Source of the DNA: Rhodothermus marinus
GTDB taxonomy: Bacteria; Bacteroidota; Rhodothermia; Rhodothermales; Rhodothermaceae
Assembly: GCF_009936275.1 (NCBI RefSeq)
Contig: NZ_AP019797.1
Span: 1,727,501-1,791,500 of the forward strand
Length of the DNA: 64,000 nt
Direction of reading: 5' to 3'
Shown: one piece after another, positions 1 through 64,000 of the stretch
Position numbering within the stretch: position 1 is the stretch's first letter
Layout: each line of letters opens with the position of its first letter
Made by a program: the position numbers and the translations under genes
Notes under the pieces: model-generated
Databases searched by the model: none
Seen by the model: the letters and a program-made list of their open reading frames with translations, nothing else
Told to the model about the DNA's origin: nothing

Positions 1-63
1 CGCGGCCAACCGCCCCAGCAGGATCACGCGGTTGACCGTCCGCTTCGGCTGCAATGGTTCCAT
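1..63 (-). CDS. Probable single-strand DNA-binding protein, N-terminus only (partial)
   Basis: Only the first 21 codons lie in the window; the gene runs off the left edge. An ATG at 63 opens a frame whose residues 10-18 read NRVILLGRL, which resembles the conserved first strand of bacterial SSB proteins (N-K/R-V-x-L-x-G-x-L). SSB coats single-stranded DNA in replication and repair. The start lies 7 nt after the stop of the acidic zinc-ribbon gene on the same strand, with a GAAGG ribosome-binding site, so the two are probably co-transcribed. The call rests on this short motif and is tentative. Confidence 0.45.
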   Translation of the reverse strand, partial: MEPLQPKRTVNRVILLGRLAA

Positions 64-70
64 GGGGCCT

Positions 71-340
71 TCAATCTCCGTACATTTGATCCCGGCAATC
101 CTCGCACAGGGTCATGTACCCATCGTCATAGCCATATCGTCCGACAGGTGCTCCGCAGATATCGCAGGTCGCCAGCCCGTCGTCCAGCTCATCGTCCCAG
201 TCGTCCCATTCGTCGTCCCAGTCTTCTTCCCAGTCTCTGGCATCGGGCAGGTCCTGGAAGCCTTCGTAGTCGCCGGACTCCGGATCGCCTTCGAATTCAT
301 CGTCGAATTCGAAGTCCTCTTCGTACCAGAAGTCATTCAT
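71..340 (-). CDS. Highly acidic small protein with a C-terminal zinc ribbon
   Basis: This 89-residue protein has two parts. Residues 1-55 are almost entirely Asp, Glu, Trp, Tyr and Phe, probably a disordered acidic tail. Residues 59-82 carry two CxxC pairs (C59/C62 and C79/C82) with 16 residues between, the pattern of a zinc ribbon. No enzyme family was recognised. The acidic part could mimic DNA or bind a basic partner such as the SSB-like protein encoded just downstream; this is inference. A TATAAT-like box lies about 40 nt upstream. Confidence 0.7.
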   Translation of the reverse strand: MNDFWYEEDFEFDDEFEGDPESGDYEGFQDLPDARDWEEDWDDEWDDWDDELDDGLATCDICGAPVGRYGYDDGYMTLCEDCRDQMYGD

Positions 341-380
341 AGTGAATCTGCGCTAAAAGTGCAACATATCTTTCGCCCAC

Positions 381-386
381 ATTATA
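381..386 (-). promoter_or_regulatory. Probable -10 box for the acidic zinc-ribbon gene
   Basis: On the minus strand this reads TATAAT, a perfect sigma-70-type -10 hexamer, about 40 nt before the ATG at 340. No convincing -35 box was seen. The region 341-519 is also the divergent upstream region of the RecD-like helicase gene. Confidence 0.35.
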
Positions 387-519
387 CGGCACTTTCTGCA
401 CGCTGGCCCTTTTTCGGAAAACCCGGATTGACGGGGCAACTTTCGGGGAAATTCCCGAACGAGGCGGCACGGCCGGCTGCTGCGTAAACGCCCCGAAAAA
501 ATCTCCACCACCAAACCCG

Positions 520-2565
520 ATGCAGTTGATGGTAGAACTTTCAGGCGAACAGCAGCGCATACTTGATCAGCTACTTGCCTGGCTTGATCGGCCCGAAGCG
601 CCTCCGATCTTCATCCTCACGGGCAGTGCCGGGACCGGCAAAACCCTGCTGATCCGGCACCTGGTGCAAGCGTTGCACCAGCGCCGTATCAAGTACGCGC
701 TGGCTGCCCCCACCGGACGTGCCGCCCGTCTGCTGGCGGATCGTACCGGAGAGGATGCGCGCACGCTGCACAGCCTGATCTACATCCTCGACCGTTATCA
801 GCTCATCGAAGAGGCCGAGGCGCAGGCCGAAGATCCGTTGAGCCTGCGCCTTCACTTTGCGTTGCGGTCTGCCGAGCTCGACGCGCGCCTCATCATTGTG
901 GACGAAGCCTCCATGGTGGGCGACGTGGTTGGCGAGCAGGAACTGTATCGGTTTGGCTCGGGCCGGCTACTGCTCGACCTGCTGAGCTACGCGCGCCTGA
1001 TGCCACGACGCGCCGGGGAGGTGTCCTCCCGACTGCTGTTCGTCGGCGATCCGGCCCAGCTCCCACCGGTCGGCCAGTCGATCTCGCCCGCACTCTCCGC
1101 CGAATATCTCCGGGAAACCTTCGGTCTTTCGGCCGAGACGGCCCATCTGCAAACGGTCTTCCGCCAGCGCAAAGGGCATCCCATTCTGGAGGCGGCCACG
1201 GCGCTGCGCAACGCGCTCGAGAACAACCGCTTTCACACGTTTCAACTTCCTGCACAGCCCCCCGACCTTCGCCCGGTCGGTATCGAGGAGGCCATCCAGA
1301 TTGCCGCGCAGGACTTCGAGCGTCAGACGCCCTCCGTGCTGCTGTGCCGGACCAACGCCCTTGCCCGTAAGCTCAATGAAGCCGTCCGCGCCCTGCTCTG
1401 GGGAAAGGAAAGCCTGCCATTACAGCCCGGCGACCTGCTGCTCGTCAACCGCAATGCCCCGCTCTACAGCCTTTTCAACGGCGATCTGGTGCTGGTCGAG
1501 ACCGTCGGCCCCCTCGAGCATCGTCGCGTGGGACGCCGGGGTCGCCCGCCCGTGGACCTCTACTTTCGCGACGTGATTCTACGCTATCCGCACGACAACC
1601 CCCGGAGACGCATCACCTGCAAATTGCTCGAAAACCTGCTCGAGAGCCCGGACGGCCAGCTCTCTCCAGACCTCATTCAGGCGCTGCTGATCGACTTCTA
1701 CCTGCGCAACCGAACGCTCAAGCCCGGCTCGCCTGAGTTTCATCTGGAACTGGCACGCGACCCGTACTTCAACGCACTGCACGTCCGCTACGGCTATGCC
1801 ATGACCGTCCACAAGGCGCAGGGTGGTGAGTGGCGCCGGGCGGCCGTGGTGTTCACCGACTGGAAACACTTCCGCCATGCCGACTTCTTCCGCTGGGCCT
1901 ACACGGCCATCACTCGTGCCCGCGAGGAATTGCTGACCATCGATGCACCCGCCTTCGAGGCGTTTTCGGAGATGCGCTGGCAGCCGGCCGCTTCCGTCCC
2001 CGCCGCTGAGCAGACTGCTGGCTCAGCGGCGCGTTTTCCTCTGAAGGCGCTGGAAACCTACCACCGACGCCTCACCGAAGCGCTCAGCGCAGAAGGCATC
2101 GAGACGACCGACGTCGAACTGCTGCAGTATGCAGTACGCTATCATCTCAGCCGGGAAGATCGCACGACCCGAATTCAGTACTACTACCGTGGCAACGGGC
2201 AGGTCAGCCGCATTGTCACGCTGGGCGGCGCCGACGATCCCGAGCTGACGCAGCAGGCCTATGCCCTGTTCGAGCGCATCCTTTCCGAGCCGCCCCCCGC
2301 TTCGGATGAGCTCCCGGAAAACCCCTTACTCCGCGAGTTCCTCGAGCGGGCCCGGCATCGTCTGGAAGGATCCGGCATTCGGATCGTCAACTGGAAAGAA
2401 ATGCCCTATGCCCTCCGCCTTTACTTCAGCGCTGACGGCGAAAATGCCACCATCGACTTTTACTACAACCGACGGGGTGTCTGGACCCACGCGCAGCAAG
2501 TAGGGCGATCGAGCTCCGGCTCGCTCTTCGCACGCATTCAATTGCTGCTACAGTCCGACGGCTGA
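520..2565 (+). CDS. RecD-like SF1B DNA helicase / AAA-family ATPase
   Basis: This 681-residue protein is an ATP-driven DNA helicase of the RecD/Pif1-like branch. Visible motifs are a Walker A GSAGTGKT (35-42), Walker B IIVDEAS (about 125-131), motif III GDPAQLPP (about 176), a motif V-like TVHKAQGG (about 429) and motif VI YTAITRAREEL (about 460). The last 180 residues after the helicase core match nothing I recognise and may bind a partner. A second ATG at 529 could also be the start. The next gene begins 8 nt after the stop, so the two form an operon. It is not a full RecD, since no recB or recC is present. It may act in repair or in defence. Confidence 0.85.
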   Translation: MQLMVELSGEQQRILDQLLAWLDRPEAPPIFILTGSAGTGKTLLIRHLVQALHQRRIKYALAAPTGRAARLLADRTGEDARTLHSLIYILDRYQLIEEAEAQAEDPLSLRLHFALRSAELDARLIIVDEASMVGDVVGEQELYRFGSGRLLLDLLSYARLMPRRAGEVSSRLLFVGDPAQLPPVGQSISPALSAEYLRETFGLSAETAHLQTVFRQRKGHPILEAATALRNALENNRFHTFQLPAQPPDLRPVGIEEAIQIAAQDFERQTPSVLLCRTNALARKLNEAVRALLWGKESLPLQPGDLLLVNRNAPLYSLFNGDLVLVETVGPLEHRRVGRRGRPPVDLYFRDVILRYPHDNPRRRITCKLLENLLESPDGQLSPDLIQALLIDFYLRNRTLKPGSPEFHLELARDPYFNALHVRYGYAMTVHKAQGGEWRRAAVVFTDWKHFRHADFFRWAYTAITRAREELLTIDAPAFEAFSEMRWQPAASVPAAEQTAGSAARFPLKALETYHRRLTEALSAEGIETTDVELLQYAVRYHLSREDRTTRIQYYYRGNGQVSRIVTLGGADDPELTQQAYALFERILSEPPPASDELPENPLLREFLERARHRLEGSGIRIVNWKEMPYALRLYFSADGENATIDFYYNRRGVWTHAQQVGRSSSGSLFARIQLLLQSDG

Positions 2566-2573
2566 AGTGCACT

Positions 2574-4055
2574 ATGACCACCGCCATCTCGACTGAAGAG
2601 CTCCGGCGCTTTAAAGCGTTGTGCCAGCAGAAAAACTTCGGGCAGGCGCTCCCCCTGGCCCGGCGCTTTCATCCGCTGCTTGTTCAGAACGTCCATCTGG
2701 CCAGACAGTGGGGCTGGGTGATCTACGAACGACTGAAAGATCTGGCAGAGCAGGCGCGCGCAAAGCAAGCCCCGGCATCCCGCCAGGCGAACAGCCTGCC
2801 CGAACATCTTTCCCGCAAGATCCGTGAAGCCCTGGTCGAATATGCCCGGCTCCCGAATCTGCATACCCCTGATTTGCTACATGCAATGATACTCGTCATG
2901 GTCTGCCGCATCGGGATCCGATGGTCCGGCGTGCTGGGCTTTCTGTACCACGTGCGCGCCTTCGACACGCTGCGCCCCGAGGACAGGCTTCCAAAGACCT
3001 ACGGGGATCGGACCTATCCCTCGATCGAACAACTGCTGACGCAGACGGTGGCCGCCGCCCTTGCAAAGCTCCCCCTCCGGGACCAGCGGCCTGAGGTGCT
3101 GGACTGGGCCTGTGTGCAGGTGCAGCAGCGCCTCGACCGCTTTCCTGACGAGCCATGGATTCCCTATCACCTGGCCTGCTATCTGATCAAAAAGCAACGA
3201 GGTCCGGACGCACGTCCGCTGCTGGCCCCCGTGCTCCTGCAACACCGCCATAAGAGCTGGATCTGGGAACGGGTGGCACGGGCCAACCACGACCGGCCAG
3301 AACATCGCCTGACGGCCCTGACGCAGGCCCTGCGGCTCGCAGAGCGGGAGCTGCCCGCCGTCCGTTTCAGGCTACACCTGGAGCTGGCAGATCTGCTGGC
3401 CACCCGGCAGCGCCACGATGAAGCCGCTGCCCAGCTTCAGGCTGCCCGCCGCCTGGAAGAACAGCTCGGCCGTAACGTGCGCGACGACCGCAATCCTCTC
3501 TGGCAACGCTATCGGCACATGTTGCAGCAACCCTGGTTCCGGCAACGGGCCGAGCAGACCAACCTGCCCCGGACACCCACCCTTACCATCGAGCCCGAAG
3601 CAATGCTCTACGAACACCTGCCGACCACGGAATCCTCTGGCGTGATCATCGGCCACAACTCCGAAAAAGGTCTCACGATCATTCGCCTGTCCCCGTCGAA
3701 AATAGTCTGCGTCAAACACAGGAAATTTCCCGACGCTTCCCGGCTCGAACCGGGCACGGTGGTCTGGCTGCGCCTGGTAGCAGAGCAGGTGGTGGCGCTC
3801 GAGCCGCGGCCGGACCATCCGCTTCCTGATCTGGTCCGGTGGTTTCGGGGCCGCCTGCTGCAACCCGACGGACGCGCTTTCGCCTTCGTAATTACCGGGG
3901 ACGAGCAGCGCATCTTTATCCCACCCCGGCTTAACAGGAAGTTAAACCTGGAGGCAGACGCTACCGTGGAGGTGCTGGCCGAGCGCACCATCGACCCCAC
4001 GAAAAACACACACTCCTGGAGCGCCCTGAAAGTTAAACCCGTTGCTGACCAATAG
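2574..4055 (+). CDS. Unknown protein: helical-repeat body with two C-terminal OB-like domains
   Basis: No family was recognised for this 493-residue protein. Residues 1-320 are Ala/Leu/Arg-rich and look like a TPR-type helical solenoid, with LTQALRLAERELPA and AAAQLQAARRLEEQL as repeat-like helices. Two beta-rich stretches follow, about 350-415 and 423-490. The second (FRGRLLQPDG, then FAFVITGDEQRIFIPP) resembles a cold-shock/S1 OB fold, so nucleic-acid binding is plausible. It sits 8 nt behind the RecD-like helicase and is probably its dedicated partner. The function is inferred from position and fold guesses only. Confidence 0.7.
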   Translation: MTTAISTEELRRFKALCQQKNFGQALPLARRFHPLLVQNVHLARQWGWVIYERLKDLAEQARAKQAPASRQANSLPEHLSRKIREALVEYARLPNLHTPDLLHAMILVMVCRIGIRWSGVLGFLYHVRAFDTLRPEDRLPKTYGDRTYPSIEQLLTQTVAAALAKLPLRDQRPEVLDWACVQVQQRLDRFPDEPWIPYHLACYLIKKQRGPDARPLLAPVLLQHRHKSWIWERVARANHDRPEHRLTALTQALRLAERELPAVRFRLHLELADLLATRQRHDEAAAQLQAARRLEEQLGRNVRDDRNPLWQRYRHMLQQPWFRQRAEQTNLPRTPTLTIEPEAMLYEHLPTTESSGVIIGHNSEKGLTIIRLSPSKIVCVKHRKFPDASRLEPGTVVWLRLVAEQVVALEPRPDHPLPDLVRWFRGRLLQPDGRAFAFVITGDEQRIFIPPRLNRKLNLEADATVEVLAERTIDPTKNTHSWSALKVKPVADQ

Positions 4056-4148
4056 CCTTTCTCAGGCTTTCTTCCGGTCGCTCTCACGCGGCGGCAGGGA
4101 CGACTTCCGTAATGCTTCAAAATCGTTCCCTCGCTCAAATTTTACCGG

Positions 4149-4346
4149 CTACGTGGCGCTCTTATCATCCCCGCCGCTACCTTTTCTATCTGTTGCTTCT
4201 TTTTTTGGAGAAAATATGCGTCTTAATACAACTTCAAAGAAAATAAGCCATGCGAGCAAACTGACAAATAAACTCAATCGTAAAGGCCCCGACGAATAAT
4301 AATGCTCTTTATAAAACTCGTCATCAAACTTAAAAAAAAGAAACAA
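4149..4346 (-). CDS. Small single-span membrane protein, AT-rich
   Basis: This 65-residue frame starts with TTG and overlaps the end of the upstream membrane gene by 17 nt, so translation could be coupled. It has one hydrophobic span (about residues 24-45) and a charged C-terminus. Base composition is far more AT-rich than the neighbours, as for its partner. No Shine-Dalgarno was seen and no family recognised. It may not be a real gene. Confidence 0.35.
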   Translation of the reverse strand: MFLFFKFDDEFYKEHYYSSGPLRLSLFVSLLAWLIFFEVVLRRIFSPKKEATDRKGSGGDDKSAT

Positions 4347-4614
4347 TAGTGACTATTGCTGCAATAAACAGAATCTTATCACAGACGAAAAAGCGCCACA
4401 GAATAAGCAGAAAGTAAATAACAATAAGCAGAATCGCACATTCAGGCACGAGCACGATTTCTGATCCCAGAAGATAAAACACGAGCAAGAAGAGCAATGT
4501 AAGGGCAAATATCAATATGTTTAACTCAGGGCATATTCGACAGACTTGATTGTAGCGATAGATCAGAAATGCAAGAGAACCTATTCCGAGCAGCAACCAG
4601 ATAATGATAATCAT
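4330..4614 (-). CDS. Small polytopic membrane protein, AT-rich
   Basis: This 94-residue protein is almost wholly hydrophobic, with three predicted spans (about 1-20, 30-52 and 58-92). It starts with ATG, preceded by AAAGG about 10 nt upstream. A Bacteroidota-type -7 box, TATCTTTG, lies on the same strand at 4747-4754, next to the left end of the CRISPR array. The gene and its overlapping downstream partner form an AT-rich island in GC-rich DNA, which suggests recent transfer. No family was recognised. Confidence 0.5.
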   Translation of the reverse strand: MIIIIWLLLGIGSLAFLIYRYNQVCRICPELNILIFALTLLFLLVFYLLGSEIVLVPECAILLIVIYFLLILWRFFVCDKILFIAAIVTIVSFF

Positions 4615-4746
4615 CCGAACTGGCCTTTACGAAGCCTTCTGCGGGCATATTTTCTGCTACAATAAAACGCCATCAGAACAGACGCATGAGTCGTTCAGCC
4701 CATCGAATGCTGAGAAGCCTTTCCTGAAGTGCTACAGGCGCTGAAG

Positions 4747-4754
4747 CAAAGATA
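4747..4754 (-). promoter_or_regulatory. Possible -7 promoter box (TAnnTTTG type)
   Basis: The minus strand reads TATCTTTG, matching the Bacteroidota -7 consensus TAnnTTTG. It points towards the two small membrane genes and lies 34 nt outside the first CRISPR repeat. No clear -33 TTG box was found, so the call is weak. Confidence 0.3.
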
Positions 4755-4787
4755 AAGGCCTCTTTTCGCTTTTACGCCCCGCCGAAA

Positions 4788-6021
4788 GTCGTAATCCCCT
4801 TTTCATCGGGTCAGGTTTTCAGACAGGAGGTGCGGATAGCCAGGACCAGACCCACAACCAGAAATCGGTCGTAATCCCCTTTTCATCGGGTCAGGTTTTC
4901 AGACTGTTTGTTCAGTGTCCCGTGTGCGTGAATGACGTCAACGCCAAAGTCGTTGAGTCGTAATCCCCTTTTCATCGGGTCAGGTTTTCAGACCTGGCCG
5001 TACAATATGCGGACGAGGATTGCGTAAGCGCCGTGTCGTAATCCCCTTTTCATCGGGTCAGGTTTTCAGACTTGAGCTCGGCGATGAAGTTAGTTGAAAG
5101 GGAATGGCGTCGTAATCCCCTTTTCATCGGGTCAGGTTTTCAGACTTGGCCCGCCGCGAGAGAGCCATCATGGCTTCGCCTTCTACCGGGTCGTAATCCC
5201 CTTTTCATCGGGTCAGGTTTTCAGACACGAATTGAAGCAGCTGAGGACATTCAGCAGCACTTCCTGCTGTCGTAATCCCCTTTTCATCGGGTCAGGTTTT
5301 CAGACGCCGCCCGGGTTTCAGTCGAAAACTTGCCCGACGTAAACGGTCGTAATCCCCTTTTCATCGGGTCAGGTTTTCAGACCGCCCCTCAGCAAGGAGA
5401 ATTTGTGCGCCTCGGCGACCTCATCATTACCGAAGCGCGGGAATGGTCGTAATCCCCTTTTCATCGGGTCAGGTTTTCAGACCTGCTGAGCGGGCTCTAT
5501 CCCCAGGCGAAACAGTCGACGTCGTAATCCCCTTTTCATCGGGTCAGGTTTTCAGACTCGAGAACAACCGGCGCTTCCAGAATCTCCACGTGTTCGAGTC
5601 GTAATCCCCTTTTCATCGGGTCAGGTTTTCAGACAGCCAGCACGTCGTCCGACTGCTCGGCAGCACCTGGCGTCGTAATCCCCTTTTCATCGGGTCAGGT
5701 TTTCAGACGTCTTCACGGTCCCCTTCAGCTTATCGAGGGCCACCGTAAGAGTCGTAATCCCCTTTTCATCGGGTCAGGTTTTCAGACCTCAGTTGTCGCC
5801 GTCATGGCTCGTCTCCGTTCGATTGGGTCGTAATCCCCTTTTCATCGGGTCAGGTTTTCAGACTGGACCAGAGCGGCGAGTTGGACAATCTCCGGAGCAT
5901 TCGCAGTCGTAATCCCCTTTTCATCGGGTCAGGTTTTCAGACGAGCCGTTGAGGAGAGTCTTCCGGCGGTGGTTAATTGAGGCCGTCGTAATCCCCTTTT
6001 CATCGGGTCAGGTTTTCAGAC
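4788..6021. CRISPR. CRISPR array, 16 repeats of 37 bp and 15 spacers
   Basis: Sixteen identical 37-bp repeats begin GTCGTAATCCCC and end GGTTTTCAGAC. They start at 4788, 4868, 4957, 5035, 5109, 5190, 5269, 5346, 5446, 5521, 5598, 5672, 5751, 5827, 5906 and 5985. Spacer lengths are 43, 52, 41, 37, 44, 42, 40, 63, 38, 40, 37, 42, 39, 42 and 42 nt. Read on the minus strand the repeat ends GGGGATTACGAC, like repeats that leave an 8-nt ATTNNNAC-type crRNA 5' tag. I therefore infer leftward transcription from a leader at 6022-6205. No cas1, cas2 or interference gene is in the window; a CARF gene lies on the leader side. Confidence 0.98.
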
Positions 6022-6205
6022 CCCATTGTTACGGGGCCCATCCGAACCGGCCTGTTTGCCGCCAAAAAGGCCGATTTTTTCGCCATCAGCACGTCAAAAA
6101 ACGGAATAGAATTTGCTTCGAAAACCCTGTGACAATTCCGTGTCACACCCCCTTTCTCTCTACCTCCCTGTACACTCCAGAGCATAAGCCTCTGTCGCTA
6201 AAATG
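6022..6205 (-). promoter_or_regulatory. Probable CRISPR leader
   Basis: This 184-nt non-coding stretch lies between the last repeat and the stop of the CARF gene. It is AT-richer than its surroundings, with A/T runs near 6065-6125. If the array is transcribed leftwards, as the repeat orientation suggests, this is the leader and the promoter lies here. There are no degenerate end repeats to confirm polarity. Confidence 0.45.
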
Positions 6206-7747
6206 TCAAGCCCCGGCCGGCCCGAGTTCCACCCACTCCAGCACCTCCGAACGCGGCAACTGGGGCGCGCGCAGCGACTCCGCTACCACCCGGGCCGCTT
6301 CGTGCAGAAAACCCTCCAGCCTGTTGCGCACCGCTTCGTACTCCTGTTCGTCAAGCGCGGCACTACCCGCCAGCAGAAGAGAGTCGCGACAGCGTTCCAG
6401 CGCCTCGCGCAACACCGAACGCCGTCGGGCAAACAACTGCCCCACCGGATCGCCAAGCGCCTCCAGCATATGATAGCTCAACTCCGGGGAACCCGGCCAG
6501 CGATCCCGCGACACCGCCGGTTCTGCCCGCAACACTTCCGGTAGGCGCGCCTGATCCGGATGCCTGATGTCGATGCCATGCGCCTGCTGCAACCGCACCG
6601 TCCCGAAAAGCTCCACGGCCCGCACCAGACGCACGACCGCGTCGTCGTAACGTCCCTGATGCGCCCGGCGTGCCGCCGCAAGCAGCAGATCGGCCACTGC
6701 CTCCAGGCCGGGCTTCTGCGCTTCGGCCAGCGTCCGAAGTCGCGGCAGCCACGCGCTCCCATGCGCTCCTGCCATACCGAAGCCCACCAGCGCCTGCCGG
6801 TACTGCCCCACGTCCCAGGCCGCCAGCCCCTGTACAATCTGATACAGCCGCAATACCTGCGTGCGACGTGCGCCGCTCAGCGAAAGGGTACGCAGCAACT
6901 CGCGCACGATCTCTGCAGCCGCCACGTAGTCGTACCGATCCAGCGCCTGACGCAGCAAACGCAGTTCAAGGTGCAGCAGCACGTCGTCGGCCGCCACACG
7001 CATGGGAACGTCCGTCCCGGCAAGGACCTGACGTAGATCGCGCCGCACACCGACGTTCAGTTGCAACTCCCAGCCCAGCAACACGGCCCCGATCACCAGC
7101 GCCGCCGACATCGTCTTGGTCCCGCCGGTATAGTTGGCCACCACGCGCGCCTCGGGAAATCGCGACCGGATCCGCCGGTGCAGTGCAAACAGGGCCGACA
7201 CACAACCGGCCAGATCGTCCGGATCGGACCACACCTCCACGGCATAATGCGTCGCGGGCAGCCCTGCCGCTCGGGGAATGTTCGGCGCATCGCCCGCTGT
7301 TTCCACCAGCCGCCGCGAGTCGGGCGAGCAGATGAAGCACACAAAGCTCTGCGACGGGTCGAGCCGCTGCACGGCCCGAATCAGCGGCTCGGGTGAACCG
7401 CCCACCGTAAGCAGCAGTACGGTTTCGACACGGGAAGGCGCGTGCTGCTCCTGGGCCGCTACCTCCTCGCCCCAGAGTGATTCCTTCAGGTCCTGCGCAA
7501 ACCTCCGGGCCGCTTCCTGCGCCGCCTCCTCATCGGGAAACTCGAACTCCCCGACGATCTCGGCGCCTGCGGGCAGCCGCCCCGCATCGACCTCCTGAAA
7601 AATCCGATAGGCCTGCTCATCATGGAAGGTTTCTCCGGGAGCGATTACTGGCACAACACCCACGCGTTGCTGCCCTTCCAGCTCCTGCATCACAAGCACC
7701 AGCGACCGTTGGAACGGCAGCCGCACCAGCAGAAAACGCACGCGCAT
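6206..7747 (-). CDS. CRISPR-associated CARF-domain protein (TIGR02710-like)
   Basis: This 513-residue protein carries the two hallmarks of a CARF ligand-binding domain. TVGGSPEP (114-121) follows a hydrophobic strand, and NYTGGTKTMS (205-214) is the signature loop shared by Csm6/Csx1-like and TIGR02710 proteins. In this class CARF binds cyclic oligoadenylate made by type III Cas10 (family knowledge). The C-terminal 250 residues are helical; the stretch GRYDDAVVRLVRAVELF followed by HGID resembles the TIGR02710 C-terminal domain. I saw no clear HEPN Rx4-6H nuclease motif. About 105 residues precede the CARF core and match nothing I know. It reads towards the array and is divergent from the helicase. 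Confidence 0.85.
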   Translation of the reverse strand: MRVRFLLVRLPFQRSLVLVMQELEGQQRVGVVPVIAPGETFHDEQAYRIFQEVDAGRLPAGAEIVGEFEFPDEEAAQEAARRFAQDLKESLWGEEVAAQEQHAPSRVETVLLLTVGGSPEPLIRAVQRLDPSQSFVCFICSPDSRRLVETAGDAPNIPRAAGLPATHYAVEVWSDPDDLAGCVSALFALHRRIRSRFPEARVVANYTGGTKTMSAALVIGAVLLGWELQLNVGVRRDLRQVLAGTDVPMRVAADDVLLHLELRLLRQALDRYDYVAAAEIVRELLRTLSLSGARRTQVLRLYQIVQGLAAWDVGQYRQALVGFGMAGAHGSAWLPRLRTLAEAQKPGLEAVADLLLAAARRAHQGRYDDAVVRLVRAVELFGTVRLQQAHGIDIRHPDQARLPEVLRAEPAVSRDRWPGSPELSYHMLEALGDPVGQLFARRRSVLREALERCRDSLLLAGSAALDEQEYEAVRNRLEGFLHEAARVVAESLRAPQLPRSEVLEWVELGPAGA

Positions 7748-7881
7748 GTCTGTCCCGTTTTTTCAGAAGTTCTGTTTTCGATCGGAAAGTTAAGCGCTAC
7801 GGCCCCCTTTCTGCAGGAAAATCCGGAAAGCTCTTTTTTGAGAAAAGCGGGCATTAAATTCGGGTAAGAGAGGTAACAAAC

Positions 7882-7897
7882 GACCCGCTTCGGGGTC
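7882..7897 (+). promoter_or_regulatory. Small hairpin just before the helicase ribosome-binding site
   Basis: GACCC and GGGTC pair around the loop GCTTCG, and TTT follows. The hairpin ends 6 nt before the AAGGAG of the helicase gene. It could be a weak terminator/attenuator or a leader structure affecting translation. It lies in the divergent region 7748-7914 that must hold promoters for both the CARF and helicase genes. Confidence 0.4.
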
Positions 7898-7914
7898 TTT
7901 CCAAAGGAGCGTTG

Positions 7915-10900
7915 ATGCGCAATACGTGCATGGTAGTTTTCCAGGCGCCTGTTGACCCGGATCGTTCCCCTCAATCCCCACCGCATCGGATCTGGCTCCA
8001 CCAGGACGTTCTCGAATTTCTCCACGGTCGGGATGCTTCCGTGCGTCGGCTGGGCATCGTTCTGCGCCAGATTGCAGCCCGAGGACGCCCCAACCGCATC
8101 AAGAGCTGCCGCACCCCTGAAAATCGCGGCTGGCTGCGCACGCCCATGGGAGGCGGCGGTAGTGGCATGCACTTCTACCTGTGGTGGGCGCCGAGCGACA
8201 GCGAACGCGTAGCTCCGCTCGTCCCCTCCGACAACGAGGTTTTTCTTCGCACGATTCGCCACCACGACAACCACGATCCACTTGACTGTGGCCAGCGCCA
8301 CGACTACATCCTGCTGTCCCTTCAGGAGCTGCAGACAGAACACATCGACGGCGTTGACTGCGCACCCTGGACGCCCGAGCAACGAGCCTTTATCGACGCC
8401 GGTGAAGTTACACGCATCGTGCTGGGCAGGCCGGGCTCGGGCAAGACGGCCAGCCTCTGGCGTGCCGTGGAGCGTCATCCGGCACGTCATCTGCTGTATC
8501 TGACCTGGTCCCGGGAACTGGCCTGGCAGGCGCACCTCAATTTCTCGGCCCTGGCACCCGGCCGAACCGTTCGGTGCTGGCATTTTTCCCGGCTTCTTCG
8601 GGCCATCACGCAGCAGGACGAACCGCGCCTTACGCTGACGGAAAGCCGCAGGCGCTTTCGCGAAGCACTGCAACTGTTGAGTGCCCGGCAACTGGGCCCC
8701 TGGAAGCAGCGCCTGACGGCCCTCCATGCAGAACTGCGTGCCTTTCTGATCGGTCGGGCACGCCCCGGCCATGCATCTACCGTTTTCCACAGGCCGGTTT
8801 TCCACCTGCGGCAGGAAGCCTATGCCGGCCTGCGGCGGGACGATCGCCATCCGGATGCAATAGAGAAGGCCTGGCATGTTTTCGAACTGCTCTGCCGCAA
8901 CGAACAACTTGCGGAAATCTTTCCCGAACTGGCGGCCGCCTCACAGGCCATTCGAATCCTTCGGGCCGGACGTCTGCCGACCATCCTGGAAACGATCGAG
9001 GGCATTGTCGTCGATGAAGTACAGGACCTGACGTTGCTGGAGCTGTCGGTTGTGGTGGAACTCTGGCACATGCTGGCGCGGCGACGTTCGACCCCTCCGC
9101 TTCTGCTACTGGCGGGCGACGAAGGGCAGACGGTCCGTCCTTCGGGGTTTCGCTGGGGACCCTACAAGGAATGGCTGAGCGAGCGCATTGCGCCACCTCG
9201 GGATTACGAACTCGGCGAAAGTCTTCGTTGCCCGGCCAATATCGCGCGCACGTTCGAGCGTGCCGCCCGCTACTACAGCAAACTGCCGCGCGAGGAACGC
9301 CCGGCGCGTCAGCGTCGCGATACCCGGGCCGCACCCGGTGGCCATCTCATTTACGTAGCTGCCGAAAACCAGCAACAGGCCACCTCCCTGATCCAGAAAC
9401 TGTGCGACGAGGAATCGCTGGTGGTCGTCTCGCTGGAAGATGAAGTGCCCGAACACATCTGGTCCCCGGCCCTCATTAAAGGGCTCGAGCGCCAGACCGT
9501 GGTTGTGCTGAATCCGGGCGCAGTGCTTGAAAGGCTGGATCGTTTCGTTGCTGAAGAGCACTTTGCGTTCGACCGCGAAGACTATCGCACCGAAGTCGAT
9601 CGGCTGCGCGTGGCCCTGAGCCGCTCCAGCGAAACACTGGTGTTTCTGGACGTAGCGCCCACCGCCGCGCAACGTGCCTGCAGCCTGCGGTTGCTCGGCG
9701 ACGACGTGGTAGAGGTGCCGCCACACGAACTGCTCGATAATCTGGAGCAGGCGGAGCTCTCTCTGCTGGAGCGCATCCAGGCGCGTCTGGAGGAGTTTTC
9801 TGTGCGCATCGACGACGACCCCGTGCAGGCCCTTCGTCTGGCACTGCGCGCCCGCGATCTGCAGCTGCGAATTCGAAGCCTGGGCGAACACATCCCCGCG
9901 AACATCGCCCGAGAGGTCCCCCGGGCCATTCTCCTCTCAATAGCACGCCTTTTGACCGACGATCGTGTACTTCCCGAAGTGGAAACTCCGGACCTGCTGC
10001 AGCAGGCTCGCGAGGCCGCCAGCGAACTCGGCCCGGAGCACCTGCGTGCATTCGACGAACTGGTACGCTGGCATCAATCCGGTCGCGTTTTCCCGGCCGC
10101 ACTGCTCAAAGCCGCCTGCCGGCTCACCGGTGAAGCCGAATGGTTACGGCAGGCCCTCTCGGCCATTGCCTACAGCCTGCACGCGGCCCTGGAGCGTAGT
10201 GCCCGTCGCCCGGAATCGGCCGGCGTCTTCCTGGAGGATGTGGCGGCCTGGCTTCGCTTCCTGGACTACGCTGGTAACCTCGAGGAAGCAGTGCGACAGC
10301 TACGGGGCCTTGCTTTCGACGCACTGCTTGCGGCCGGCGATCTGGCCACGGCGCAGCAAATGCTGGAACGCATCCAGCCGCCCGATCTGCTCCGCAAAGG
10401 GCGCTTGCTGGAAGCAAAGAACGAGCTCGAAGAGGCTATCGAAGCCTATCTGCAGGCCGGCGCATACACCGAAGCCGAACGCGTCCGCCAGCGGCTCTAC
10501 CACTTCCGTAACGATACGCTGCGACGCTTCCGCCACCTGGCCGATCAATGTTCGGCTCTTGAGCAGATCCCTGTGCTGACTTCCATGCTTTCCGGTGCAC
10601 AGCAAAGGCTGGCCACCCGGTATATCCAGCTCCACTTTGAAGCAAGAAAAGATGCCAGTGTTCAGAACACACTTTATGCATTCCTCAGCTACCTTCAAGC
10701 AGTACATCAGCATACGGATCAACTGGAAGATCCCGAGCTGATGATGCTTGGCGCTCTGGAAGAACTGACGCGCCGGCGGCACAGGGCCTGCGCTGCAGCG
10801 GCTCAGCTACTCTTCGAGCACTATGGCACACGTTCGATGGCCCGCCGCCTGCTCGCATCGCCCGCCGGAGAACTCCCGGAATGCAGCGAACCGGCCGTTT

Positions 10901-11010
10901 TCTGCCTGGCGGCCTCCACGCTGGAAACCCTCAGAAACTGTCCGCCCTACCAGAACCTGCTTGCGTTTATCGACCATGGAAAACCGACACGCCGCGCTGC
11001 TGAAAGCTGA
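7915..11010 (+). CDS. UvrD/Rep-like SF1A helicase with unusual N-terminus and long helical C-terminus
   Basis: This 1031-residue protein has Walker A GRPGSGKT (about 170), Walker B IVVDEVQDLT (about 364), motif III LLLAGDEGQT (about 400), ESLRCPANIAR (about 434), motif V KGLERQTVVVLN (about 523) and motif VI RLRVALSRS (about 564). The core is unusually compact. Residues 1-130 precede it and contain GRPNRIKS, YLWW and IRHHDNHDP; I suspect a RelE/ParE-like fold, but this is a guess. Residues 620-1031 form a helical, TPR-like solenoid (for example 826-850). The ATG at 7915 is preferred over a TTG at 7912 because AAGGAG lies 5 nt before it. The next gene overlaps by 35 nt. A phage-defence role is inferred from context. 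Confidence 0.8.
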   Translation: MRNTCMVVFQAPVDPDRSPQSPPHRIWLHQDVLEFLHGRDASVRRLGIVLRQIAARGRPNRIKSCRTPENRGWLRTPMGGGGSGMHFYLWWAPSDSERVAPLVPSDNEVFLRTIRHHDNHDPLDCGQRHDYILLSLQELQTEHIDGVDCAPWTPEQRAFIDAGEVTRIVLGRPGSGKTASLWRAVERHPARHLLYLTWSRELAWQAHLNFSALAPGRTVRCWHFSRLLRAITQQDEPRLTLTESRRRFREALQLLSARQLGPWKQRLTALHAELRAFLIGRARPGHASTVFHRPVFHLRQEAYAGLRRDDRHPDAIEKAWHVFELLCRNEQLAEIFPELAAASQAIRILRAGRLPTILETIEGIVVDEVQDLTLLELSVVVELWHMLARRRSTPPLLLLAGDEGQTVRPSGFRWGPYKEWLSERIAPPRDYELGESLRCPANIARTFERAARYYSKLPREERPARQRRDTRAAPGGHLIYVAAENQQQATSLIQKLCDEESLVVVSLEDEVPEHIWSPALIKGLERQTVVVLNPGAVLERLDRFVAEEHFAFDREDYRTEVDRLRVALSRSSETLVFLDVAPTAAQRACSLRLLGDDVVEVPPHELLDNLEQAELSLLERIQARLEEFSVRIDDDPVQALRLALRARDLQLRIRSLGEHIPANIAREVPRAILLSIARLLTDDRVLPEVETPDLLQQAREAASELGPEHLRAFDELVRWHQSGRVFPAALLKAACRLTGEAEWLRQALSAIAYSLHAALERSARRPESAGVFLEDVAAWLRFLDYAGNLEEAVRQLRGLAFDALLAAGDLATAQQMLERIQPPDLLRKGRLLEAKNELEEAIEAYLQAGAYTEAERVRQRLYHFRNDTLRRFRHLADQCSALEQIPVLTSMLSGAQQRLATRYIQLHFEARKDASVQNTLYAFLSYLQAVHQHTDQLEDPELMMLGALEELTRRRHRACAAAAQLLFEHYGTRSMARRLLASPAGELPECSEPAVFCLAASTLETLRNCPPYQNLLAFIDHGKPTRRAAES

Positions 11011-11518
11011 ACAGCAGATTCAGGAAATTGCCGAAGAGTTGAGCCGGCTGCGTGACGCAACCCTTTTGCTGACCGAAGCGCAGCATGGTGTCGATCAGGT
11101 ACTGCGCAGCTGCCAGCACCTTAATGATCGCGTGGCCGATCTATTCGAACACCTCCATGCGGCCGCTAGTGCGCTTCAGGAAGCCGGCTTTCCGGAATTG
11201 AAGGCAAGCCTGGATCAGATGGGCACCGATATAGAAAAGCTGCAGGCGCGCCAGCATGAAGCCTCACGCCAGCTTGAGGCGCTGCATCAAACGCTCAGGT
11301 ACCTTCATGAATCAATCGTGCAAATTGTGAACGGCTACAACAGCCTGCAGGCCACCGGCGAACGACTGCAGACCGACCTCGAATCGCTTATGCTGGCCAC
11401 CTCGCAGCTGGCCGATCGGATCGCCACCATCGAAACGCGCCAGCAGCGATCGCTCTGGATGCTGGCAGTCGTGGCGGGCCTTGTGCTGCTGACGCTGATC
11501 ATCATGCTCTGGCCCTGA
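10976..11518 (+). CDS. Tail-anchored coiled-coil protein coupled to the helicase
   Basis: This 180-residue protein starts at an ATG inside the last 35 nt of the helicase gene, so its translation is likely coupled. Residues 5-150 are heptad-rich helix, with segments such as LLKAEQQIQEIAEELSRL and IEKLQARQHEASRQL. Residues 156-180 are one hydrophobic span at the very C-terminus, ending IIMLWP. This is the layout of a tail-anchored inner-membrane protein with a cytoplasmic coiled coil. No family was recognised. It may tether or control the helicase at the membrane (inference). Confidence 0.75.
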   Translation: MENRHAALLKAEQQIQEIAEELSRLRDATLLLTEAQHGVDQVLRSCQHLNDRVADLFEHLHAAASALQEAGFPELKASLDQMGTDIEKLQARQHEASRQLEALHQTLRYLHESIVQIVNGYNSLQATGERLQTDLESLMLATSQLADRIATIETRQQRSLWMLAVVAGLVLLTLIIMLWP

Positions 11519-11520
11519 GC

Positions 11521-11539
11521 ATCGGGTATGCATCCCGAT
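11521..11539 (+). terminator. Short hairpin after the tail-anchor gene
   Basis: ATCGGG and CCCGAT pair around a 7-nt loop just 2 nt past the stop codon. No T-run follows, so it is at best a weak or Rho-assisted terminator. Confidence 0.3.
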
Positions 11540-11565
11540 CCTGCGGTCCGGAGAGCGGGCCACTG

Positions 11566-11613
11566 CCTTGTGTAAGGAATAGCGCTATAGTCAGCAACAG
11601 TCCTTACACAAGG
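11566..11613. repeat. Perfect 13-bp inverted repeat
   Basis: CCTTGTGTAAGGA (11566-11578) and its exact reverse complement (11601-11613) flank a 22-nt centre that contains AGCGCT. The hairpin lies between the convergent ends of the tail-anchor gene and the frameshifted DUF234-like remnant. It could be a bidirectional terminator without a T-run, an operator, or the scar of a small mobile element. Confidence 0.6.
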
Positions 11614-11705
11614 GGCCTGCTGCCTGAACTACCAGACGCATCCTGTGGAAGCAACGCGCGGGGCCGTTCTCGCGGACCACGTCAATGCGGGCCGGGCGTC
11701 GGTCT

Positions 11706-12139
11706 TCAGCCTGTTCTGAAGATCAGCAACAGCAGCAACAGAATAATCAGCCCCAGCGTGCCCAGTACCAGCGTAACCCTCGTCTGGAGTGCTTTAAGCG
11801 TCTCCTGCAGCCGCCCCGACTCCTCTTCCATCAGCGATCCGGGCGCAAAGCCGCCGCTGGAAAAAAAATGAAATACCGCACCTGCTCCGGCAACCTCTGC
11901 CGCTGAACCAGCCTCTTCCATCGCGATTGCAGCTCCCTGAGCACCTCCACCCCTACCGGTCGTTGCGTCCATTTACACTCCCCGATTGTCCAGCTTCCAT
12001 CTGCATGCTCGGCCATCAGATCCAGGTCAAAATCTCCCGCCCATTCCCGCCCCGTCCGCACTACCGGAGGCACCTTGAGCTCGGCAGCAGCATAACGCTC
12101 CATGTAATGGCAAAGAAGGGATCGATATGTTTTGATGTT
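11706..12139 (-). pseudogene. Truncated, frameshifted DUF234/PD-(D/E)XK-type protein with a membrane tail
   Basis: The minus-strand frame 12139-11831 encodes HYMERYAAAEL and later FDLDLMAE, then WTIGECKW. This is the D...ExK-like pattern of the nuclease-fold C-terminal domain (DUF234) found on archaeal-type ATPases. The ATPase part is missing: the frame opens after a stop at 12140-12142, in AT-rich DNA. At a run of eight T (minus strand, 11868-11861) the similarity appears to pass into the -1 frame. That frame gives FFSSGGFAPGSL, a short helix (MEEESGRLQETLKAL) and a 20-residue membrane span ending FRTG at 11706. Either one T was lost, or -1 slippage makes a long form. An intact short ORF starts at ATG 12103. 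Confidence 0.55.
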
Positions 12140-12204
12140 TTATGTTTTTACAAGAGATATACCTACTGGACGTAGCTACTAAAGCGACATTCTGAATGAT
12201 TTTT

Positions 12205-12221
12205 CGTTAACAAATCGTTAA
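12205..12221. promoter_or_regulatory. Possible operator dyad upstream of the LacI-family gene
   Basis: TTAAC-AAATC-GTTAA (12207-12221) is a perfect 5-bp dyad, and CGTTAA also occurs twice in direct order here. It lies about 125 nt before the lacI-type start, in the AT-rich gap 12140-12344, which also contains a TATATT box near 12270. It could be a regulator site, but the dyad is short. Confidence 0.25.
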
Positions 12222-12344
12222 GTAAGTGGCAGATCGAGTATGCACTTCAGGTTTCTCGCTTCCGGAATTATATTACAGGGGAACATTGTGGCCTTGTGTG
12301 CGGAATCAACTGCAACCGTTTACGCTTAACCAGGGGCCCTGCAT

Positions 12345-13388
12345 ATGGCACAGCGCATTCGTCCCAAAAAGAAAGATAAGGTCACCATCTACGACGTCGC
12401 CCGGGAAGCCGGCGTCGCTATCTCGACGGTCTCGCGTGTGCTGAACAACTCCAGCGACGTCTCGGAAGAAACGCGGCAACGCGTTCTTCGGGCCATCGAG
12501 AAGCTTCAGTTTCGCCCGGATCGAACCGCCCGCACGCTGGCTCAGAAGAAAACGCGCGTGCTGGCCGTGGCCGTCACGTCGTTCACGACGCCTTTCCACA
12601 ACGAAATCCTCAAAGGCGTCCGCACGGCCATGGAAAACGTGGACGCCGACCTGCTGCTGAGCGACCTGGGTTCGAAGTATCCCCAGCAGAAGCTGCTCAA
12701 CTTCCTGCGGCGTGGCGCGGTCGACGGTCTTCTCGTGATCGGGTTGCCCGCTGACGAAAAGCTTACGCTGGAGCTCCGAGCCCTTCATGCACCCGTGGTC
12801 ATGGTGGGCTACCATCACACCGACTTCGACTGCTTCTACTGGGACGATCGGGTCGGCGCCCGAAAGGCTGTCGAACACCTGATCGCCTGCGGCCATCGCC
12901 GCATTGGCATGATCCGTTCGCATACGGAGGGTAGCCTGCAGCTCGATCGCATTGCCGGCTACCGGGAGGCGCTGGAGGCGGCCGGGATTCCGTTCGATCC
13001 CGAGCTGGTACGTGCCGGCAAAACCGAAAAGCATGCGGGCTTCAGTGAGGAGGCCGGCTACGAGGCCATGCAGGATCTCTTGAAGATTGAGCCCCGGGTG
13101 ACGGCCGTCTTTGCCAGCAGCGACGTGCAGGCGATCGGGGCCTGGAAAGCGCTGCGTGAAGCCGGGCTGCGCGTGCCCGAGGACGTGGCGCTGGTGGGCT
13201 ACGACGACATCAAGATCAGCGAGTACATCGGCCTCTCCAGCGTCTCCCAGAACATGCATGCGGTGGGCCGCGAGGCGACGCGCCTGCTGGTGGAACGCGT
13301 CGAAGGGAAGCGGCAGGATCCGCCGCTGGAAGTGCTGGTAGTGCCACAGCTCAAGATCCGTTACTCGAGCGACTGCGGACGTGCCTGA
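12345..13388 (+). CDS. LacI-family transcriptional regulator
   Basis: This 347-residue protein has the N-terminal LacI helix-turn-helix (residues 14-33, TIYDVAREAGVAISTVSRVL) and hinge (VLRAIEKLQFRPDRTARTLA). A periplasmic-binding-protein-like effector domain fills the rest (KTRVLAVAVTSFTTPF, then VGYDDIKISEYIG). Length is normal for the family. LacI proteins repress by binding palindromic operators and release on binding a sugar or purine. The stop overlaps the longest purC frame, so the two are co-transcribed. The purC link makes a PurR-like role possible, but the ligand cannot be read from the sequence. Confidence 0.93.
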   Translation: MAQRIRPKKKDKVTIYDVAREAGVAISTVSRVLNNSSDVSEETRQRVLRAIEKLQFRPDRTARTLAQKKTRVLAVAVTSFTTPFHNEILKGVRTAMENVDADLLLSDLGSKYPQQKLLNFLRRGAVDGLLVIGLPADEKLTLELRALHAPVVMVGYHHTDFDCFYWDDRVGARKAVEHLIACGHRRIGMIRSHTEGSLQLDRIAGYREALEAAGIPFDPELVRAGKTEKHAGFSEEAGYEAMQDLLKIEPRVTAVFASSDVQAIGAWKALREAGLRVPEDVALVGYDDIKISEYIGLSSVSQNMHAVGREATRLLVERVEGKRQDPPLEVLVVPQLKIRYSSDCGRA

Positions 13389-13392
13389 GAAA

Positions 13393-14379
13393 ATGGTCTC
13401 GGAATCCCTGATTCGCGTACAACTGGACCGGACGATCCGGGAGACGAATCTCCAGGAGCTGGGCACGCCCTACCGGGGCAAGGTGCGGGACGTCTACACG
13501 GTGGACGGTCACCTGGTGATCGTCACGACCGACCGGATCTCGGCCTTTGATCATATTCTGCGCCAGACCATCCCGTTCAAGGGGCAGGTGCTAAATCAAC
13601 TGGCCGCGTACTTTTTCCGCCACACGGCCGATCTGGTCCCCAACCATGTGGAGGCGGTGCCGGACCCGAACGTGACGGTAGCCCGGCGGTGCCGCCCGAT
13701 TCCCATCGAGTTCGTGGTGCGGGGCTATCTGGCCGGACATGCCTGGCGCGTCTATCGGAGCGGCCGCCGGGAACTCTGCGGCAAAAAACTCCCGGAGGGG
13801 CTCGTGCAGAATGCCCGCCTTCCCGAGCCGATCCTGACGCCGGCCACCAAGGCGAAAGAGGGACACGACGAAGACATCAGCCGTGAAGAAATTCTCACGC
13901 GTGGGCTGTTGGATGCGGAAACGTTCGACCACATCGAGGCCATGGCGCTGGCGCTTTACCGTCGCGGTGCCGAAATGGCCGCGCGTCGGGGACTGATTCT
14001 CGTCGATACGAAGTACGAGTTCGGGATTGACGACGAAGGCACGATCCGCCTGATCGACGAGGTCCACACGCCGGATTCGTCCCGGTACTTCTATGCAGAC
14101 GAGTACGAAGAGCGGTTGCGCAAAGGACTCCCGCAGCGGCAGCTCTCCAAGGAGTTCGTGCGTGAGTGGCTGATGGAGCACGGTTTCATGGGCCAGCCCG
14201 GTCAGCAGTTGCCCGATCTCCCGGACGACGTACGCGTGGAGATTGCCCGCCGCTATATCGAGGTCTACGAGCAGCTGACTGGCGAGCCGTTTCAGCCCGA
14301 CACGCATCCGGACCCGGAGCAGCGCATCCGGGAGAATCTGGCTGCCCTTCCCCTGCTCCAGGCTCAGCTCAGCCGGTAG
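13393..14379 (+). CDS. purC: Phosphoribosylaminoimidazole-succinocarboxamide synthase (SAICAR synthetase)
   Basis: PurC joins CAIR and aspartate with ATP in purine synthesis. The family motifs are present: GKVRDVY near the N-terminus, TTDRISAFD, EFVVRGYLAGHAW and DTKYEFG. The protein is about 328 residues, the longer form of the family. The ATG at 13393 is 4 nt after the lacI-type stop; a GTG at 13381 would overlap it. The 3' end overlaps the convergent nitrilase gene by 16 nt. It is the only purine gene in the window. Confidence 0.95.
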   Translation: MVSESLIRVQLDRTIRETNLQELGTPYRGKVRDVYTVDGHLVIVTTDRISAFDHILRQTIPFKGQVLNQLAAYFFRHTADLVPNHVEAVPDPNVTVARRCRPIPIEFVVRGYLAGHAWRVYRSGRRELCGKKLPEGLVQNARLPEPILTPATKAKEGHDEDISREEILTRGLLDAETFDHIEAMALALYRRGAEMAARRGLILVDTKYEFGIDDEGTIRLIDEVHTPDSSRYFYADEYEERLRKGLPQRQLSKEFVREWLMEHGFMGQPGQQLPDLPDDVRVEIARRYIEVYEQLTGEPFQPDTHPDPEQRIRENLAALPLLQAQLSR

Positions 14380-15170
14380 CAGTCTGGCCGTCGATCTTCG
14401 AACAGGTCGTTATAGGGCGTAATGCGCCGGTTGCGGGCTTCCTGAGGTTCGATTTCGGCAATGCCCACCTGGTCTCCCTCGGCCGGAGCTTCTTGCAGCA
14501 CCCGACCGGAGGGATCGCAGATCAGGCTGCGTCCGATGAAGCGCAGCGTTTCGCGCCCGTTGGATTCGGTGCCGTAGCGGTTGGCCGTGATCGTGAACAC
14601 ATGGTTTTCCAATGCCCGGATGGGCATGGCGCGGGGGCAGTCCGGACGCACCAGATTGGACGGATGCGCGATCACGTCGGCTCCCTGAAGCGCCAGCGTG
14701 CGGGCCGCCTCCGGAAAATACCAGTCGAAGCAGATCATGACACCCAGCCGGTAGGGCTGGCCATTCCGATCGGCCACCTCGAACACCTGAAACCCCAGGT
14801 TGCCCGGGCTGAAATGCAGCTTTTCTTCGTAGAAGAGATGGACTTTGCGATAGCGGCCGATCAGACCTTCGGGCCCCACCACGACCGCGCTGTTGTAAAA
14901 TCGATCGCCGTCGCGCTCGGGCAGGCCGCCGACCATGACGGTGCCCGTCTTCCGGCACCACTCGATCATCCACTGCGTGGTAGGTCCCTCCGGGATCGGC
15001 TCGGCAACGACCTCCAGATCTTCGTGTGATCTAAAGAAATACCCGCTGGCAAACAACTCCGGCAGTACGATCAGGTCGGCCTCTATGCCTTCAAGCAGTG
15101 CTTCAACCTGTTTCAGGTTCTGCGTGACCTGAAGATAGGCCGGATTGTACTGCACGTAAGCAACCTGCAT
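14364..15170 (-). CDS. Nitrilase-superfamily carbon-nitrogen hydrolase
   Basis: This 268-residue cytoplasmic amidase-type enzyme shows the full catalytic triad: E38 (LPELFASGY), K109 (GRYRKVHLF) and C147 (GVMICFDWYFPE). The fold and length fit omega-amidase or N-carbamoylputrescine-amidase relatives; the substrate is unknown. The start is the ATG at 15170, because the preceding in-frame residues are non-conserved and overlap moaE. It is the last gene of a tight operon (ABC permease, moaD, moaE, nitrilase). Confidence 0.9.
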   Translation of the reverse strand: MQVAYVQYNPAYLQVTQNLKQVEALLEGIEADLIVLPELFASGYFFRSHEDLEVVAEPIPEGPTTQWMIEWCRKTGTVMVGGLPERDGDRFYNSAVVVGPEGLIGRYRKVHLFYEEKLHFSPGNLGFQVFEVADRNGQPYRLGVMICFDWYFPEAARTLALQGADVIAHPSNLVRPDCPRAMPIRALENHVFTITANRYGTESNGRETLRFIGRSLICDPSGRVLQEAPAEGDQVGIAEIEPQEARNRRITPYNDLFEDRRPDCYRLS

Positions 15171-15174
15171 GATT

Positions 15175-15627
15175 TCAGCGCGGCTTCGATTCAGGGATGC
15201 CTTCGACCCACACGTTCTGACCGTCCGAGAGCGTTTCGCGCTTCCAGATGGGCACCTGGCGCTTGAGCGTGTCAATCAGGAAACGGCAGGCCTCGAACGC
15301 TTCGGCCCGATGCGGGGTGGCCACGCCCACCAGTACACTGATTTCGCCGGCGGGTACGTCGCCCAGTCGGTGCCACAGGCAGAGCCGACGGACGGGCCAG
15401 CGGCGGAGCGCTTCGTCCGAGAGTCGTCCCATCTCGGCCAGGGCCATGGGCTCATAGGCTTCGTAGAACAGCGAGAGCGTCTCCCGGTCGTCGGTCCAGC
15501 GGCGTGTGGTGCCCAGAAACAGCGCCAGACCGCCCGCTTCGGGCGTCTGAAGAAACGACACAGCTTCGGCGACCGGCAACGGCTCGTGCATCAGTCGTAG
15601 CCAGACCGTAGGTGAGCGAAATTCCAT
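15175..15627 (-). CDS. moaE: Molybdopterin synthase catalytic subunit MoaE
   Basis: MoaE moves sulfur from the MoaD C-terminus to precursor Z to make molybdopterin. The 150-residue protein has the typical body (GGLALFLGTTR, YEAYEPMALAEM, CLWHRLGDVPAGE) and the catalytic-lysine segment KRQVPIWKRE. The start ATG at 15627 follows GCAGGAT at good spacing; the longer frame to 15669 would run into moaD. It sits between moaD and the nitrilase gene. Confidence 0.95.
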   Translation of the reverse strand: MEFRSPTVWLRLMHEPLPVAEAVSFLQTPEAGGLALFLGTTRRWTDDRETLSLFYEAYEPMALAEMGRLSDEALRRWPVRRLCLWHRLGDVPAGEISVLVGVATPHRAEAFEACRFLIDTLKRQVPIWKRETLSDGQNVWVEGIPESKPR

Positions 15628-15658
15628 AGCGATCCTGCTTTTCTGAAGGTTGCACAAC

Positions 15659-15922
15659 TCAGCCTCCACTGACCGGTGTGATCAGGGCAATTTCGTCGTT
15701 TTCATGGAGTTCAACGGATTCCGGGACGTACTCCTGGTTGACGGCCAGGCGAACCACCGGCCGATAAGCGGCGATGGCCGGATACTGTGCGGCCAGTTGG
15801 TCCAGTAGCCGACTCCCGGTAGCCGGGGCCGGAACGAACACTTCCAGTTCACTGCTTCCCAGGCGCTCCCGTAGCGTGCTGAAAAGCAGGACCCGAAGGC
15901 GAACCTGTGGCGCGTCGCTCAT
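15659..15922 (-). CDS. moaD: Molybdopterin synthase sulfur-carrier subunit MoaD
   Basis: This 87-residue ubiquitin-like protein ends in the diagnostic GG, which is adenylated and then carries the thiocarboxylate sulfur. RLRVLLFSTLRERLG, LAVNQEYV and NDEIALITPVSGG match the family. It lies 7 nt after the ABC-permease gene and directly upstream of moaE. No other molybdenum-cofactor gene is in the window. Confidence 0.95.
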   Translation of the reverse strand: MSDAPQVRLRVLLFSTLRERLGSSELEVFVPAPATGSRLLDQLAAQYPAIAAYRPVVRLAVNQEYVPESVELHENDEIALITPVSGG

Positions 15923-15929
15923 GGCCTGT

Positions 15930-17192
15930 TCAGTGAAAACGAATCACCTGAATCGGGTTCATGCGGGCGGCAATGCGGGCCGGTATCAGCGAGGCCAGTC
16001 CACAGAGCCCCACCGTCACGACGGCAACCAGGATAAAATCTACGGTCTGCAGGGCGATCGGTGCCGTTCGCATGTAGTAGGCCTCGGCAGGCAGCGGAAT
16101 GATTCCGAACTTTTGCTGCAGAAGCGCCAGGCTCAGCGCCAGGAGTTCGCCCAGGGCGGTTCCGACCAGTCCGGTCAGCAGACCCAGGATCAGGTACATT
16201 CGCTGAAGCCTTCGCCGAGACGCCCCCATGCTGGCCAGAATGCCGATCTCGCGCGCTTTCTCCAGAATGACCATGAGCAGGGTAGCCAGCATGTTGAAGG
16301 CGGCGACGATTACGATGATACTGATTACCAGCGGAATGATGCTTTCCTGCAGGCGAACCCAGGCGAAAAGATTGCGAAATACTTCATAGATGGTGCGGGC
16401 GATGACCGGCAGGCCAAAGTGATCCTCGATCTGTCGGGCAAGGTGTGGGGCGTCCTGCACGTTCTGCAGCGTGAGGTCAAAGCGGGTGACCTCGTCGGGA
16501 CCGTATTCCAGCAGGGTCCGGGCGGCTTCAAGAGAAGTAAAAACGTAGAGCTGGTCGAAGTCGGCCAGGAGCGTCTCGTACAGGCCGGCCACGTAGAACT
16601 GGCGGACGCGTACGCGGGGATGAACCGAGGCCGGCAGCCGGCGCATGGAGAAAAGCGTGACAAGATTGCCAACCTTGAGGCCGAGCTGCTCGGCGAGCTG
16701 GCGTCCAATGACCAGTCCGGGCCGTCCGAGACTGTCAGGTGCAAATCGTGCCACGCCGGCCACCAGGTGCTGTTGCAGGTATTCTGGAAGCGTGGGGCTC
16801 CCCCACAGAGCGACGCCGTCCACTTCGCGGCGCCCCCGTCGGATCAGGACGAACTCCTGAATGACCGGGCGGACGGAGACCACGCCGGGCATGTACTGCA
16901 GGGCGGCTTCCATCCAGGCGGCATCTGAAAGCGGTGCATCGCGAAGGTTCTCCACCTGAATGTGTGCGCCAAAACCGGTGATCTTGGCTTCGATCTCCCG
17001 ACTGAAGCCGTGCACAATGGACAGCGCCAGGAGCAGTGCGGCGACGCCGACAGTTACTCCGCCGATGGCAATGTAAGTGATAAAGCGAAGGAATCGGCGA
17101 CCCTCCTCGCGTCCCTGCGCTCCGCGCAGGTAGCGTAAGGCTACGAAAAGCTCGAAGTACAGGCGTCGGAGCACGGCTTTTTCCAATAGCAA
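15930..17192 (-). CDS. LolC/LolE-type ABC transporter permease (FtsX/MacB family)
   Basis: This 420-residue inner-membrane protein has the LolC/E layout: an N-terminal span (about 38-62, ITYIAIGGVTVGVAALLLAL), a large periplasmic domain (about 65-265) and three C-terminal spans (near 280, 335 and 385). The family extracts lipoproteins for the outer membrane together with an ATPase (LolD), which is not in the window. The mapped start is a TTG; a GTG seven codons in is an alternative. It is first in the operon with moaD and moaE. Confidence 0.85.
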   Translation of the reverse strand: MLLEKAVLRRLYFELFVALRYLRGAQGREEGRRFLRFITYIAIGGVTVGVAALLLALSIVHGFSREIEAKITGFGAHIQVENLRDAPLSDAAWMEAALQYMPGVVSVRPVIQEFVLIRRGRREVDGVALWGSPTLPEYLQQHLVAGVARFAPDSLGRPGLVIGRQLAEQLGLKVGNLVTLFSMRRLPASVHPRVRVRQFYVAGLYETLLADFDQLYVFTSLEAARTLLEYGPDEVTRFDLTLQNVQDAPHLARQIEDHFGLPVIARTIYEVFRNLFAWVRLQESIIPLVISIIVIVAAFNMLATLLMVILEKAREIGILASMGASRRRLQRMYLILGLLTGLVGTALGELLALSLALLQQKFGIIPLPAEAYYMRTAPIALQTVDFILVAVVTVGLCGLASLIPARIAARMNPIQVIRFH

Positions 17193-17247
17193 CCAGGTAT
17201 CCGGCGAAACTTATGCAATCGCTCCGGATATGTCCTGTGCTTCATAA

Positions 17248-18036
17248 ATGATCCACGAAACTGCCGTGACGGACATACGCGAGCAACTCCGAGAGCTGGT
17301 GCACGAGGTGAAACGCCGCGCTTATGTGCCCTACTCGAAGCGTCCGGCCGCCGTGGTGCTGTTGCTCTCTGACGGCTCCTGGATTCCGGGTGTACGCGTC
17401 GAAAGCGCGTCGTTTTCGCTGACGATTCCACCGCTGCAGAATGCCTGGACGACCGCCGTGGCGCTGGGCCGTCGTGACGTGGTGGCCGTGGTCTTCTCAG
17501 AGCCACCGGATGCGGGAACGCGGGCTTTTCTGGAGGGGCTGGAATTATCGCTAATGGGCGTATCGGCGGATCTTTTTGTGCTTCGAGCTACTGAGCTGCC
17601 GACGCTTCGCGAGCCGCTTGCCCCTTTTCTTGATCAGATGCCCGATGAACCGCCCGAGGGTATTCAACTGGCCCGTGAGGTTGCTACTCGAGCGCTGGCG
17701 CCGTACTCACGGTTTCCGGTGGGCTGTCTGCTCCAGCTTGAGGATGGTCGTTGTATTCCGGGCGTCAACGTCGAGCATCCGGACTGGACGCGGACGCTCT
17801 GCGCCGAACGGAATGCGCTGGGAACGGCCATTAGCTACGGAATAGCGCCGTCAACCTGGCGAGCGTTGTTTCTGTCGTGTGTGAACGACGTCCGGGGTGC
17901 GCCCTGTGGTGCCTGTCGACAACTGCTGGCCGAACACCGTTCGGATCTGTCGGTGTGGATGGATCGAGGATCGAAGAATCCTCCTGAGCATATGAGGGTT
18001 GATCTTTTACTTCCTGGTTTTTTTGTATTGCAATAA
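17248..18036 (+). CDS. Cytidine deaminase with a degenerate N-terminal domain
   Basis: This 262-residue protein contains two cytidine-deaminase folds in tandem. The C-terminal one is intact: CAERNA (C185, E187) and PCGACRQ (C220, C223) provide the zinc ligands and catalytic Glu. The N-terminal one keeps AYVPYSKRP and the strand pattern but has PPLQNA (61-66) in place of CAERNA and no PCxxC. E. coli Cdd has the reverse order (active half first). The reaction is hydrolysis of cytidine or deoxycytidine to uridine. The next gene begins 12 nt after the stop. Confidence 0.88.
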   Translation: MIHETAVTDIREQLRELVHEVKRRAYVPYSKRPAAVVLLLSDGSWIPGVRVESASFSLTIPPLQNAWTTAVALGRRDVVAVVFSEPPDAGTRAFLEGLELSLMGVSADLFVLRATELPTLREPLAPFLDQMPDEPPEGIQLAREVATRALAPYSRFPVGCLLQLEDGRCIPGVNVEHPDWTRTLCAERNALGTAISYGIAPSTWRALFLSCVNDVRGAPCGACRQLLAEHRSDLSVWMDRGSKNPPEHMRVDLLLPGFFVLQ

Positions 18037-18048
18037 CAGCAATTGCGC

Positions 18049-20187
18049 ATGCTGCAGCTCGCCTGGCCGCCCTTCCTGTACGTTCTGCTGCTGAGCCTGA
18101 CGGTCGCTTTCGCCGTCTGGACCTACCGCCGCACGCACACCCTGACCCGGCGCCAGCGTCTGCTGCTGACGCTGCTCCGGAGCACCACCCTGGGCCTCGT
18201 GCTTACGCTGCTGGCCGATCCCCTGCTGGTACGTACCGAGCGACGGCAGACTCCGCCCGAACTGGCCCTTCTGATCGACGATAGTGCCAGTATGCCGCTT
18301 GCCGCCCGCGACAGCAGCCGGCAACTGGCCCGGCAGCTTCAGCAGGCACTCCCCTGGGATGCATTGCGAACAGCCCGCCTGCACGTTTACGGCCTGGGAG
18401 CCACCCTGCACCCTCTTCCTGATGAGCCGCGTCATCTGACCGACTCGCTTCGCTTCCGCCAGACACGCACCGACCTGAATCAGGCTATTCTCGAAGTCCA
18501 GCAACGCCATCCCCATCTTCGTGCCATCGTATTGATCTCCGACGGCCAGTTCAACACCGGTCCGTCGCCCCTGTACAGCGCCGAACGCCTGGGCATCCCG
18601 ATTTTCACCGTGGCCGTGGGCGATACTGCACGCCCGCGCGACATCTGGATCGACCGTATCGAAACCAACACGCTGGCCTACACGCGGACGCGCCTCCCCG
18701 TCACAGCACACCTGCAGGCCCGGGGCTTCGCCGGCGCGGAAGTAACGATCAGGCTGGAAGTGGACGGCCGCGAAATCGAACGCCGGCGGCACACCTTCAG
18801 CGCTCAGGAAGAGCGGGCGACCGTCACCTTCACCTACGAACCACAACAGCCGGGTCTGCATCGGCTGCGCGTGTATGTGGATCCGATTTCTGGAGAGTTT
18901 TTGGATAGCAATAACGGAGAAAACACCGTCGTCCGCGTACTCGAACGCCGCCGCCGCATCCTGCTGCTCGGCGCCGCCCCCGAACCCGATCTGGCCAACC
19001 TCCAGCGGCTCCTCGCTCAGAACGCCGACCTGGAGGTAACCACACGCGTGCAGCGCGACGACCGGCGCTTCTATGGCGGTCCGCTTCCAGACTCACTCAA
19101 CGCATTCGACCTGATCATCCTGGCCGGCTATCCTGGACGCGAAGCCAGCACGACCGACCTGGAGCGTATCGCGGCCGCCGCCGAGCGCATCCCGCTCCTG
19201 TTTCTGCTCAGCCCCCAGACGGATCTCCGTCGCCTGAGCGCCCTGGCCGAGGTACTTCCGGCCCGCCCCGATCAGATTCTTCCCGGCCATGTCAACGTGG
19301 CCTTCCAGCTTCGACCGGAAGCTCGCACGCATGCCGTCTTTGATCTTCCCGGTGGCATCCCCGACGCGCTGGAACAGCTTCCTCCACTCCGCACCACGCT
19401 TTCCACCTGGACGGTGGCCCCGGACGCGCGTCTGCTGGCCGTTGCCCGTTCAACCGACGGCGCTACCTCCGCTCCGTTGCTCGTGGTCCAAGAACGAAGC
19501 GGCCACCGCCGTGCCGTGCTGCTGGGCAGCGGTACCTGGCGCTGGAGCAGCCTGCCCGATGCGTTCGACGAACTCAGGGCTTTCTGGGAAACGCTGCTGA
19601 ACAACCTGATCCAGTGGCTAACGGCACCTACCGAAAATCAGCAGGTGCGCATCCGCCCGGAACGCGACACGTTTGGCGAGGACGAACCGGTTCGACTCCT
19701 GGGCGAGGTTTATGACGAACGGCTGGCCCCGGTCAGCGACGCGACGGTTACCGTCGAGGTGTGGGACGCCGACAGCACCCGCTATCCGTTCCGTATGGAA
19801 TCGACCGGCAACGGCCGCTATCGCCTGGAAATCGACAACCTGCCCCAGGGCCTGTACCGCTACCGGGGCGAAGCACGGCGCGGAACGGAACTGCTCGGCC
19901 GCGACAGCGGCTACTTTGCCGTCGGTGCCACCACGCTCGAGTACAAAACCCCCTGGGCCGACTGGAACCTGCTCCGACAGCTTGCCGGCCGCACCGGCGG
20001 CCGCTTCCTGACCCTTTCGGAAGCTCCGACGCTGGCAACTACGCTCCAGCAGGCCGGTTTGCTTACACCATCGGAGACGCTCGTACAGGCAGAATGGCGC
20101 CCACGGATGACGTGGCCGCCGCTTGTCCTGATTATTTTGCTGCTTACAATCGAATGGGTTCTTCGCAAACACTTCGGGATTGTTTAG
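18049..20187 (+). CDS. Membrane-anchored von Willebrand factor A domain protein
   Basis: This 712-residue protein has two N-terminal spans (about 8-27 and 40-60), then a VWA domain with a MIDAS motif DDSASM (about 77-82), and a C-terminal span (about 690-707) before a short basic tail. The middle holds a second Rossmann-like domain (RRRILLLGAAPEPDL) and an Ig-like domain (about 550-630). Such proteins are common in Bacteroidota and expose a metal-binding adhesion domain in the periplasm. The ATG at 18049 is preferred over a TTG at 18043. It precedes the secreted lamin-tail gene by 26 nt. Confidence 0.85.
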   Translation: MLQLAWPPFLYVLLLSLTVAFAVWTYRRTHTLTRRQRLLLTLLRSTTLGLVLTLLADPLLVRTERRQTPPELALLIDDSASMPLAARDSSRQLARQLQQALPWDALRTARLHVYGLGATLHPLPDEPRHLTDSLRFRQTRTDLNQAILEVQQRHPHLRAIVLISDGQFNTGPSPLYSAERLGIPIFTVAVGDTARPRDIWIDRIETNTLAYTRTRLPVTAHLQARGFAGAEVTIRLEVDGREIERRRHTFSAQEERATVTFTYEPQQPGLHRLRVYVDPISGEFLDSNNGENTVVRVLERRRRILLLGAAPEPDLANLQRLLAQNADLEVTTRVQRDDRRFYGGPLPDSLNAFDLIILAGYPGREASTTDLERIAAAAERIPLLFLLSPQTDLRRLSALAEVLPARPDQILPGHVNVAFQLRPEARTHAVFDLPGGIPDALEQLPPLRTTLSTWTVAPDARLLAVARSTDGATSAPLLVVQERSGHRRAVLLGSGTWRWSSLPDAFDELRAFWETLLNNLIQWLTAPTENQQVRIRPERDTFGEDEPVRLLGEVYDERLAPVSDATVTVEVWDADSTRYPFRMESTGNGRYRLEIDNLPQGLYRYRGEARRGTELLGRDSGYFAVGATTLEYKTPWADWNLLRQLAGRTGGRFLTLSEAPTLATTLQQAGLLTPSETLVQAEWRPRMTWPPLVLIILLLTIEWVLRKHFGIV

Positions 20188-20213
20188 CGCTGCAATAACG
20201 GCTCTCAACGGCC

Positions 20214-23114
20214 ATGCACCGCTTCCTCTGGCTCCTGCTGCTTCCCCTTCCCCTGCAGGCCCAGCTCCTGGAAACCTTCAGCGACGGCAACTTTACCGAA
20301 AACCCGCCCTGGCTGGGCACCACCGCCTACTGGACGATCGATACGCTCGCCAGTAACCCCCGCCTGCGCACCAACGGCCCACCCCGAGCCGACACGCTCT
20401 TTCTCGCTACCCCCTCCACCGTCTCCTGGGGCCTCTGGCAGTTCACCATAAGCTATGAGCAGGTCAACCTGAGCAACTTCAACGGCGTCCGCATCTACCT
20501 GATGGCCGACACCGCCGATCTGAAAGGCCCTGTCCACGGCTATTTTCTGCAACTGGGTACGAACAACAGCGACGAAGTGCGCCTCTACCGCCAGGACGGT
20601 GATCCGGCCACCCGGCGCATTCTGCTCGGCCGTAGCGACCCGATCCTGACCGAGCCGACGCAGACACTCACGCTGAAAGTGTTGCGTACCGAAACCGGAC
20701 ACTGGAGCGTCTCTCTGGAAGGCCAGCTGCTCCTGGAAGCCAGTGATGCCACCTACTGGAAAAGCCGCTACTTCGGCCTCTGGGTCAAGCATACGACCAC
20801 CACCGGCCGCAGCTATACCTTCGACGATCTGCTCGTAGCTGGCGAGGCCGAACGCCCCGACCGCACACCCCCTGAGGTTACCGGCGCCGTCTATCGCCAG
20901 CGACTGCGTGCCTTCCTGGTAGACTTTTCCGAGCCCATCGACACCACCCGTACGCCATCTGACGCGTTCTACGTGGAGGCCCCGACGTTCTCCGGAATCC
21001 CTGACAACGTGCGCTGGGATGCTTCCGGCCAGACCGCTCGCCTGCACTACGCCCGCATTCCTCCCTCTGGGTCCTATCGGCTATACGTCCGCGGCCTGCG
21101 CGACCCGGCCGGCAACCTGATGCGCGACACGGTGCTGGCACTTCCTGTCGTAACCGATACGCTTCCACCACGCCTGGTCGACCTCTACCCCATCGACAGT
21201 CGAAAGCTCGGCGTGCGCTTCGATGAGCCGGCGACGGGTTGCGATCCGGCCGCCTACCGCCTGCTGGAGGGGCCGGCCGTCCGGCAGGTGCAGGACTGTC
21301 CGGCCCCACCACGCCCCGACTTCACGCTGCTGCTGGCTACGCCCATGACACCCCTGGCCACTTACACCCTTCGCATCGAAGCCGTGGCCGATACGGTGGG
21401 CAACCTCATGCCGGCCGTTGAGCGCACGTTTACGTTTCCGGGGGATCCCGAACCGGCCGATCCGGGCGATCTGATCATCAATGAAGTGCTCTACGCGCCC
21501 GCACAGCCCGGGCTTGAGTTTGTTGAACTCTACAATCGCTCAGCCCATGCGCTGGATCTCCGCGAGATCCACTGGCACGATGCCCGGTCGGAGCCACAAC
21601 CGCTGGCCGAGCGTGTCTTTCTGATCGGTCCCGGCGCTTATGTCGTGCTGGCCGAGGACACGGCCGCGTTGCGAAAAATCTTCGGCAACGTGCCCGTGCT
21701 CCTGCAGCCGGGCGCCTGGCCCCCGCTCAACAACGACGGCGACGTCGTCGTACTGAAGCGAAGCGACAGCCTGCGCCTCGACTCGCTCCGGTACGACGCG
21801 TCCATGGGCCAGCCCGGCCGTTCGCTGGAGCGTCGGGATCCCGACCTCCCCACATGGCTCCGTGCCAACTGGGCCGTCAGCGTCGATTCGCTGGGGGCCA
21901 CACCCGGGCGCCGTAACAGCCGCTACGAGCCCGACCTGGCGCCGCCCGTCGTGCGCTTTGTGGCCGTGCGCGACAGCTTTACCGTGGTGGTCTTTTTCGA
22001 TGAAGTACTCGACCCGTCATCTGTTCAGCCCGAGGCCTTCGAACTGGACGATGGCACACAACCCGCGGCGGCCACCTGGGTGTCCGACGCACAGCAGGTC
22101 CTGCTGCACTTCGAACGACCGCTAACCCAGCAACAGCTTGTCATTCACGACCTTCGTGACCTCAAAGGCAACCAACTGGCTTCGGCAGTGCGCCCGCTGG
22201 CCTATCCACCGGTGCCGGACGCCTTGCGTATCAACGAAATCCTCTACGCGCCGCTTGCCGATCCGCACGACGGCCGTCCGGACCAGCCCGAATACATCGA
22301 ACTGATCAACATCTCCGAACGCCACCTCAATCTGGAGGGGCTTTTCTGGACCGACGTGCCCGACGAGCACAACCGTGCCGATACCATGTGGTTGCCCGTC
22401 CGTTTTCGGGCGCTCGCACCTGAAAGTCTGGCCGTCGTCTTTAACGTGCCGGCCGGGCAGGACCCGCTGGCTTTCATCGAGGCGGCCTTTCCGGGCGCCA
22501 CCCGTCAGCCGGGTACCGTATGGATTCCTCTGTCCGGGGCCTCGCTGGGGCTGCGCAACGAGGGAGATCTGATCCACCTGCAGTATGGGCATCACACGAT
22601 CGACTCGGTGTACTACGACCCCTCCTGGCACCAGGCGGGCGTCCGTGAGGCAACGGGTCTGTCCCTGGAACGATTGCTCCCCGAGGGACCCTCAAATGAT
22701 CCGGCCAACTGGACCAGCAGTCCAGATCCTTCCGGCGGCACGCCGGGACGTCCGAACGCTGCCCGCCTGCAGACCACCCCGCCACTTCCGGAGCAGCCCG
22801 ATCTGGAAGTCACCCCCTCCCCGTTTTCACCGGACGGCGACGGCATCGACGACGTGGCCGTCATTCGTTTCAAGTTGCCGACGGCCGGCGCCCTGGTACG
22901 CGCCCGGATCTTCGACAGTCAGGGACGGCCGGTGCGTACGCTGGGACCGGCCAACAGCGGCGCGCAGGGCCTGCTGTTCTGGGACGGTCGCGACGATACG
23001 GGTGGCGTGCTCCCCATCGGGATCTACATCGTATTGCTGGAGGCCATGGACGCCCGCGGCGGTCGTCTGCTGGCCCGCAGGGCACCTGTGGTGCTGGCAC
23101 GCCCGCTGCGCTGA
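20214..23114 (+). CDS. Secreted multidomain protein with two lamin-tail domains
   Basis: This 966-residue protein has a signal peptide (MHRFLWLLLLPLPLQAQ). An N-terminal jelly-roll-like domain (about 20-210) is followed by Ig/SbsA-like domains (for example VDFSEPIDT and VVFFDEVLD). Two lamin-tail domains start near 419 (IINEVLYAPAQPGLEFVELYN) and 672 (INEILYAP...EYIELINIS). The C-terminus (FSPDGDGIDD at about 871, then GRDDTGGVLPIGIY) is FlgD-like, as found on surface-exported proteins of this phylum. It forms an operon with the VWA gene. A surface adhesion or scaffold role is inferred. Confidence 0.85.
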   Translation: MHRFLWLLLLPLPLQAQLLETFSDGNFTENPPWLGTTAYWTIDTLASNPRLRTNGPPRADTLFLATPSTVSWGLWQFTISYEQVNLSNFNGVRIYLMADTADLKGPVHGYFLQLGTNNSDEVRLYRQDGDPATRRILLGRSDPILTEPTQTLTLKVLRTETGHWSVSLEGQLLLEASDATYWKSRYFGLWVKHTTTTGRSYTFDDLLVAGEAERPDRTPPEVTGAVYRQRLRAFLVDFSEPIDTTRTPSDAFYVEAPTFSGIPDNVRWDASGQTARLHYARIPPSGSYRLYVRGLRDPAGNLMRDTVLALPVVTDTLPPRLVDLYPIDSRKLGVRFDEPATGCDPAAYRLLEGPAVRQVQDCPAPPRPDFTLLLATPMTPLATYTLRIEAVADTVGNLMPAVERTFTFPGDPEPADPGDLIINEVLYAPAQPGLEFVELYNRSAHALDLREIHWHDARSEPQPLAERVFLIGPGAYVVLAEDTAALRKIFGNVPVLLQPGAWPPLNNDGDVVVLKRSDSLRLDSLRYDASMGQPGRSLERRDPDLPTWLRANWAVSVDSLGATPGRRNSRYEPDLAPPVVRFVAVRDSFTVVVFFDEVLDPSSVQPEAFELDDGTQPAAATWVSDAQQVLLHFERPLTQQQLVIHDLRDLKGNQLASAVRPLAYPPVPDALRINEILYAPLADPHDGRPDQPEYIELINISERHLNLEGLFWTDVPDEHNRADTMWLPVRFRALAPESLAVVFNVPAGQDPLAFIEAAFPGATRQPGTVWIPLSGASLGLRNEGDLIHLQYGHHTIDSVYYDPSWHQAGVREATGLSLERLLPEGPSNDPANWTSSPDPSGGTPGRPNAARLQTTPPLPEQPDLEVTPSPFSPDGDGIDDVAVIRFKLPTAGALVRARIFDSQGRPVRTLGPANSGAQGLLFWDGRDDTGGVLPIGIYIVLLEAMDARGGRLLARRAPVVLARPLR

Positions 23115-23186
23115 GTGCGGAACAGCTACGTCCGCGCTACGTTCTCAGAATCGTTCCGGAAATCATCCGAAAGTTTTCGACGACCC

Positions 23187-23534
23187 ATGAGCACCACGAC
23201 CCTGCAGGCTCCGATCCAGCTGACGCCCCGGGCGGCACAGGAAATCCGGAAGATCATGCAGACCAAGCAGATTCCGGAAGGCTATGCGCTGCGCGTGGGC
23301 GTCCGGGGCGGCGGATGCTCGGGCATGAGCTATCTGCTGGGCTTCGACCGCAAACGCGAGTACGACCTGGAGTTCGAAGTCGAAGGCATTACCATTTACA
23401 TGGACCGCCGTCACGGCCTATATTTAATGGGAACAACGATCGACTACCATGACGGGCTTAATGCCCGAGGGTTCGTTTTCAACAACCCCAATGCTACCCA
23501 GACCTGCGGCTGCGGCTCGAGTTTTGCAGTCTGA
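23187..23534 (+). CDS. IscA/SufA/ErpA-type iron-sulfur cluster assembly protein
   Basis: This 115-residue A-type carrier receives and passes on Fe-S clusters. The three ligand cysteines are in place: C44 in GGGCSGMSY, and C107 and C109 in TCGCGSSF. The start is taken at ATG 23187; the longer frame to 23115 abuts the lamin-tail stop and encodes a non-conserved Ser/Arg-rich leader. A strong terminator follows. No other isc or suf genes are visible. Confidence 0.93.
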   Translation: MSTTTLQAPIQLTPRAAQEIRKIMQTKQIPEGYALRVGVRGGGCSGMSYLLGFDRKREYDLEFEVEGITIYMDRRHGLYLMGTTIDYHDGLNARGFVFNNPNATQTCGCGSSFAV

Positions 23535-23558
23535 AGCAGGATGCGAGCTGGCTGCAGA

Positions 23559-23590
23559 CGCGGGGTAAGCGTTGCCGCCCCGCGTTTTTT
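23559..23590 (+). terminator. Intrinsic terminator after the IscA-type gene
   Basis: CGCGGGG (23559-23565) pairs with CCCCGCG (23578-23584) around a 12-nt loop, followed by six T. It separates the preceding operon from clpC. Confidence 0.85.
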
Positions 23591-23728
23591 GTTCAGGAAC
23601 TGCATTCCAGAGGTTCGGTTAACAGCGTAGGGTCAGCGTCGGCCGCACATTGCGGCACGCTGATCGCATCAGGGCAGCCTTGAACAGGCCACCGGCATTC
23701 AGGGCTGTTTAAATCAAAACCGGTAGTT

Positions 23729-26281
<2,553 letters not shown>

Positions 26282-26304
26282 CAACGCCCATGGCGAAGCC
26301 AGAA

Positions 26305-26340
26305 AGCGCCGGCTCTGCTTGGAGCCGGCGCTTTTTGTTT
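26305..26340 (+). terminator. Intrinsic terminator after clpC
   Basis: AGCGCCGGCTC (26305-26315) pairs with its complement (26322-26332) around a 6-nt loop, followed by TTTTTGTTT. It lies between the convergent clpC and asparaginase genes. Confidence 0.9.
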
Positions 26341-26341
26341 T

Positions 26342-27328
26342 TCAGCGCAGGAGGCTCGGTGCCTGAAGCAATCGCACCTTCTGCTCCGCGTCCCTCACGG
26401 CATAGGTAAAACCCGGTTGCAGGCTGTAGGCGCCCACGGCACCGTCGCGCCGGAGTGCCAGAAAGCCCACCTGCAGCGTGTCGTCGGCATTCCTGGCGCG
26501 ATAGCGCGCGACGGCCTTCCGGCAGGCGAGCTCCGGATCGTCGCCCTGGCGCATCAGCTCTACGACCAGATGCGAGCCGGCAATGCGAATGACACCTTCG
26601 CCCCAGCCGGTCGCACAGGCCGCCCCCACGTCGTCGTCCACGAACAGCCCGGCCCCGATGATCGGCGAGTCGCCCACGCGTCCCCGCATCTTGAAAGCGG
26701 CGCCGCTGGTCGAGCAGGCACCGGCCAGCCGGCCCGTCGCATCGGCCACCAGCAGCCCGACTGTATCGTGATTGTCGGCATCGATGCGGTTGGTGTTTTC
26801 GAGATTGGGCGGCGGCGGAGCCGGTGTCCCCTGCTGCTCCTTCCAGCGAAGCCAGTCCTGCTCGGATTCCGGCGTCAGCAGTTTCGCCTCCTCGAATCCT
26901 TCGGCCAGCGCAAAGGCCCGGGCACCCTCACCTACCAGAAAGACATGCGGGGTCTTTTCCATCACGCGGCGAGCCACCGAAATCGGATGCACGAAGCCCT
27001 CCAGAAAAGCCACGGCCCCACAACGCCCCGTGCCCTCCATGATCGACGCGTCCAGCGTAACCCGACCGGTGACGTCCGGATAGCCGCCCACTCCGACCGT
27101 CCGCACATCAGGATCCGCCTCGACGACCCGCACGCCTTCCTCCACGGCATCCAGCAGGCTACCGCCCTGTTGCAACGCGCGCCAGGCGGCTTCAACGGCC
27201 ATCTGTCCGTGATCCCAGGTCGCGACGGCTACTGGCAGTCGATGCCTTGCGGCGGGCGAACACCGAATGCCCAGCAACCCCAGCAGACCGGAGACTACCC
27301 CTAATTGAATCAGTTCTCTTCTCTGCAT
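26342..27328 (-). CDS. Glycosylasparaginase/isoaspartyl-peptidase-type Ntn hydrolase
   Basis: This 328-residue precursor belongs to the N4-(beta-N-acetylglucosaminyl)-asparaginase family. The autocleavage site and nucleophile are NHDTVG (T189). The beta-subunit signatures MRGRVGDSPIIGAG and CATGWGEG follow. The N-terminus (QRRELIQLG, then a hydrophobic stretch) looks like a Tat or Sec signal, so the enzyme is probably exported. The start is ATG 27328, which overlaps the upstream GH18 gene by 19 nt; the longer frame lies inside that gene. It may free N-glycans or hydrolyse Asn-linked substrates. Confidence 0.9.
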   Translation of the reverse strand: MQRRELIQLGVVSGLLGLLGIRCSPAARHRLPVAVATWDHGQMAVEAAWRALQQGGSLLDAVEEGVRVVEADPDVRTVGVGGYPDVTGRVTLDASIMEGTGRCGAVAFLEGFVHPISVARRVMEKTPHVFLVGEGARAFALAEGFEEAKLLTPESEQDWLRWKEQQGTPAPPPPNLENTNRIDADNHDTVGLLVADATGRLAGACSTSGAAFKMRGRVGDSPIIGAGLFVDDDVGAACATGWGEGVIRIAGSHLVVELMRQGDDPELACRKAVARYRARNADDTLQVGFLALRRDGAVGAYSLQPGFTYAVRDAEQKVRLLQAPSLLR

Positions 27329-28443
27329 TGCAATAACGGATTTATCGAGGCTGCAAGGCACCGCAGCACCCCGCCCGCGTCCCCGCTGTACTCCCAGAAC
27401 ATCAGACCTCCCAGCCGATGCGCCCGCACGTAGGCCACCTTCTCGCCCAGCGACTGCGTATCCTCGTAGGAAATAAAAATTCGCTCCGTGGCATGCCACA
27501 GGTATGGCGCCCGCGCTTCTTCATCCCAGTAGCGCACGAAACCGCCCCGTCCGATGTAGTCACGCTGCAATGTGGCAAACGACAGCTCCTCCGTAAGCGA
27601 CGCCTCGTAGGGCTGATACCGCCCGTTATGCTCCGGCCGCACGCCACGCCAGCCTCGCCCGTAGAACGGCACCCCGACCACCAGCTTCTCCCCCGGCACC
27701 CCCGCCGCCAGGTAGCGCCGAACGGCCTCGTCTACCGAAATCCCTTCCGGGTCCAGCGGCGACGGGTACAGGTTCGCGTGGTGCCCCGTGTGCGGCGTCC
27801 AGCTCCCGTGGAAATCATACGTCATCAGATTGATAAAATCCACCAGGGACTGCACCTGCTCTATTTCCACATGCTTCAGGTATTCCGGACCGGCCGCCGC
27901 CGCAATGGTCAGCAGGTAGGTTCGACCGTGCGCCTGCTCCAGCGAATCCAGCACCGCCCGCACCGATGCCAGCAGCCACGTGAAATGCTCCCGATCCTCC
28001 TCTCGATACACGTTGCCCTCGCCCGGCTGGCCCGGATACTCCCAGTCGATATCCAGCCCGTCCAGATCGAAGGCTACCAGCAACGAGCCCGCACTCTCTG
28101 CAAAGCGCTGGCGGGACGCCTCGGTCAGCGCCGCATCCGAGAAATAATCCGACCAGGTCCATCCCCCCACTGAGAGCAAGATCCGAGGGCCTTCCATGCC
28201 CCGCATTCCCACCAGTCGGCGCAATCGCACGCTGTCGTCCGACGTCTCCAGCACAACCCGACCGTCAGGGCGCACGTTTGCAAAGGCATAGTTCACGTGG
28301 GTCAGGCCGGACAGCTCCAGCGTCGGCAGGCTGTCCATCCGTGGTCCATACAGGTACCCCACGACGCGATAGTTCAGAGCCGGCTGCTCCTGAACACACC
28401 CCCAGAGCAACCACACTCCCAGGCATACCCATCCGATACGCAT
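27310..28443 (-). CDS. Glycoside hydrolase family 18 (chitinase-like) lipoprotein
   Basis: This 377-residue protein starts with a lipoprotein-like signal (VWLLWGC, C16). The GH18 barrel has SVGGW (91-95) and the catalytic DLDGLDIDWE (126-135, proton donor E135). MTYDFHG, VGVPFYGRGW and FWEYSGD are the usual substrate-binding strands. It cleaves beta-1,4-N-acetylglucosamine linkages in chitin or glycans. It overlaps the exported asparaginase-type gene, so the two probably process GlcNAc-containing glycoconjugates together (inference). Confidence 0.92.
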   Translation of the reverse strand: MRIGWVCLGVWLLWGCVQEQPALNYRVVGYLYGPRMDSLPTLELSGLTHVNYAFANVRPDGRVVLETSDDSVRLRRLVGMRGMEGPRILLSVGGWTWSDYFSDAALTEASRQRFAESAGSLLVAFDLDGLDIDWEYPGQPGEGNVYREEDREHFTWLLASVRAVLDSLEQAHGRTYLLTIAAAAGPEYLKHVEIEQVQSLVDFINLMTYDFHGSWTPHTGHHANLYPSPLDPEGISVDEAVRRYLAAGVPGEKLVVGVPFYGRGWRGVRPEHNGRYQPYEASLTEELSFATLQRDYIGRGGFVRYWDEEARAPYLWHATERIFISYEDTQSLGEKVAYVRAHRLGGLMFWEYSGDAGGVLRCLAASINPLLQCREEN

Positions 28444-28680
28444 CGGCTGTAGTTGATTTAAGCTGCAGGGGAAACCACCGATTTATCGCAAGGTAGGCCT
28501 GGAGTTACGCTTATTGCAAAATATGTCAGTATTTTGGAACCGCTCCCCGTCCGAGATTTTCTTTTGTTGCACTATTGAATGTAATAAGTTTTATGTATAA
28601 ATTCAGGTGCTGTCCCACCGCGAAGCACGGAGCCTTCCTTACAATGGATCTGGTAATGTTTATCAGCGGCCAGGGGAATC

Positions 28681-29226
28681 ATGTCTTTAAAAAGCCAGGC
28701 CTTAAAGAAAAAGGCACGCAACATTTTTCGCATTGACGTGCACGCCACCCACGGCTGGCAGGTCCGCATCCAGCGGCAGAATCAGTCCTATACACAATTC
28801 TTTTCCGACAAGAAATACGGCTCTCCCGAGAAGGCATTCGAAGCCGCGCTGGCCTATCGCGATCAACTGTTGCAGGAGCTTCCGCCCCCGATCGATCCTA
28901 CGGCCCGGTTGCGCACGCCAGAGGTTCGGCAAAAAGCGGCCGCATCGATCAACCGTTCCGGTGTGATCGGAATCGGCTTCAGCGTCAAGGTGACGCGACA
29001 GGGCATTCGTCGTCCCTATGTGCAGGGCTACTGGATCGACGCTGACGGCCGTCGTCGCGCCACCAGCCGGAGCATTGAAGCGCACGGCCTGAAAGGAGCA
29101 CTCGAGCTGGTCTGCCGCAAACTGCACGAAGTACAGGCCAATCGGGGACTGAGTGTGGAGGAGATGGTGCAGCGTGCTCTGCCCACGCTGGAAAAGCTCT
29201 ACCGAGAGGCGCAACGTGACCGATAA
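28681..29226 (+). CDS. Protein with two AP2-like DNA-binding domains
   Basis: This 181-residue protein has two repeats resembling AP2/ERF beta-sheet domains. The first spans about 15-64 (IFRIDVHATHGWQVRI, then a lysine turn, then the helix PEKAFEAALAYRDQL). The second spans about 93-148 (GVIGIGFSVKVTRQG, QGYWIDADG, then a helix). Bacterial AP2 domains occur in mobile-element proteins and some regulators. No catalytic domain is present, so it is probably a DNA-binding regulator. The AT-rich upstream gap 28444-28680 likely holds its promoter. It stands alone. Confidence 0.65.
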   Translation: MSLKSQALKKKARNIFRIDVHATHGWQVRIQRQNQSYTQFFSDKKYGSPEKAFEAALAYRDQLLQELPPPIDPTARLRTPEVRQKAAASINRSGVIGIGFSVKVTRQGIRRPYVQGYWIDADGRRRATSRSIEAHGLKGALELVCRKLHEVQANRGLSVEEMVQRALPTLEKLYREAQRDR

Positions 29227-29313
29227 TTTTCTCCGGCTCGACGCTTAAGTTGCTCCGGCTTCCGGCCGATACTTTCCCCGGAACACGCAAGGCCCGTGTT
29301 CTCGTGGATGGGG

Positions 29314-29358
29314 ACGCAGCAGGTCCGCTCTCGCAAGGGGGCGGGCCTGCTGCGTTTA
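29314..29358 (+). terminator. Hairpin terminator between convergent genes
   Basis: ACGCAGCAGG (29314-29323) pairs with CCTGCTGCGT (29346-29355), and the stem continues inward for about five more pairs. A short TTTAT follows. It lies between the AP2-like gene and the M16 peptidase pair. Confidence 0.65.
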
Positions 29359-30636
29359 TGACCCGGATGGCACGGTCTCCACGCTGCCGGCCACCACGGT
29401 GTGCAGGGCCTCTGGATTCAGGTAGCGCTGCACGACCTCGTTGACCTGCGGGCGCGTGACGGCGCGGATTTCTTCGGGGTAGCGATCCAGGTAGCCGGGC
29501 CCGAAGCCACGCTCGATGTTGATCAGCAGTGCCGTGGCCAGTCCGGCCGTCGTGCTCAGGCCGGTCTGGAACAGTCCGGTCAGCGTGTCCTTCTTTTCAG
29601 CTAGTTCTTCCTCGGTCACGCCCTCCTCCACGAAGCGCCGTACCTGGGCCAGCGTGGCGGCAATGCCTTCCTCCAGACGCTCCTGGCTCAGCGTTACTTC
29701 GATCTCGAAGTGACCGTCGTGCTCCGTCGAGATCCCTTCCAGCGCGGCGTGGATGCCGTAGGTCAGCCCCTGCTCGTCGCGCACGGTCGCCATCAGGCGG
29801 GCTGAAAAGTTGCCGCCCAGGATGTAGGTGCCCACGTAAAGCGGGATGTAATCGGGATGCTGACGCCGGAGCGGCACGGCATGGCCCATGAGCACGTCCA
29901 GATTCTGCCGATCCGGCACGTGGATCTGGACCCGATCCGGCGGCTGCGGGGCGGCATCGGCCGCAAAGCGCGGCGTCGCGGCATGCGGCGGCCAGTCGGC
30001 AAACGCTTCCCGCACCAGCGGCTCGGCCGCCTCGGGCTGCACGTTGCCCACCAGCACCAGGATCAGTTCGTTCGCCCCGAAGTGGGCGGCGTGGTAGGCC
30101 CGCACGTCTTCGAGCGTCAGCGTGGCCAGGCGTTCCAGCTCGGCTTCCGGATCGCGCCGGTAGTTCGGATGCGCGGGCGGATAGAGACGCTGGCTCAAGG
30201 CAATACGGGCGCGTGCGCTCGTCTGCTCCAGTTGCTGCTGGAGCTGCGCCTGCACGTGCAGGCGGGCCTTTTCGAACTCTTCGGGATCGAAGCGGGGTTC
30301 GCGGAGCTGCTCGGCCAGCAGCGGCAGCACGTCGGCCAGATGTCGCCGGAGCATGCGTCCGGCAAATTCAACACGTGAGCCCTTGCTCGTAAAGCTCAGG
30401 TGCGCGCCCCGGTCTTCCAGCAGGCGCGCCAGTTCGAAGCGATCGCGGCGGCGCGTGCCCCGGTCCAGCATGGCAACGGAGAGCCGCTGCAGGAGCGTCT
30501 CGCCGGCCGCGAAGTCCGGCCAGGTGCGAAACGAGCCGCGGAGCGTCACCACCTGCTCCACGGGCATCGGCAGCACATAGAGCCGGCAGGGACCGGCCGC
30601 AACTTCCACAACCCGTTCGGCGAACGTCCGTGTCAT
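29356..30636 (-). CDS. M16-family peptidase-like protein, inactive partner subunit
   Basis: This 426-residue protein has the duplicated M16 fold but lacks the HxxEH zinc motif at the expected place (ETLLQRLSVAML). It keeps the C-terminal GNFSARLMATVRDEQGLTYG segment that completes the partner's active site. Bacterial M16B enzymes often work as such active/inactive heterodimers. It starts 6 nt after the active subunit gene and is the last gene of the polA operon. Confidence 0.9.
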   Translation of the reverse strand: MTRTFAERVVEVAAGPCRLYVLPMPVEQVVTLRGSFRTWPDFAAGETLLQRLSVAMLDRGTRRRDRFELARLLEDRGAHLSFTSKGSRVEFAGRMLRRHLADVLPLLAEQLREPRFDPEEFEKARLHVQAQLQQQLEQTSARARIALSQRLYPPAHPNYRRDPEAELERLATLTLEDVRAYHAAHFGANELILVLVGNVQPEAAEPLVREAFADWPPHAATPRFAADAAPQPPDRVQIHVPDRQNLDVLMGHAVPLRRQHPDYIPLYVGTYILGGNFSARLMATVRDEQGLTYGIHAALEGISTEHDGHFEIEVTLSQERLEEGIAATLAQVRRFVEEGVTEEELAEKKDTLTGLFQTGLSTTAGLATALLINIERGFGPGYLDRYPEEIRAVTRPQVNEVVQRYLNPEALHTVVAGSVETVPSGS

Positions 30637-30642
30637 GGCCTT

Positions 30643-31962
30643 TCAGGAGTTTTGCGGGATGTACCAGCCCACCGTACGCGCGGTCTCGATCAGGTAGGTC
30701 TGCGCCACGCGCTGCACGTCGTCGGGCGTGACGCGGCCGATTCGATCCAGATAGGTGGCGTAGAGTTTCCAGTCGCCGAGTGCGATCGCTTCGTTGAGCT
30801 GCGCGGCGATCGCAAAGGGACCGTCCCGGCCATAGGCCTCCAGCGCGGTGAGTTGCTCGCGAGCGCGGGCGACTTCCTCCTCGGTCACCCCCTCGCGGGC
30901 CACGCGGTCCAACTCCTCCAGCAGCACGGCTTCCACCTCGGCGTGCGTCTTGCCCGGTGCCAGGCGGGCGACCACGTAGAACAGACCGGGGTCGCGGTGC
31001 CGCTCGTTGGCCGCCACCACCAGCGTGGTCAGTCCCGTATCCGTCAGGCGCCGATAGAGGCGGCTATTTCGGCCATGAGAAAGCAGCGTGGCCAGCACAT
31101 CGAGCGCGTCGGCGTCCGGCTCCAGCCCGGCCGGTGCCTTGAAGGCCACCATGACCAGCCCGAGCTGGCCGGCCTGCCGTACCGTCACGCGGCGCTCGCC
31201 CCGCTGCACGGGTTCGCGCGTCCACACCGGCGGGATCGGATGCGGAGCCCGCGGAATGCGCCCGAAGTGCTCGCGCACCAGCGCCAGCGCCGCTTCGGGC
31301 TCGAAGTCGCCGATGATTGAGACCGTGGCATTGTCGGGCCAGTAATAGGTGTCGTAGAAATGGCGGAGCGCCTCGGCCGTCATGTTCTCCACGTCGCTGC
31401 GCCAGCCGATCGTCGGATGGCGGTAGGGATGCGCCACGAAGGCCACGCTCCAGACCGCGTGATACAGGTTGCGGAGCGGGTCGTTTTCGCCCCGATCCAT
31501 CTCGTTCAGGATCACGGTGCGCTCGGCCTCCACGTCTTCGGGACGAATCAGGGCGCCGCGCATGCGATCCGCTTCGATCTCGACGGCCAGTGCCAGATGC
31601 TCGCGGGGCAGCAACGCATAGTAGTTCGTGCGATCCAGCCAGGTGGTCGCGTTCACCTGGGCGCCCACGCGCTGGAGCACCTGAAAGACCGAGGTCCCCC
31701 GCGCCTTGTTGAAGCGCTCGGTGCCTTTAAACATCAGATGCTCCAGCATATGCGTGGCGCCGGTCAGGCCCGTCGGCTCGTTCCGGCTTCCCACGTGGTA
31801 GGTGACCATGAAGGTCACCACCGGCACCACGTTCTGGGGCATCAGCAGCACCTGAAGGTCGTTCGCGTCCAGGCGATAGGCTTCAATGCCGCCGACGGCT
31901 TCCTCAAAGGTAAAGCCCTCCACCCGGCGGCCGGTCTTCTGAGCTACTTCCGATACAGCCAT
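30643..31962 (-). CDS. M16-family zinc peptidase, active subunit
   Basis: This 439-residue insulinase-type peptidase has the inverted zinc motif HMLEH (71-75, in GATHMLEHLMFKGTERF), with the third ligand in the downstream acidic helix (ERTVILNEMD). It belongs to the M16B class related to mitochondrial processing peptidase. No signal peptide was seen. It lies 24 nt downstream of polA and directly upstream of the inactive partner. Confidence 0.92.
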   Translation of the reverse strand: MAVSEVAQKTGRRVEGFTFEEAVGGIEAYRLDANDLQVLLMPQNVVPVVTFMVTYHVGSRNEPTGLTGATHMLEHLMFKGTERFNKARGTSVFQVLQRVGAQVNATTWLDRTNYYALLPREHLALAVEIEADRMRGALIRPEDVEAERTVILNEMDRGENDPLRNLYHAVWSVAFVAHPYRHPTIGWRSDVENMTAEALRHFYDTYYWPDNATVSIIGDFEPEAALALVREHFGRIPRAPHPIPPVWTREPVQRGERRVTVRQAGQLGLVMVAFKAPAGLEPDADALDVLATLLSHGRNSRLYRRLTDTGLTTLVVAANERHRDPGLFYVVARLAPGKTHAEVEAVLLEELDRVAREGVTEEEVARAREQLTALEAYGRDGPFAIAAQLNEAIALGDWKLYATYLDRIGRVTPDDVQRVAQTYLIETARTVGWYIPQNS

Positions 31963-31986
31963 ACGTGTCCCTTCGTTTACTGCGCT

Positions 31987-34845
31987 TCAGTGGGCATCCA
32001 GCCAGTTGTCGCCGACGCCGATGTCCACCTCAATGGGCACACCTTCCAGCGGCAGGGCCTGCTTCATCTCCTGCTCGACCAGTCGGCGCACGGGCTCCAC
32101 CTCTTCGGGGGGCATCTCGAAGACCAGCTCGTCGTGCACCTGGAGCAGCATCTTGGCCCGGTAGCCCTCCCGCTGCAGCCGGTGGTAGATGTGCACCATG
32201 GCCAGCTTGATCATGTCGGCCTGCGTGCCCTGGATGGGCATGTTCACGGCGATGCGTTCGGCCATCGAGCGCTCGGCCCGGTTGCGGGAGTTGATGTTCG
32301 GCACATAGCGGCGGCGGCCCAGCAGCGTCTCGACGTAGCCCTTCCGGCGGGCCTCTTCGACGACGCGGTGCAGGTAGCGCGTCACGCCCGGAAAGGCCCG
32401 CTGGTATTCTTCGATAAGCTCCTGTGCCTCGCGCGTGGAGCAGCGAAGCCGCTGTGCCAGCCCCCAGGCCGAAATCCCGTAGGGAATGCCGTAGTTGACC
32501 ATCTTGGCACGGCGGCGCTGCTCGGGCGTCACCTGCTCGGGCGGCACCTTGAAGACGCGGGCCGCCGTGGCCGTATGGATGTCCTGTCCCTCCAGAAAAG
32601 CCCGGCGAAGCGCCTCGTCGCCGCTCAACGCGGCCAGAATGCGAAGTTCGATCTGGACGTAGTCGGCCGAGAGCAGCTTCCAGCCCGGCCGCGGCACAAA
32701 CGCCCTGCGGATCTCCCGCCCCATCTCGGTGCGTACCGGGATGTTCTGCAGGTTCGGGTTGCTCGAGGAAAGCCGCCCGGTGGCCGTTACCGTCTGGTTG
32801 AACGTGGTGTGGATGCGGCCGGTCTCCGGGTGGATGAGCGGCTCGAGGCCGTCCACGTAGGTGCTTTTGAGCTTGGCCAGATGCCGCCAGTCCAGGATCA
32901 GGCCGGGAAGTGGATGCTGCGTGGCCAGCTCCTGCAGCACGCTCTCTTTGGTGGAAGGCCGGCCGGTGCTGGTACGCGCCCGCGGCTTCAACCCGAGCTT
33001 CTTGAATAAGACGTCCGCCAGCTGTTGCGGCGAGCCGATGTTGAATTCGACACCGGCCACCTCATAGATCTTCGCCTCCAGTTCGTGAAGCTCCGCTTCG
33101 AGTTGCTTACCGATTTCCCGGAGCACCGTGCGATCGATGCAGATGCCCGTCCGCTCCATGTCGGCCAGCACCTCGATGAGCGGAAACTCCATTTCCTCGG
33201 CGATATGCCGGAGCCCGTGTCGATCCAGCTCGGCGGCCAGCACGTCGGCCAGCTGCAGCGCAATGTCCGTGTCTTCACAGGCGTAGGGCCCCACCTCGTC
33301 GATCGACACATCGCGCATGGACTTCTGGTCGCGGCCCGAGCCGATCAGCTCCGTGATGGAAACCATCTGATAGCGAAGGTACTGGCGGGCCAGCACGTCC
33401 AAATTGTGCAGCTCCTCGGGCGCAATCAGGTAGTGCGCCACCATCGTATCGAAGTACGGGGGCGGGACTTCGACGCCGTGCCGCGCCAGCACCACCAGAT
33501 CGTACTTCAGGTTCTGACCGACTTTGCGCTGCGCCCGTCGGAGGATCGGCGCCAGTCGCTCGAGCACCGTCTCGGTCGGCGTGCCGTCCGGCAGCGGTGT
33601 GGGCACGTAGTAGCCCTGGCCTTTCTCCCAGGAAAAGGCAATGCCCACCAGCGAGGCCCACATGGCCTCGGTCGAGGTCGTCTCCGTGTCGATGGCCAGC
33701 CGCTCGAGTCCGTCCAGCTGCGTCACGAGTTCGTCGAGTTGCTGGCGGTTGCGGACGATCCGGTAGTCCGCCTTTTCCGGATCGTACACCTGAAGCGGCT
33801 CGTAGGGCCCGAAGTCGAACTCCGGCTCGGTCTCCGCTTCGAGTGCCTCATCCAAGGCGGCTTCGCCGTTCACAATGCCGGCCAGTCCGCCCTCCCGGAT
33901 GCGCCGCACCAGCGAGTCGAACTCCAGCTCCTGAAAGATCTGCAGCAGACGGGGCAGATCGGGCCGGGCGCGATGGAACGTCTCCCAGCGAATGCGCAAC
34001 GGCACATCGGTCCGGATCGTAACCAGTCGCTTCGAGAGGAGCGCTTCCTCGCGGTGGTTCAGGAGCCCCTCGCGGGCGCGCTTCCCTTTCACCTCTTCAG
34101 CGTGCGCCAGCAGGTTTTCGACCGAGCCGTACTGCTGAATAAGCTGCACGGCGGTCTTTTCGCCGATGCCCGGCACGCCCGGCACGTTGTCGCTCGGATC
34201 GCCCATGAGAGCCAGCACGTCGATGAACTGGTGCGGCTCCAGGCCGTAGGTCTCCCGGAAGGTCTCGATGGTAATCAGGTCGAAGGTTTCGCCGCGCCGT
34301 GCCGGTTTGTAGATGGAAATGCGTGGGCTCAGCAGTTGCAGAAAGTCCTTGTCAGGCGAGACGATCACCACGTCGATGCCGTGCGCCTCGGCCCGACGGG
34401 CCAGCGTTCCAATCACGTCGTCTGCCTCGACGCCCGGCTCCTCGATGACGGGAATGTCCAGCGCCCGGACGATCTCCTTGATCCAGGGCAGGTTGGCCAG
34501 CAGATCTTCCGGCGGCGGCTCCCGGTGGGCCTTGTATTCCTCATAGATTGCTTCGCGAAACGTGCCCTCCTCCCCGCCGGCGTCGAAGACCACGGCCATG
34601 TAGTCCATGCCGTGTTCTTCGATCAGCTTCAGAAGGGAGGTCGTAAAACCGTAGGCGGCCGAGGTGTTCTGGCCCTTCGAGTTGACAAGCGGCCGGCTGA
34701 TGAACACGTAGTGCGCCCGATAGGCCAGCGCCATGGCATCGATCAGGTACAGGCGCTGCATGTCGGGCGGCGGCCGATCGACTTCCTGCTCCGGGAACAG
34801 ACTGAGCTGGTCTTCTTTTTGCACGGGCGTTCCAGATCGATCCAA
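31987..34845 (-). CDS. polA: DNA polymerase I
   Basis: This 952-residue enzyme has all three domains: an N-terminal 5'-3' exonuclease (YLIDAMALAYRAHY, VEADDVIGTL, SPDKDFLQL), a proofreading 3'-5' exonuclease with intact AIDTETTS (about 386), and the polymerase core (SADYVQIELRILA, MVNYGIPYGISAWGL, LQVHDELVFEM). It fills gaps in Okazaki-fragment and repair DNA. The intact DxE distinguishes it from Taq-type enzymes. About 28 residues precede the conserved start (MQRLYLIDAM), so the true start may lie further in. It is divergent from rfbB. Confidence 0.97.
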   Translation of the reverse strand: MDRSGTPVQKEDQLSLFPEQEVDRPPPDMQRLYLIDAMALAYRAHYVFISRPLVNSKGQNTSAAYGFTTSLLKLIEEHGMDYMAVVFDAGGEEGTFREAIYEEYKAHREPPPEDLLANLPWIKEIVRALDIPVIEEPGVEADDVIGTLARRAEAHGIDVVIVSPDKDFLQLLSPRISIYKPARRGETFDLITIETFRETYGLEPHQFIDVLALMGDPSDNVPGVPGIGEKTAVQLIQQYGSVENLLAHAEEVKGKRAREGLLNHREEALLSKRLVTIRTDVPLRIRWETFHRARPDLPRLLQIFQELEFDSLVRRIREGGLAGIVNGEAALDEALEAETEPEFDFGPYEPLQVYDPEKADYRIVRNRQQLDELVTQLDGLERLAIDTETTSTEAMWASLVGIAFSWEKGQGYYVPTPLPDGTPTETVLERLAPILRRAQRKVGQNLKYDLVVLARHGVEVPPPYFDTMVAHYLIAPEELHNLDVLARQYLRYQMVSITELIGSGRDQKSMRDVSIDEVGPYACEDTDIALQLADVLAAELDRHGLRHIAEEMEFPLIEVLADMERTGICIDRTVLREIGKQLEAELHELEAKIYEVAGVEFNIGSPQQLADVLFKKLGLKPRARTSTGRPSTKESVLQELATQHPLPGLILDWRHLAKLKSTYVDGLEPLIHPETGRIHTTFNQTVTATGRLSSSNPNLQNIPVRTEMGREIRRAFVPRPGWKLLSADYVQIELRILAALSGDEALRRAFLEGQDIHTATAARVFKVPPEQVTPEQRRRAKMVNYGIPYGISAWGLAQRLRCSTREAQELIEEYQRAFPGVTRYLHRVVEEARRKGYVETLLGRRRYVPNINSRNRAERSMAERIAVNMPIQGTQADMIKLAMVHIYHRLQREGYRAKMLLQVHDELVFEMPPEEVEPVRRLVEQEMKQALPLEGVPIEVDIGVGDNWLDAH

Positions 34846-34949
34846 CAGAAACGTATCGCCAAAAGTTAAAAAGGTCGGGGAAAGTTAGTTCCTCGGAAAG
34901 CGTTATATTGGGGCTGATTTTTCGGAGCACACATTCGAGGCAGCACAGC

Positions 34950-36041
34950 ATGTCGGAGAAAACACCACCTGTGATCCATCGGCCGGAGGTCGTGCTGGTG
35001 ACCGGAGGGGCCGGCTTTATCGGGTCGAATTTTCTGCTCTACATGGTACCCCGCTATCCCGAAGTGCAGTTCATCAACCTGGACAGCCTGACCTACGCGG
35101 GCAACCTGCTCAACCTGCGGGACATCGAAGACGCGCCGAACTATCGGTTCGTGCGGGGCGACGTGGCCGATGCGCCGCTGGTGGAGCGGTTGTTCCGGGA
35201 GCATGGCATCACCACGGTGGTGCATTTTGCCGCCGAGAGCCACGTGGACCGCTCCATTATGACGCCGCTGTCGTTCGTGCTGACGAACACGGTGGGCACC
35301 GTCACGCTGCTCGAAGCGGCGCGTAAGGCCTGGGGCGACCACGCCGATCCCGAACGCTTCCGGTTCTATCACATCTCCACCGATGAGGTGTTCGGCAGCC
35401 TGGGACCGGAAGGCTATTTCACCGAATCGACGCCGTACAACCCGCGCTCGCCGTATGCCGCCTCCAAGGCGGCCAGCGACCATTTCGTGCGGGCTTACTG
35501 GCACACCTACGGCCTGCCCGTGGTGATCTCGAACTGTTCGAATAACTACGGCCCTTACCAGTTTCCCGAGAAACTCATCCCGCTGGTCATCCTGAATGCG
35601 CTGGAGAACCGCCCCATCCCCATCTACGGCAAGGGCGAGAACGTCCGCGACTGGCTCTACGTGCGGGACCACTGCACGGCCATCGAGCGCATTCTGCTTT
35701 CCGGACAGACCGGACAGACCTACCTGGTCAGCGCGGGCTGCGAGCGCAAGAACCTGGAGCTGGTGCAGCAACTGCTGGATCTGATCGACGAGGAACTGGG
35801 GCGGCCCGTGGGCCAGTCGCGGCAGCTCATTACGTTTGTGAAGGACCGGCCGGGCCATGACTTTCGCTATGCGCTCGACGCCTCCCGGCTACGGGAAGAG
35901 CTGGGCTGGGCGCCGGCCTACACGCTGGAAGAAGGGCTGCGCGAGACGGTTCGCTGGTACCTGTCGCACCGCGACTGGCTGGAGGCCGTGGCCGACGCAT
36001 CGTATCGCGCCTACTACGAAAAACAATACGCCTTGCGCTGA
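34950..36041 (+). CDS. rfbB: dTDP-glucose 4,6-dehydratase
   Basis: This 363-residue short-chain dehydrogenase/reductase has the NAD motif TGGAGFIGSNF, the catalytic-loop residues TDEVFGSLG and YAASKAASDHFV, and NCSNNYGPYQFPEKLIP. It makes dTDP-4-keto-6-deoxyglucose for deoxysugar synthesis. The ATG at 34950 is chosen because GAGG precedes it. A TATATTGG box near 34904 may be its promoter. The next two genes abut it and supply the same pathway. Confidence 0.95.
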   Translation: MSEKTPPVIHRPEVVLVTGGAGFIGSNFLLYMVPRYPEVQFINLDSLTYAGNLLNLRDIEDAPNYRFVRGDVADAPLVERLFREHGITTVVHFAAESHVDRSIMTPLSFVLTNTVGTVTLLEAARKAWGDHADPERFRFYHISTDEVFGSLGPEGYFTESTPYNPRSPYAASKAASDHFVRAYWHTYGLPVVISNCSNNYGPYQFPEKLIPLVILNALENRPIPIYGKGENVRDWLYVRDHCTAIERILLSGQTGQTYLVSAGCERKNLELVQQLLDLIDEELGRPVGQSRQLITFVKDRPGHDFRYALDASRLREELGWAPAYTLEEGLRETVRWYLSHRDWLEAVADASYRAYYEKQYALR

Positions 36042-36815
36042 ATGGAACGCCCGCTCAAAGGGATCGTGCTGGCCGGCGGTACGGGCAGCCGTCTCTATCC
36101 GCTGACGAAGGTCACGAACAAGCACCTGCTGCCCGTCGGCCGCTATCCGATGATCTACCATCCGCTGATCCGGATGCGTCGTGTGGGCATCCGGGAAGTG
36201 GCCGTCGTGACCAGCCCCGAACACATGGGCGACGTGGTCAACCTGCTGGGCAGCGGCCGCGACTTCGGGCTGGACCTGACCTACCGTGTGCAGGACGAGC
36301 CCGGCGGCATCGCCCAGGCCATCGGGCTGTGCGAGCGCTTCGTCGACGGCGACCCGTTCCTGGTCATCCTCGGCGACAACATCCTCTCGGAAGACCTGCA
36401 CGACGAGGTAGCCGCCTACCAGGAGCAACTGCGGCGCGACGGGGGCGGCGCGCGTGTGCTGCTGAAAGAAGTGCCCGACCCGGAGCGCTACGGCGTGCCC
36501 CGCATCGAAGGCGATCGGATCGTGGAGATCATCGAAAAGCCGGCCCGGCCGCCCAGCCGTTATGCCGTCACCGGCATCTACTTCTACGATGCCTATGCCT
36601 TCGAAGTCATCCGCCACCTGAAGCCCAGTGCCCGGGGCGAACTGGAGGTGAGCGACGTCAGCAACGCCTATATTGCCCGCGGCCAGCTCTCCTACGGCAT
36701 TCTGAAGGGCTGGTGGGGCGATGCCGGCACGATCGAAGGCTGGCACGAGGCCAACCGCCTGGCCCGGGATCTGATCTACGAAGAGCTGGAAAACCTGCGT
36801 CCGAATCGGCGATGA
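36042..36815 (+). CDS. Sugar-phosphate nucleotidylyltransferase (RmlA-like)
   Basis: This 257-residue enzyme has the nucleotide-binding signature GIVLAGGTGSRLYPLTK, then NKHLLPVGRYPMI and LVILGDNIL. It probably makes dTDP-glucose from glucose 1-phosphate, the substrate of the RfbB encoded just upstream with no gap. It is a little shorter than E. coli RmlA. Its stop overlaps the next start in ATGA. Confidence 0.9.
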   Translation: MERPLKGIVLAGGTGSRLYPLTKVTNKHLLPVGRYPMIYHPLIRMRRVGIREVAVVTSPEHMGDVVNLLGSGRDFGLDLTYRVQDEPGGIAQAIGLCERFVDGDPFLVILGDNILSEDLHDEVAAYQEQLRRDGGGARVLLKEVPDPERYGVPRIEGDRIVEIIEKPARPPSRYAVTGIYFYDAYAFEVIRHLKPSARGELEVSDVSNAYIARGQLSYGILKGWWGDAGTIEGWHEANRLARDLIYEELENLRPNRR

Positions 36816-37285
36816 ACTGGAAAGAAGGTCCAATCGAAGGCGTCGTCATTCGGCCGCTCAAGCGCTACGAAGACGCCCGCGGGTGGCTGGCCGAGTTTTT
36901 TCGGCAGGACGAACTGGATCCATCGGTCTATCCCGTCATGGGATACGTTTCGCTGACCCATCCCGGCATCACGCGCGGCCCGCACGAGCACCGGGAGCAG
37001 ACGGACCTGTTCGTGTTCTTCCACGGGCATCTGCGGCTGTATCTGTGGGACACTCGGCCCGACTCTCCCACCTACGGCCACCGACAGGTGCTCGACGTCG
37101 GCGAGGCCAATCCGGTCACCGCGCTGGTACCGCCCGGCGTGGTGCATGCCTACCGCAACGTCGGCCACACGCCGGCCCTGCTGGTCAACTGCCCGAACCG
37201 GCTCTATGCCGGCTGGGGCCGCCGCGAGCCCGTCGATGAGATCCGCCACGAGAACCGTCCGGATCATCCCTTTCACATGGACTGA
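36812..37285 (+). CDS. dTDP-4-dehydrorhamnose 3,5-epimerase-like cupin
   Basis: This 157-residue RmlC-fold protein has VIRPLKRYEDARGWLAEFFR, the His-bearing TRGPHEHREQTD and LVPPGVVHAYRN. It is shorter than classical RmlC, so it may be an isomerase or epimerase variant acting on the RfbB product. The ATG overlaps the preceding stop by 4 nt, which indicates translational coupling. No rmlD is present in the window. Confidence 0.85.
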   Translation: MNWKEGPIEGVVIRPLKRYEDARGWLAEFFRQDELDPSVYPVMGYVSLTHPGITRGPHEHREQTDLFVFFHGHLRLYLWDTRPDSPTYGHRQVLDVGEANPVTALVPPGVVHAYRNVGHTPALLVNCPNRLYAGWGRREPVDEIRHENRPDHPFHMD

Positions 37286-37326
37286 GGCGCATCCGGCACA
37301 TTTTTTTCTGGTTAAATCTGCCGCCG

Positions 37327-38097
37327 TTGTCGAACCCGGCCGAAAGGTCGGCGTTCGTGCCCCGGAGATCATCCAACCCGATCAGGCCCGTGCATCTGCT
37401 GCTGTTCGACATCGACGGAACGCTGATCCGCACGCGCGGCTTCGGGCGCCAGACCATGGAGGCCGCGCTTTCGGAATGGCTGGGACGTCCGGTCACCACC
37501 GAAGGCGTCGATTTTGCCGGCCGCACGGATCCGGCCATTCTGCTGGACATCCTGAAGGCCAGCGGATTGCCCGAGCACACTGCCCGTCACCTGCTCCCCG
37601 AAGCGCTGGAAGTCTACAGCCGGGCCATGATCCGGCGGCTCCGGCCCGAACATCTCGAAGTGCTGCCCGGTGTGGTCATGCTGCTGGAAGAGCTGAGCGA
37701 ATGGCCCGACGTTTACCTTGGGCTGGTGACGGGCAACCTGCGCCCGGTCGCCTTTCACAAGCTGGCCATGGCGGGCCTGGCCGGGTATTTCGGGGAGGGC
37801 GCCTTCGGCTGCGATCATGCCAACCGCAACGAACTGCCCCCGCTGGCCATCGAGCGTATCCGCGAAGCCACGGGTTATCCGTTCACCGGCGCCGACGCCT
37901 TAATCATCGGCGACACGCCGCACGACGTCGCCTGCGCCCGGCATGCCGGCGCTTCGGTGGCCGTCGTCTGCACGGGTGGTTATTCGCGCGATGCCCTGGA
38001 GGCCTGTCGGCCCGATCTGCTGCTGGAGGATCTGAGCGATCCGGAGCCGCTTTTTGAACTGTTGACGCGACAGGCCCTTTCACGCAAAGCGTCGTAG
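37327..38097 (+). CDS. HAD-superfamily hydrolase (phosphoglycolate-phosphatase-like)
   Basis: This protein of up to 256 residues has HAD motif I LLFDIDGTLI, motif II LVTGN and motif IV IIGDTPHDVACA, with a helical cap between. It is a cytoplasmic small-molecule phosphatase of unknown substrate. The longest frame starts with TTG at 37327; a GTG at 37390, just before motif I, or others between are possible. Its 3' end overlaps the convergent fructosamine-kinase-like gene by 18 nt. Confidence 0.88.
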   Translation: MSNPAERSAFVPRRSSNPIRPVHLLLFDIDGTLIRTRGFGRQTMEAALSEWLGRPVTTEGVDFAGRTDPAILLDILKASGLPEHTARHLLPEALEVYSRAMIRRLRPEHLEVLPGVVMLLEELSEWPDVYLGLVTGNLRPVAFHKLAMAGLAGYFGEGAFGCDHANRNELPPLAIERIREATGYPFTGADALIIGDTPHDVACARHAGASVAVVCTGGYSRDALEACRPDLLLEDLSDPEPLFELLTRQALSRKAS

Positions 38098-38955
38098 CGT
38101 GCGCGCCACGCCTGCGGCATAGCCGCCGCCGAAAAGGTTCAGGTGGTTGATCAGGTGGTAGAGGTTGTACAGCTCCCGCCGCTCCTCGTAGCCCGGCTCC
38201 AGCGGCCAGGCCACCCGATAGGCCGCATAAAAGCGCGCGTCGAACCCGCCGAACAGTTCGGTCATCGCCAGGTCGGTCTCCCGATCGCCATAGTAGACGG
38301 CCGGATCGATCAAAGCGGCGCGACCATCGGCGGTCACCATGAAATTACCGCTCCAGAGATCGCCATGCAGGATCGAGGCCGGCGGGCGTGCCGGCAGTAG
38401 CTCCGGCAGCCTGGCTTCGAGGCGCTCCAGCCAGCGATCCCAGCTCCGCTCCCAGCGCCCCCGCTCACGTGCCCAGCGCACCTGCGGTTCGATGCGATGT
38501 CGCCAGAAGAAGGTCGGCCAGTCGTCCTCCCAGGTGTTTTCCTGGGGCATCCGACCGATGAAATTGTCCTGATCGAACCCGTAGCGGGGCCCCAGATGCC
38601 GGTGCAACCGGGCCAGCCCTTCGCCGAAGTGTTCCCAGAAACGGGGGCCGGGACGGCCGGACTCGATCCATTCCATGAGCAGGAAGCCGGGGCAATCCGG
38701 CCACGCCTCGGCCAGCGCCACGACCTCGGGGATCACCAGCGGACTCCCGGCCGCACGGAGTGCCTGCAGGCCGGCCGCTTCGGCCGCGAAGGTACGTGCC
38801 ACCTCGGGCGGGCCCCATTTCAGAAAGTACGGTCCCCGGTCCGTTTCGACCCGGCAGGCCTGCGCAATGCAACCGCCTCCGACGGGCACGGCGTGACGGA
38901 TCGGGCAGCCCAGTGCCTTCGCCAGTGCTTCCTGCAACGCGGCAGGCAGCGTCAT
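38080..38955 (-). CDS. Fructosamine/ketosamine-3-kinase family protein
   Basis: This 291-residue kinase has the FN3K signature: GGGCIAQACRV near the N-terminus, PGFLLMEWIE, NFIGRMPQEN, catalytic LHGDLWSGN and IDPAVYYGDRETDLAM. It phosphorylates the sugar of glycated proteins, which then fall apart to the free amine. Its ATG overlaps the stop of the LMW-phosphatase gene. Such pairs have been linked to ribulosamine or erythrulosamine repair in other bacteria. Confidence 0.92.
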   Translation of the reverse strand: MTLPAALQEALAKALGCPIRHAVPVGGGCIAQACRVETDRGPYFLKWGPPEVARTFAAEAAGLQALRAAGSPLVIPEVVALAEAWPDCPGFLLMEWIESGRPGPRFWEHFGEGLARLHRHLGPRYGFDQDNFIGRMPQENTWEDDWPTFFWRHRIEPQVRWARERGRWERSWDRWLERLEARLPELLPARPPASILHGDLWSGNFMVTADGRAALIDPAVYYGDRETDLAMTELFGGFDARFYAAYRVAWPLEPGYEERRELYNLYHLINHLNLFGGGYAAGVARTLRRFA

Positions 38956-39476
38956 CGCGACAGATCGGCCGTTTCCTTCAGCTTGTAGAGGGAAACAAGG
39001 TGCTCCAGCAGACGGCGCGCCGTGCGCTCCACGATCTGATAGACCTCCTCAAAGCCGCGCTCGCCGCCGTAGTAGGGATCGGGCACTTCGCCGTCGCCGG
39101 GCTCCGGATCGAACGTGCGGAAAAGCTCCACCTTGTGCCGGAAGCGCCCGTCCCGATCCAGTCGGAGCACGTCTTCCAGGTTTTCCCGGTCCATGACGTA
39201 GATGTGGTCGTAGCGGGCCAGATCTTCCCGACCGAGCTGGCGGGCCACATGACCGCTCAGATCCACGCCGTGGCGCCGGGCCGTCCGCTGCATGCGCCGG
39301 TCGGCCGACTCTCCGACGTGCCAGGGACCGGTCCCGGCCGAGTCGATCTCAAAATGGGCCGATAGTCCGGCCTCGTCCACCAGCTTGCGAAAGACGCCCT
39401 CGGCCAGCGGACTCCGGCAGATGTTGCCCAGACAGACGAACAAAACGCGGATTGGCTGATGATTGGTCTGCGACAT
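38952..39476 (-). CDS. Low-molecular-weight protein-tyrosine-phosphatase family protein
   Basis: This 174-residue phosphatase carries the P-loop CLGNICRS (CX5R, C15-R21) and the general-acid loop VPDPYYGG. The start ATG at 39476 has an AGGGGG ribosome-binding site; the longer frame starts with TTG. Coupling to the FN3K-type kinase suggests it may act on sugar phosphates or on the deglycation route rather than on phosphotyrosine. Confidence 0.92.
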   Translation of the reverse strand: MSQTNHQPIRVLFVCLGNICRSPLAEGVFRKLVDEAGLSAHFEIDSAGTGPWHVGESADRRMQRTARRHGVDLSGHVARQLGREDLARYDHIYVMDRENLEDVLRLDRDGRFRHKVELFRTFDPEPGDGEVPDPYYGGERGFEEVYQIVERTARRLLEHLVSLYKLKETADLSR

Positions 39477-39628
39477 AGGCCCCCTGCGGTTACCTGACGA
39501 CAATGAATGCGAAGGTGCGTGAACGTCTGATGTCTGGCAAAAGTGCCATTTGCTTCAAAAATTGCAGGTTTCTTGATGGAGAGCGTCTCCTGTTTTTTTC
39601 TTTCAGGCAAATCACACACCAAAAGATC

Positions 39629-40849
39629 ATGGAGTCGCTATTTGATTTTGCCTTTGAGCCGCGCATCTGGCGGGTCGGCGAACTGGCCGAGGCGCTCTGC
39701 GAGACGGTCGAATCGCTCTATGACGAACTGATCGTCGAAGGCGAACTCTCGAATTTTCGGCGGCACCGGCAGAGCGGCCACTGCTACTTTACGCTGCAGG
39801 ATGGCGGGGCCCAGCTTCGCTGCGTCATGTGGGCCAGGCAGGTGCAGCGGTTGTACTTCCGGCCGGAAGACGGCCACCAGGTGCAGGTCCGGGGCCGCCT
39901 GACGTTCTACAAGCCCCGAGGTGAGCTGCAGTTGATTGCCACGTCGATGACGCTTGCCGGGGCCGGCGCCCGCCAGCAGGCCTTCGAGGCGCTCAAGCGC
40001 AGGCTGGAGGCCGAGGGGTTGTTCGATCCAGACCGCAAGCGTCCGCTCCCCCGCTTTCCCCGACGAATCGGCGTCGTCACTTCCGACAGCGGTGCCGCGT
40101 TGCAGGATATTCTCAGTATTCTGCGTCGCCGCTTTCCCGTCGTCGAGGTGCTGCACTGCCCGGTGCGCGTGCAGGGGTTGCAGGCGGCGCCGTCGATCGC
40201 CCGCGCCATCCGACTGATGAACCGGCTGCCGGAGGATCGCCGGCCGGACGTGCTCATTGTGGGACGCGGCGGCGGATCGGTGGAAGACCTGTGGGCCTTC
40301 AACGAGGAAGTCGTCGCCCGGGCGATTTTCGCCTCTCGCATCCCCGTCATCAGCGCCGTCGGGCACGAAACGGACGTGTCGATTGCGGACCTGGTGGCCG
40401 ATCGGCGGGCGGCCACGCCGTCGATGGCGGCCGAGATCGCCGTACCGGATCGGGACGATCTGGAAGCCATGCTGATCCGCACCGCCCAGATCATGCGTCA
40501 GTACCTCCGGCAGGGCCTCGATCGGCGGCGCCAGCGTGTGCACATGCTGTTGCACCACTACGGCCTGCGCCGCGTCCCGGACCGGTTGGCCCGTCTGCAG
40601 GACGAGCTGCAACGGCTGGAAGCCTCGCTGCAGCAACAGGTCCGGCAACTTCTGGAACGGCGCCGGCAGACGCTGGCCCTGCTGCAGAGCCGCCTGGCCG
40701 CTTTCGATCCGCAACTTCCCCTGCGTCGCGGCTACGTGCGCGTGCGGTGCAACGGCAGCCTCGCCACCCGTGCGCATCAGCTCCGACCCGGCGACGCGGT
40801 CACGCTCGAATTCTATGATGGCCGGCACGACGCCCGCATCATCTCTTAA
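39629..40849 (+). CDS. xseA: Exodeoxyribonuclease VII large subunit
   Basis: This 406-residue subunit has an N-terminal OB fold (IVEGELSNFRRHRQSGHCYFTL) and the core signature (RRIGVVTSDSGAALQDI, LIVGRGGGSVEDLWAFN, SAVGHETDVSIADLVADRRA). A long coiled-coil helix follows. With XseB it degrades single-stranded DNA. The start ATG at 39629 precedes the conserved region; the longer frame begins inside the divergent promoter region. xseB is not next door, which is usual for this phylum. The 3' end overlaps the serine hydrolase gene by 4 nt. Confidence 0.95.
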   Translation: MESLFDFAFEPRIWRVGELAEALCETVESLYDELIVEGELSNFRRHRQSGHCYFTLQDGGAQLRCVMWARQVQRLYFRPEDGHQVQVRGRLTFYKPRGELQLIATSMTLAGAGARQQAFEALKRRLEAEGLFDPDRKRPLPRFPRRIGVVTSDSGAALQDILSILRRRFPVVEVLHCPVRVQGLQAAPSIARAIRLMNRLPEDRRPDVLIVGRGGGSVEDLWAFNEEVVARAIFASRIPVISAVGHETDVSIADLVADRRAATPSMAAEIAVPDRDDLEAMLIRTAQIMRQYLRQGLDRRRQRVHMLLHHYGLRRVPDRLARLQDELQRLEASLQQQVRQLLERRRQTLALLQSRLAAFDPQLPLRRGYVRVRCNGSLATRAHQLRPGDAVTLEFYDGRHDARIIS

Positions 40850-41982
40850 TCGGAGGGAACGGCCGCGGCCGCTTCCACCACGTGCTGAGCCACCTGATCG
40901 GCGATCCAGAACCCCAGCGGCGCCAGTCGCACCCCCTGCAGATTGGCAATCAGCGCGACGACCACCTGTGCTTCGGGTAGCAGCACGAGTACCGAGCTGC
41001 CACCCACGGCGCCTCCGGTATGCCAGACAAAGTGGCGTCCCAGGTGCTCGCCGACCCGCCACCCCATGCCGTAGCCCGTCTCCTGACCGTCTTCGGTGCG
41101 CTGCGAGGTAAACAGCAACTGGACCGTCTCCGGCTTCAGCAGGCGCCCGGTCAGCAGTCCGTTACCGAAACGCACCAGGTCCGGTGCCGTCGATAGAAAC
41201 CCACCGCCGGCCCATTTGACGCTATTGTCCACGTAGGGCGCGTTCATCAGCAAACTATCCCGGTAGACATAGAAACGCGCGCGGTACATGATCAGGCTGT
41301 CGACATGCTCGGCCACCGTGTCGTGCATGCCCAGCGGGTCGAACACATAGCGGCGCATGAACTGCAGGAACGGCTCACCGGAGGCCCCCTCAATGACCGC
41401 GCTGATCAGATTCCATCCATAGCTGGAATACGAGTAGCGCGTGCCCGGCCGGAAGAGCAAAGTGTCATCTTTGAAGACTTCCAGGGCCTCCACCACCGAA
41501 TCGTAGTGTTTCATGCTGTAAAATTCCTGATCGCGGTAGTGCCGGATGCCCGCCAGATGTCCGGCCAGTTGACGGGTCGTGATCGGCCAGCGTTTTTTCG
41601 GAAAGGTGGGCACGTAGCGCTGCACCGGGGCGTCCAGGTCCAGCTTCCCCTGCTCGACCAGCAGTCCCAGTGCGGCCGACGTCAACGACTTCGACACACT
41701 GGCCACGCGCAACTTTGTCTGCGGCAGCATGGGGACGCGATTTTCCACATCGGCATAGCCGAATCCCTCCGCCCAGATAAGTTTACCGTTCACCCCGATG
41801 GCCGCCGAAAGCCCGGGCACTCCGTAACGCCGCATCAGCGCATCGATGGAGTCCCGGACCTGCACCAGTAGCGAGGCGTGTGGCGGGGCAGGTGCCACGG
41901 CATAGCGCGGTGCCCGCTGCGCCTTCAGGGCCGGCGCCACGGCCAGCAGCAGCAACAGGCCATAAAACCGGAGCCGACGCAT
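40846..41982 (-). CDS. Exported serine hydrolase, beta-lactamase/PBP4-like
   Basis: This 378-residue protein has a signal peptide (MRRLRFYGLLLLLAVAPALKAQ) and a class-C beta-lactamase-like fold: SVSK for the SxxK serine, YSSYGWN for the Tyr motif and HTGG for the KTG equivalent. Such periplasmic enzymes are peptidases or esterases as often as lactamases, so no resistance role is implied. It is convergent with xseA and divergent from the amidohydrolase. Confidence 0.88.
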   Translation of the reverse strand: MRRLRFYGLLLLLAVAPALKAQRAPRYAVAPAPPHASLLVQVRDSIDALMRRYGVPGLSAAIGVNGKLIWAEGFGYADVENRVPMLPQTKLRVASVSKSLTSAALGLLVEQGKLDLDAPVQRYVPTFPKKRWPITTRQLAGHLAGIRHYRDQEFYSMKHYDSVVEALEVFKDDTLLFRPGTRYSYSSYGWNLISAVIEGASGEPFLQFMRRYVFDPLGMHDTVAEHVDSLIMYRARFYVYRDSLLMNAPYVDNSVKWAGGGFLSTAPDLVRFGNGLLTGRLLKPETVQLLFTSQRTEDGQETGYGMGWRVGEHLGRHFVWHTGGAVGGSSVLVLLPEAQVVVALIANLQGVRLAPLGFWIADQVAQHVVEAAAAVPSD

Positions 41983-42070
41983 GGCTTCACTCTCTGTTGA
42001 TCACACAAACTCTGGCGCAAAGCTATTAAATTCTTACTGAAAGCGCTACTTTCAAACTTCAGAGGTTACC

Positions 42071-43675
42071 ATGCTTACCCTGCTACTGGCGCTGTGCATC
42101 GGACTGGTTGCCGGCTCTACACCGATACACCTCGACACGATCTACACGGTCATTCTGGAAGGCGGCACCGTTTACGACGGCACCGGAAAGGCGCCGTTTG
42201 TGGCCGACGTGGGACTGGTCGGCGATCGCATTGCTGCCATTGGTGATCTGAAGGAGGCGCGTGCGGCGCTCCGGCTGAATGTCGAAGGGCTGGCCGTAGC
42301 CCCCGGTTTTATCGACATCCACAGCCACGCCGTACGGGGAGGCCCTGAAACCAGCGGCATCTTCCGCCAGCCACTGGCCGAAAACTACATCCGCCAGGGT
42401 GTCACCACGGTGTTTGCCGGGCAGGACGGCTCCTCGCCGCTGCCCATCGACGAATTTCTGGCGCGCTTTGAGCTGACCCCGGCCGCCATCAATCTGGGGC
42501 TGTTCGTAGGCCACGGGAGCGTCCGTCGTGCCGTCATGGGCAACGAAAACCGCGATCCCACTCCGGAGGAGCTGGAGCAGATGAAAGCCCTGGTGGCACA
42601 GGCCATGGAAGAAGGGGCCTGGGGTCTGTCATCCGGGCTGAAGTACGTTCCCGGCGCCTACGCGCGCACCGAAGAGGTCATCGAGCTGGCCCGCGTGGCC
42701 GGTCGCTACGGCGGGATCTATATCACACACATGCGGGATGAGGGATTACACGTGCTCGAAAGCGTCAAAGAAACCATCCGGATCGGCCGTGAAGGTAGCC
42801 TGCCGGCGCAGATCACCCATGCCAAAGTGATCGGCCCGCGCATGTGGGGCAAAAGCCGGGAAATGCTGCGTCTGGTGGACGAGGCCCTGCAGGCCGGGCT
42901 CGACGTCTCCATGGACCAGTATCCCTATACAGCCTCCAGCACAGACATCAGCGTGCTGTTTCCGGCCTGGGCGCTGGAGGGAGGTCGCGAAGACATCGTC
43001 GCCCGGCTGCGCGACCCGGAAACTCGCCACAAAATCAAAGAGGCCGTCATCTTCAACCTGCGCGAGGATCGGGGTGGCGGCGATCCGTCCCGCGTACAAC
43101 TGGCCTTCTGTCGCTGGGACACGACACTGAACGGCAAAAATCTGGCCCAGGTGCTGCAGGAGCAGGGACGGCCGGTTACTGTCGCAGAGGCGGCCGAGCT
43201 GGTGCTGGAAATCCAGGAGCGAGGCGGCTGCACGGGTATCTTCCATGCCATGAGCGAGGAGGACGTCGAGCGCATCATGCAGCATCCCCGCACGATGATC
43301 TGCTCCGACGGCGGCATCCCGGACCCCGGCGTCGGTGTCCCTCATCCACGTAACTACGGTGCCTTTGCCCGCGTGCTGGCCCGCTACGTACGCAAGCGGA
43401 GCATTCTCACGCCCGAGGAGGCAATTCACAAGATGACCGGCCTGCCCGCCTGGCGCCTCAACCTGAAAGACCGCGGCGTGCTACGCCCGGGCGCCTATGC
43501 GGATGTAGTTGTGCTGGACCTAAACCGCGTGCAGGACCGCGCCACGTTCACGAATCCTCACCAGTACGCCGAGGGCATCGTGCACGTGTTTGTCAACGGC
43601 CAGGCCGTACTGCTTGACGGCGAGCTTACCGGCGCGCGTCCTGGTCGCGCCCTGCGTAAAGGACAGGATGGATGA
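42071..43675 (+). CDS. Exported N-acyl-D-amino-acid deacylase-type amidohydrolase
   Basis: This 534-residue metal-dependent amidohydrolase starts with a signal peptide. It has the family landmarks GGTVYDGTG, PGFIDIHSHA (metal site), YITHMRDEG, ITHAKVIG and ICSDGGIP, and a composite N/C-terminal beta sandwich (PGAYADVVVLDLNR). It probably releases D-amino acids from acylated forms in the periplasm. A strong terminator follows 20 nt downstream. Confidence 0.9.
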   Translation: MLTLLLALCIGLVAGSTPIHLDTIYTVILEGGTVYDGTGKAPFVADVGLVGDRIAAIGDLKEARAALRLNVEGLAVAPGFIDIHSHAVRGGPETSGIFRQPLAENYIRQGVTTVFAGQDGSSPLPIDEFLARFELTPAAINLGLFVGHGSVRRAVMGNENRDPTPEELEQMKALVAQAMEEGAWGLSSGLKYVPGAYARTEEVIELARVAGRYGGIYITHMRDEGLHVLESVKETIRIGREGSLPAQITHAKVIGPRMWGKSREMLRLVDEALQAGLDVSMDQYPYTASSTDISVLFPAWALEGGREDIVARLRDPETRHKIKEAVIFNLREDRGGGDPSRVQLAFCRWDTTLNGKNLAQVLQEQGRPVTVAEAAELVLEIQERGGCTGIFHAMSEEDVERIMQHPRTMICSDGGIPDPGVGVPHPRNYGAFARVLARYVRKRSILTPEEAIHKMTGLPAWRLNLKDRGVLRPGAYADVVVLDLNRVQDRATFTNPHQYAEGIVHVFVNGQAVLLDGELTGARPGRALRKGQDG

Positions 43676-43695
43676 AACGCCTGTGCGTTAGCAGA

Positions 43696-43745
43696 AGAGG
43701 GCGACGGACAGGCATTTAAGCCGGCCGTCGCCCTCTTTGTTTTCA
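43696..43745 (+). terminator. Intrinsic terminator after the amidohydrolase gene
   Basis: AGAGGGCGACGG (43696-43707) pairs with its complement (43725-43736), followed by TTTGTTTTC. It lies between convergent genes and may also serve the small lipoprotein gene. Confidence 0.9.
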
Positions 43746-43769
43746 GAACCCGTGCCTTAGTTTTGCGCA

Positions 43770-43961
43770 TTACATCTGCTCGGCAGCTGCCGTATCCGGA
43801 GCCGCCATGGTGGTATCCTGCTGCAGCGTATCCACGGCGGCCGGTGCCTCCTGTTGTTCGGTCGCCGGTTGTTCCTGCTGCTGTTCGGCCGCACGCTGCC
43901 CACAGGCACTGAGGCTCACCATAAACAGTGCAGCAAACAGCACATAGATTAAACGACGCAT
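43770..43961 (-). CDS. Small lipoprotein, Gln/Ala/Thr-rich
   Basis: This 63-residue protein has a clear lipoprotein signal (VSLSAC, C20) and a low-complexity mature part rich in Q, E, A, T and D. It should be anchored in a membrane facing the periplasm. No function can be read from it. It stands alone, divergent from the ATP-PPase gene. Confidence 0.75.
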   Translation of the reverse strand: MRRLIYVLFAALFMVSLSACGQRAAEQQQEQPATEQQEAPAAVDTLQQDTTMAAPDTAAAEQM

Positions 43962-44087
43962 GGCTCCTGGGTGTTGGTTGGTGGGTGAGTTTTATAATAA
44001 GCCAAAATATACTGCATTTTCTCGGCAAAAAAAGACCCGAATTACAATTTTTGCGATAGAACCGGGCTGAAAACAGGCCGACTTTCG

Positions 44088-44774
44088 ATGAAAACGCCCG
44101 TGCTTGTCTCCTGGAGTGGCGGCAAAGACAGCGCCCTGGCGCTTTATCGAACCCTGCACGATCCGAACTGGCAGGTGGTCGGATTGCTGTGCACGATCAG
44201 CCAGCCATACGACCGGATCACCATGCACGGTGTCCGGCGCGCGCTGATCGAACAGCAGGTAGCCGCCATGAACGTAGCGCCCATGATCCCGATCTTCCTG
44301 CCACCCGAGGCGTCGAACGAAGTGTACGAAGCGGCCTGGGCGGAAGCGCTGCGTCCGTTCATTGCACAGGGCGTCCGGCACGTGGCGTTCGGCGACATTT
44401 TTCTGGAAGACATTCGCGCCTACCGGGAGCAGCAGCTGGCGAAGCTGGACATGAGACCGGTTTTTCCGATCTGGACCGGTAGCCGTAGGCGCACCGACAG
44501 CCTGGCCCTGCTGGACGAATTCTGGAACGCGGGCTTTCGCACGCGCATCGTGTGCGTCGATGCACGACACCTCGGTCCAGAATGGGCCGGCCGTGAACTG
44601 ACCCCGAAGGCGGTAGAGAAGCTACCGGAAGCCGTCGATCCCTGCGGTGAAAACGGTGAATTCCACACGTTCGTCTTTGACGGGCCGCTGTTTCGCCATC
44701 CGGTCCGACACCGGCTCGGCCGACGCGTCGCCCGCCGGGGTTTTCATTTTCGCGATCTGGTTCCCTCTAAATGA
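44088..44774 (+). CDS. ATP-pyrophosphatase of the Dph6/diphthine-ammonia-ligase type
   Basis: This 228-residue protein has the PP-loop SGGKDS (10-15), the mid-region GDIFLEDIRAYRE and the C-terminal DPCGENGEFHTFV found in Dph6 homologues. The family activates a carboxylate with ATP for amidation. Bacteria have no diphthamide, so the bacterial substrate is unknown; cofactor modification is one idea. The start ATG at 44088 begins right at the conserved strand. Confidence 0.88.
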   Translation: MKTPVLVSWSGGKDSALALYRTLHDPNWQVVGLLCTISQPYDRITMHGVRRALIEQQVAAMNVAPMIPIFLPPEASNEVYEAAWAEALRPFIAQGVRHVAFGDIFLEDIRAYREQQLAKLDMRPVFPIWTGSRRRTDSLALLDEFWNAGFRTRIVCVDARHLGPEWAGRELTPKAVEKLPEAVDPCGENGEFHTFVFDGPLFRHPVRHRLGRRVARRGFHFRDLVPSK

Positions 44775-44861
44775 ATTTGCCATAACGGACATCAAAGGCT
44801 GGAGCTTCCCGCAAAAAGCCCGTATCTTTCCGGCGCATTGCACGGAAAAACGCGTCGTACC

Positions 44862-45287
44862 ATGGAAGCCGTTGTACAGGATCGGACCACGGAAGCTCGA
44901 AAGCTGCTGACCACCGCACTGGAAGAATTGCAGCAGGCCCGCCGGGCGCTCGAAGCCCAGCCCACCGACTACCGGGGCCTGCTTGAACATACGCTGAAGG
45001 CGCTCAAGGCGGCTTTTCGGGGATTTCTGACCTGGCACGATGTGCCCGTTCCTGAAGATGCCTCGCTACGACTGATGGCGCGCCCCTGCACCGATCTGGC
45101 CAGCAGCCTCCACCTCTACTTTGATCTACTCTTGCCGCTGGAAGCCGAAGCGCCGTCGCTGCTGCAGAAAGACGCGCTCTCGGTCAACGAACGCGAGCGC
45201 ATCCGCAACGCCTACTTTACGGCCCGCAACGCCATCGCCACCGTGCTGGGCGAACTTCCCGCCTCGCTTCATCCTACCGCCGCCTGA
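44862..45287 (+). CDS. Small helical protein, possibly HEPN-like
   Basis: This 141-residue, all-helical protein has a central stretch LEHTLKALKAAFRGFLTWHDVP, followed by paired helices (LASSLHLYFD and IRNAYFTARNAIATV). The pattern of a helical bundle with an AlKaaL-type helix resembles HEPN domains, but no Rx4-6H motif is present. It starts with ATG 44862 and ends close to the dispersed repeat at 45300. The function is unknown. Confidence 0.6.
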   Translation: MEAVVQDRTTEARKLLTTALEELQQARRALEAQPTDYRGLLEHTLKALKAAFRGFLTWHDVPVPEDASLRLMARPCTDLASSLHLYFDLLLPLEAEAPSLLQKDALSVNERERIRNAYFTARNAIATVLGELPASLHPTAA

Positions 45288-45299
45288 TTTCCTTATACG

Positions 45300-45483
45300 A
45301 TTTCCGGAAAATCATAGTGCATATGAGAAAGCATGGGCGCACATTGTGGTGCGCCCTTACAGATCCTTGATGTTTTCCCTATCCCGTAGGGGCGGACCAC
45401 TGTGTCCACCCGATCATACCCGCCGGATTGTGTCCGGCACACAGGGTGTTGCACCCTCATGCACCGGTAAATCAGCGATCCCA
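45300..45483 (-). repeat. Dispersed repeat family 1, copy A
   Basis: This 184-bp non-coding element matches 50051-50233 in the opposite orientation, with 14 mismatches and no gaps by eye (about 92% identity). It is a chain of hairpins: GGGCGCAC/GTGCGCCC, GTGGAC/GTCCGC and GGCACAC/GTGTTGC, among others. One end lies 3 nt from the hemN stop codon. This looks like a MITE or REP-type element rather than a gene. Confidence 0.8.
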
Positions 45484-45485
45484 TA

Positions 45486-46862
45486 TTACACCGTCTGGGA
45501 ATACATGGGGCGGTCGGATGTGGCCTGCAGATAGGCGTCGAAAGCCATGGCCACGTTGCGGATGAAGAAACGGCCGGTTTCGGTGACCTCGATCACGTCG
45601 GGTCGGCGCACGACCAGCCCGTCGGCTTCCATTTCCTCGAGCCGTGCCAGCGGCTCGGAAAAGTGTGCCGCGAAGTCGATCCCGAAGCGTCGTTCAACGT
45701 CGGGAATGTTCAGCCGAAAGTGACACATGAGCGACATGATCACGTGCCGCCGGAGCCGATCCTCTTCGGTCAGCACATAACCCTTCCCCACCGGAAGTTG
45801 TCCCCGGTCCAGCGCCGCATAGTATTCGGGAAGCGTTAGCACATTCTGCACATAGGCGTCACGGAGCTGGCTGATGGCCGAAATACCGAACGCGTACAGT
45901 TCGGTGCCGCCATGCGTGGAGTAGCCCTGAAAGTTACGCTGGAGCGTGCCTTCATCGAGCGCGCGGCTGAGCGGATCTTCCGGCCGCGCAAAGTGATCCA
46001 TGCCAATGTAGCGGTAGCCGCCCTCGGTGGTCAATAGCTCGACGGCCCGCAGGAAAAGTTGCAGTTTTTCGGCCGGTCGGGGCAGCCACTCCTCACGGAT
46101 AAGCCGCTGGTGCTTTTTCTTCCAGGGCACGTGCGCATAGCTGAACAGCGAAATGCGATCGGGTCCCAGGTCGATCACCTGGCGGATGGTCTGCTCGAAC
46201 TGTGCCAGGTGCTGGTGCGGCAACCCGTAGATCAGGTCGTAGCTGATGCTCTCGAAGCCCAGCTCACGTGCCCAGCGCGTGACCTCGGCCACCTGCTCGT
46301 AGGGTTGCACCCGGTTGATGGCCTGCTGGACGGTGGGATCCAGATCCTGCACGCCGAAGCTGATCCGGTTGAATCCGGCCTGCCGGGCCGCCTCCAGATG
46401 GGCACGGGTCAGGCCACGCGGGTCTGCCTCGATGCCGATCTCGGCGTCCGGCGCAAAGTGAAAGTGCCGCCGGAGCAGGTCCATCAGCGCCACGATCTGC
46501 TCGGGCGCCAGGTAGGTCGGGGTGCCGCCGCCCCAGTGCAGCTGCACGACGGGACGGTCGGGCGCCACCCACCGGCTGACCAGCGCGATCTCTTTTTCCA
46601 GGTAGTCCAGGTAGCGGGCGATCTTCTCCGGCCGGTGCGTGACGATCATGTGACAACCGCAGTAGTAGCAGAGCGAGCGGCAGAACGGCAGGTGCACGTA
46701 CAGCGAGAGTGGCTCGGGATCGGGGCGCTCGTTGTCGGCCCGGATCATCGCCACCACCGTCTTCGGCGTCATCCCCGGCCGGAAATGGGGCGCGGGCGGA
46801 TAGCTCGTGTAGCGCGGTCCGGGACGATTATACTTCTCCACCAGCGCCGGCGACACCTGCAT
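45486..46862 (-). CDS. hemN: Oxygen-independent coproporphyrinogen III oxidase
   Basis: This 458-residue radical-SAM enzyme has the HemN cluster motif CRSLCYYCGC (C61, C65, C68, with C70). LHWGGGTPTYL, FGVQDLDP and YDLIYGLPHQ follow, plus the C-terminal HemN domain. It oxidatively decarboxylates coproporphyrinogen III to protoporphyrinogen IX in haem synthesis without oxygen. Full length. The stop codon touches dispersed repeat copy A. Confidence 0.96.
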   Translation of the reverse strand: MQVSPALVEKYNRPGPRYTSYPPAPHFRPGMTPKTVVAMIRADNERPDPEPLSLYVHLPFCRSLCYYCGCHMIVTHRPEKIARYLDYLEKEIALVSRWVAPDRPVVQLHWGGGTPTYLAPEQIVALMDLLRRHFHFAPDAEIGIEADPRGLTRAHLEAARQAGFNRISFGVQDLDPTVQQAINRVQPYEQVAEVTRWARELGFESISYDLIYGLPHQHLAQFEQTIRQVIDLGPDRISLFSYAHVPWKKKHQRLIREEWLPRPAEKLQLFLRAVELLTTEGGYRYIGMDHFARPEDPLSRALDEGTLQRNFQGYSTHGGTELYAFGISAISQLRDAYVQNVLTLPEYYAALDRGQLPVGKGYVLTEEDRLRRHVIMSLMCHFRLNIPDVERRFGIDFAAHFSEPLARLEEMEADGLVVRRPDVIEVTETGRFFIRNVAMAFDAYLQATSDRPMYSQTV

Positions 46863-46919
46863 ATTCGCTCCAGATTCTGGATTTACGACAATTCACTCCG
46901 ATACCTGTAACATACAACA

Positions 46920-46947
46920 GCCCGGCACCCTGGATTCGATGCCGGGC
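46920..46947 (-). terminator. Hairpin after the glycosyltransferase gene
   Basis: GCCCGGCA and TGCCGGGC pair around a 12-nt loop, just beyond the stop at 46956 on the minus strand. No real T-run follows, so it may need Rho or may only protect the 3' end. Confidence 0.5.
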
Positions 46948-46955
46948 CGAATTCG

Positions 46956-49280
46956 TCAGATTTCTGCAGATGCCCCATTGGCCACACCGGCCGATTCGAC
47001 CATCCGCTGTTCCACGCGCTTCTGCTGCAGCGGCAGGTACGCCTCGGCCAGTTTCATCTCCAGCAGCGACAGCAGGAAGGCGAGCGTCGATTCGGCGCCC
47101 TGGTTTTCGTTGACGCCGTTGGGTTGCAATCCGTCGCAGCAGCCTCCGGTGGATGGATCGTAAAGCGGCACGCCGAGCTGGTTACGTCCCAAGAACCACT
47201 CGAAAGCCCGGCGCGCCTCGCGATACCAGAACGCATCGTTCGTGATTCGGTAGGCTTCCAGGCAGGCCGAGACCGTCGCATGCGCCTCGATGGGCTGCTG
47301 ATCGAAACGGGGACGTTTCTTTCCGCGCAAATAGAACCCATCATTGCCGATCGGCACAAAGTTGCCCTGTTTGTCCTGCTGCACGCCGACCAGCCAGCGC
47401 AGCGACTCCAGCCCGGCCTCCAGCCATTCCGAACGGCCGGTCCAGTAGCCGGCCATCATGAGCGCATGGGGCATGCGCGCATTGGCATAGGTAAGCCGAT
47501 CTTCGAACCAGCGCCAGTCGTCACGCCGGTTTTTCTGGTAGAGCTGAAAGAGCCGATCGGCCAGCGTCTCACGGGCCTGGAGGGCCGTCCGGTCTCCGTA
47601 GAAGCGCCGCAGGTATTCCTGCACGCCCAGAATCGTGAAGGCCCAGGCGCGCGGACTGGTAAACGCCAGCGCAGCGGGCAGCGCCTCGTCGAAGAGGCGT
47701 CCGGCCAGCTTCCAGAGCCCCGGGCGCCGCGAGCGCCCGACGACGTAGCCCAGTCCCCAGAGGGCCCGGGCGTGACTGTCTTCGGAGCCGACGGCTTCAA
47801 GCCAGTGGCGATTGTAGTCCAGGAAGTTGCGAAAACGGCCGGTTTCCGGATTGAAGGCGTGCCAGAGGAAGGCCAGGTAGCGCGTGGCCAGCTCGGGCGC
47901 TTCGGTGGCCGTCTTGCCGCCCAGTTCTTCGAGCAACACGGCCACGATCAAAGCCCGCGCGTTGTCGTCGGTGGTGTATCCCTCGTCGTAGTTGGGTACC
48001 GTGTAGGTGGCGTGCTGCAAGATGCCCGTGTCGTCAGTCAGGCGCTTGAGATGATCCAGCTTGAGCACGGGCAGCTCATCCGGGCGCTGGTTGAGCGTCG
48101 GGATGGCCACGCGCGTGCGGGTGGTGCCGGCCGCGCGGGCCCGTTCGAAGCTCTCCAGATAGCGCTGCGCCACCACCGGCCAGATCATCTGGCGGCCGTA
48201 CAGGTAGGCTCGCTTCCGGATGGCATGGCGCTCGGCCTCGTCGTCCAGCAGCCGGTTGACCGCCTCGGCAATGGCCTTCGCGTCCCGGAACGGCACCAGA
48301 ATGCCCCGTCCGTCGGCCAGCAGCTCTTCGGCGTGCCAGTAAGGCGTCGAGATCACCGCCTTGCCGCAGCCGACCGTGTAGGCCAGCGTACCCGAGGTGA
48401 TCTGCTCCCGGTTCAGATAGGGCGTCAGGTAGATGTCCGCCGCGCCGATGAACTCGACCAGTTCCTCCAGGCTGACGAACCGGTTGTGGAAGATCACATG
48501 CTCCTCGATGCCCAGCTCCCGCGCGCGACGCTGCAGGAAGAGCCGGTAGCTTTCGCCCTCCACCTGGCGCACGTGCGGATGCGTGGCGCCCAGCACGATG
48601 TACACGACGTTCGGGTGCCGCTCCAGAACGGCCGGCAGGGCCTCGATCACGTACTCGATGCCCTTGTTACGCGAAAGCAGCCCGAACGTCAGCAGCACGA
48701 TCTTGCCCTCGACCCCGAAGCGGTCTTTGTAGAAGTTCGGGTCCACGAAGGGCACGTCCGGGATCCCGTGCGGAATCAGATCGATTTTGCTTTCCGGCAC
48801 GCCGTAGATCGTCTGCAGGAATTCCTTGCCCCGCTGCGTCATCACGACCACACGATCCGAAAGCGCCGTCAATTCTTCGAGCACGGCCCGTTGCTCGGCG
48901 TTCGGCTCGCGCAGGATCGTGTGCAGCGTGGTCACGACGGGCATGCGCAGCTCGCGCACGAGCGTCAGCACGTGGCTACCGGCAGGGCCTCCGAAGATCC
49001 CGTATTCGTGCTGCAGGCAGACCACGTCCACATCGTTGATGTTCAGGAACTCGGCGGCACGCCGGTAAGCCGTCAGGTCCTCTTCGAGGATTTCAAACCG
49101 CACACGGGGCGGGTAGGCGTATCCTTCCGGACGATCGTTGATCGGGACGGCAAAGCAGGTGGTTTCGGGAGCGGCCGCCGCAACGGCTTCGCACAGGTCC
49201 GTGGTGAACGTGGCAATGCCGCACTGGCGCGGCAGATAGTTACCCACGAAGGCGATCCGCCGTATGCGAGCCCCCTCCAT
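46956..49280 (-). CDS. Two-domain glycosyltransferase (GT4 plus helical glycosidase-like domain)
   Basis: This 774-residue protein starts with a GT4/GT-B transferase (about 1-400; FVGNYLPRQCGIATF, GLLSRNKGIEYVIEALP, TPYLNREQITSGTLAYTVG). An (alpha/alpha)-barrel-like domain (about 410-750) resembles helical glycosidases or epimerases, with YDEGYTTDDNARALI, YANARMPHALMMAGY and HATVSACLEAY. This fusion type is known in Bacteroidota-related genomes, sometimes near mannoside-processing genes. The substrate is unknown. The ATG at 49280 is chosen because the extra upstream residues are not conserved-looking. Confidence 0.85.
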   Translation of the reverse strand: MEGARIRRIAFVGNYLPRQCGIATFTTDLCEAVAAAAPETTCFAVPINDRPEGYAYPPRVRFEILEEDLTAYRRAAEFLNINDVDVVCLQHEYGIFGGPAGSHVLTLVRELRMPVVTTLHTILREPNAEQRAVLEELTALSDRVVVMTQRGKEFLQTIYGVPESKIDLIPHGIPDVPFVDPNFYKDRFGVEGKIVLLTFGLLSRNKGIEYVIEALPAVLERHPNVVYIVLGATHPHVRQVEGESYRLFLQRRARELGIEEHVIFHNRFVSLEELVEFIGAADIYLTPYLNREQITSGTLAYTVGCGKAVISTPYWHAEELLADGRGILVPFRDAKAIAEAVNRLLDDEAERHAIRKRAYLYGRQMIWPVVAQRYLESFERARAAGTTRTRVAIPTLNQRPDELPVLKLDHLKRLTDDTGILQHATYTVPNYDEGYTTDDNARALIVAVLLEELGGKTATEAPELATRYLAFLWHAFNPETGRFRNFLDYNRHWLEAVGSEDSHARALWGLGYVVGRSRRPGLWKLAGRLFDEALPAALAFTSPRAWAFTILGVQEYLRRFYGDRTALQARETLADRLFQLYQKNRRDDWRWFEDRLTYANARMPHALMMAGYWTGRSEWLEAGLESLRWLVGVQQDKQGNFVPIGNDGFYLRGKKRPRFDQQPIEAHATVSACLEAYRITNDAFWYREARRAFEWFLGRNQLGVPLYDPSTGGCCDGLQPNGVNENQGAESTLAFLLSLLEMKLAEAYLPLQQKRVEQRMVESAGVANGASAEI

Positions 49281-49368
49281 AGGGAACGACCTGGATGGTT
49301 GACAGGAAAAAATAAAGTTTACTAAAAGGTGATCGCCCGCTTTTTGCAAACGTTCCTGAAGAAATGGC

Positions 49369-49395
49369 AAAACGGCCGGCACCGAGCCGGCCGTT
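49369..49395 (-). terminator. Intrinsic terminator after the OsmC gene
   Basis: AACGGCCGGC and its complement (49371-49380 and 49386-49395) enclose a 5-nt loop. On the minus strand TTTT follows. It terminates the OsmC gene, which ends at 49423. Confidence 0.8.
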
Positions 49396-49422
49396 GCCAC
49401 ATGGTAACAAATCGGACGACGC

Positions 49423-49845
49423 TCAGACCAGCCGCGCGTGCAATTCGATGACGGGCACGGCGGCCAGCGCTTTGGAAACGGGGCAGCCCTGCTTGGCCGC
49501 CTCGGCATGCTCCAGAAACGTCTGCTCGTCCAGGCCCGGCGCCTTGACTTCTGTATGCAGCTCGATTTTGCTGATGCGTGGCCCGTCGTTCGTCATCTCC
49601 AGATGCACGCGCGCTTCGGTCTGCACTCGCTCAGGGGTGTATCCGGCCTGGGCCAGCCGATTAGCCAGCGCCATCGAAAAACAGCCGGCATGCGCCGCGG
49701 CGATCAACTCTTCCGGATTGGTGCCCTCCCCTTCCTCGAAACGCGAGGCAAACGAGTAGGGCCCTTCGAAACTGCCGAAGGCCATACGGCCGCTTCCTTC
49801 CCGAAGATTGCCGTTCCAGACGGCTTGCGCTTTGCGTACAGGCAT
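49423..49845 (-). CDS. OsmC-family peroxiredoxin
   Basis: This 140-residue thiol peroxidase detoxifies organic peroxides. The two redox cysteines are in HAGCFSMAL and KQGCPVSKAL, and NPEELIAAAHAGCF is the OsmC signature. The ATG at 49845 starts the conserved MPVRKAQAVWNGNL; the longer frame extends into the non-conserved upstream region. It is a single gene with its own terminator. Confidence 0.93.
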   Translation of the reverse strand: MPVRKAQAVWNGNLREGSGRMAFGSFEGPYSFASRFEEGEGTNPEELIAAAHAGCFSMALANRLAQAGYTPERVQTEARVHLEMTNDGPRISKIELHTEVKAPGLDEQTFLEHAEAAKQGCPVSKALAAVPVIELHARLV

Positions 49846-50050
49846 AGGTCTGCCGTGTTGGTTCAGGGTGATGCTCTGCGCAAAAATAAACCTCCCGGCC
49901 ACAAAAGCAAGGTGTGTACGGAAATGTTACACCCTGTTCCCGTTCAGAAAAGCCGATGAAAATGGGTGCAATGGAAGCCACCGACAGTCCGGATGCCGGC
50001 AGCAAGGCGCGGCCTGCACTTCACAGGTGCTGGATCTGTGTAGAACTTAA

Positions 50051-50233
50051 TGGAATCGTTGATTTACTGGTGCATGAGGGGCCACACCCCGTGTGGCGGA
50101 CGTGATCCGGCGGGTATGATCGGGCGGACACAGGGGTCCGCCCCTACGGGATAGGGAAAACGTCAAGGATCTGTAAGGGCGCACCACAATGTGCGCCCGT
50201 GCTTTCTCATATGCACTATGATTTTCCGGAAAT
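50051..50233 (+). repeat. Dispersed repeat family 1, copy B
   Basis: This is the inverted counterpart of 45300-45483, about 92% identical with no gaps. In this copy the hairpins are perfect: GGGCGCAC/GTGCGCCC, GGGCGGAC/GTCCGCCC and GCCACAC/GTGTGGC. Some differences between copies restore pairing, which suggests the folded form matters. It directly abuts a family 2 element. The 680-nt gap 49846-50526 holds nothing else recognisable. Confidence 0.8.
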
Positions 50234-50471
50234 TTATCCAGAAAATCTGGTATGCCAGCGCTTCGCGCTGCGTGTCAGAAGCACGGGTTTGTAGTACGCC
50301 ACGAAGGCGCCAGCCGAAGGGGCGTCACCCGAGACAGCACTTCGCTTTGCTTCGTGCCTGACTACGAGCGCGTTGGTCGTGCTTCAAAACGGCAGGCTAT
50401 AGGGCTCACCGAAAAGCTTTACAGGTCGAAATCGCGAACTTCTTTGACACTATTTTTCGGACGACTGCTAG
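50234..50471 (+). repeat. Dispersed repeat family 2, copy 1
   Basis: This non-coding element is about 240 bp long and is shared with 53811-54050 (minus) and, in its first part, with 63154-63345. The best-conserved core reads GTTTGTAGTACGCCACGAAG here. Later segments (GCGCGTTGGTCGTGCTTCAA and GGTCGAAATCGCGAACTTCT) are shared with copy 2. The 109-residue frame inside it is not considered a gene. Confidence 0.75.
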
Positions 50472-50478
50472 AAATTAC

Positions 50479-50514
50479 GGTGGGGAAGGGGGCACAGCGG
50501 CCCCCTTCCCCACC
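50479..50514 (-). terminator. Long perfect hairpin after the zinc-ribbon gene
   Basis: A 15-bp perfect stem (50479-50493 with 50500-50514, GGTGGGGAAGGGGGC and its complement) has a 6-nt loop. It ends 13 nt beyond the stop of the minus-strand zinc-ribbon gene. The T-run is poor. Confidence 0.7.
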
Positions 50515-50526
50515 CGAACGACAGGC

Positions 50527-50739
50527 TCAGGCGCCGGCTTTCTCGCGCCGGTCCACCGACATGGTTACCGGGTTGCGGTGACACCGCATGCACTCGTAAT
50601 GCCCGCGCCAGGCGTCGGCATACCAGGGCGTGGTTTCTCCACAGACCGGGCAGAACCCCCAGTACGTGTAGGCCGGCAGGGCCATCACGTGCGCCAGCTG
50701 GAGCAGTTGCCGCTTCAGCGAATGCATAAGCCGTTTCAT
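50527..50739 (-). CDS. Small zinc-ribbon protein
   Basis: This 70-residue protein has two CxxC pairs (FCPVCGE and CMRCHRN, 17-18 residues apart) in the middle, after a short basic helix. It resembles the zinc-ribbon heads of some larger bacterial proteins, but here it stands alone. GGGAGG lies about 12 nt before the ATG, so the gene looks real. The function is unknown. Confidence 0.6.
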   Translation of the reverse strand: MKRLMHSLKRQLLQLAHVMALPAYTYWGFCPVCGETTPWYADAWRGHYECMRCHRNPVTMSVDRREKAGA

Positions 50740-50932
50740 GGCGTCGTTTTCCCTCCCGAAATGGTTGGTGGAACAACCGAACGTCCCGTTCTACGAAAGG
50801 ACGAAGCCTCGGATTCTTCTTCCGGAAGCAGTAAGCGTTTTCGACATAGTTATTTAACAGAAGCGTTTTCGTGCAGAAAATTCAGAAACTATTTCGCAAA
50901 CCCGCCATTGATCGGCGTAAACCGCTTTTGGA

Positions 50933-51270
50933 ATGGCGTATCCACGACTGACGGACGACGGACGGTGCGTGGTGCTCGACCTGCACGGCGTGCGCTTGGC
51001 GGAAGCGCGCCCGCTGGTGTTACGTGTGGTGGCCGAGGCCGCCCGCCAGGGCCGCGCGCAGGTGTGCCTGATCCATGGATCGTCCACCGCTGATCCAGAA
51101 GGTGCACGCCCGACCATCAAACGCATGCTGCACGAGATGCTCGAGACCGGAGCCTTGCGCCGCACATCACGCAGGCGCTCCCGTTGCAGACTGAACTGCT
51201 ACTGGCCCTGGATCTGACGGCCACGCCTGATCCGCGTCCGATCTGTCTTTCCGAATACTGCCCCCGTTAG
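50933..51270 (+). pseudogene. Smr-domain protein gene with an apparent frameshift
   Basis: The frame from ATG 50933 encodes an Smr-like domain: VLDLHGVRLAEARPLVLRVV (the LDLHG motif), then VCLIHGSSTADPEG. After about residue 73 (METGAL) it turns into an Arg/Cys-rich tail and stops at 51217. The -1 frame continues smoothly from about 51151 (LAPHITQALPLQTELLLALD, ending SEYCPR) to a TAG at 51270, 2 nt before the next ATG. One base therefore seems to be missing near 51143-51165. It is either a mutation, a sequencing error or a -1 shift. Smr domains act as nicking or RNA-binding modules. Confidence 0.6.
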
Positions 51271-51272
51271 CC

Positions 51273-51974
51273 ATGGTGCGGATTGGCCTGACAACCGGCT
51301 TCGACGGCGAGCGCCAGCAGGTGGACCTCGCCTACGTGGCTGCTTTGGAGACGGCCGGAGCCCTGCCCGTGCTGCTGCCGCTCACGCAATCGGCCGAAAT
51401 CGCCCGCCATTTTGCCGGGCTGCTGGACGGTCTGGTCGTACCCGGAGGTCCCGCCGTGACCGATGGTCTCATCGGCGAGCTACCGGAGGATCTGGATCCG
51501 CCGCAGCCGCGCCGCACCGCAAGCGACCGTCTCTATCTCCAGGCGTTCCTGGAAGCCGGCAAGCCCATTCTGGGCATCTGCTACGGCATGCAGTTGCTGA
51601 ACGCCGTGCTGGGCGGCACCATCTACGCCGACGTGCAGCGTCAATGCAAAGGCGCACAGGCGCACAGTCCCAGACGAGGTGCCGAGCAACACCCGATTGA
51701 AATCGCGCAGGACTCCTGGTTGGCCCGTCTACTGAAACGGACAACCTGGACGGTCAATACCCGACACCTTCAGGCCCTTGCCACCGTGGGCCGTGGTCTT
51801 CGCGTCAGCGCCTGGGCACCCGACGGGGTGATTGAAGCCATCGAGTCACCCGATGGCCGTCTGCTCGGCGTACAATTCCACCCTGAGCGCATGGGAACGG
51901 AGGGCTTCCCGCTCTTTCGCCACCTGGTCAGTCTGGCCGAAAAATTTGCGGCCGGTAACACCGAGCGCTTCTAA
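51273..51974 (+). CDS. Class-I glutamine amidotransferase-like (gamma-glutamyl-GABA hydrolase family)
   Basis: This 233-residue peptidase C26-type enzyme has the nucleophile elbow GICYGMQLLN and the catalytic VQFHPERMG near the C-terminus. The family cleaves gamma-glutamyl amides such as gamma-glutamyl-GABA; the substrate here is unproven. It starts 2 nt after the restored Smr reading frame, so the two genes form an operon. Confidence 0.9.
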   Translation: MVRIGLTTGFDGERQQVDLAYVAALETAGALPVLLPLTQSAEIARHFAGLLDGLVVPGGPAVTDGLIGELPEDLDPPQPRRTASDRLYLQAFLEAGKPILGICYGMQLLNAVLGGTIYADVQRQCKGAQAHSPRRGAEQHPIEIAQDSWLARLLKRTTWTVNTRHLQALATVGRGLRVSAWAPDGVIEAIESPDGRLLGVQFHPERMGTEGFPLFRHLVSLAEKFAAGNTERF

Positions 51975-52047
51975 CTGGTACGGCTTTCGCCGATACATAG
52001 CGCGGAGCCTTCTATAGAGACAAAATTACGACAACGCGTCATTCGCT

Positions 52048-53802
52048 ATGGAGCAGCAGCGTGCCTGGTGGCGCCTGTTTCTGATCGCGCTGACGCTGGC
52101 CGTGTCGCTCAACCTGCCCCGGCTGGCCGCCGCGCTTCGGGCGTACCTTACTCCTCCGCCGGAGCCGGTCGCGGTAACCTCCCCGCCGGCACCTCCGACG
52201 GAAACGCACACTACTATTACGCTTGGAAGCTTCGCTGCCGATCTGCACCCCGACGTCCGCTACGGCCCGTACTTTACCGGGGCCCTTACCCCTGCGGATC
52301 GCTCCATTCCCGTCGCTCCGCTGCTGCCTCATTTTCAAAAGTTGCTGGCGCAGTACACGCTGCGCCAGGCGGTGGACGACAACTTTACCATCCGCGTCTA
52401 CGATGGAGCACGCGGTGAACTGCTGGTTCGCTACGAGCTGATCGACGAACGGCAACGCTATCAGGAAACGGGCGTCATCGACTGGGACGAGGTGGACCGT
52501 CGGCGCCGGGAAATCACCCGTGCGTTGCTGGATAACTTCGTCGCCCGGGGTTTCTCGCGCGAGGCGCTCGTGGTGCGCTGGGGCCGGGCCAATCAGGTGC
52601 AGGAGGCTTATCTGCGGGCGGCGCCCTATCTGGAATATGAAATCCGGCTGGCGCGCCTGCTCAATCTCAGTCTGCTCAGCACGGCCGTAAGCGTCGTCGA
52701 AACGTTCAGCAACGACCGGCTGGTCTCTCCTGCCGGCGCCCGCAGCCGCTACCAGCTCATGCCCTACCTGCTTCGCCATTATGACATTCACCACTATACG
52801 CTGCACACAGCCGCCGGCAACCGAATCCGGGTCCTCGAAGAATGGCACCCTCTGATGACCATGGAGCCGGCCTTTCTGGTGATGCGCAGCTACGCCAACG
52901 CCGTGGGCCACGAAGTGCCGGGCCTGTCGGCCTACCACACCGGCCCGGCCAATCTCTTTCGCGTTTATCGCCAGTTTCTGACCAAAGGCCTTGCCTACCT
53001 GAAACCCGGTACCACGGTGCTGGACGCCTACCTGTGGGCGCTGACCGAGGGCTTTGACGAACTGTCTCGTCAGACAAGTTTTCGCAGCTACTCGCGGGGT
53101 TATGTACCCTCGCTTTACGGCACGCTACGTGCGCTGGAACATTTGCCGCTGGACACCAGCCGTACCATCCAGGCCGAACTGGTTCAGGTGGTCTCACCGG
53201 AGCCGTTCTACCTGAGCGAGCTGCTTGCCCTGCTGCGCGCTGCCGGCGTCGACACGCTGGACTGGCGGGTCGCAACGCCTTCCGCCAGCCTCTACAACCG
53301 ATTCCGCCTGCTCAATCCACATTTCGAATTGCCCGCCGCACCTGATAGCGTGGGCATTCCTCTGGCCGGAGATGTTCACTTTGCAATAACGGACAACACG
53401 CCGCCCGTCCGTTTCTTCCTGCCCCTCGGCACCACGCAGCGCCTCCGGTACCTCGGCTTCGACGGCCTGCGCCTGATCCAACGCTTCGACCACACAACCT
53501 TCACGCAAAACGAACAGGAATACACACTCTGGGACCAGGCCTATGCGGACCTGCTCGAGGACGTCCGCCACTTTGGCTTCACCTTCGCCAACCGGGCCCG
53601 ACTGGACTCGCTCGCCGCGCGCTTCGAGCAACTGGCCGAGAAAACGCCTACCCCGTATCGTCAGCGCCAGCTGCAGATCATCCGCACGCACGCGCGCCTC
53701 TGGCAATTCGGCGCCTGGGAACAGCTGGCCCATGCCGCCGAAGCTGCCACCGGCCGGTTGCGCCTCCCGGCCCGGCCGCCCGAAGCATCTGAATCCGACT
53801 GA
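52048..53802 (+). CDS. Probable periplasmic lytic transglycosylase (divergent SLT fold)
   Basis: This 584-residue protein has an N-terminal membrane anchor (about 8-27) and a Pro/Thr linker. An SLT-like segment, SVVETFSNDRLVSPAGA, puts E218 in the catalytic position. It continues SRYQLMPYLL and later LSAYHTGPANL, matching the SLT motifs ESxFNPxAVSPAGAxGLMQLMP and AYNAGPG. It would cleave peptidoglycan. The remaining 300 residues are unassigned. The gene is hard to recognise because the motifs are altered. Confidence 0.65.
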   Translation: MEQQRAWWRLFLIALTLAVSLNLPRLAAALRAYLTPPPEPVAVTSPPAPPTETHTTITLGSFAADLHPDVRYGPYFTGALTPADRSIPVAPLLPHFQKLLAQYTLRQAVDDNFTIRVYDGARGELLVRYELIDERQRYQETGVIDWDEVDRRRREITRALLDNFVARGFSREALVVRWGRANQVQEAYLRAAPYLEYEIRLARLLNLSLLSTAVSVVETFSNDRLVSPAGARSRYQLMPYLLRHYDIHHYTLHTAAGNRIRVLEEWHPLMTMEPAFLVMRSYANAVGHEVPGLSAYHTGPANLFRVYRQFLTKGLAYLKPGTTVLDAYLWALTEGFDELSRQTSFRSYSRGYVPSLYGTLRALEHLPLDTSRTIQAELVQVVSPEPFYLSELLALLRAAGVDTLDWRVATPSASLYNRFRLLNPHFELPAAPDSVGIPLAGDVHFAITDNTPPVRFFLPLGTTQRLRYLGFDGLRLIQRFDHTTFTQNEQEYTLWDQAYADLLEDVRHFGFTFANRARLDSLAARFEQLAEKTPTPYRQRQLQIIRTHARLWQFGAWEQLAHAAEAATGRLRLPARPPEASESD

Positions 53803-53810
53803 ACTGGATC

Positions 53811-54050
53811 AGAAGTCATCCGAAAAACAGTTGCGAAGAAGTTCGCGATTTCGACCTACAAACCTTTATAGCCGGCCGTTTGAAGCACGACCAACGCGCT
53901 TGTAGTCCGACGCGGAGCGAAGCGGAGTGCCGTCTCAGGTAACGCCACTACGGCTGACGCCTTCGTGGCTTACTACAAACACATGCTTCAGAGACGCAAC
54001 CCAAAGCGCCAGCTTATCAGATCTGCCCTTGTTTTCCGAGTAAGTTCTAG
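53811..54050 (-). repeat. Dispersed repeat family 2, copy 2
   Basis: Read on the minus strand this element matches 50234-50471 along most of its length: GTTTGTAGTAAGCCACGAAG, GCGCGTTGGTCGTGCTTCAA and GGTCGAAATCGCGAACTTCT. It begins CTAG at the stop codon of the cytochrome gene and ends 9 nt from the transglycosylase stop. It fills the whole gap between those two convergent genes. Confidence 0.75.
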
Positions 54051-54532
54051 TCATCGGCCTGTGGAATCCCAGTCTGCTCCCACAGCACGGCCGGATCCCA
54101 GGGGCCCTGCTGCCGACTGGCCGCACGCACGGCCGCCACCTCTTCGGGCGTTACCGGATCGGCCTGGTTGCCAAAATTCTGTCGGATAAACGTCAGGACC
54201 GCTGCAATCTGTTCGTCCGTCAGAAAATCGTGCGCCGTCATCACGTTGTTGTAGACTTCCTCGCCCACCTTCATTTCACCCTGCGCGCCGTGCAGCACCA
54301 GCCGGATGAGCCGCCCTTTGTCGCCCTGTACCCATTCATTGGGGGTCAGCGGCGGATAGATGCCGGGCACCCCCTGGCCATTGGGTTGATGACAGGTAGC
54401 GCAGTAGTTCTGAAAAACCCGCCGGCCGAGTTGCAACACCTGATCCTCTGACGAAGCAGAAGGCGTCTGCCCTTCCGAAGCGCAGGCGGCCAGCACGGCC
54501 AGCCCGACAAGCACTACGTGCAGCGTACGCAT
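54047..54532 (-). CDS. Cytochrome c lipoprotein
   Basis: This 161-residue c-type cytochrome has a lipoprotein signal (VLAAC, C17) and one haem site CATCH (44-48) in NYCATCHQPNGQG. A Met ligand candidate lies in NNVMTAHDFL. It carries electrons in the periplasm while tethered to a membrane. The start ATG at 54532 is 13 nt after the stop of the MOSC gene. The electron-transfer partner is unknown. Confidence 0.93.
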   Translation of the reverse strand: MRTLHVVLVGLAVLAACASEGQTPSASSEDQVLQLGRRVFQNYCATCHQPNGQGVPGIYPPLTPNEWVQGDKGRLIRLVLHGAQGEMKVGEEVYNNVMTAHDFLTDEQIAAVLTFIRQNFGNQADPVTPEEVAAVRAASRQQGPWDPAVLWEQTGIPQADD

Positions 54533-54545
54533 ACGACCGTCTGAT

Positions 54546-55031
54546 TTACAGCTTTCGAACCGGATCGCCCACATGCACGACGCCGCCCCTGCGCACCGTG
54601 AAAAGCGCCCCTCGCAGGCCGGTCTGCGCCACCGCCTCGAAGGCTTCCGGGCTTGTACGGGCCCGAAACGTGGCGCACGGCTGATGCGGCCGGTCGCTTC
54701 GCTCCAGCACCACCTCGCCCACCAGCAGCCGATCACCGGGTCGAAGCGCCCGTAGATCGATGCCCTCCAGAATCAGATTGTCGCCCGGCACTTCCGGGCG
54801 CACCTGCAGCGCGCGCAGCACCTCCAGACTCATGGCGCTCACCTCACGGCCCGGCGTGTGCCTTCTGGCATGATCGCCCGGACACCCCACCCCTTCCTCC
54901 AGCGGCAATTCCGCCCGGAGCAGGTGCAAGCCCGGTTCGGGGCTCTCTACCAGATAAGCCACCCGGCCGATCGGATCGAAACGGAGCGCCTCCAGCGCCT
55001 GCAGGTAGGCGGCAAGTCGTGCGTCGTCCAT
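54546..55031 (-). CDS. MOSC-domain protein
   Basis: This 161-residue protein has the MOSC-like pattern GREVSAMSLEVL, VPGDNLILEGIDLRALRPGDRLLVG, then a Cys in SDRPHQPCATF. MOSC domains bind molybdenum cofactor or move sulfur. The ATG at 55031 is used; a GTG at 55070 would add 13 residues. It lies upstream of the cytochrome gene on the same strand and may work with it. The moaDE genes lie about 40 kb away. Confidence 0.8.
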   Translation of the reverse strand: MDDARLAAYLQALEALRFDPIGRVAYLVESPEPGLHLLRAELPLEEGVGCPGDHARRHTPGREVSAMSLEVLRALQVRPEVPGDNLILEGIDLRALRPGDRLLVGEVVLERSDRPHQPCATFRARTSPEAFEAVAQTGLRGALFTVRRGGVVHVGDPVRKL

Positions 55032-55155
55032 GATTCCGCGGGCAAAAGTTTTCGGTAATGTAGGATGCACGGAGATTTGACGGACCGAGGCGGTGCCGTT
55101 TTCCCGAATTGTTTAACTTGAAACGTCATTGCGATCAGCAAGCCACAGAAGGATC

Positions 55156-56382
55156 GTGGCCGAACCGACCTTACCGCTTCCTTCCGTTTTCCAGGCCCCT
55201 GATCCCTGGATTCCCGAGCCGCTTTCCAATCCCCCGGTGGTTTCCTGTGCAGCCGGCTTCGAGCCGGTGGTGGCCGAAGAACTTCGCAAGCTGGGCCATA
55301 CGCCCTACTACCTGAAACCGGCCAAGCTGGTACTTCCCGAGGCGGGTCCGGACGCCTGCCCGGCGCTGAACTTCTATCCGCGCACCGTCCATCGCGTCTA
55401 TCTGCTGCTGGGACTGGGACGTGCACCGACGCTACAGGACGTGCGGGCGCTGGCGCAGGCCGTTTCCTTTCATGCCTATCTGAACCCGGAGCAGCGTTTT
55501 GCCGTGCGCGCACAGCGCCACGGATCCCACGACTTCACGTCGATGGACGTCGCCCGTGAAGTGGGCTCGGCCGTGGTCGAGCGCGTGCAGGCACACACCG
55601 GACGGCGCATTCGAGCCGACCTGGACACGCCCGACGTAGAGATCATGGCCGAACTGAGTGACGACCAGCTCCTGCTTCTGCTGAACACCTCAGGCCCACC
55701 CCTGCACCGTCGGCACCATCGGGCCTTTCAGCATTTTGCGCCGCTGCTTCCCACGCTGGCGGCCGCGCTGCTCCGGCTGTCGTCTTTCCCGGACAACGTG
55801 GATCTGCTCATCGACCCGATGGCGGGCGGCGGCACAATCCCCATCGAAGCGGCCCTGCTGGCCCGCAACGTGGCACCCGGACTCCTGCTGCCGGAAGGAC
55901 AGCTGGCACTGTTTCGTCTGTCTTTTCTCGACCACACTGCGTGGAGTCGGTTGCGTCACCGCGCGGAACGCCAGGTGCGTCCCCGCTCGCCCGTTCCGAT
56001 CCTGGCGGCCGACCGCTACGCCCGCAACATTCGGGGCATGAAGGCCAATCTGGAAGCCATGGGCGTGGCGGCCGACGTGACCGTCTGCGCCGGCCGGGCC
56101 GAGCGCATGGCCTACCTGGAACAGCAGCCACCCGGACGCTGGAGCATCGTAACCAACCCGCCCTATGGCCTGCGCCTGGGCGATCCGCGGCGCATTGACC
56201 GACTCTACCACGACTTTGCCCGCGCCTGCGCCCGACACGGCATTGCCGAAGTCGTGGCGCTCACGCCCCGCCGCGACTCCTGGCTCGAGGCCTTCACGCA
56301 GGCCGGTTATCACCCGACACTCGTACAGCCCGTGCGCTACGGGAAGCTGGAAGCTTTTGCGCTGCGCGTCGAGCCGGCCTAA
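55156..56382 (+). CDS. THUMP-domain class I RNA methyltransferase (RlmL/Trm14-like)
   Basis: This 408-residue enzyme has an N-terminal ferredoxin-like plus THUMP region (CAAGFEPVVAEELRKLG, RADLDTPDVEIMAELSDDQ), then a Rossmann methyltransferase with DPMAGGGTIPIEAAL and the catalytic TNPPYGLRLG. It makes m2G in rRNA or tRNA. The GTG at 55156 is preferred because AGAAGG lies 4 nt before it; no ATG is at a good position. Confidence 0.93.
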   Translation: MAEPTLPLPSVFQAPDPWIPEPLSNPPVVSCAAGFEPVVAEELRKLGHTPYYLKPAKLVLPEAGPDACPALNFYPRTVHRVYLLLGLGRAPTLQDVRALAQAVSFHAYLNPEQRFAVRAQRHGSHDFTSMDVAREVGSAVVERVQAHTGRRIRADLDTPDVEIMAELSDDQLLLLLNTSGPPLHRRHHRAFQHFAPLLPTLAAALLRLSSFPDNVDLLIDPMAGGGTIPIEAALLARNVAPGLLLPEGQLALFRLSFLDHTAWSRLRHRAERQVRPRSPVPILAADRYARNIRGMKANLEAMGVAADVTVCAGRAERMAYLEQQPPGRWSIVTNPPYGLRLGDPRRIDRLYHDFARACARHGIAEVVALTPRRDSWLEAFTQAGYHPTLVQPVRYGKLEAFALRVEPA

Positions 56383-56384
56383 AC

Positions 56385-56415
56385 AAAAAAGGGGTGGCTT
56401 GAACGCCACCCCTTT
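56385..56415. terminator. Bidirectional intrinsic terminator
   Basis: GGGGTGGC and GCCACCCC (56391-56398, 56405-56412) pair with a 6-nt loop. A-runs lie on the left and TTT on the right, so both the methyltransferase (+) and DUF2267 (-) genes can stop here. Confidence 0.85.
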
Positions 56416-56424
56416 GCCACTGCT

Positions 56425-56910
56425 TTACGCCGTCTGCGCCGAAGGCTCCGGCCACAGGTGCCGGATCGCTTTGGGCAACATGGCCCGCACGTCGGCAATC
56501 TCACCGGCGCTGATATGCCGGTTCAGCACTTCGAAGACGACCCGCACGGCCTGCTGCGGGCTGATGGTTAGCCCGATCTGGTGCAACTCTTCCTGAATGG
56601 GCATCAGGAAGTCCTCTTCGTGCCGCAGGCGCAGCGGCTTGTCGGTGGGGTCCCATCCTTCGTAGAAAATACCACGCACCAGCAGCGGAAGCTGAGCAGC
56701 AAACTGAGCCGCCTCCTCCACGGTCAGCCGATCCCGCAACTGGTGCAGCACGGCCCGCAGCACGTGATAGGCATAGCGCCGGGCCGTCTCCTCCGGATGC
56801 GGGCTGTTGCCCACATGTTCGTCCAGGTGCAGCGCCTCTCGAATCTCCTTCAGCCAGGTGTTCGTCTTCTGGATCGTGCTGTCAAACACGTCCAATCCGG
56901 TCATCGACAT
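56425..56910 (-). CDS. DUF2267-domain protein
   Basis: This 161-residue cytoplasmic protein matches DUF2267 in length and helices (TNTWLKEIREAL, AYHVLRAVLHQLRDRL, AQLPLLVRGIFYEGW, AVRVVFEVLNRHIS). The function of the family is not known. The ATG at 56910 has a GGGAGG site. It stands alone between the terminator and the copper-sensor gene. Confidence 0.85.
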   Translation of the reverse strand: MSMTGLDVFDSTIQKTNTWLKEIREALHLDEHVGNSPHPEETARRYAYHVLRAVLHQLRDRLTVEEAAQFAAQLPLLVRGIFYEGWDPTDKPLRLRHEEDFLMPIQEELHQIGLTISPQQAVRVVFEVLNRHISAGEIADVRAMLPKAIRHLWPEPSAQTA

Positions 56911-56990
56911 GGCGCACCTCCCGGTTTTTGGTTGACACGCTGTCACCCACAGGCTCCGGAGATCTGCTCGACAAAGCGCGTTCCGGTCTG

Positions 56991-58427
56991 TCAGGCCGAC
57001 AGCACCGGCACCGGACAGGCCGGCCAGTAAACCTCGAAGGTGCTGCCCTTGCCGGGGCCCGGGCTCCAGGCCCGCACCGAGCCGCCGCAGGCTTCCACGA
57101 TGGCGCGTACGATGGCCAGGCCGAGTCCGGAGCCGGGCCTGCCTTCGGCCGAGCGTCCCCGGTAAAAGCGGTCGAAGAGATGCGCCGCTTCCGCCGGATC
57201 GAAACCGATCCCGGTATCCGTAACCCGCAGCCGGATCTGGCCGTCGAGCCGATGCACTTCCAGACGCACCCGGCCACCCGGCGGCGTGTACTTACAGGCG
57301 TTGGAAAGCAGATTGTCGAGCACCTCGTCCAGATATTCCGGCACCACGCAAACCCAGGCCTGTCCGGGCAACACCGCCTCGAAACGCAGCCCTGCCTGCT
57401 CGAAGCGGGCCTGCCAGTCCTTCAGGTGCGACTGACAGCGCTCGACCAGATCGGTCGGGCGGGCGCGCTCATGCGCGTCGGTGCGCTCGAGACGGGCCAG
57501 GTGCAGCAGGCCGCGGACGGTTTCCGTCATGCGCTCGACGTCGCGCAGGGCTTCTTCGAGCACTTCGCGATAGTAGGCGGCCTGGCGGGGTCGCCGGAGT
57601 GCCACCTCCAGCTCGCTGCGCAGCGCCGAAAGCGGCGTCAACAGTTCGTGGGCCGCGTTGTCCGTAAAGCGCCGTTCCCGCTCGAGCGAGGCGGCCAGGC
57701 GTGCCAGCAGGTCGTTGAACGTCTCGGCCAGCTCGGTCAGTTCGTCCTGCACCCCGCCCGGGACGGGCAGGCGCGCCGCCAGGTTGTCGGCGCCCATCTG
57801 CCGGGCGGTCGCCGTCAGCAGCGCTACCGGCTGCAGAGCCCGCCGAGCCAGCCAGTAGCCGCCCAGGGCGGCCAGCAGCACGCTCAGCACGATCCCCAGT
57901 CCCAGCACCAGGCCCAGATGGTGCAGCTCGCGGTGGAGCGACCACTCGAAGCCTGTCACCTCCAGCCAGCCGAATAGCAGACCTGCCTCATCGAAAAGCG
58001 GCGTGTAGCGGGTGCGCGCTGGCTTGCCTTCCCACGTGTGGCTGTAGACCTGCACATCCAGGACGGGCTGCACGCGCACGGGCAGCGAATCGTGCCGGGC
58101 GAAATTGGGACTCTCGTAGACCACGCGACCGTCGGGGCGCAGCAGCCGCACATACGTACCGTAAATGCCGTCGGTCTGATAGGCCACGGAGCGCAGCGTA
58201 TCGAGCGCCACAAACACAGGCACACCGGCCCGCTCCTGCACGAACGGCATGAGCTGGCGCGTCTCGTGGATCAGATGCTGGTCGAAGTCCCGATGCCGGG
58301 CCATGTGGAAGCTCACGTAGCTGAAGGCCGCAAACAGCCCCAGCAGTACCAGCAACGTAACGGCATACCAGAGCGCCAGCCGTACGGAGATCGACCAGCG
58401 GTGCGGAAGGCGACGAAGCCACGTCAT
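56991..58427 (-). CDS. CusS-like sensor histidine kinase
   Basis: This 478-residue inner-membrane kinase has two spans (about 17-38 and 165-190) around a periplasmic sensor domain. A HAMP domain, a HisKA domain with phospho-acceptor H260 (NAAHELLTPLSALR) and an HATPase with NLLSNACKYTPPGG and GSGLGLAIVRAIVE follow. It overlaps the regulator gene by 4 nt. Position next to copA and copB suggests it senses periplasmic copper or silver. Confidence 0.93.
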   Translation of the reverse strand: MTWLRRLPHRWSISVRLALWYAVTLLVLLGLFAAFSYVSFHMARHRDFDQHLIHETRQLMPFVQERAGVPVFVALDTLRSVAYQTDGIYGTYVRLLRPDGRVVYESPNFARHDSLPVRVQPVLDVQVYSHTWEGKPARTRYTPLFDEAGLLFGWLEVTGFEWSLHRELHHLGLVLGLGIVLSVLLAALGGYWLARRALQPVALLTATARQMGADNLAARLPVPGGVQDELTELAETFNDLLARLAASLERERRFTDNAAHELLTPLSALRSELEVALRRPRQAAYYREVLEEALRDVERMTETVRGLLHLARLERTDAHERARPTDLVERCQSHLKDWQARFEQAGLRFEAVLPGQAWVCVVPEYLDEVLDNLLSNACKYTPPGGRVRLEVHRLDGQIRLRVTDTGIGFDPAEAAHLFDRFYRGRSAEGRPGSGLGLAIVRAIVEACGGSVRAWSPGPGKGSTFEVYWPACPVPVLSA

Positions 58428-59119
58428 GGCGTTTCCGTGGCGGACGGTTCAAGCCGCAGGGCGTAGCCGACCCCCCGGACGGTTTCGATCTGCAGCGCCG
58501 GAGAAGCGTCGCTCAGCTTCTGGCGCAATCCGGAAACGGTCACGTCGATCGTGTTGTCGCTCACGTAGAATGGGTCGCCCCAGACCTGCTCGGCAATCCG
58601 CGTGCGCGAGAGCACCTCGCCCGGATGACGCGCCAGAAAGCGCAGCAGATCGTACTCCTTGGGCCGCAGCGGCAGGACGTACTCACCCACCCGGACCTGG
58701 CGGCGCCGCTCGTTGATCTCCAGCGGCCCCAGGCGGATCACGTCGGTTGCCTGCCAGACGGGCGAACGGCGCAGCAGCGCCCGCAACCGGGCCAGCAACT
58801 CCTCGAAGGCGAAAGGTTTTCCCAGATAGTCGTCGGCTCCGGCGTCCAGTCCGGCCACCCGGTGTTCGAGGTCGTCCAGCGCCGTCAGCATCAGGATCGG
58901 CATCTGATAGCCGGCCTCCCGCAGGCGCCGCACCAGCGTCTGGCCGTCCATCCGGGGCAACCGCCAGTCCACGATCAGCGCATCGTAATGGCTGGCCTGC
59001 ACACGGGCCTCCGCTTCCACCCCGTCGGCCACCCGATCCACCTGGTATCCTTCTTCACGAAGCCCCCGGGCCAACGCCCGCGCCAGCCGCTCATCGTCTT
59101 CCACCAGCAGAATCCACAT
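58424..59119 (-). CDS. OmpR-family response regulator (CusR-like)
   Basis: This 231-residue regulator has a receiver domain with D51 (IVDWRLPRMDG) and K101 (DDYLGKPF). Its OmpR-type winged helix includes LRPKEYDLLRFLARHPGEVLSR and the recognition helix DVTVSGLRQKLS. Phosphorylated by the adjacent kinase, it should bind the direct-repeat/dyad element at 59172-59212 between it and copA, and the matching one near 63.4 kb (inference). Confidence 0.94.
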   Translation of the reverse strand: MWILLVEDDERLARALARGLREEGYQVDRVADGVEAEARVQASHYDALIVDWRLPRMDGQTLVRRLREAGYQMPILMLTALDDLEHRVAGLDAGADDYLGKPFAFEELLARLRALLRRSPVWQATDVIRLGPLEINERRRQVRVGEYVLPLRPKEYDLLRFLARHPGEVLSRTRIAEQVWGDPFYVSDNTIDVTVSGLRQKLSDASPALQIETVRGVGYALRLEPSATETP

Positions 59120-59171
59120 GGTAGCCGCGCTTTTTGTTGCATGAAAGACCCGTCCGGACGTTCAGTTTCTT

Positions 59172-59212
59172 CCTTAAAAGGTTTTAAGCCACGGCCCAGT
59201 CAGGTTTTAGAT
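59172..59212. promoter_or_regulatory. Probable copper-response operator upstream of copA
   Basis: CTTAAAA-GG-TTTTAAG (59173-59188) is a perfect 7-bp dyad, followed by GGCCCAGTCAGGTTTTAGAT. The same arrangement occurs at 63419-63460, before the Met-rich gene. The distance to the start codon is 95 nt here and 100 nt there. It lies in the divergent region of the response regulator and copA. Confidence 0.6.
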
Positions 59213-59266
59213 CCCGGGAAAAAAATTACGGCCGGTTAACTGAAACACCGATCCACCGAAGCCAAC

Positions 59267-61117
59267 ATGAAGCGCTTCACACGTCGTGACTTTCTGCAGA
59301 CGCTGGCGGTGCTGGGCATTTCGACGGGGATCGAGGCGCTCCTTCCGGCCTACGCGCGGCCGCGTCCACGCGTGGCTGCTCCCCGTCGTTCAGGCCGCGG
59401 TCCGGTGACCTACGACCTGACCATTGCCGAGACGCCGATCCGCATCGGCGGCCGTAAGGCGAAGGCCACCACCATCAACGGCACGGTACCGGGACCGCTG
59501 CTGCGCTTCCGCGAAGGCGACGAGGTGATCATCCGCGTCACCAACCGCCTGAAGGAAGATACGTCCATTCACTGGCATGGCCTGCTGGTGCCTTTCGACA
59601 TGGACGGCGTGCCGGGCGTGAGCTTTCCGGGCATCAAACCCGGCGAGACCTTCACGTACCGGTTCCGGTTGCGCCAGCACGGCACCTACTGGTACCACAG
59701 CCACAGCGGGCTGCAGGAGCAGACGGGCATCTACGGCCCGCTCATCATCGATCCGGCCGAAGAGCCCTATCCCTACGATCGCGAGTACGTGATCGTGTTG
59801 AGCGACTGGACCTTCGAGAATCCGCATCGCGTGCTGGCCCGGCTCCGCAAGTACCCCGGCTATTACAACTTCCAGCGGCGCACGCTGGCCAATCTGTTCG
59901 AAGAAGCCAGAGAGATGGGCTTCTGGAAGGCGCTGAAGGATCGGCTGAGCTGGGGGCGCATGCGCATGGGCGCCACGGACATCGTGGATATCACCGGCGC
60001 CACCTACACGTACCTGATGAACGGCCACGCGCCCGAAGACAACTGGACGGCGCTGTTCCGCCCAGGCGAGCGCGTGCGCCTGCGGTTCATCAACGCGGCG
60101 GCCGGAAGTATCTTCGACGTGCGCATTCCGGGGCTGCCGATGACCGTGATTCAGGCCGACGGCCAGTACGTGCAGGCGGTCACGGTGGACGAATTCCGAA
60201 TCGGCATTGCGGAAACCTACGACGTGATCGTCGAGCCGAAAGAAGAGCAGGCCTACACGATCTTTGCCGAGTCGATGGATCGCAGCGGCTACGCCCGTGC
60301 CACGCTGGCCCCGCGCGAGGGCATGGAAGGTCCCATCCCGCCGCTCCGGAAGCGTCCGCTGCGCACGCATGCCGACATGGGCATGGTGCACGAGGGTCAC
60401 GCGGGGATGAGCCATGAAGCCATGCCCACCCACCACCAGGAGCACCGGATGCCCGCCGACACGACCGGACATCACATGCACGGCGGGCATGACCACCATA
60501 CCGGACATGCCATGATGGCGGGTATGATGAGCGGCGTGGGCCAGCCACCGGGCATGCCGCCGGAACCGCAGCCCCACGGGGACGACACGCACGGCCCGGG
60601 CAACGCGGCCGTGCCGATGATCACGCGCAGCCGCCTGCACGAGCCGGGCGTGGGCCTGGGCGAAGACGGCTGGCGCGTGCTGGTCTATACCGATCTCAAG
60701 AGCCTGCATCCCCGCGAGGACTTCCGTCCGCCTACCCGCGAGATCGAGCTGCACCTGACCGGCAACATGGAGCGCTTCCTGTGGGGCATCGACGGCAAAA
60801 CCTATTCGGAAGCGCCCGAGCCGATTCGCCTGCGCTACGGCGAGCGGGTGCGGCTCGTGCTCGTCAACGACACGATGATGGAACACCCCATGCACCTGCA
60901 CGGGATGTGGATGGAACTCGAAAACGGCCACGGCCGGCACATTCCACGCAAACACACGATTCTGGTCAAGCCGGCCGAGCGGCTCTCCGTGCTGATCACG
61001 CCGGACGAGCCCGGCCCCTTTGTCTTCCACTGCCACATCCTCTATCACATGGAGATGGGGATGTTTCGCGTCTTCGAAGTATCCGAACCTGAAACGGCAA
61101 CCCGAACCTCGTCATGA
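59267..61117 (+). CDS. copA: Copper-resistance multicopper oxidase CopA
   Basis: This 616-residue exported enzyme starts with a Tat signal (TRRDFLQTL). Cupredoxin copper sites are HWHG (102-105), HSH (144-146), HPMHLHG (about 540) and HCHILYHMEMGM (588-599). It oxidises Cu(I) in the periplasm. A Met/His-rich insertion (about 367-450, with HGGHDHHTGHAMMAGMMSG) probably binds extra copper. It is divergent from the two-component genes and overlaps copB by 4 nt. Confidence 0.96.
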   Translation: MKRFTRRDFLQTLAVLGISTGIEALLPAYARPRPRVAAPRRSGRGPVTYDLTIAETPIRIGGRKAKATTINGTVPGPLLRFREGDEVIIRVTNRLKEDTSIHWHGLLVPFDMDGVPGVSFPGIKPGETFTYRFRLRQHGTYWYHSHSGLQEQTGIYGPLIIDPAEEPYPYDREYVIVLSDWTFENPHRVLARLRKYPGYYNFQRRTLANLFEEAREMGFWKALKDRLSWGRMRMGATDIVDITGATYTYLMNGHAPEDNWTALFRPGERVRLRFINAAAGSIFDVRIPGLPMTVIQADGQYVQAVTVDEFRIGIAETYDVIVEPKEEQAYTIFAESMDRSGYARATLAPREGMEGPIPPLRKRPLRTHADMGMVHEGHAGMSHEAMPTHHQEHRMPADTTGHHMHGGHDHHTGHAMMAGMMSGVGQPPGMPPEPQPHGDDTHGPGNAAVPMITRSRLHEPGVGLGEDGWRVLVYTDLKSLHPREDFRPPTREIELHLTGNMERFLWGIDGKTYSEAPEPIRLRYGERVRLVLVNDTMMEHPMHLHGMWMELENGHGRHIPRKHTILVKPAERLSVLITPDEPGPFVFHCHILYHMEMGMFRVFEVSEPETATRTSS

Positions 61118-61857
61118 TGCGTCGGATAGGAGTCTTTCTGTTGCTCGCCGCACTTGCGGTGCTGCCTGCCCGCCAGCTTCGGGCCCAGGCGCAGCCGCTG
61201 GTCCACTTCATGAACGAAAACACGCTGGCCTTCGTGCTTTTCGACCTGCTGGAGACCTCACCCGCCCTGGACGGCCGCCCGCTGCAGTGGGACATGGACG
61301 CCTGGGTCGGAAAGATGTACAACCGACTCTGGATCCGCAGCGAAGGCGAACTGCTGACCGCGCAGCGCGGCGGCGAAGCGGAGTTTCAGGCGCTCTACAG
61401 TCGGGTCGTAGCGCCTTACTGGGACCTGCAGGTCGGTGCCCGCTTCGAGGTAGCCTACGGCGAGCAGACCCGCACACGCGCCCACCTGGCCCTGGGACTG
61501 GAAGGCCTGGCTCCCTACTGGTTCGAGCTGGAACCGATCCTGTTCGTCAGCCAGGACGGAGACGTCTCCGCCTCCCTGGTGGCCTCGCATGACCTGTTCG
61601 TCACGCAGCGGCTGATTCTGCAACCCCGGCTGGAGGCGCTGGTGGCCGTGCAGGAGGTGCCTGAGTGGGGCGTCGGACGTGGACTGAACCGCGTGGACTT
61701 CGGTCTGCGGCTGCGCTTCGAGCTGGTGCGCGAGTTTGCCCCGTACATTGGCTTCAACTGGAGCCGCCTCTACGGAGGTGCGGCCGACCTGGCCCGCGCA
61801 GAAGGCGAAGCGACGCGCACGTCCGGGTTTGTAGCCGGCGTGCGGCTCTGGTATTGA
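61114..61857 (+). CDS. copB: Copper-resistance outer-membrane protein CopB
   Basis: This 247-residue protein has a signal peptide (MMRRIGVFLLLAALAVLPARQLRAQ) and the CopB beta-barrel pattern: DMDAWVGKMYNRLWIRSEGE, WDLQVGARFEVAYG and a C-terminal FVAGVRLWY ending in an aromatic residue. The Met-rich N-terminal part of some CopB proteins is missing here. It overlaps copA in ATGA, so the two are co-translated. Confidence 0.93.
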   Translation: MMRRIGVFLLLAALAVLPARQLRAQAQPLVHFMNENTLAFVLFDLLETSPALDGRPLQWDMDAWVGKMYNRLWIRSEGELLTAQRGGEAEFQALYSRVVAPYWDLQVGARFEVAYGEQTRTRAHLALGLEGLAPYWFELEPILFVSQDGDVSASLVASHDLFVTQRLILQPRLEALVAVQEVPEWGVGRGLNRVDFGLRLRFELVREFAPYIGFNWSRLYGGAADLARAEGEATRTSGFVAGVRLWY

Positions 61858-61936
61858 AAAAATGCCGAGAACGGGAGCCTCTGCCCGACTTTGGCCGTAA
61901 TGCCTGCAACCCTGCTTCACCTTACCCCCGAATCTC

Positions 61937-62419
61937 ATGCGCATCACCCGCAAAACCTACGTGCTGGGCTTTCTGCTGGGCGCGGCCCTGGCTGCCATTG
62001 GTCTGGCCCTCTACAGCAGCCAGCAGCAGGCTTCGGCCCAGCCCACCCTGACCGTCTTCAAAAGCCCCACCTGCGGCTGCTGCGGCAAGTGGGTGGAGCA
62101 CATGAAAGCGGCCGGCTTTAACGTGCGCGTCGAGGACGTGCAGGACCTGAGCGCGATCAAAGCCCGCTTCCACGTGCCCGGCACGCTGCATTCCTGCCAC
62201 ACGGCCATCGTCGAAGGCTACGTGATCGAAGGCCATGTGCCGGCGGCCGACGTGTGGCGCCTGCTCCGGGAAAAGCCGGACGTAACCGGTCTGGCGGTCC
62301 CGGGCATGCCGATCGGTTCGCCCGGCATGGAGCAGGGCTTCCGCGTGGATCCCTACGACGTGCTGGCGTTTACGACGGACGGTCAGACACGGGTCTTCGC
62401 CCGCTACGGACAGGAATAG
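61937..62419 (+). CDS. DUF411 metal-binding protein
   Basis: This 160-residue protein has an N-terminal span (about 8-26) and a thioredoxin-like DUF411 domain with CGCC (C46, C48, C49) in SPTCGCCGKWVEHM and the HSCHTAIVEGYVIEGHVP motif. The family is found with copper-resistance genes and is thought to bind copper in the periplasm. It lies 79 nt after copB and 3 nt before the thioredoxin gene. Confidence 0.92.
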   Translation: MRITRKTYVLGFLLGAALAAIGLALYSSQQQASAQPTLTVFKSPTCGCCGKWVEHMKAAGFNVRVEDVQDLSAIKARFHVPGTLHSCHTAIVEGYVIEGHVPAADVWRLLREKPDVTGLAVPGMPIGSPGMEQGFRVDPYDVLAFTTDGQTRVFARYGQE

Positions 62420-62422
62420 GCG

Positions 62423-63085
62423 ATGCAGGAGAGCCTGCCGCTCAGTCCATCGCTGCTGTACGCGCTGGCGGGATTGCTGGTGGTCGGCGGCCTGGCGCTG
62501 CTCTGGTTGGCGCCACGCCTCAGCCCGCGTCGCCGTCTGGAAGGCGCGGCGGCCTGGACCGGCGCGCTGTTCGGCGGCGTGGTGATGCTTTCGGGACTGG
62601 CCCTGGGCGCGCTGGCCTACCTGCGCCAGCAGCAGCCCGAGATCGTTCAACCGCCGGGGGTGGTTGGGCGCCCCGCACCGGAGCTGGTCTTTCGTCTGGT
62701 AGACACCGACGAGCCTCGCACGCTGGCCGATTACCGGGGGAAGGTGATTCTGCTGAACCTCTGGGCCACCTGGTGCGGCCCCTGCCTGGCCGAAATTCCC
62801 GAACTCAATCGTTTCCAGCAGGCCTATCAGGACCGGGGTGTCGTGGTAATCATGATCTCAGACGAACCCCGCCAGACCATTCTGGAATTCACGAAAGAAC
62901 GTCCCTTAGAAGCCGTCAGCGGCTATCTGCCTGAAGACGCCCGCTGGCCCTGGCCCTACAACCGGGTCGAACAGGCCCGCCCCACCACGTTCGTGATCGA
63001 TCGCGACGGCATCATCCGCGAGACCTGGCCCGGCGCCGCCGACTTTGCCCAGTTCGAAGCGGCGGTGTTGCCCTATCTGGAATAA
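62423..63085 (+). CDS. Membrane-anchored TlpA-like thioredoxin
   Basis: This 220-residue protein has two N-terminal spans (about 11-30 and 44-66) and a periplasmic TlpA/ResA-type domain. The active-site pair is C118-C121 in WATWCGPCLAEIPELN. It reduces disulfides, perhaps of the copper proteins encoded alongside. It overlaps nothing but starts 3 nt after the DUF411 stop. Confidence 0.92.
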   Translation: MQESLPLSPSLLYALAGLLVVGGLALLWLAPRLSPRRRLEGAAAWTGALFGGVVMLSGLALGALAYLRQQQPEIVQPPGVVGRPAPELVFRLVDTDEPRTLADYRGKVILLNLWATWCGPCLAEIPELNRFQQAYQDRGVVVIMISDEPRQTILEFTKERPLEAVSGYLPEDARWPWPYNRVEQARPTTFVIDRDGIIRETWPGAADFAQFEAAVLPYLE

Positions 63086-63153
63086 GCAGGTTTCCGCCTC
63101 TTGGCAGTACGCTTCGGGAAGCCCCGCTTCATGCCTGGCACAGAGCCTGTTTG

Positions 63154-63345
63154 TAGAACTTATCCGGAAAACAAGAGGAGATCCGGTAAGCCGGCACTTC
63201 GCGTCGCGTGTCGGAAGCACGGGTTTATAGTAAACCACGAAGGCGCCGGCCGAAATGACGTTTCCCGTTCGGCACTTCGCTGCGCTCCGTGCCTGACTAC
63301 GAACAGAGTCTGTTTGTAGGGTAAGCCGTGAAGGCGTTTTAGCGA
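63154..63345 (+). repeat. Dispersed repeat family 2, copy 3 (diverged)
   Basis: The first 145 nt match copies at 50.2 and 53.9 kb (TAGAACTTATCCGGAAAACA, GTTTATAGTAAACCACGAAG); the last part differs. Two near-identical 16-mers, CAGAGCCTGTTTGTAG (63141-63156) and CAGAGTCTGTTTGTAG (63304-63319), flank the core. The 433-nt gap 63086-63518 holds this element and the operator at 63419. Confidence 0.7.
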
Positions 63346-63418
63346 AGTGCCCCCCTTTCTGCCTGCATACGCGTTCCTTAAGCACCCATTGCCGTCACTG
63401 TAACCGCTTCGTTGCGTG

Positions 63419-63460
63419 CCTTAAAAGCTTTTCAGCCGCCGCTCAGTCGTTTTAAATAAA
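63419..63460 (+). promoter_or_regulatory. Probable copper-response operator before the Met-rich gene
   Basis: CCTTAAAAGCTTTTCAGCC, then GCTCAGTCGTTTTAAAT, matches the element at 59172-59212 with few changes and a 2-nt gap. Its spacing to the start codon is nearly the same. The half-dyad CTTAAAA is kept and TTTTAAG has become TTTTCAG. Confidence 0.6.
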
Positions 63461-63518
63461 GGGTTCAGTAGCTTGAGAGCGTATTCTGAACCTGCAACCA
63501 ACCCGAGGAGGTAACGCC

Positions 63519-64000
63519 ATGTATACGGTGATAAAGCGACTGGTGCTGGGCCTGACCTTGCTGAGCATGCCGGCCCTGGCCCAGCAACACGGCCATCAAA
63601 TGATGCGTCCGGACACCGCCCGCGGAATGATGCAGGGCGGCATGATGGGCCAGATGGGCATGATGATGCAGATGATGCCCCGCATGATGGGCATCATGCA
63701 GCAGGGCATGATGATGCAGAACCCGCTGCACCATGCCACCATGATGGCCTTTGTGCTTCCGGCGATGGCCGATACGCTGGGCCTTTCCGAGCAGCAGCAG
63801 CGCCAGCTTGGTGAACTCAAACAACGCATGCTGCAGGCGCATCGCGCCCGCCAGCAGGAGATCCGGCAGCACCAGCAGGCCCTGCAGGCGCTCTTTCAGA
63901 GCGAGCAGCAGCCCGATCCGGCCGCCCTGCGCGAGCACCTGCAGGCAATCGCCCGGCTGGAGGTAGATGACCGGCTGGCCCCCTACGAAACCTTCCGCCA
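63519..64000 (+). CDS. Met-rich periplasmic protein, Spy/CpxP-like (partial)
   Basis: The gene is open to the right edge (160 codons seen). A signal peptide (MYTVIKRLVLGLTLLSMPALAQ) is followed by a Met/His-rich stretch (about 27-75, with GGMMGQMGMMMQMMPRMMG). A helical LTXXQ-like region (LGLSEQQQRQLGELKQRM) follows, typical of Spy/CpxP/CnrX-type metal or stress proteins. GAGGAGG lies 7 nt before the ATG. The shared operator suggests it is induced by copper with copA. Confidence 0.85.
   Translation, partial: MYTVIKRLVLGLTLLSMPALAQQHGHQMMRPDTARGMMQGGMMGQMGMMMQMMPRMMGIMQQGMMMQNPLHHATMMAFVLPAMADTLGLSEQQQRQLGELKQRMLQAHRARQQEIRQHQQALQALFQSEQQPDPAALREHLQAIARLEVDDRLAPYETFR

What the first reader, a model, noticed from the sequence alone, without database searches (positions are those of the whole stretch)
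7915..11518. Two-gene cassette: UvrD-like helicase with extra domains plus tail-anchored coiled-coil protein
The sequence shows a 1031-residue SF1A helicase with complete motifs, 130 unassigned residues in front and about 400 helical residues behind. A 180-residue coiled-coil protein with a single C-terminal membrane span overlaps it by 35 nt. The cassette lies beside a CRISPR array and a CARF gene, next to a nuclease-fold remnant. SF1 helicases recur in phage-defence systems (family knowledge). A membrane-tethered helicase-sensor pair is inference and matches no system I can name.
Basis: partly seen in the sequence, partly recalled or inferred. Interest (0 to 1): 0.7.

Follow-up and report, generated by a model that had tools for sequence, protein, structure and literature searches.

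The report
Toxin-fold helicase with membrane-anchored partner
Next to CRISPR genes of a heat-loving bacterium sits a gene pair, a DNA/RNA motor protein whose front end is predicted to fold like a known family of bacterial toxins and a small protein that anchors in the membrane, and the same "motor plus membrane anchor" layout recurs with a different motor in other bacteria, which suggests an undescribed design of bacterial defence.

Summary
In detail: a complete SF1A helicase gene (7915-11010) overlaps by 35 nt a 180-residue coiled-coil protein with one C-terminal membrane span (10976-11518), beside a 16-repeat CRISPR array and a CARF-HEPN gene. The block is 78.6% identical to Rhodothermus marinus plasmid pRMAR01.

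Three additions change the reading. (1) The "130 unassigned residues" are predicted to fold like RelE/YoeB/HigB toxins; the 50 structural matches listed are toxins of that kind or Cami1. (2) The RelE+SF1 core is a rare family whose C-terminus is swapped near residue 830; in 8 testable relatives outside Rhodothermus (5 lineages) there is no tail-anchored partner. (3) The Rhodothermus C-terminus and partner resemble those of a neighbouring, otherwise unrelated RecQ/DUF559 (PsyrT/DpdF-like) helicase pair on pRMAR01. That RecQ family has a tail-anchored gene directly downstream in 9 of 12 testable loci, against 0 of 21 control RecQ loci (12 fully assessable).

Most likely it is a membrane-tethered toxin-helicase defence cassette assembled by module exchange. 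Motor, predicted fold and anchor are supported; binding, nuclease activity and defence role are inferred.

The parts
7915..11010 (+). RelE-fold + SF1A helicase + helical C-terminus (P0001, 1031 aa)
7978..8349 (+). N-terminal domain of predicted RelE/YoeB/HigB fold (residues 22-145), with invariant W-R-T, YLWW and RHHD
   Evidence: AF2 pLDDT 85, pTM 0.81; VIA Z 8.9, rmsd 1.9 over 77 with YoeB 2a6r; Foldseek HigB2 prob 0.96, E 0.047; invariant columns; dN/dS 0.095
8359..9714 (+). SF1A helicase core (about residues 149-600)
   Evidence: motifs; UvrD/HelD matches
9715..10401 (+). helical region shared with Acidobacteriota and Planctomycetota homologues (residues 601-829)
   Evidence: BLASTP alignments to P0009, P0010 and P0011 end at residues 822-856
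10402..10965 (+). C-terminal helical module (residues 830-1017) shared with the RecQ-DUF559 helicase of pRMAR01; proposed docking site
   Evidence: BLASTP E 2e-9, 28.5% over 193 columns; 49.7 bits against best 30.4 of 1000 pattern-preserving shuffles
10976..11518 (+). tail-anchored coiled-coil partner (P0002 without its leading T, 180 aa), overlapping the helicase by 35 nt
11012..11200 (+). conserved N-terminal segment of the coiled coil (codons 13-75), proposed helicase-docking part
   Evidence: dN/dS 0.067 against 0.245 for the whole gene; similarity to P0005
11444..11515 (+). C-terminal membrane span
   Evidence: hydropathy rule
6206..7747 (-). CARF-HEPN Csx1/Csm6-like protein, divergently transcribed neighbour
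4788..6021 (.). CRISPR array, 16 repeats of 37 bp
11706..11837 (-). remnant: C-terminal tail and membrane span of a second tail-anchored protein (P0005-like), the pRMAR01 RecQ partner
   Evidence: 37 of 41 residues identical; DNA colinearity with pRMAR01 stops at 11837

Best explanation
The cassette is a membrane-tethered 'toxin-helicase' of the defence type. The large protein is an SF1A translocase carrying an N-terminal RelE-fold domain, the presumed effector (RNA cleavage on ribosomes as in RelE/HigB, or an RNA/DNA-binding version of that fold). Its C-terminal helical module is a docking piece taken from, or shared with, the neighbouring RecQ/DUF559 helicase. It binds the coiled coil of a tail-anchored protein that holds the complex at the inner membrane. 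When foreign or damaged DNA, entering at or replicating near the membrane, engages the motor, the RelE domain would be released or positioned to stop translation. Shown here from sequence: gene structure, complete helicase motifs, predicted RelE fold, predicted tail anchor, kept gene overlap, module exchange at about residue 830, and location in a CRISPR/CARF island shared between chromosome and plasmid. Inferred: physical interaction, substrate, nuclease activity, trigger and defence role.
For: Motifs and fold. RelE fold; the list includes Cami1, solved with cA4 on the 70S ribosome. Three of the weak SF1 relatives were scanned and each has a sub-cut-off ParE, YoeB or HigB hit at the N-terminus. 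Pair, overlap and CARF context are the same on pRMAR01 and pRHOM17201; about 31 kb of the chromosome is colinear, with gaps, with pRMAR01's cas/CARF region. Module sharing with RecQ/DUF559. RecQ family with tail-anchored partner: 9 of 12 testable loci by the rule, 10 counting L066, plus the 5 plasmid loci opened, against 0 of 21 control RecQ loci. The RecQ family matches PsyrT and DpdF. Defence genes beside other SF1 members: Hma-like genes beside the Picosynechococcus homologue, an AriA/OLD-like ATPase beside G937's. Constraint is strongest on the N-domain (0.095) and coiled-coil codons 13-75 (0.067).
Against: The SF1 homologues outside Rhodothermus have no tail-anchored partner: 0 of 8 with room downstream, from about 5 lineages (three of the loci are 93-94% identical Planctomycetota, two are 87% identical Bryobacterales). 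The helicase of one R. marinus plasmid has an in-frame stop. No Pfam RelE/ParE hit to P0001 itself; profile comparison with the relatives' RelE-like domains is weak (probability 7%). In Foldseek's own list only HigB2 (E 0.047) and Cami1 (rank 5, E 1.3) of the 50 rows shown are of this kind, the rest being cupins and other folds; VIA realigned Foldseek's candidates. P0002-P0005 similarity falls to E 0.01 with low-complexity filtering, and a profile of coiled-coil N-termini does not beat shuffles, so wide homology of the anchors is not shown. RecQ C-terminal profiles barely see P0001 (E 0.037 without P0006, 0.00085 with it, in an 8-protein database). The C-terminal module is the least constrained part of the helicase (0.284). 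Neighbours of the Acidobacteriota and Planctomycetota homologues were listed but not scanned for defence families, apart from G937's ATPase.
Confidence: 0.5

Rival explanations
1. Toxin-antitoxin reading: the tail-anchored protein is an inhibitor that sequesters a toxic RelE-helicase at the membrane. The system acts mainly as an addiction or stress module of the plasmid or island, not as a phage sensor.
For: Predicted RelE fold; overlapping genes. The RecQ-type RqlH and PsyrT are toxic without their DprA-like partners (PMC4670107, passages). In SG0.5JP17-172 the helicase carries a stop while the partner ORF is open, the order of loss expected for a toxin.
Against: The partner is a membrane protein; no antitoxin family stood out in its matches (lists capped at 25). 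SF1 homologues elsewhere lack such a partner. RqlH toxicity was assigned to a PRTase domain (PMC4670107, abstract passage), which P0001 did not match.
Confidence: 0.25
2. Plasmid or DNA-uptake maintenance: the pair and its RecQ cousin process DNA entering at the membrane (conjugation, transformation) or assist plasmid replication.
For: Carried on plasmids with a replication initiator and a ssDNA-binding protein nearby. A RecQ cousin sits with a DprA-like protein, and the RqlHI authors discuss, with reservations, a link to competence (PMC4670107, passages).
Against: Here it is on the 3.43 Mb contig, and RecQ relatives lie on contigs of 2.2-3.9 Mb; patchy distribution (2 of 40 genomes); a RelE-fold domain is not expected in a maintenance helicase (inference).
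Confidence: 0.15
3. Fortuitous neighbours: the helicase acts by itself (as its Planctomycetota and Acidobacteriota homologues seem to) and the coiled-coil gene is an unrelated hitchhiker left from the RecQ cassette.
For: Other SF1 homologues lack it; the coiled-coil similarity is modest and filter-dependent; the SF1 pair is known from one genus only (three replicons).
Against: Same overlap in both lineages, constraint on the partner (0.25; 0.067 in its N-terminal part), and among the SF1 members seen only those with the RecQ-like C-terminus have the partner.
Confidence: 0.1

Closest known systems
PsyrTA / RqlHI (RecQ-type helicase PsyrT/RqlH with DprA-like PsyrA/RqlI)
   Same: Large accessory-genome helicase with extra domains; the pRMAR01 RecQ relative, whose C-terminus P0001 shares, matches PADLOC PsyrT at E 1e-64.
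   Different: P0001's motor is SF1A, not RecQ; no DprA-like gene beside it; RqlHI is described as a two-gene operon, and the words 'transmembrane' and 'coiled' do not occur in that paper's main text (PMC4670107).
RelE/YoeB/HigB toxins and Cami1
   Same: N-terminal fold by AlphaFold and VIA; Cami1 likewise belongs to type III CRISPR signalling (recalled).
   Different: Here the fold is fused to a helicase, with its own invariant set (W-R-T, YLWW, RHHD); catalytic activity untested; no antitoxin gene recognised beside it.
Gabija GajB / UvrD-type SF1A helicases; HelD
   Same: SF1A core motifs and fold.
   Different: GajB profiles match only marginally (best E 0.0028); Pfam UvrD below cut-off; no GajA among the neighbours scanned.
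Dpd system helicase DpdF
   Same: RecQ-like relatives of the neighbour score best against DpdF (E 1.5e-86 for P0006).
   Different: Concerns the RecQ neighbour, not P0001; other Dpd genes were not looked for.
NTP-dependent conflict proteins with FGE-sulfatase modules (recalled)
   Same: A Planctomycetota homologue ends in a PF03781 domain (E 6e-40), a swapped C-terminal module.
   Different: Rhodothermus carries a helical module and a separate anchor instead.

Membership tests
SF1A (UvrD-like) helicases | Walker A, DExx, and the later SF1 motifs in order | tested here: met
   G..G.GKT, DE.QD, D..Q, KGLE, RVA.SR invariant in both alignments; motif names recalled
SF1A (UvrD-like) helicases | UvrD fold | tested here: met
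   Foldseek to 4c30, 1qhg and others at E about 1e-10; yet Pfam UvrD-helicase is 16.7 bits, below its cut-off of 23
RelE/ParE superfamily (N-domain) | RelE-type alpha/beta fold | tested here: met
   predicted model; the 50 entries listed by VIA are toxin-antitoxin toxins or Cami1 by title, best Z 8.9, rmsd 1.9, 77 aligned; Foldseek E only 0.047; some superfamily assignments recalled
RelE/ParE superfamily (N-domain) | recognisable sequence profile | tested here: inconclusive
   no Pfam hit for P0001; hhalign with relatives' RelE-like domains has probability 7%
RelE/ParE superfamily (N-domain) | catalytic residues and ribosome-dependent RNase activity | not testable with these tools
   invariant R, H, D, W and Y residues exist; geometry and activity not tested
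PsyrTA / RqlHI | RecQ-type helicase | tested here: not met
   P0001 has an SF1A core; only residues 830-1016 resemble the RecQ neighbour's C-terminus
PsyrTA / RqlHI | adjacent DprA-like partner | tested here: not met
   adjacent genes are the CARF-HEPN gene and the coiled-coil gene
Gabija | GajA OLD-family partner and GajB match | tested here: not met
   GajB E 0.0028 at best; no OLD ATPase among the neighbours scanned
Type III CRISPR ancillary effector | CARF or SAVED sensor in the protein | tested here: not met
   no CARF match in P0001's lists; P0002's lists are capped at 25 rows; the neighbour P0003 has one

The most novel reading that the evidence does not exclude
Tail-anchored coiled-coil proteins are a general, so far undescribed 'membrane dock' for conflict helicases. 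One docking module serves motors of two superfamilies (RecQ/SF2 with a DUF559 nuclease-like domain, and SF1A with a RelE toxin fold) and has been exchanged between them in Rhodothermus. The helicase would work as a membrane-stationed sentry that couples detection of incoming DNA to translation arrest or DNA cleavage.
Probability: 0.4. Interest if true: 0.8.

Novelty: new variant of a known kind. Interest (0 to 1): 0.62.

Why it matters
If true, it adds a subunit class (tail-anchored coiled-coil docks) to helicase-based bacterial immunity. It suggests that PsyrT/DpdF-like RecQ helicases of the DUF559 kind often have an overlooked membrane partner, also on enterobacterial plasmids. It also gives a testable architecture in which a RelE-type toxin fold is controlled by a translocase rather than by a protein antitoxin. 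The junction at about residue 830, where a helical dock is exchanged for a sulfatase-modifying-factor domain or other tails, is a natural handle for asking what the C-terminal module senses or binds.

Tried and rejected
Housekeeping UvrD/PcrA: rejected; 2 of 40 genomes searched carry it, own included, and Pfam UvrD is below cut-off. Phage origin: no tblastn match at E 1e-5 in 50,697 phage records; no relative among viral contigs (single-protein query, near relatives only). Pfam, PADLOC, NCBIfam and PHROG hits of P0002 look like coiled-coil noise over many unrelated families. Profile of RecQ C-termini against P0001: not convincing without P0006. Profile of coiled-coil N-termini: does not separate real partners from hydrophobic-pattern-preserving shuffles, so family-wide homology of the anchors is not claimed. 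The complex was not modelled: the two structure jobs went to the full helicase and the N-domain. The C-terminus of the full model (residues 820 on) is at pLDDT about 50 and was not searched alone. The absence of other families from the VIA list is not evidence.

Selection caveats: the five plasmid RecQ loci opened were picked by me from 30 listed of 237 records. The 13 genome loci are the matches at E <= 1e-100 other than G004; L062 and L063 are 93% identical, so the independent count is nearer 8 of 11. Of the 30 loci returned, 9 belong to the test family and the other 21 were the controls: 17 had at least 500 nt downstream, and in 5 of those the next ORF ran off the locus, so 12 were fully assessable. 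In genome-search runs with profiles only part of the first-look candidates was scored (for example 2 of 7), so the counts are lower bounds. Samples 'of' a centre genome include that genome.

Literature: PsyrTA + RecQ, RqlH (71), tail-anchored + coiled-coil + helicase + anti-phage (95: no paper), RelE + UvrD (96), RelE + superfamily 1 helicase (108), PsyrTA + defence (109), Rhodothermus CRISPR (110), RecQ + DUF559 (113: no paper), RelE domain + helicase + CARF (114: no paper). Only PMC4670107 was opened, as passages; the other papers were seen as search listings only. What Shos, Hma, Dpd and Cami1 are, beyond PADLOC labels and entry titles, and the conflict-system FGE domains are recalled.
Full report
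What is there. Position 7915-11010 (+) encodes a 1031-residue protein and 10976-11518 (+) a 180-residue one; they overlap by 35 nt. The window lies in a single-contig genome of 3.43 Mb that has the same genus label as the genome holding the R. marinus plasmid copy (G004; same coordinates as NC_013502). Upstream are a divergent CARF-HEPN gene (6206-7747, PADLOC CARF1--CARF_HEPN E 5e-106), a 16-repeat CRISPR array (4788-6021) and a two-gene TOTE-like candidate defence pair (520-2565 and 2574-4055, PDC-M16A and PDC-M16B, E 3e-269 and 8e-286).

Island and history. The window is colinear with R. marinus DSM 4252 plasmid pRMAR01 from position 3 to 11837 (5521-11837 is one alignment of 78.6% identity). 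The chromosome upstream of the window continues the match, with gaps, through pRMAR01's cas and CARF region: about 31 kb in all, the left end not reached. On the right, colinearity ends inside the tail of a second tail-anchored protein. On pRMAR01 that protein (P0005, 202 aa) and a 1243-aa RecQ/DUF559 helicase (P0006) follow the SF1 pair in convergent orientation. The window has kept the last 41 residues of P0005 (37 identical) beside a DUF234-like fragment. Its genome's one RecQ match at E <= 1e-20 is a 597-residue frame, not of the long kind, and profile A8 found none there. Thus the SF1 pair outlived its RecQ neighbour here. Constraint, from one pairwise comparison: dN/dS 0.172 for the helicase (N-domain 0.095, core 0.127, helical 0.169, C-terminus 0.284) and 0.245 for the partner (codons 13-75: 0.067). 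Against this, the copy on plasmid pRHOM17201 has an in-frame stop in the helicase. Of the 7 genomes of the genus searched, 2 have the helicase; of 195 in the class, the same 2. The partner was found in the same two genomes, with the P0005-like protein of G004 as a weak second match and one weak hit inside a long frame in G028.

The helicase. Motifs are complete and conserved across phyla. The AlphaFold model (mean pLDDT 71.8) matches UvrD/PcrA and HelD. The N-terminal part, folded alone with seven homologues in the alignment, gives pLDDT 85 and pTM 0.81. The 50 entries listed by VIA are toxin-antitoxin toxins (YoeB, RelE, HigB, YafQ, ParE types) or Cami1; the best is YoeB 2a6r with Z 8.9, rmsd 1.9 over 77 residues. 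Foldseek alone gives HigB2 first, probability 0.96 but E 0.047; in its 50 rows shown only that chain and Cami1 (rank 5) are of this kind. Sequence profiles do not reach it (probability 7%). Three more distant SF1 relatives scanned (L022, L033, L037) have sub-cut-off ParE, YoeB or HigB hits at the N-terminus, so fusion of this fold to SF1 helicases looks older than this family. The invariant residues (W-R-T, YLWW, RHHD) could form an active site; this is inference.

A rare family with a swapped C-terminus. Matches at E < 1e-100 with profile A3: 1 of 246 genomes in the sample around the Planctomycetota member, 2 of 244 around the Cyanobacteriota member, 3 of 297 around the Acidobacteriota member and 2 of 296 in the window's phylum. 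At E <= 1e-10 the counts are 2, 11, 9 and 5. Each sample includes its centre genome, and only part of the candidates was scored. Homology of P0009, P0010 and P0011 to P0001 ends at residues 822-856. Beyond that, the Planctomycetota member scanned carries an FGE-sulfatase domain (PF03781, E 6e-40), Acidobacteriota members a short different tail, and the G449 member a long extension that looks coiled-coil by eye (no Pfam match). Of 8 homologues with room downstream, none has a tail-anchored ORF within 400 nt; they represent about 5 lineages. Defence genes flank two: Hma-like genes beside the Picosynechococcus copy, which itself has an internal stop, and an AriA/OLD-like ATPase beside G937's. The neighbours of the others were not scanned.

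The borrowed module. P0001 residues 830-1016 match P0006 residues 1050-1240 (28.5% over 193 columns, E 2e-9). The real score of 49.7 bits compares with at most 30.4 in 1000 shuffles that keep the hydrophobic pattern. The partners P0002 and P0005 match at E 4e-9 unfiltered, 37.7 bits against at most 29.3 in 1000 such shuffles, but only E 0.01 with low-complexity masking. A wider RecQ C-terminal profile sees P0001 only marginally; outside P0006 the one other RecQ seen is L061 (E 0.002 for P0001, 5e-5 for P0008). The exchange is best read as local, between neighbours on Rhodothermus plasmids.

The RecQ plus tail-anchor layout is common. Among 296 genomes of the window's phylum, 14 have a RecQ/DUF559-type helicase at E <= 1e-100. 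Leaving out G004, 13 loci were extended. One runs off its contig. Of the other 12, 9 have directly downstream (-45 to +27 nt) an ORF of 114-501 aa with a single C-terminal membrane span; a tenth (L066) has that span plus a second hydrophobic stretch; L067 has a helical ORF without a span; L070 has neither. L062 and L063 are 93% identical. The five plasmid loci opened (Haliscomenobacter, Salinibacter, Klebsiella, Thermomicrobium, Thermus) also have one, in Salinibacter about 100 nt away and in Thermus beyond a transposase. Control: 0 of 21 other RecQ loci from the same genomes, 12 fully assessable. Background: in the 13 loci, 10 of 69 non-overlapping ORFs of 90-600 aa pass the rule, 9 of them the partners. 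The Klebsiella/E. coli version joins a ShosA/PsyrA-like DprA protein, a HAD-DUF559-RecQ protein and the anchor and is present in 7 of 5,426 complete E. coli genomes.

Mechanism. The best-supported reading is a motor with a toxin-fold effector, docked to the membrane through its C-terminus. Shown by sequence or prediction: motor, fold, anchor, kept gene overlap, module exchange. Inferred: binding, trigger, RNase activity, anti-phage function. A toxin-antitoxin reading, with the anchor as inhibitor, is the main rival and would explain the stop in one helicase copy.

Known or new. It is not a PsyrTA/RqlHI, Gabija or CARF effector by the features tested (membership table). No paper in the held library joined tail-anchored, coiled-coil, helicase and anti-phage, RecQ and DUF559, or RelE domain, helicase and CARF; such term searches can miss papers with other wording. 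In PMC4670107 (passages) RqlHI is described as a two-gene operon. I rate it a new variant of a known kind: helicase-based conflict systems.

Noticed in passing
window 520-4055 (+): Two-gene TOTE-like candidate defence pair (RecD-like helicase with TBP-TOTE domain plus S1/CSD-TOTE protein; PADLOC PDC-M16A and PDC-M16B), with an equivalent pair at the same place on pRMAR01.
   Followed up: partly
L019 2687-8774 (Klebsiella plasmid; same region in 7 of 5,426 complete E. coli genomes): Three-gene unit: DprA-like (ShosA/PsyrA match), HAD-DUF559-RecQ helicase, tail-anchored coiled-coil protein annotated as hypothetical; looks like a ShosTA/PsyrTA hybrid with a membrane subunit.
   Followed up: partly
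L009 10761-11066; L043 2438-2734 (Bryobacterales): A small ORF of about 100 aa directly after the SF1 helicase resembles, by eye, the helicase's own C-terminal tail, as if the tail module were duplicated as a separate gene.
   Followed up: no
L071 4725-5873 (chromosome upstream of the window): A TnpB-like ORF (by eye) sits in a gap of the otherwise colinear alignment with pRMAR01, so an insertion in the chromosomal copy or a loss from the plasmid is likely.
   Followed up: no
L022 895-2919 (Thermomicrobium plasmid): A 674-aa protein with an above-cut-off UvrD match and a ParE_toxin match just below cut-off (22.7 against 23 bits), a more distant toxin-helicase fusion.
   Followed up: partly
L007 46-11944 (Picosynechococcus plasmid): The SF1 homologue, broken by a stop, sits after an Hma-like set of genes (helicase, ATPase, DUF1156 methylase, DUF499) and an AlkB-like gene.
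   Followed up: partly
L061 6814-8319: The longest tail-anchored partner found (501 aa), against 114 aa in L062 and L063: the length of the rod varies more than fourfold while the anchor stays.
   Followed up: no
L095 1-501 (control RecQ locus): The next ORF after this 757-aa RecQ looks DprA-like by eye, so some control loci may be RqlHI-type pairs; what lies beyond was not seen.
   Followed up: no
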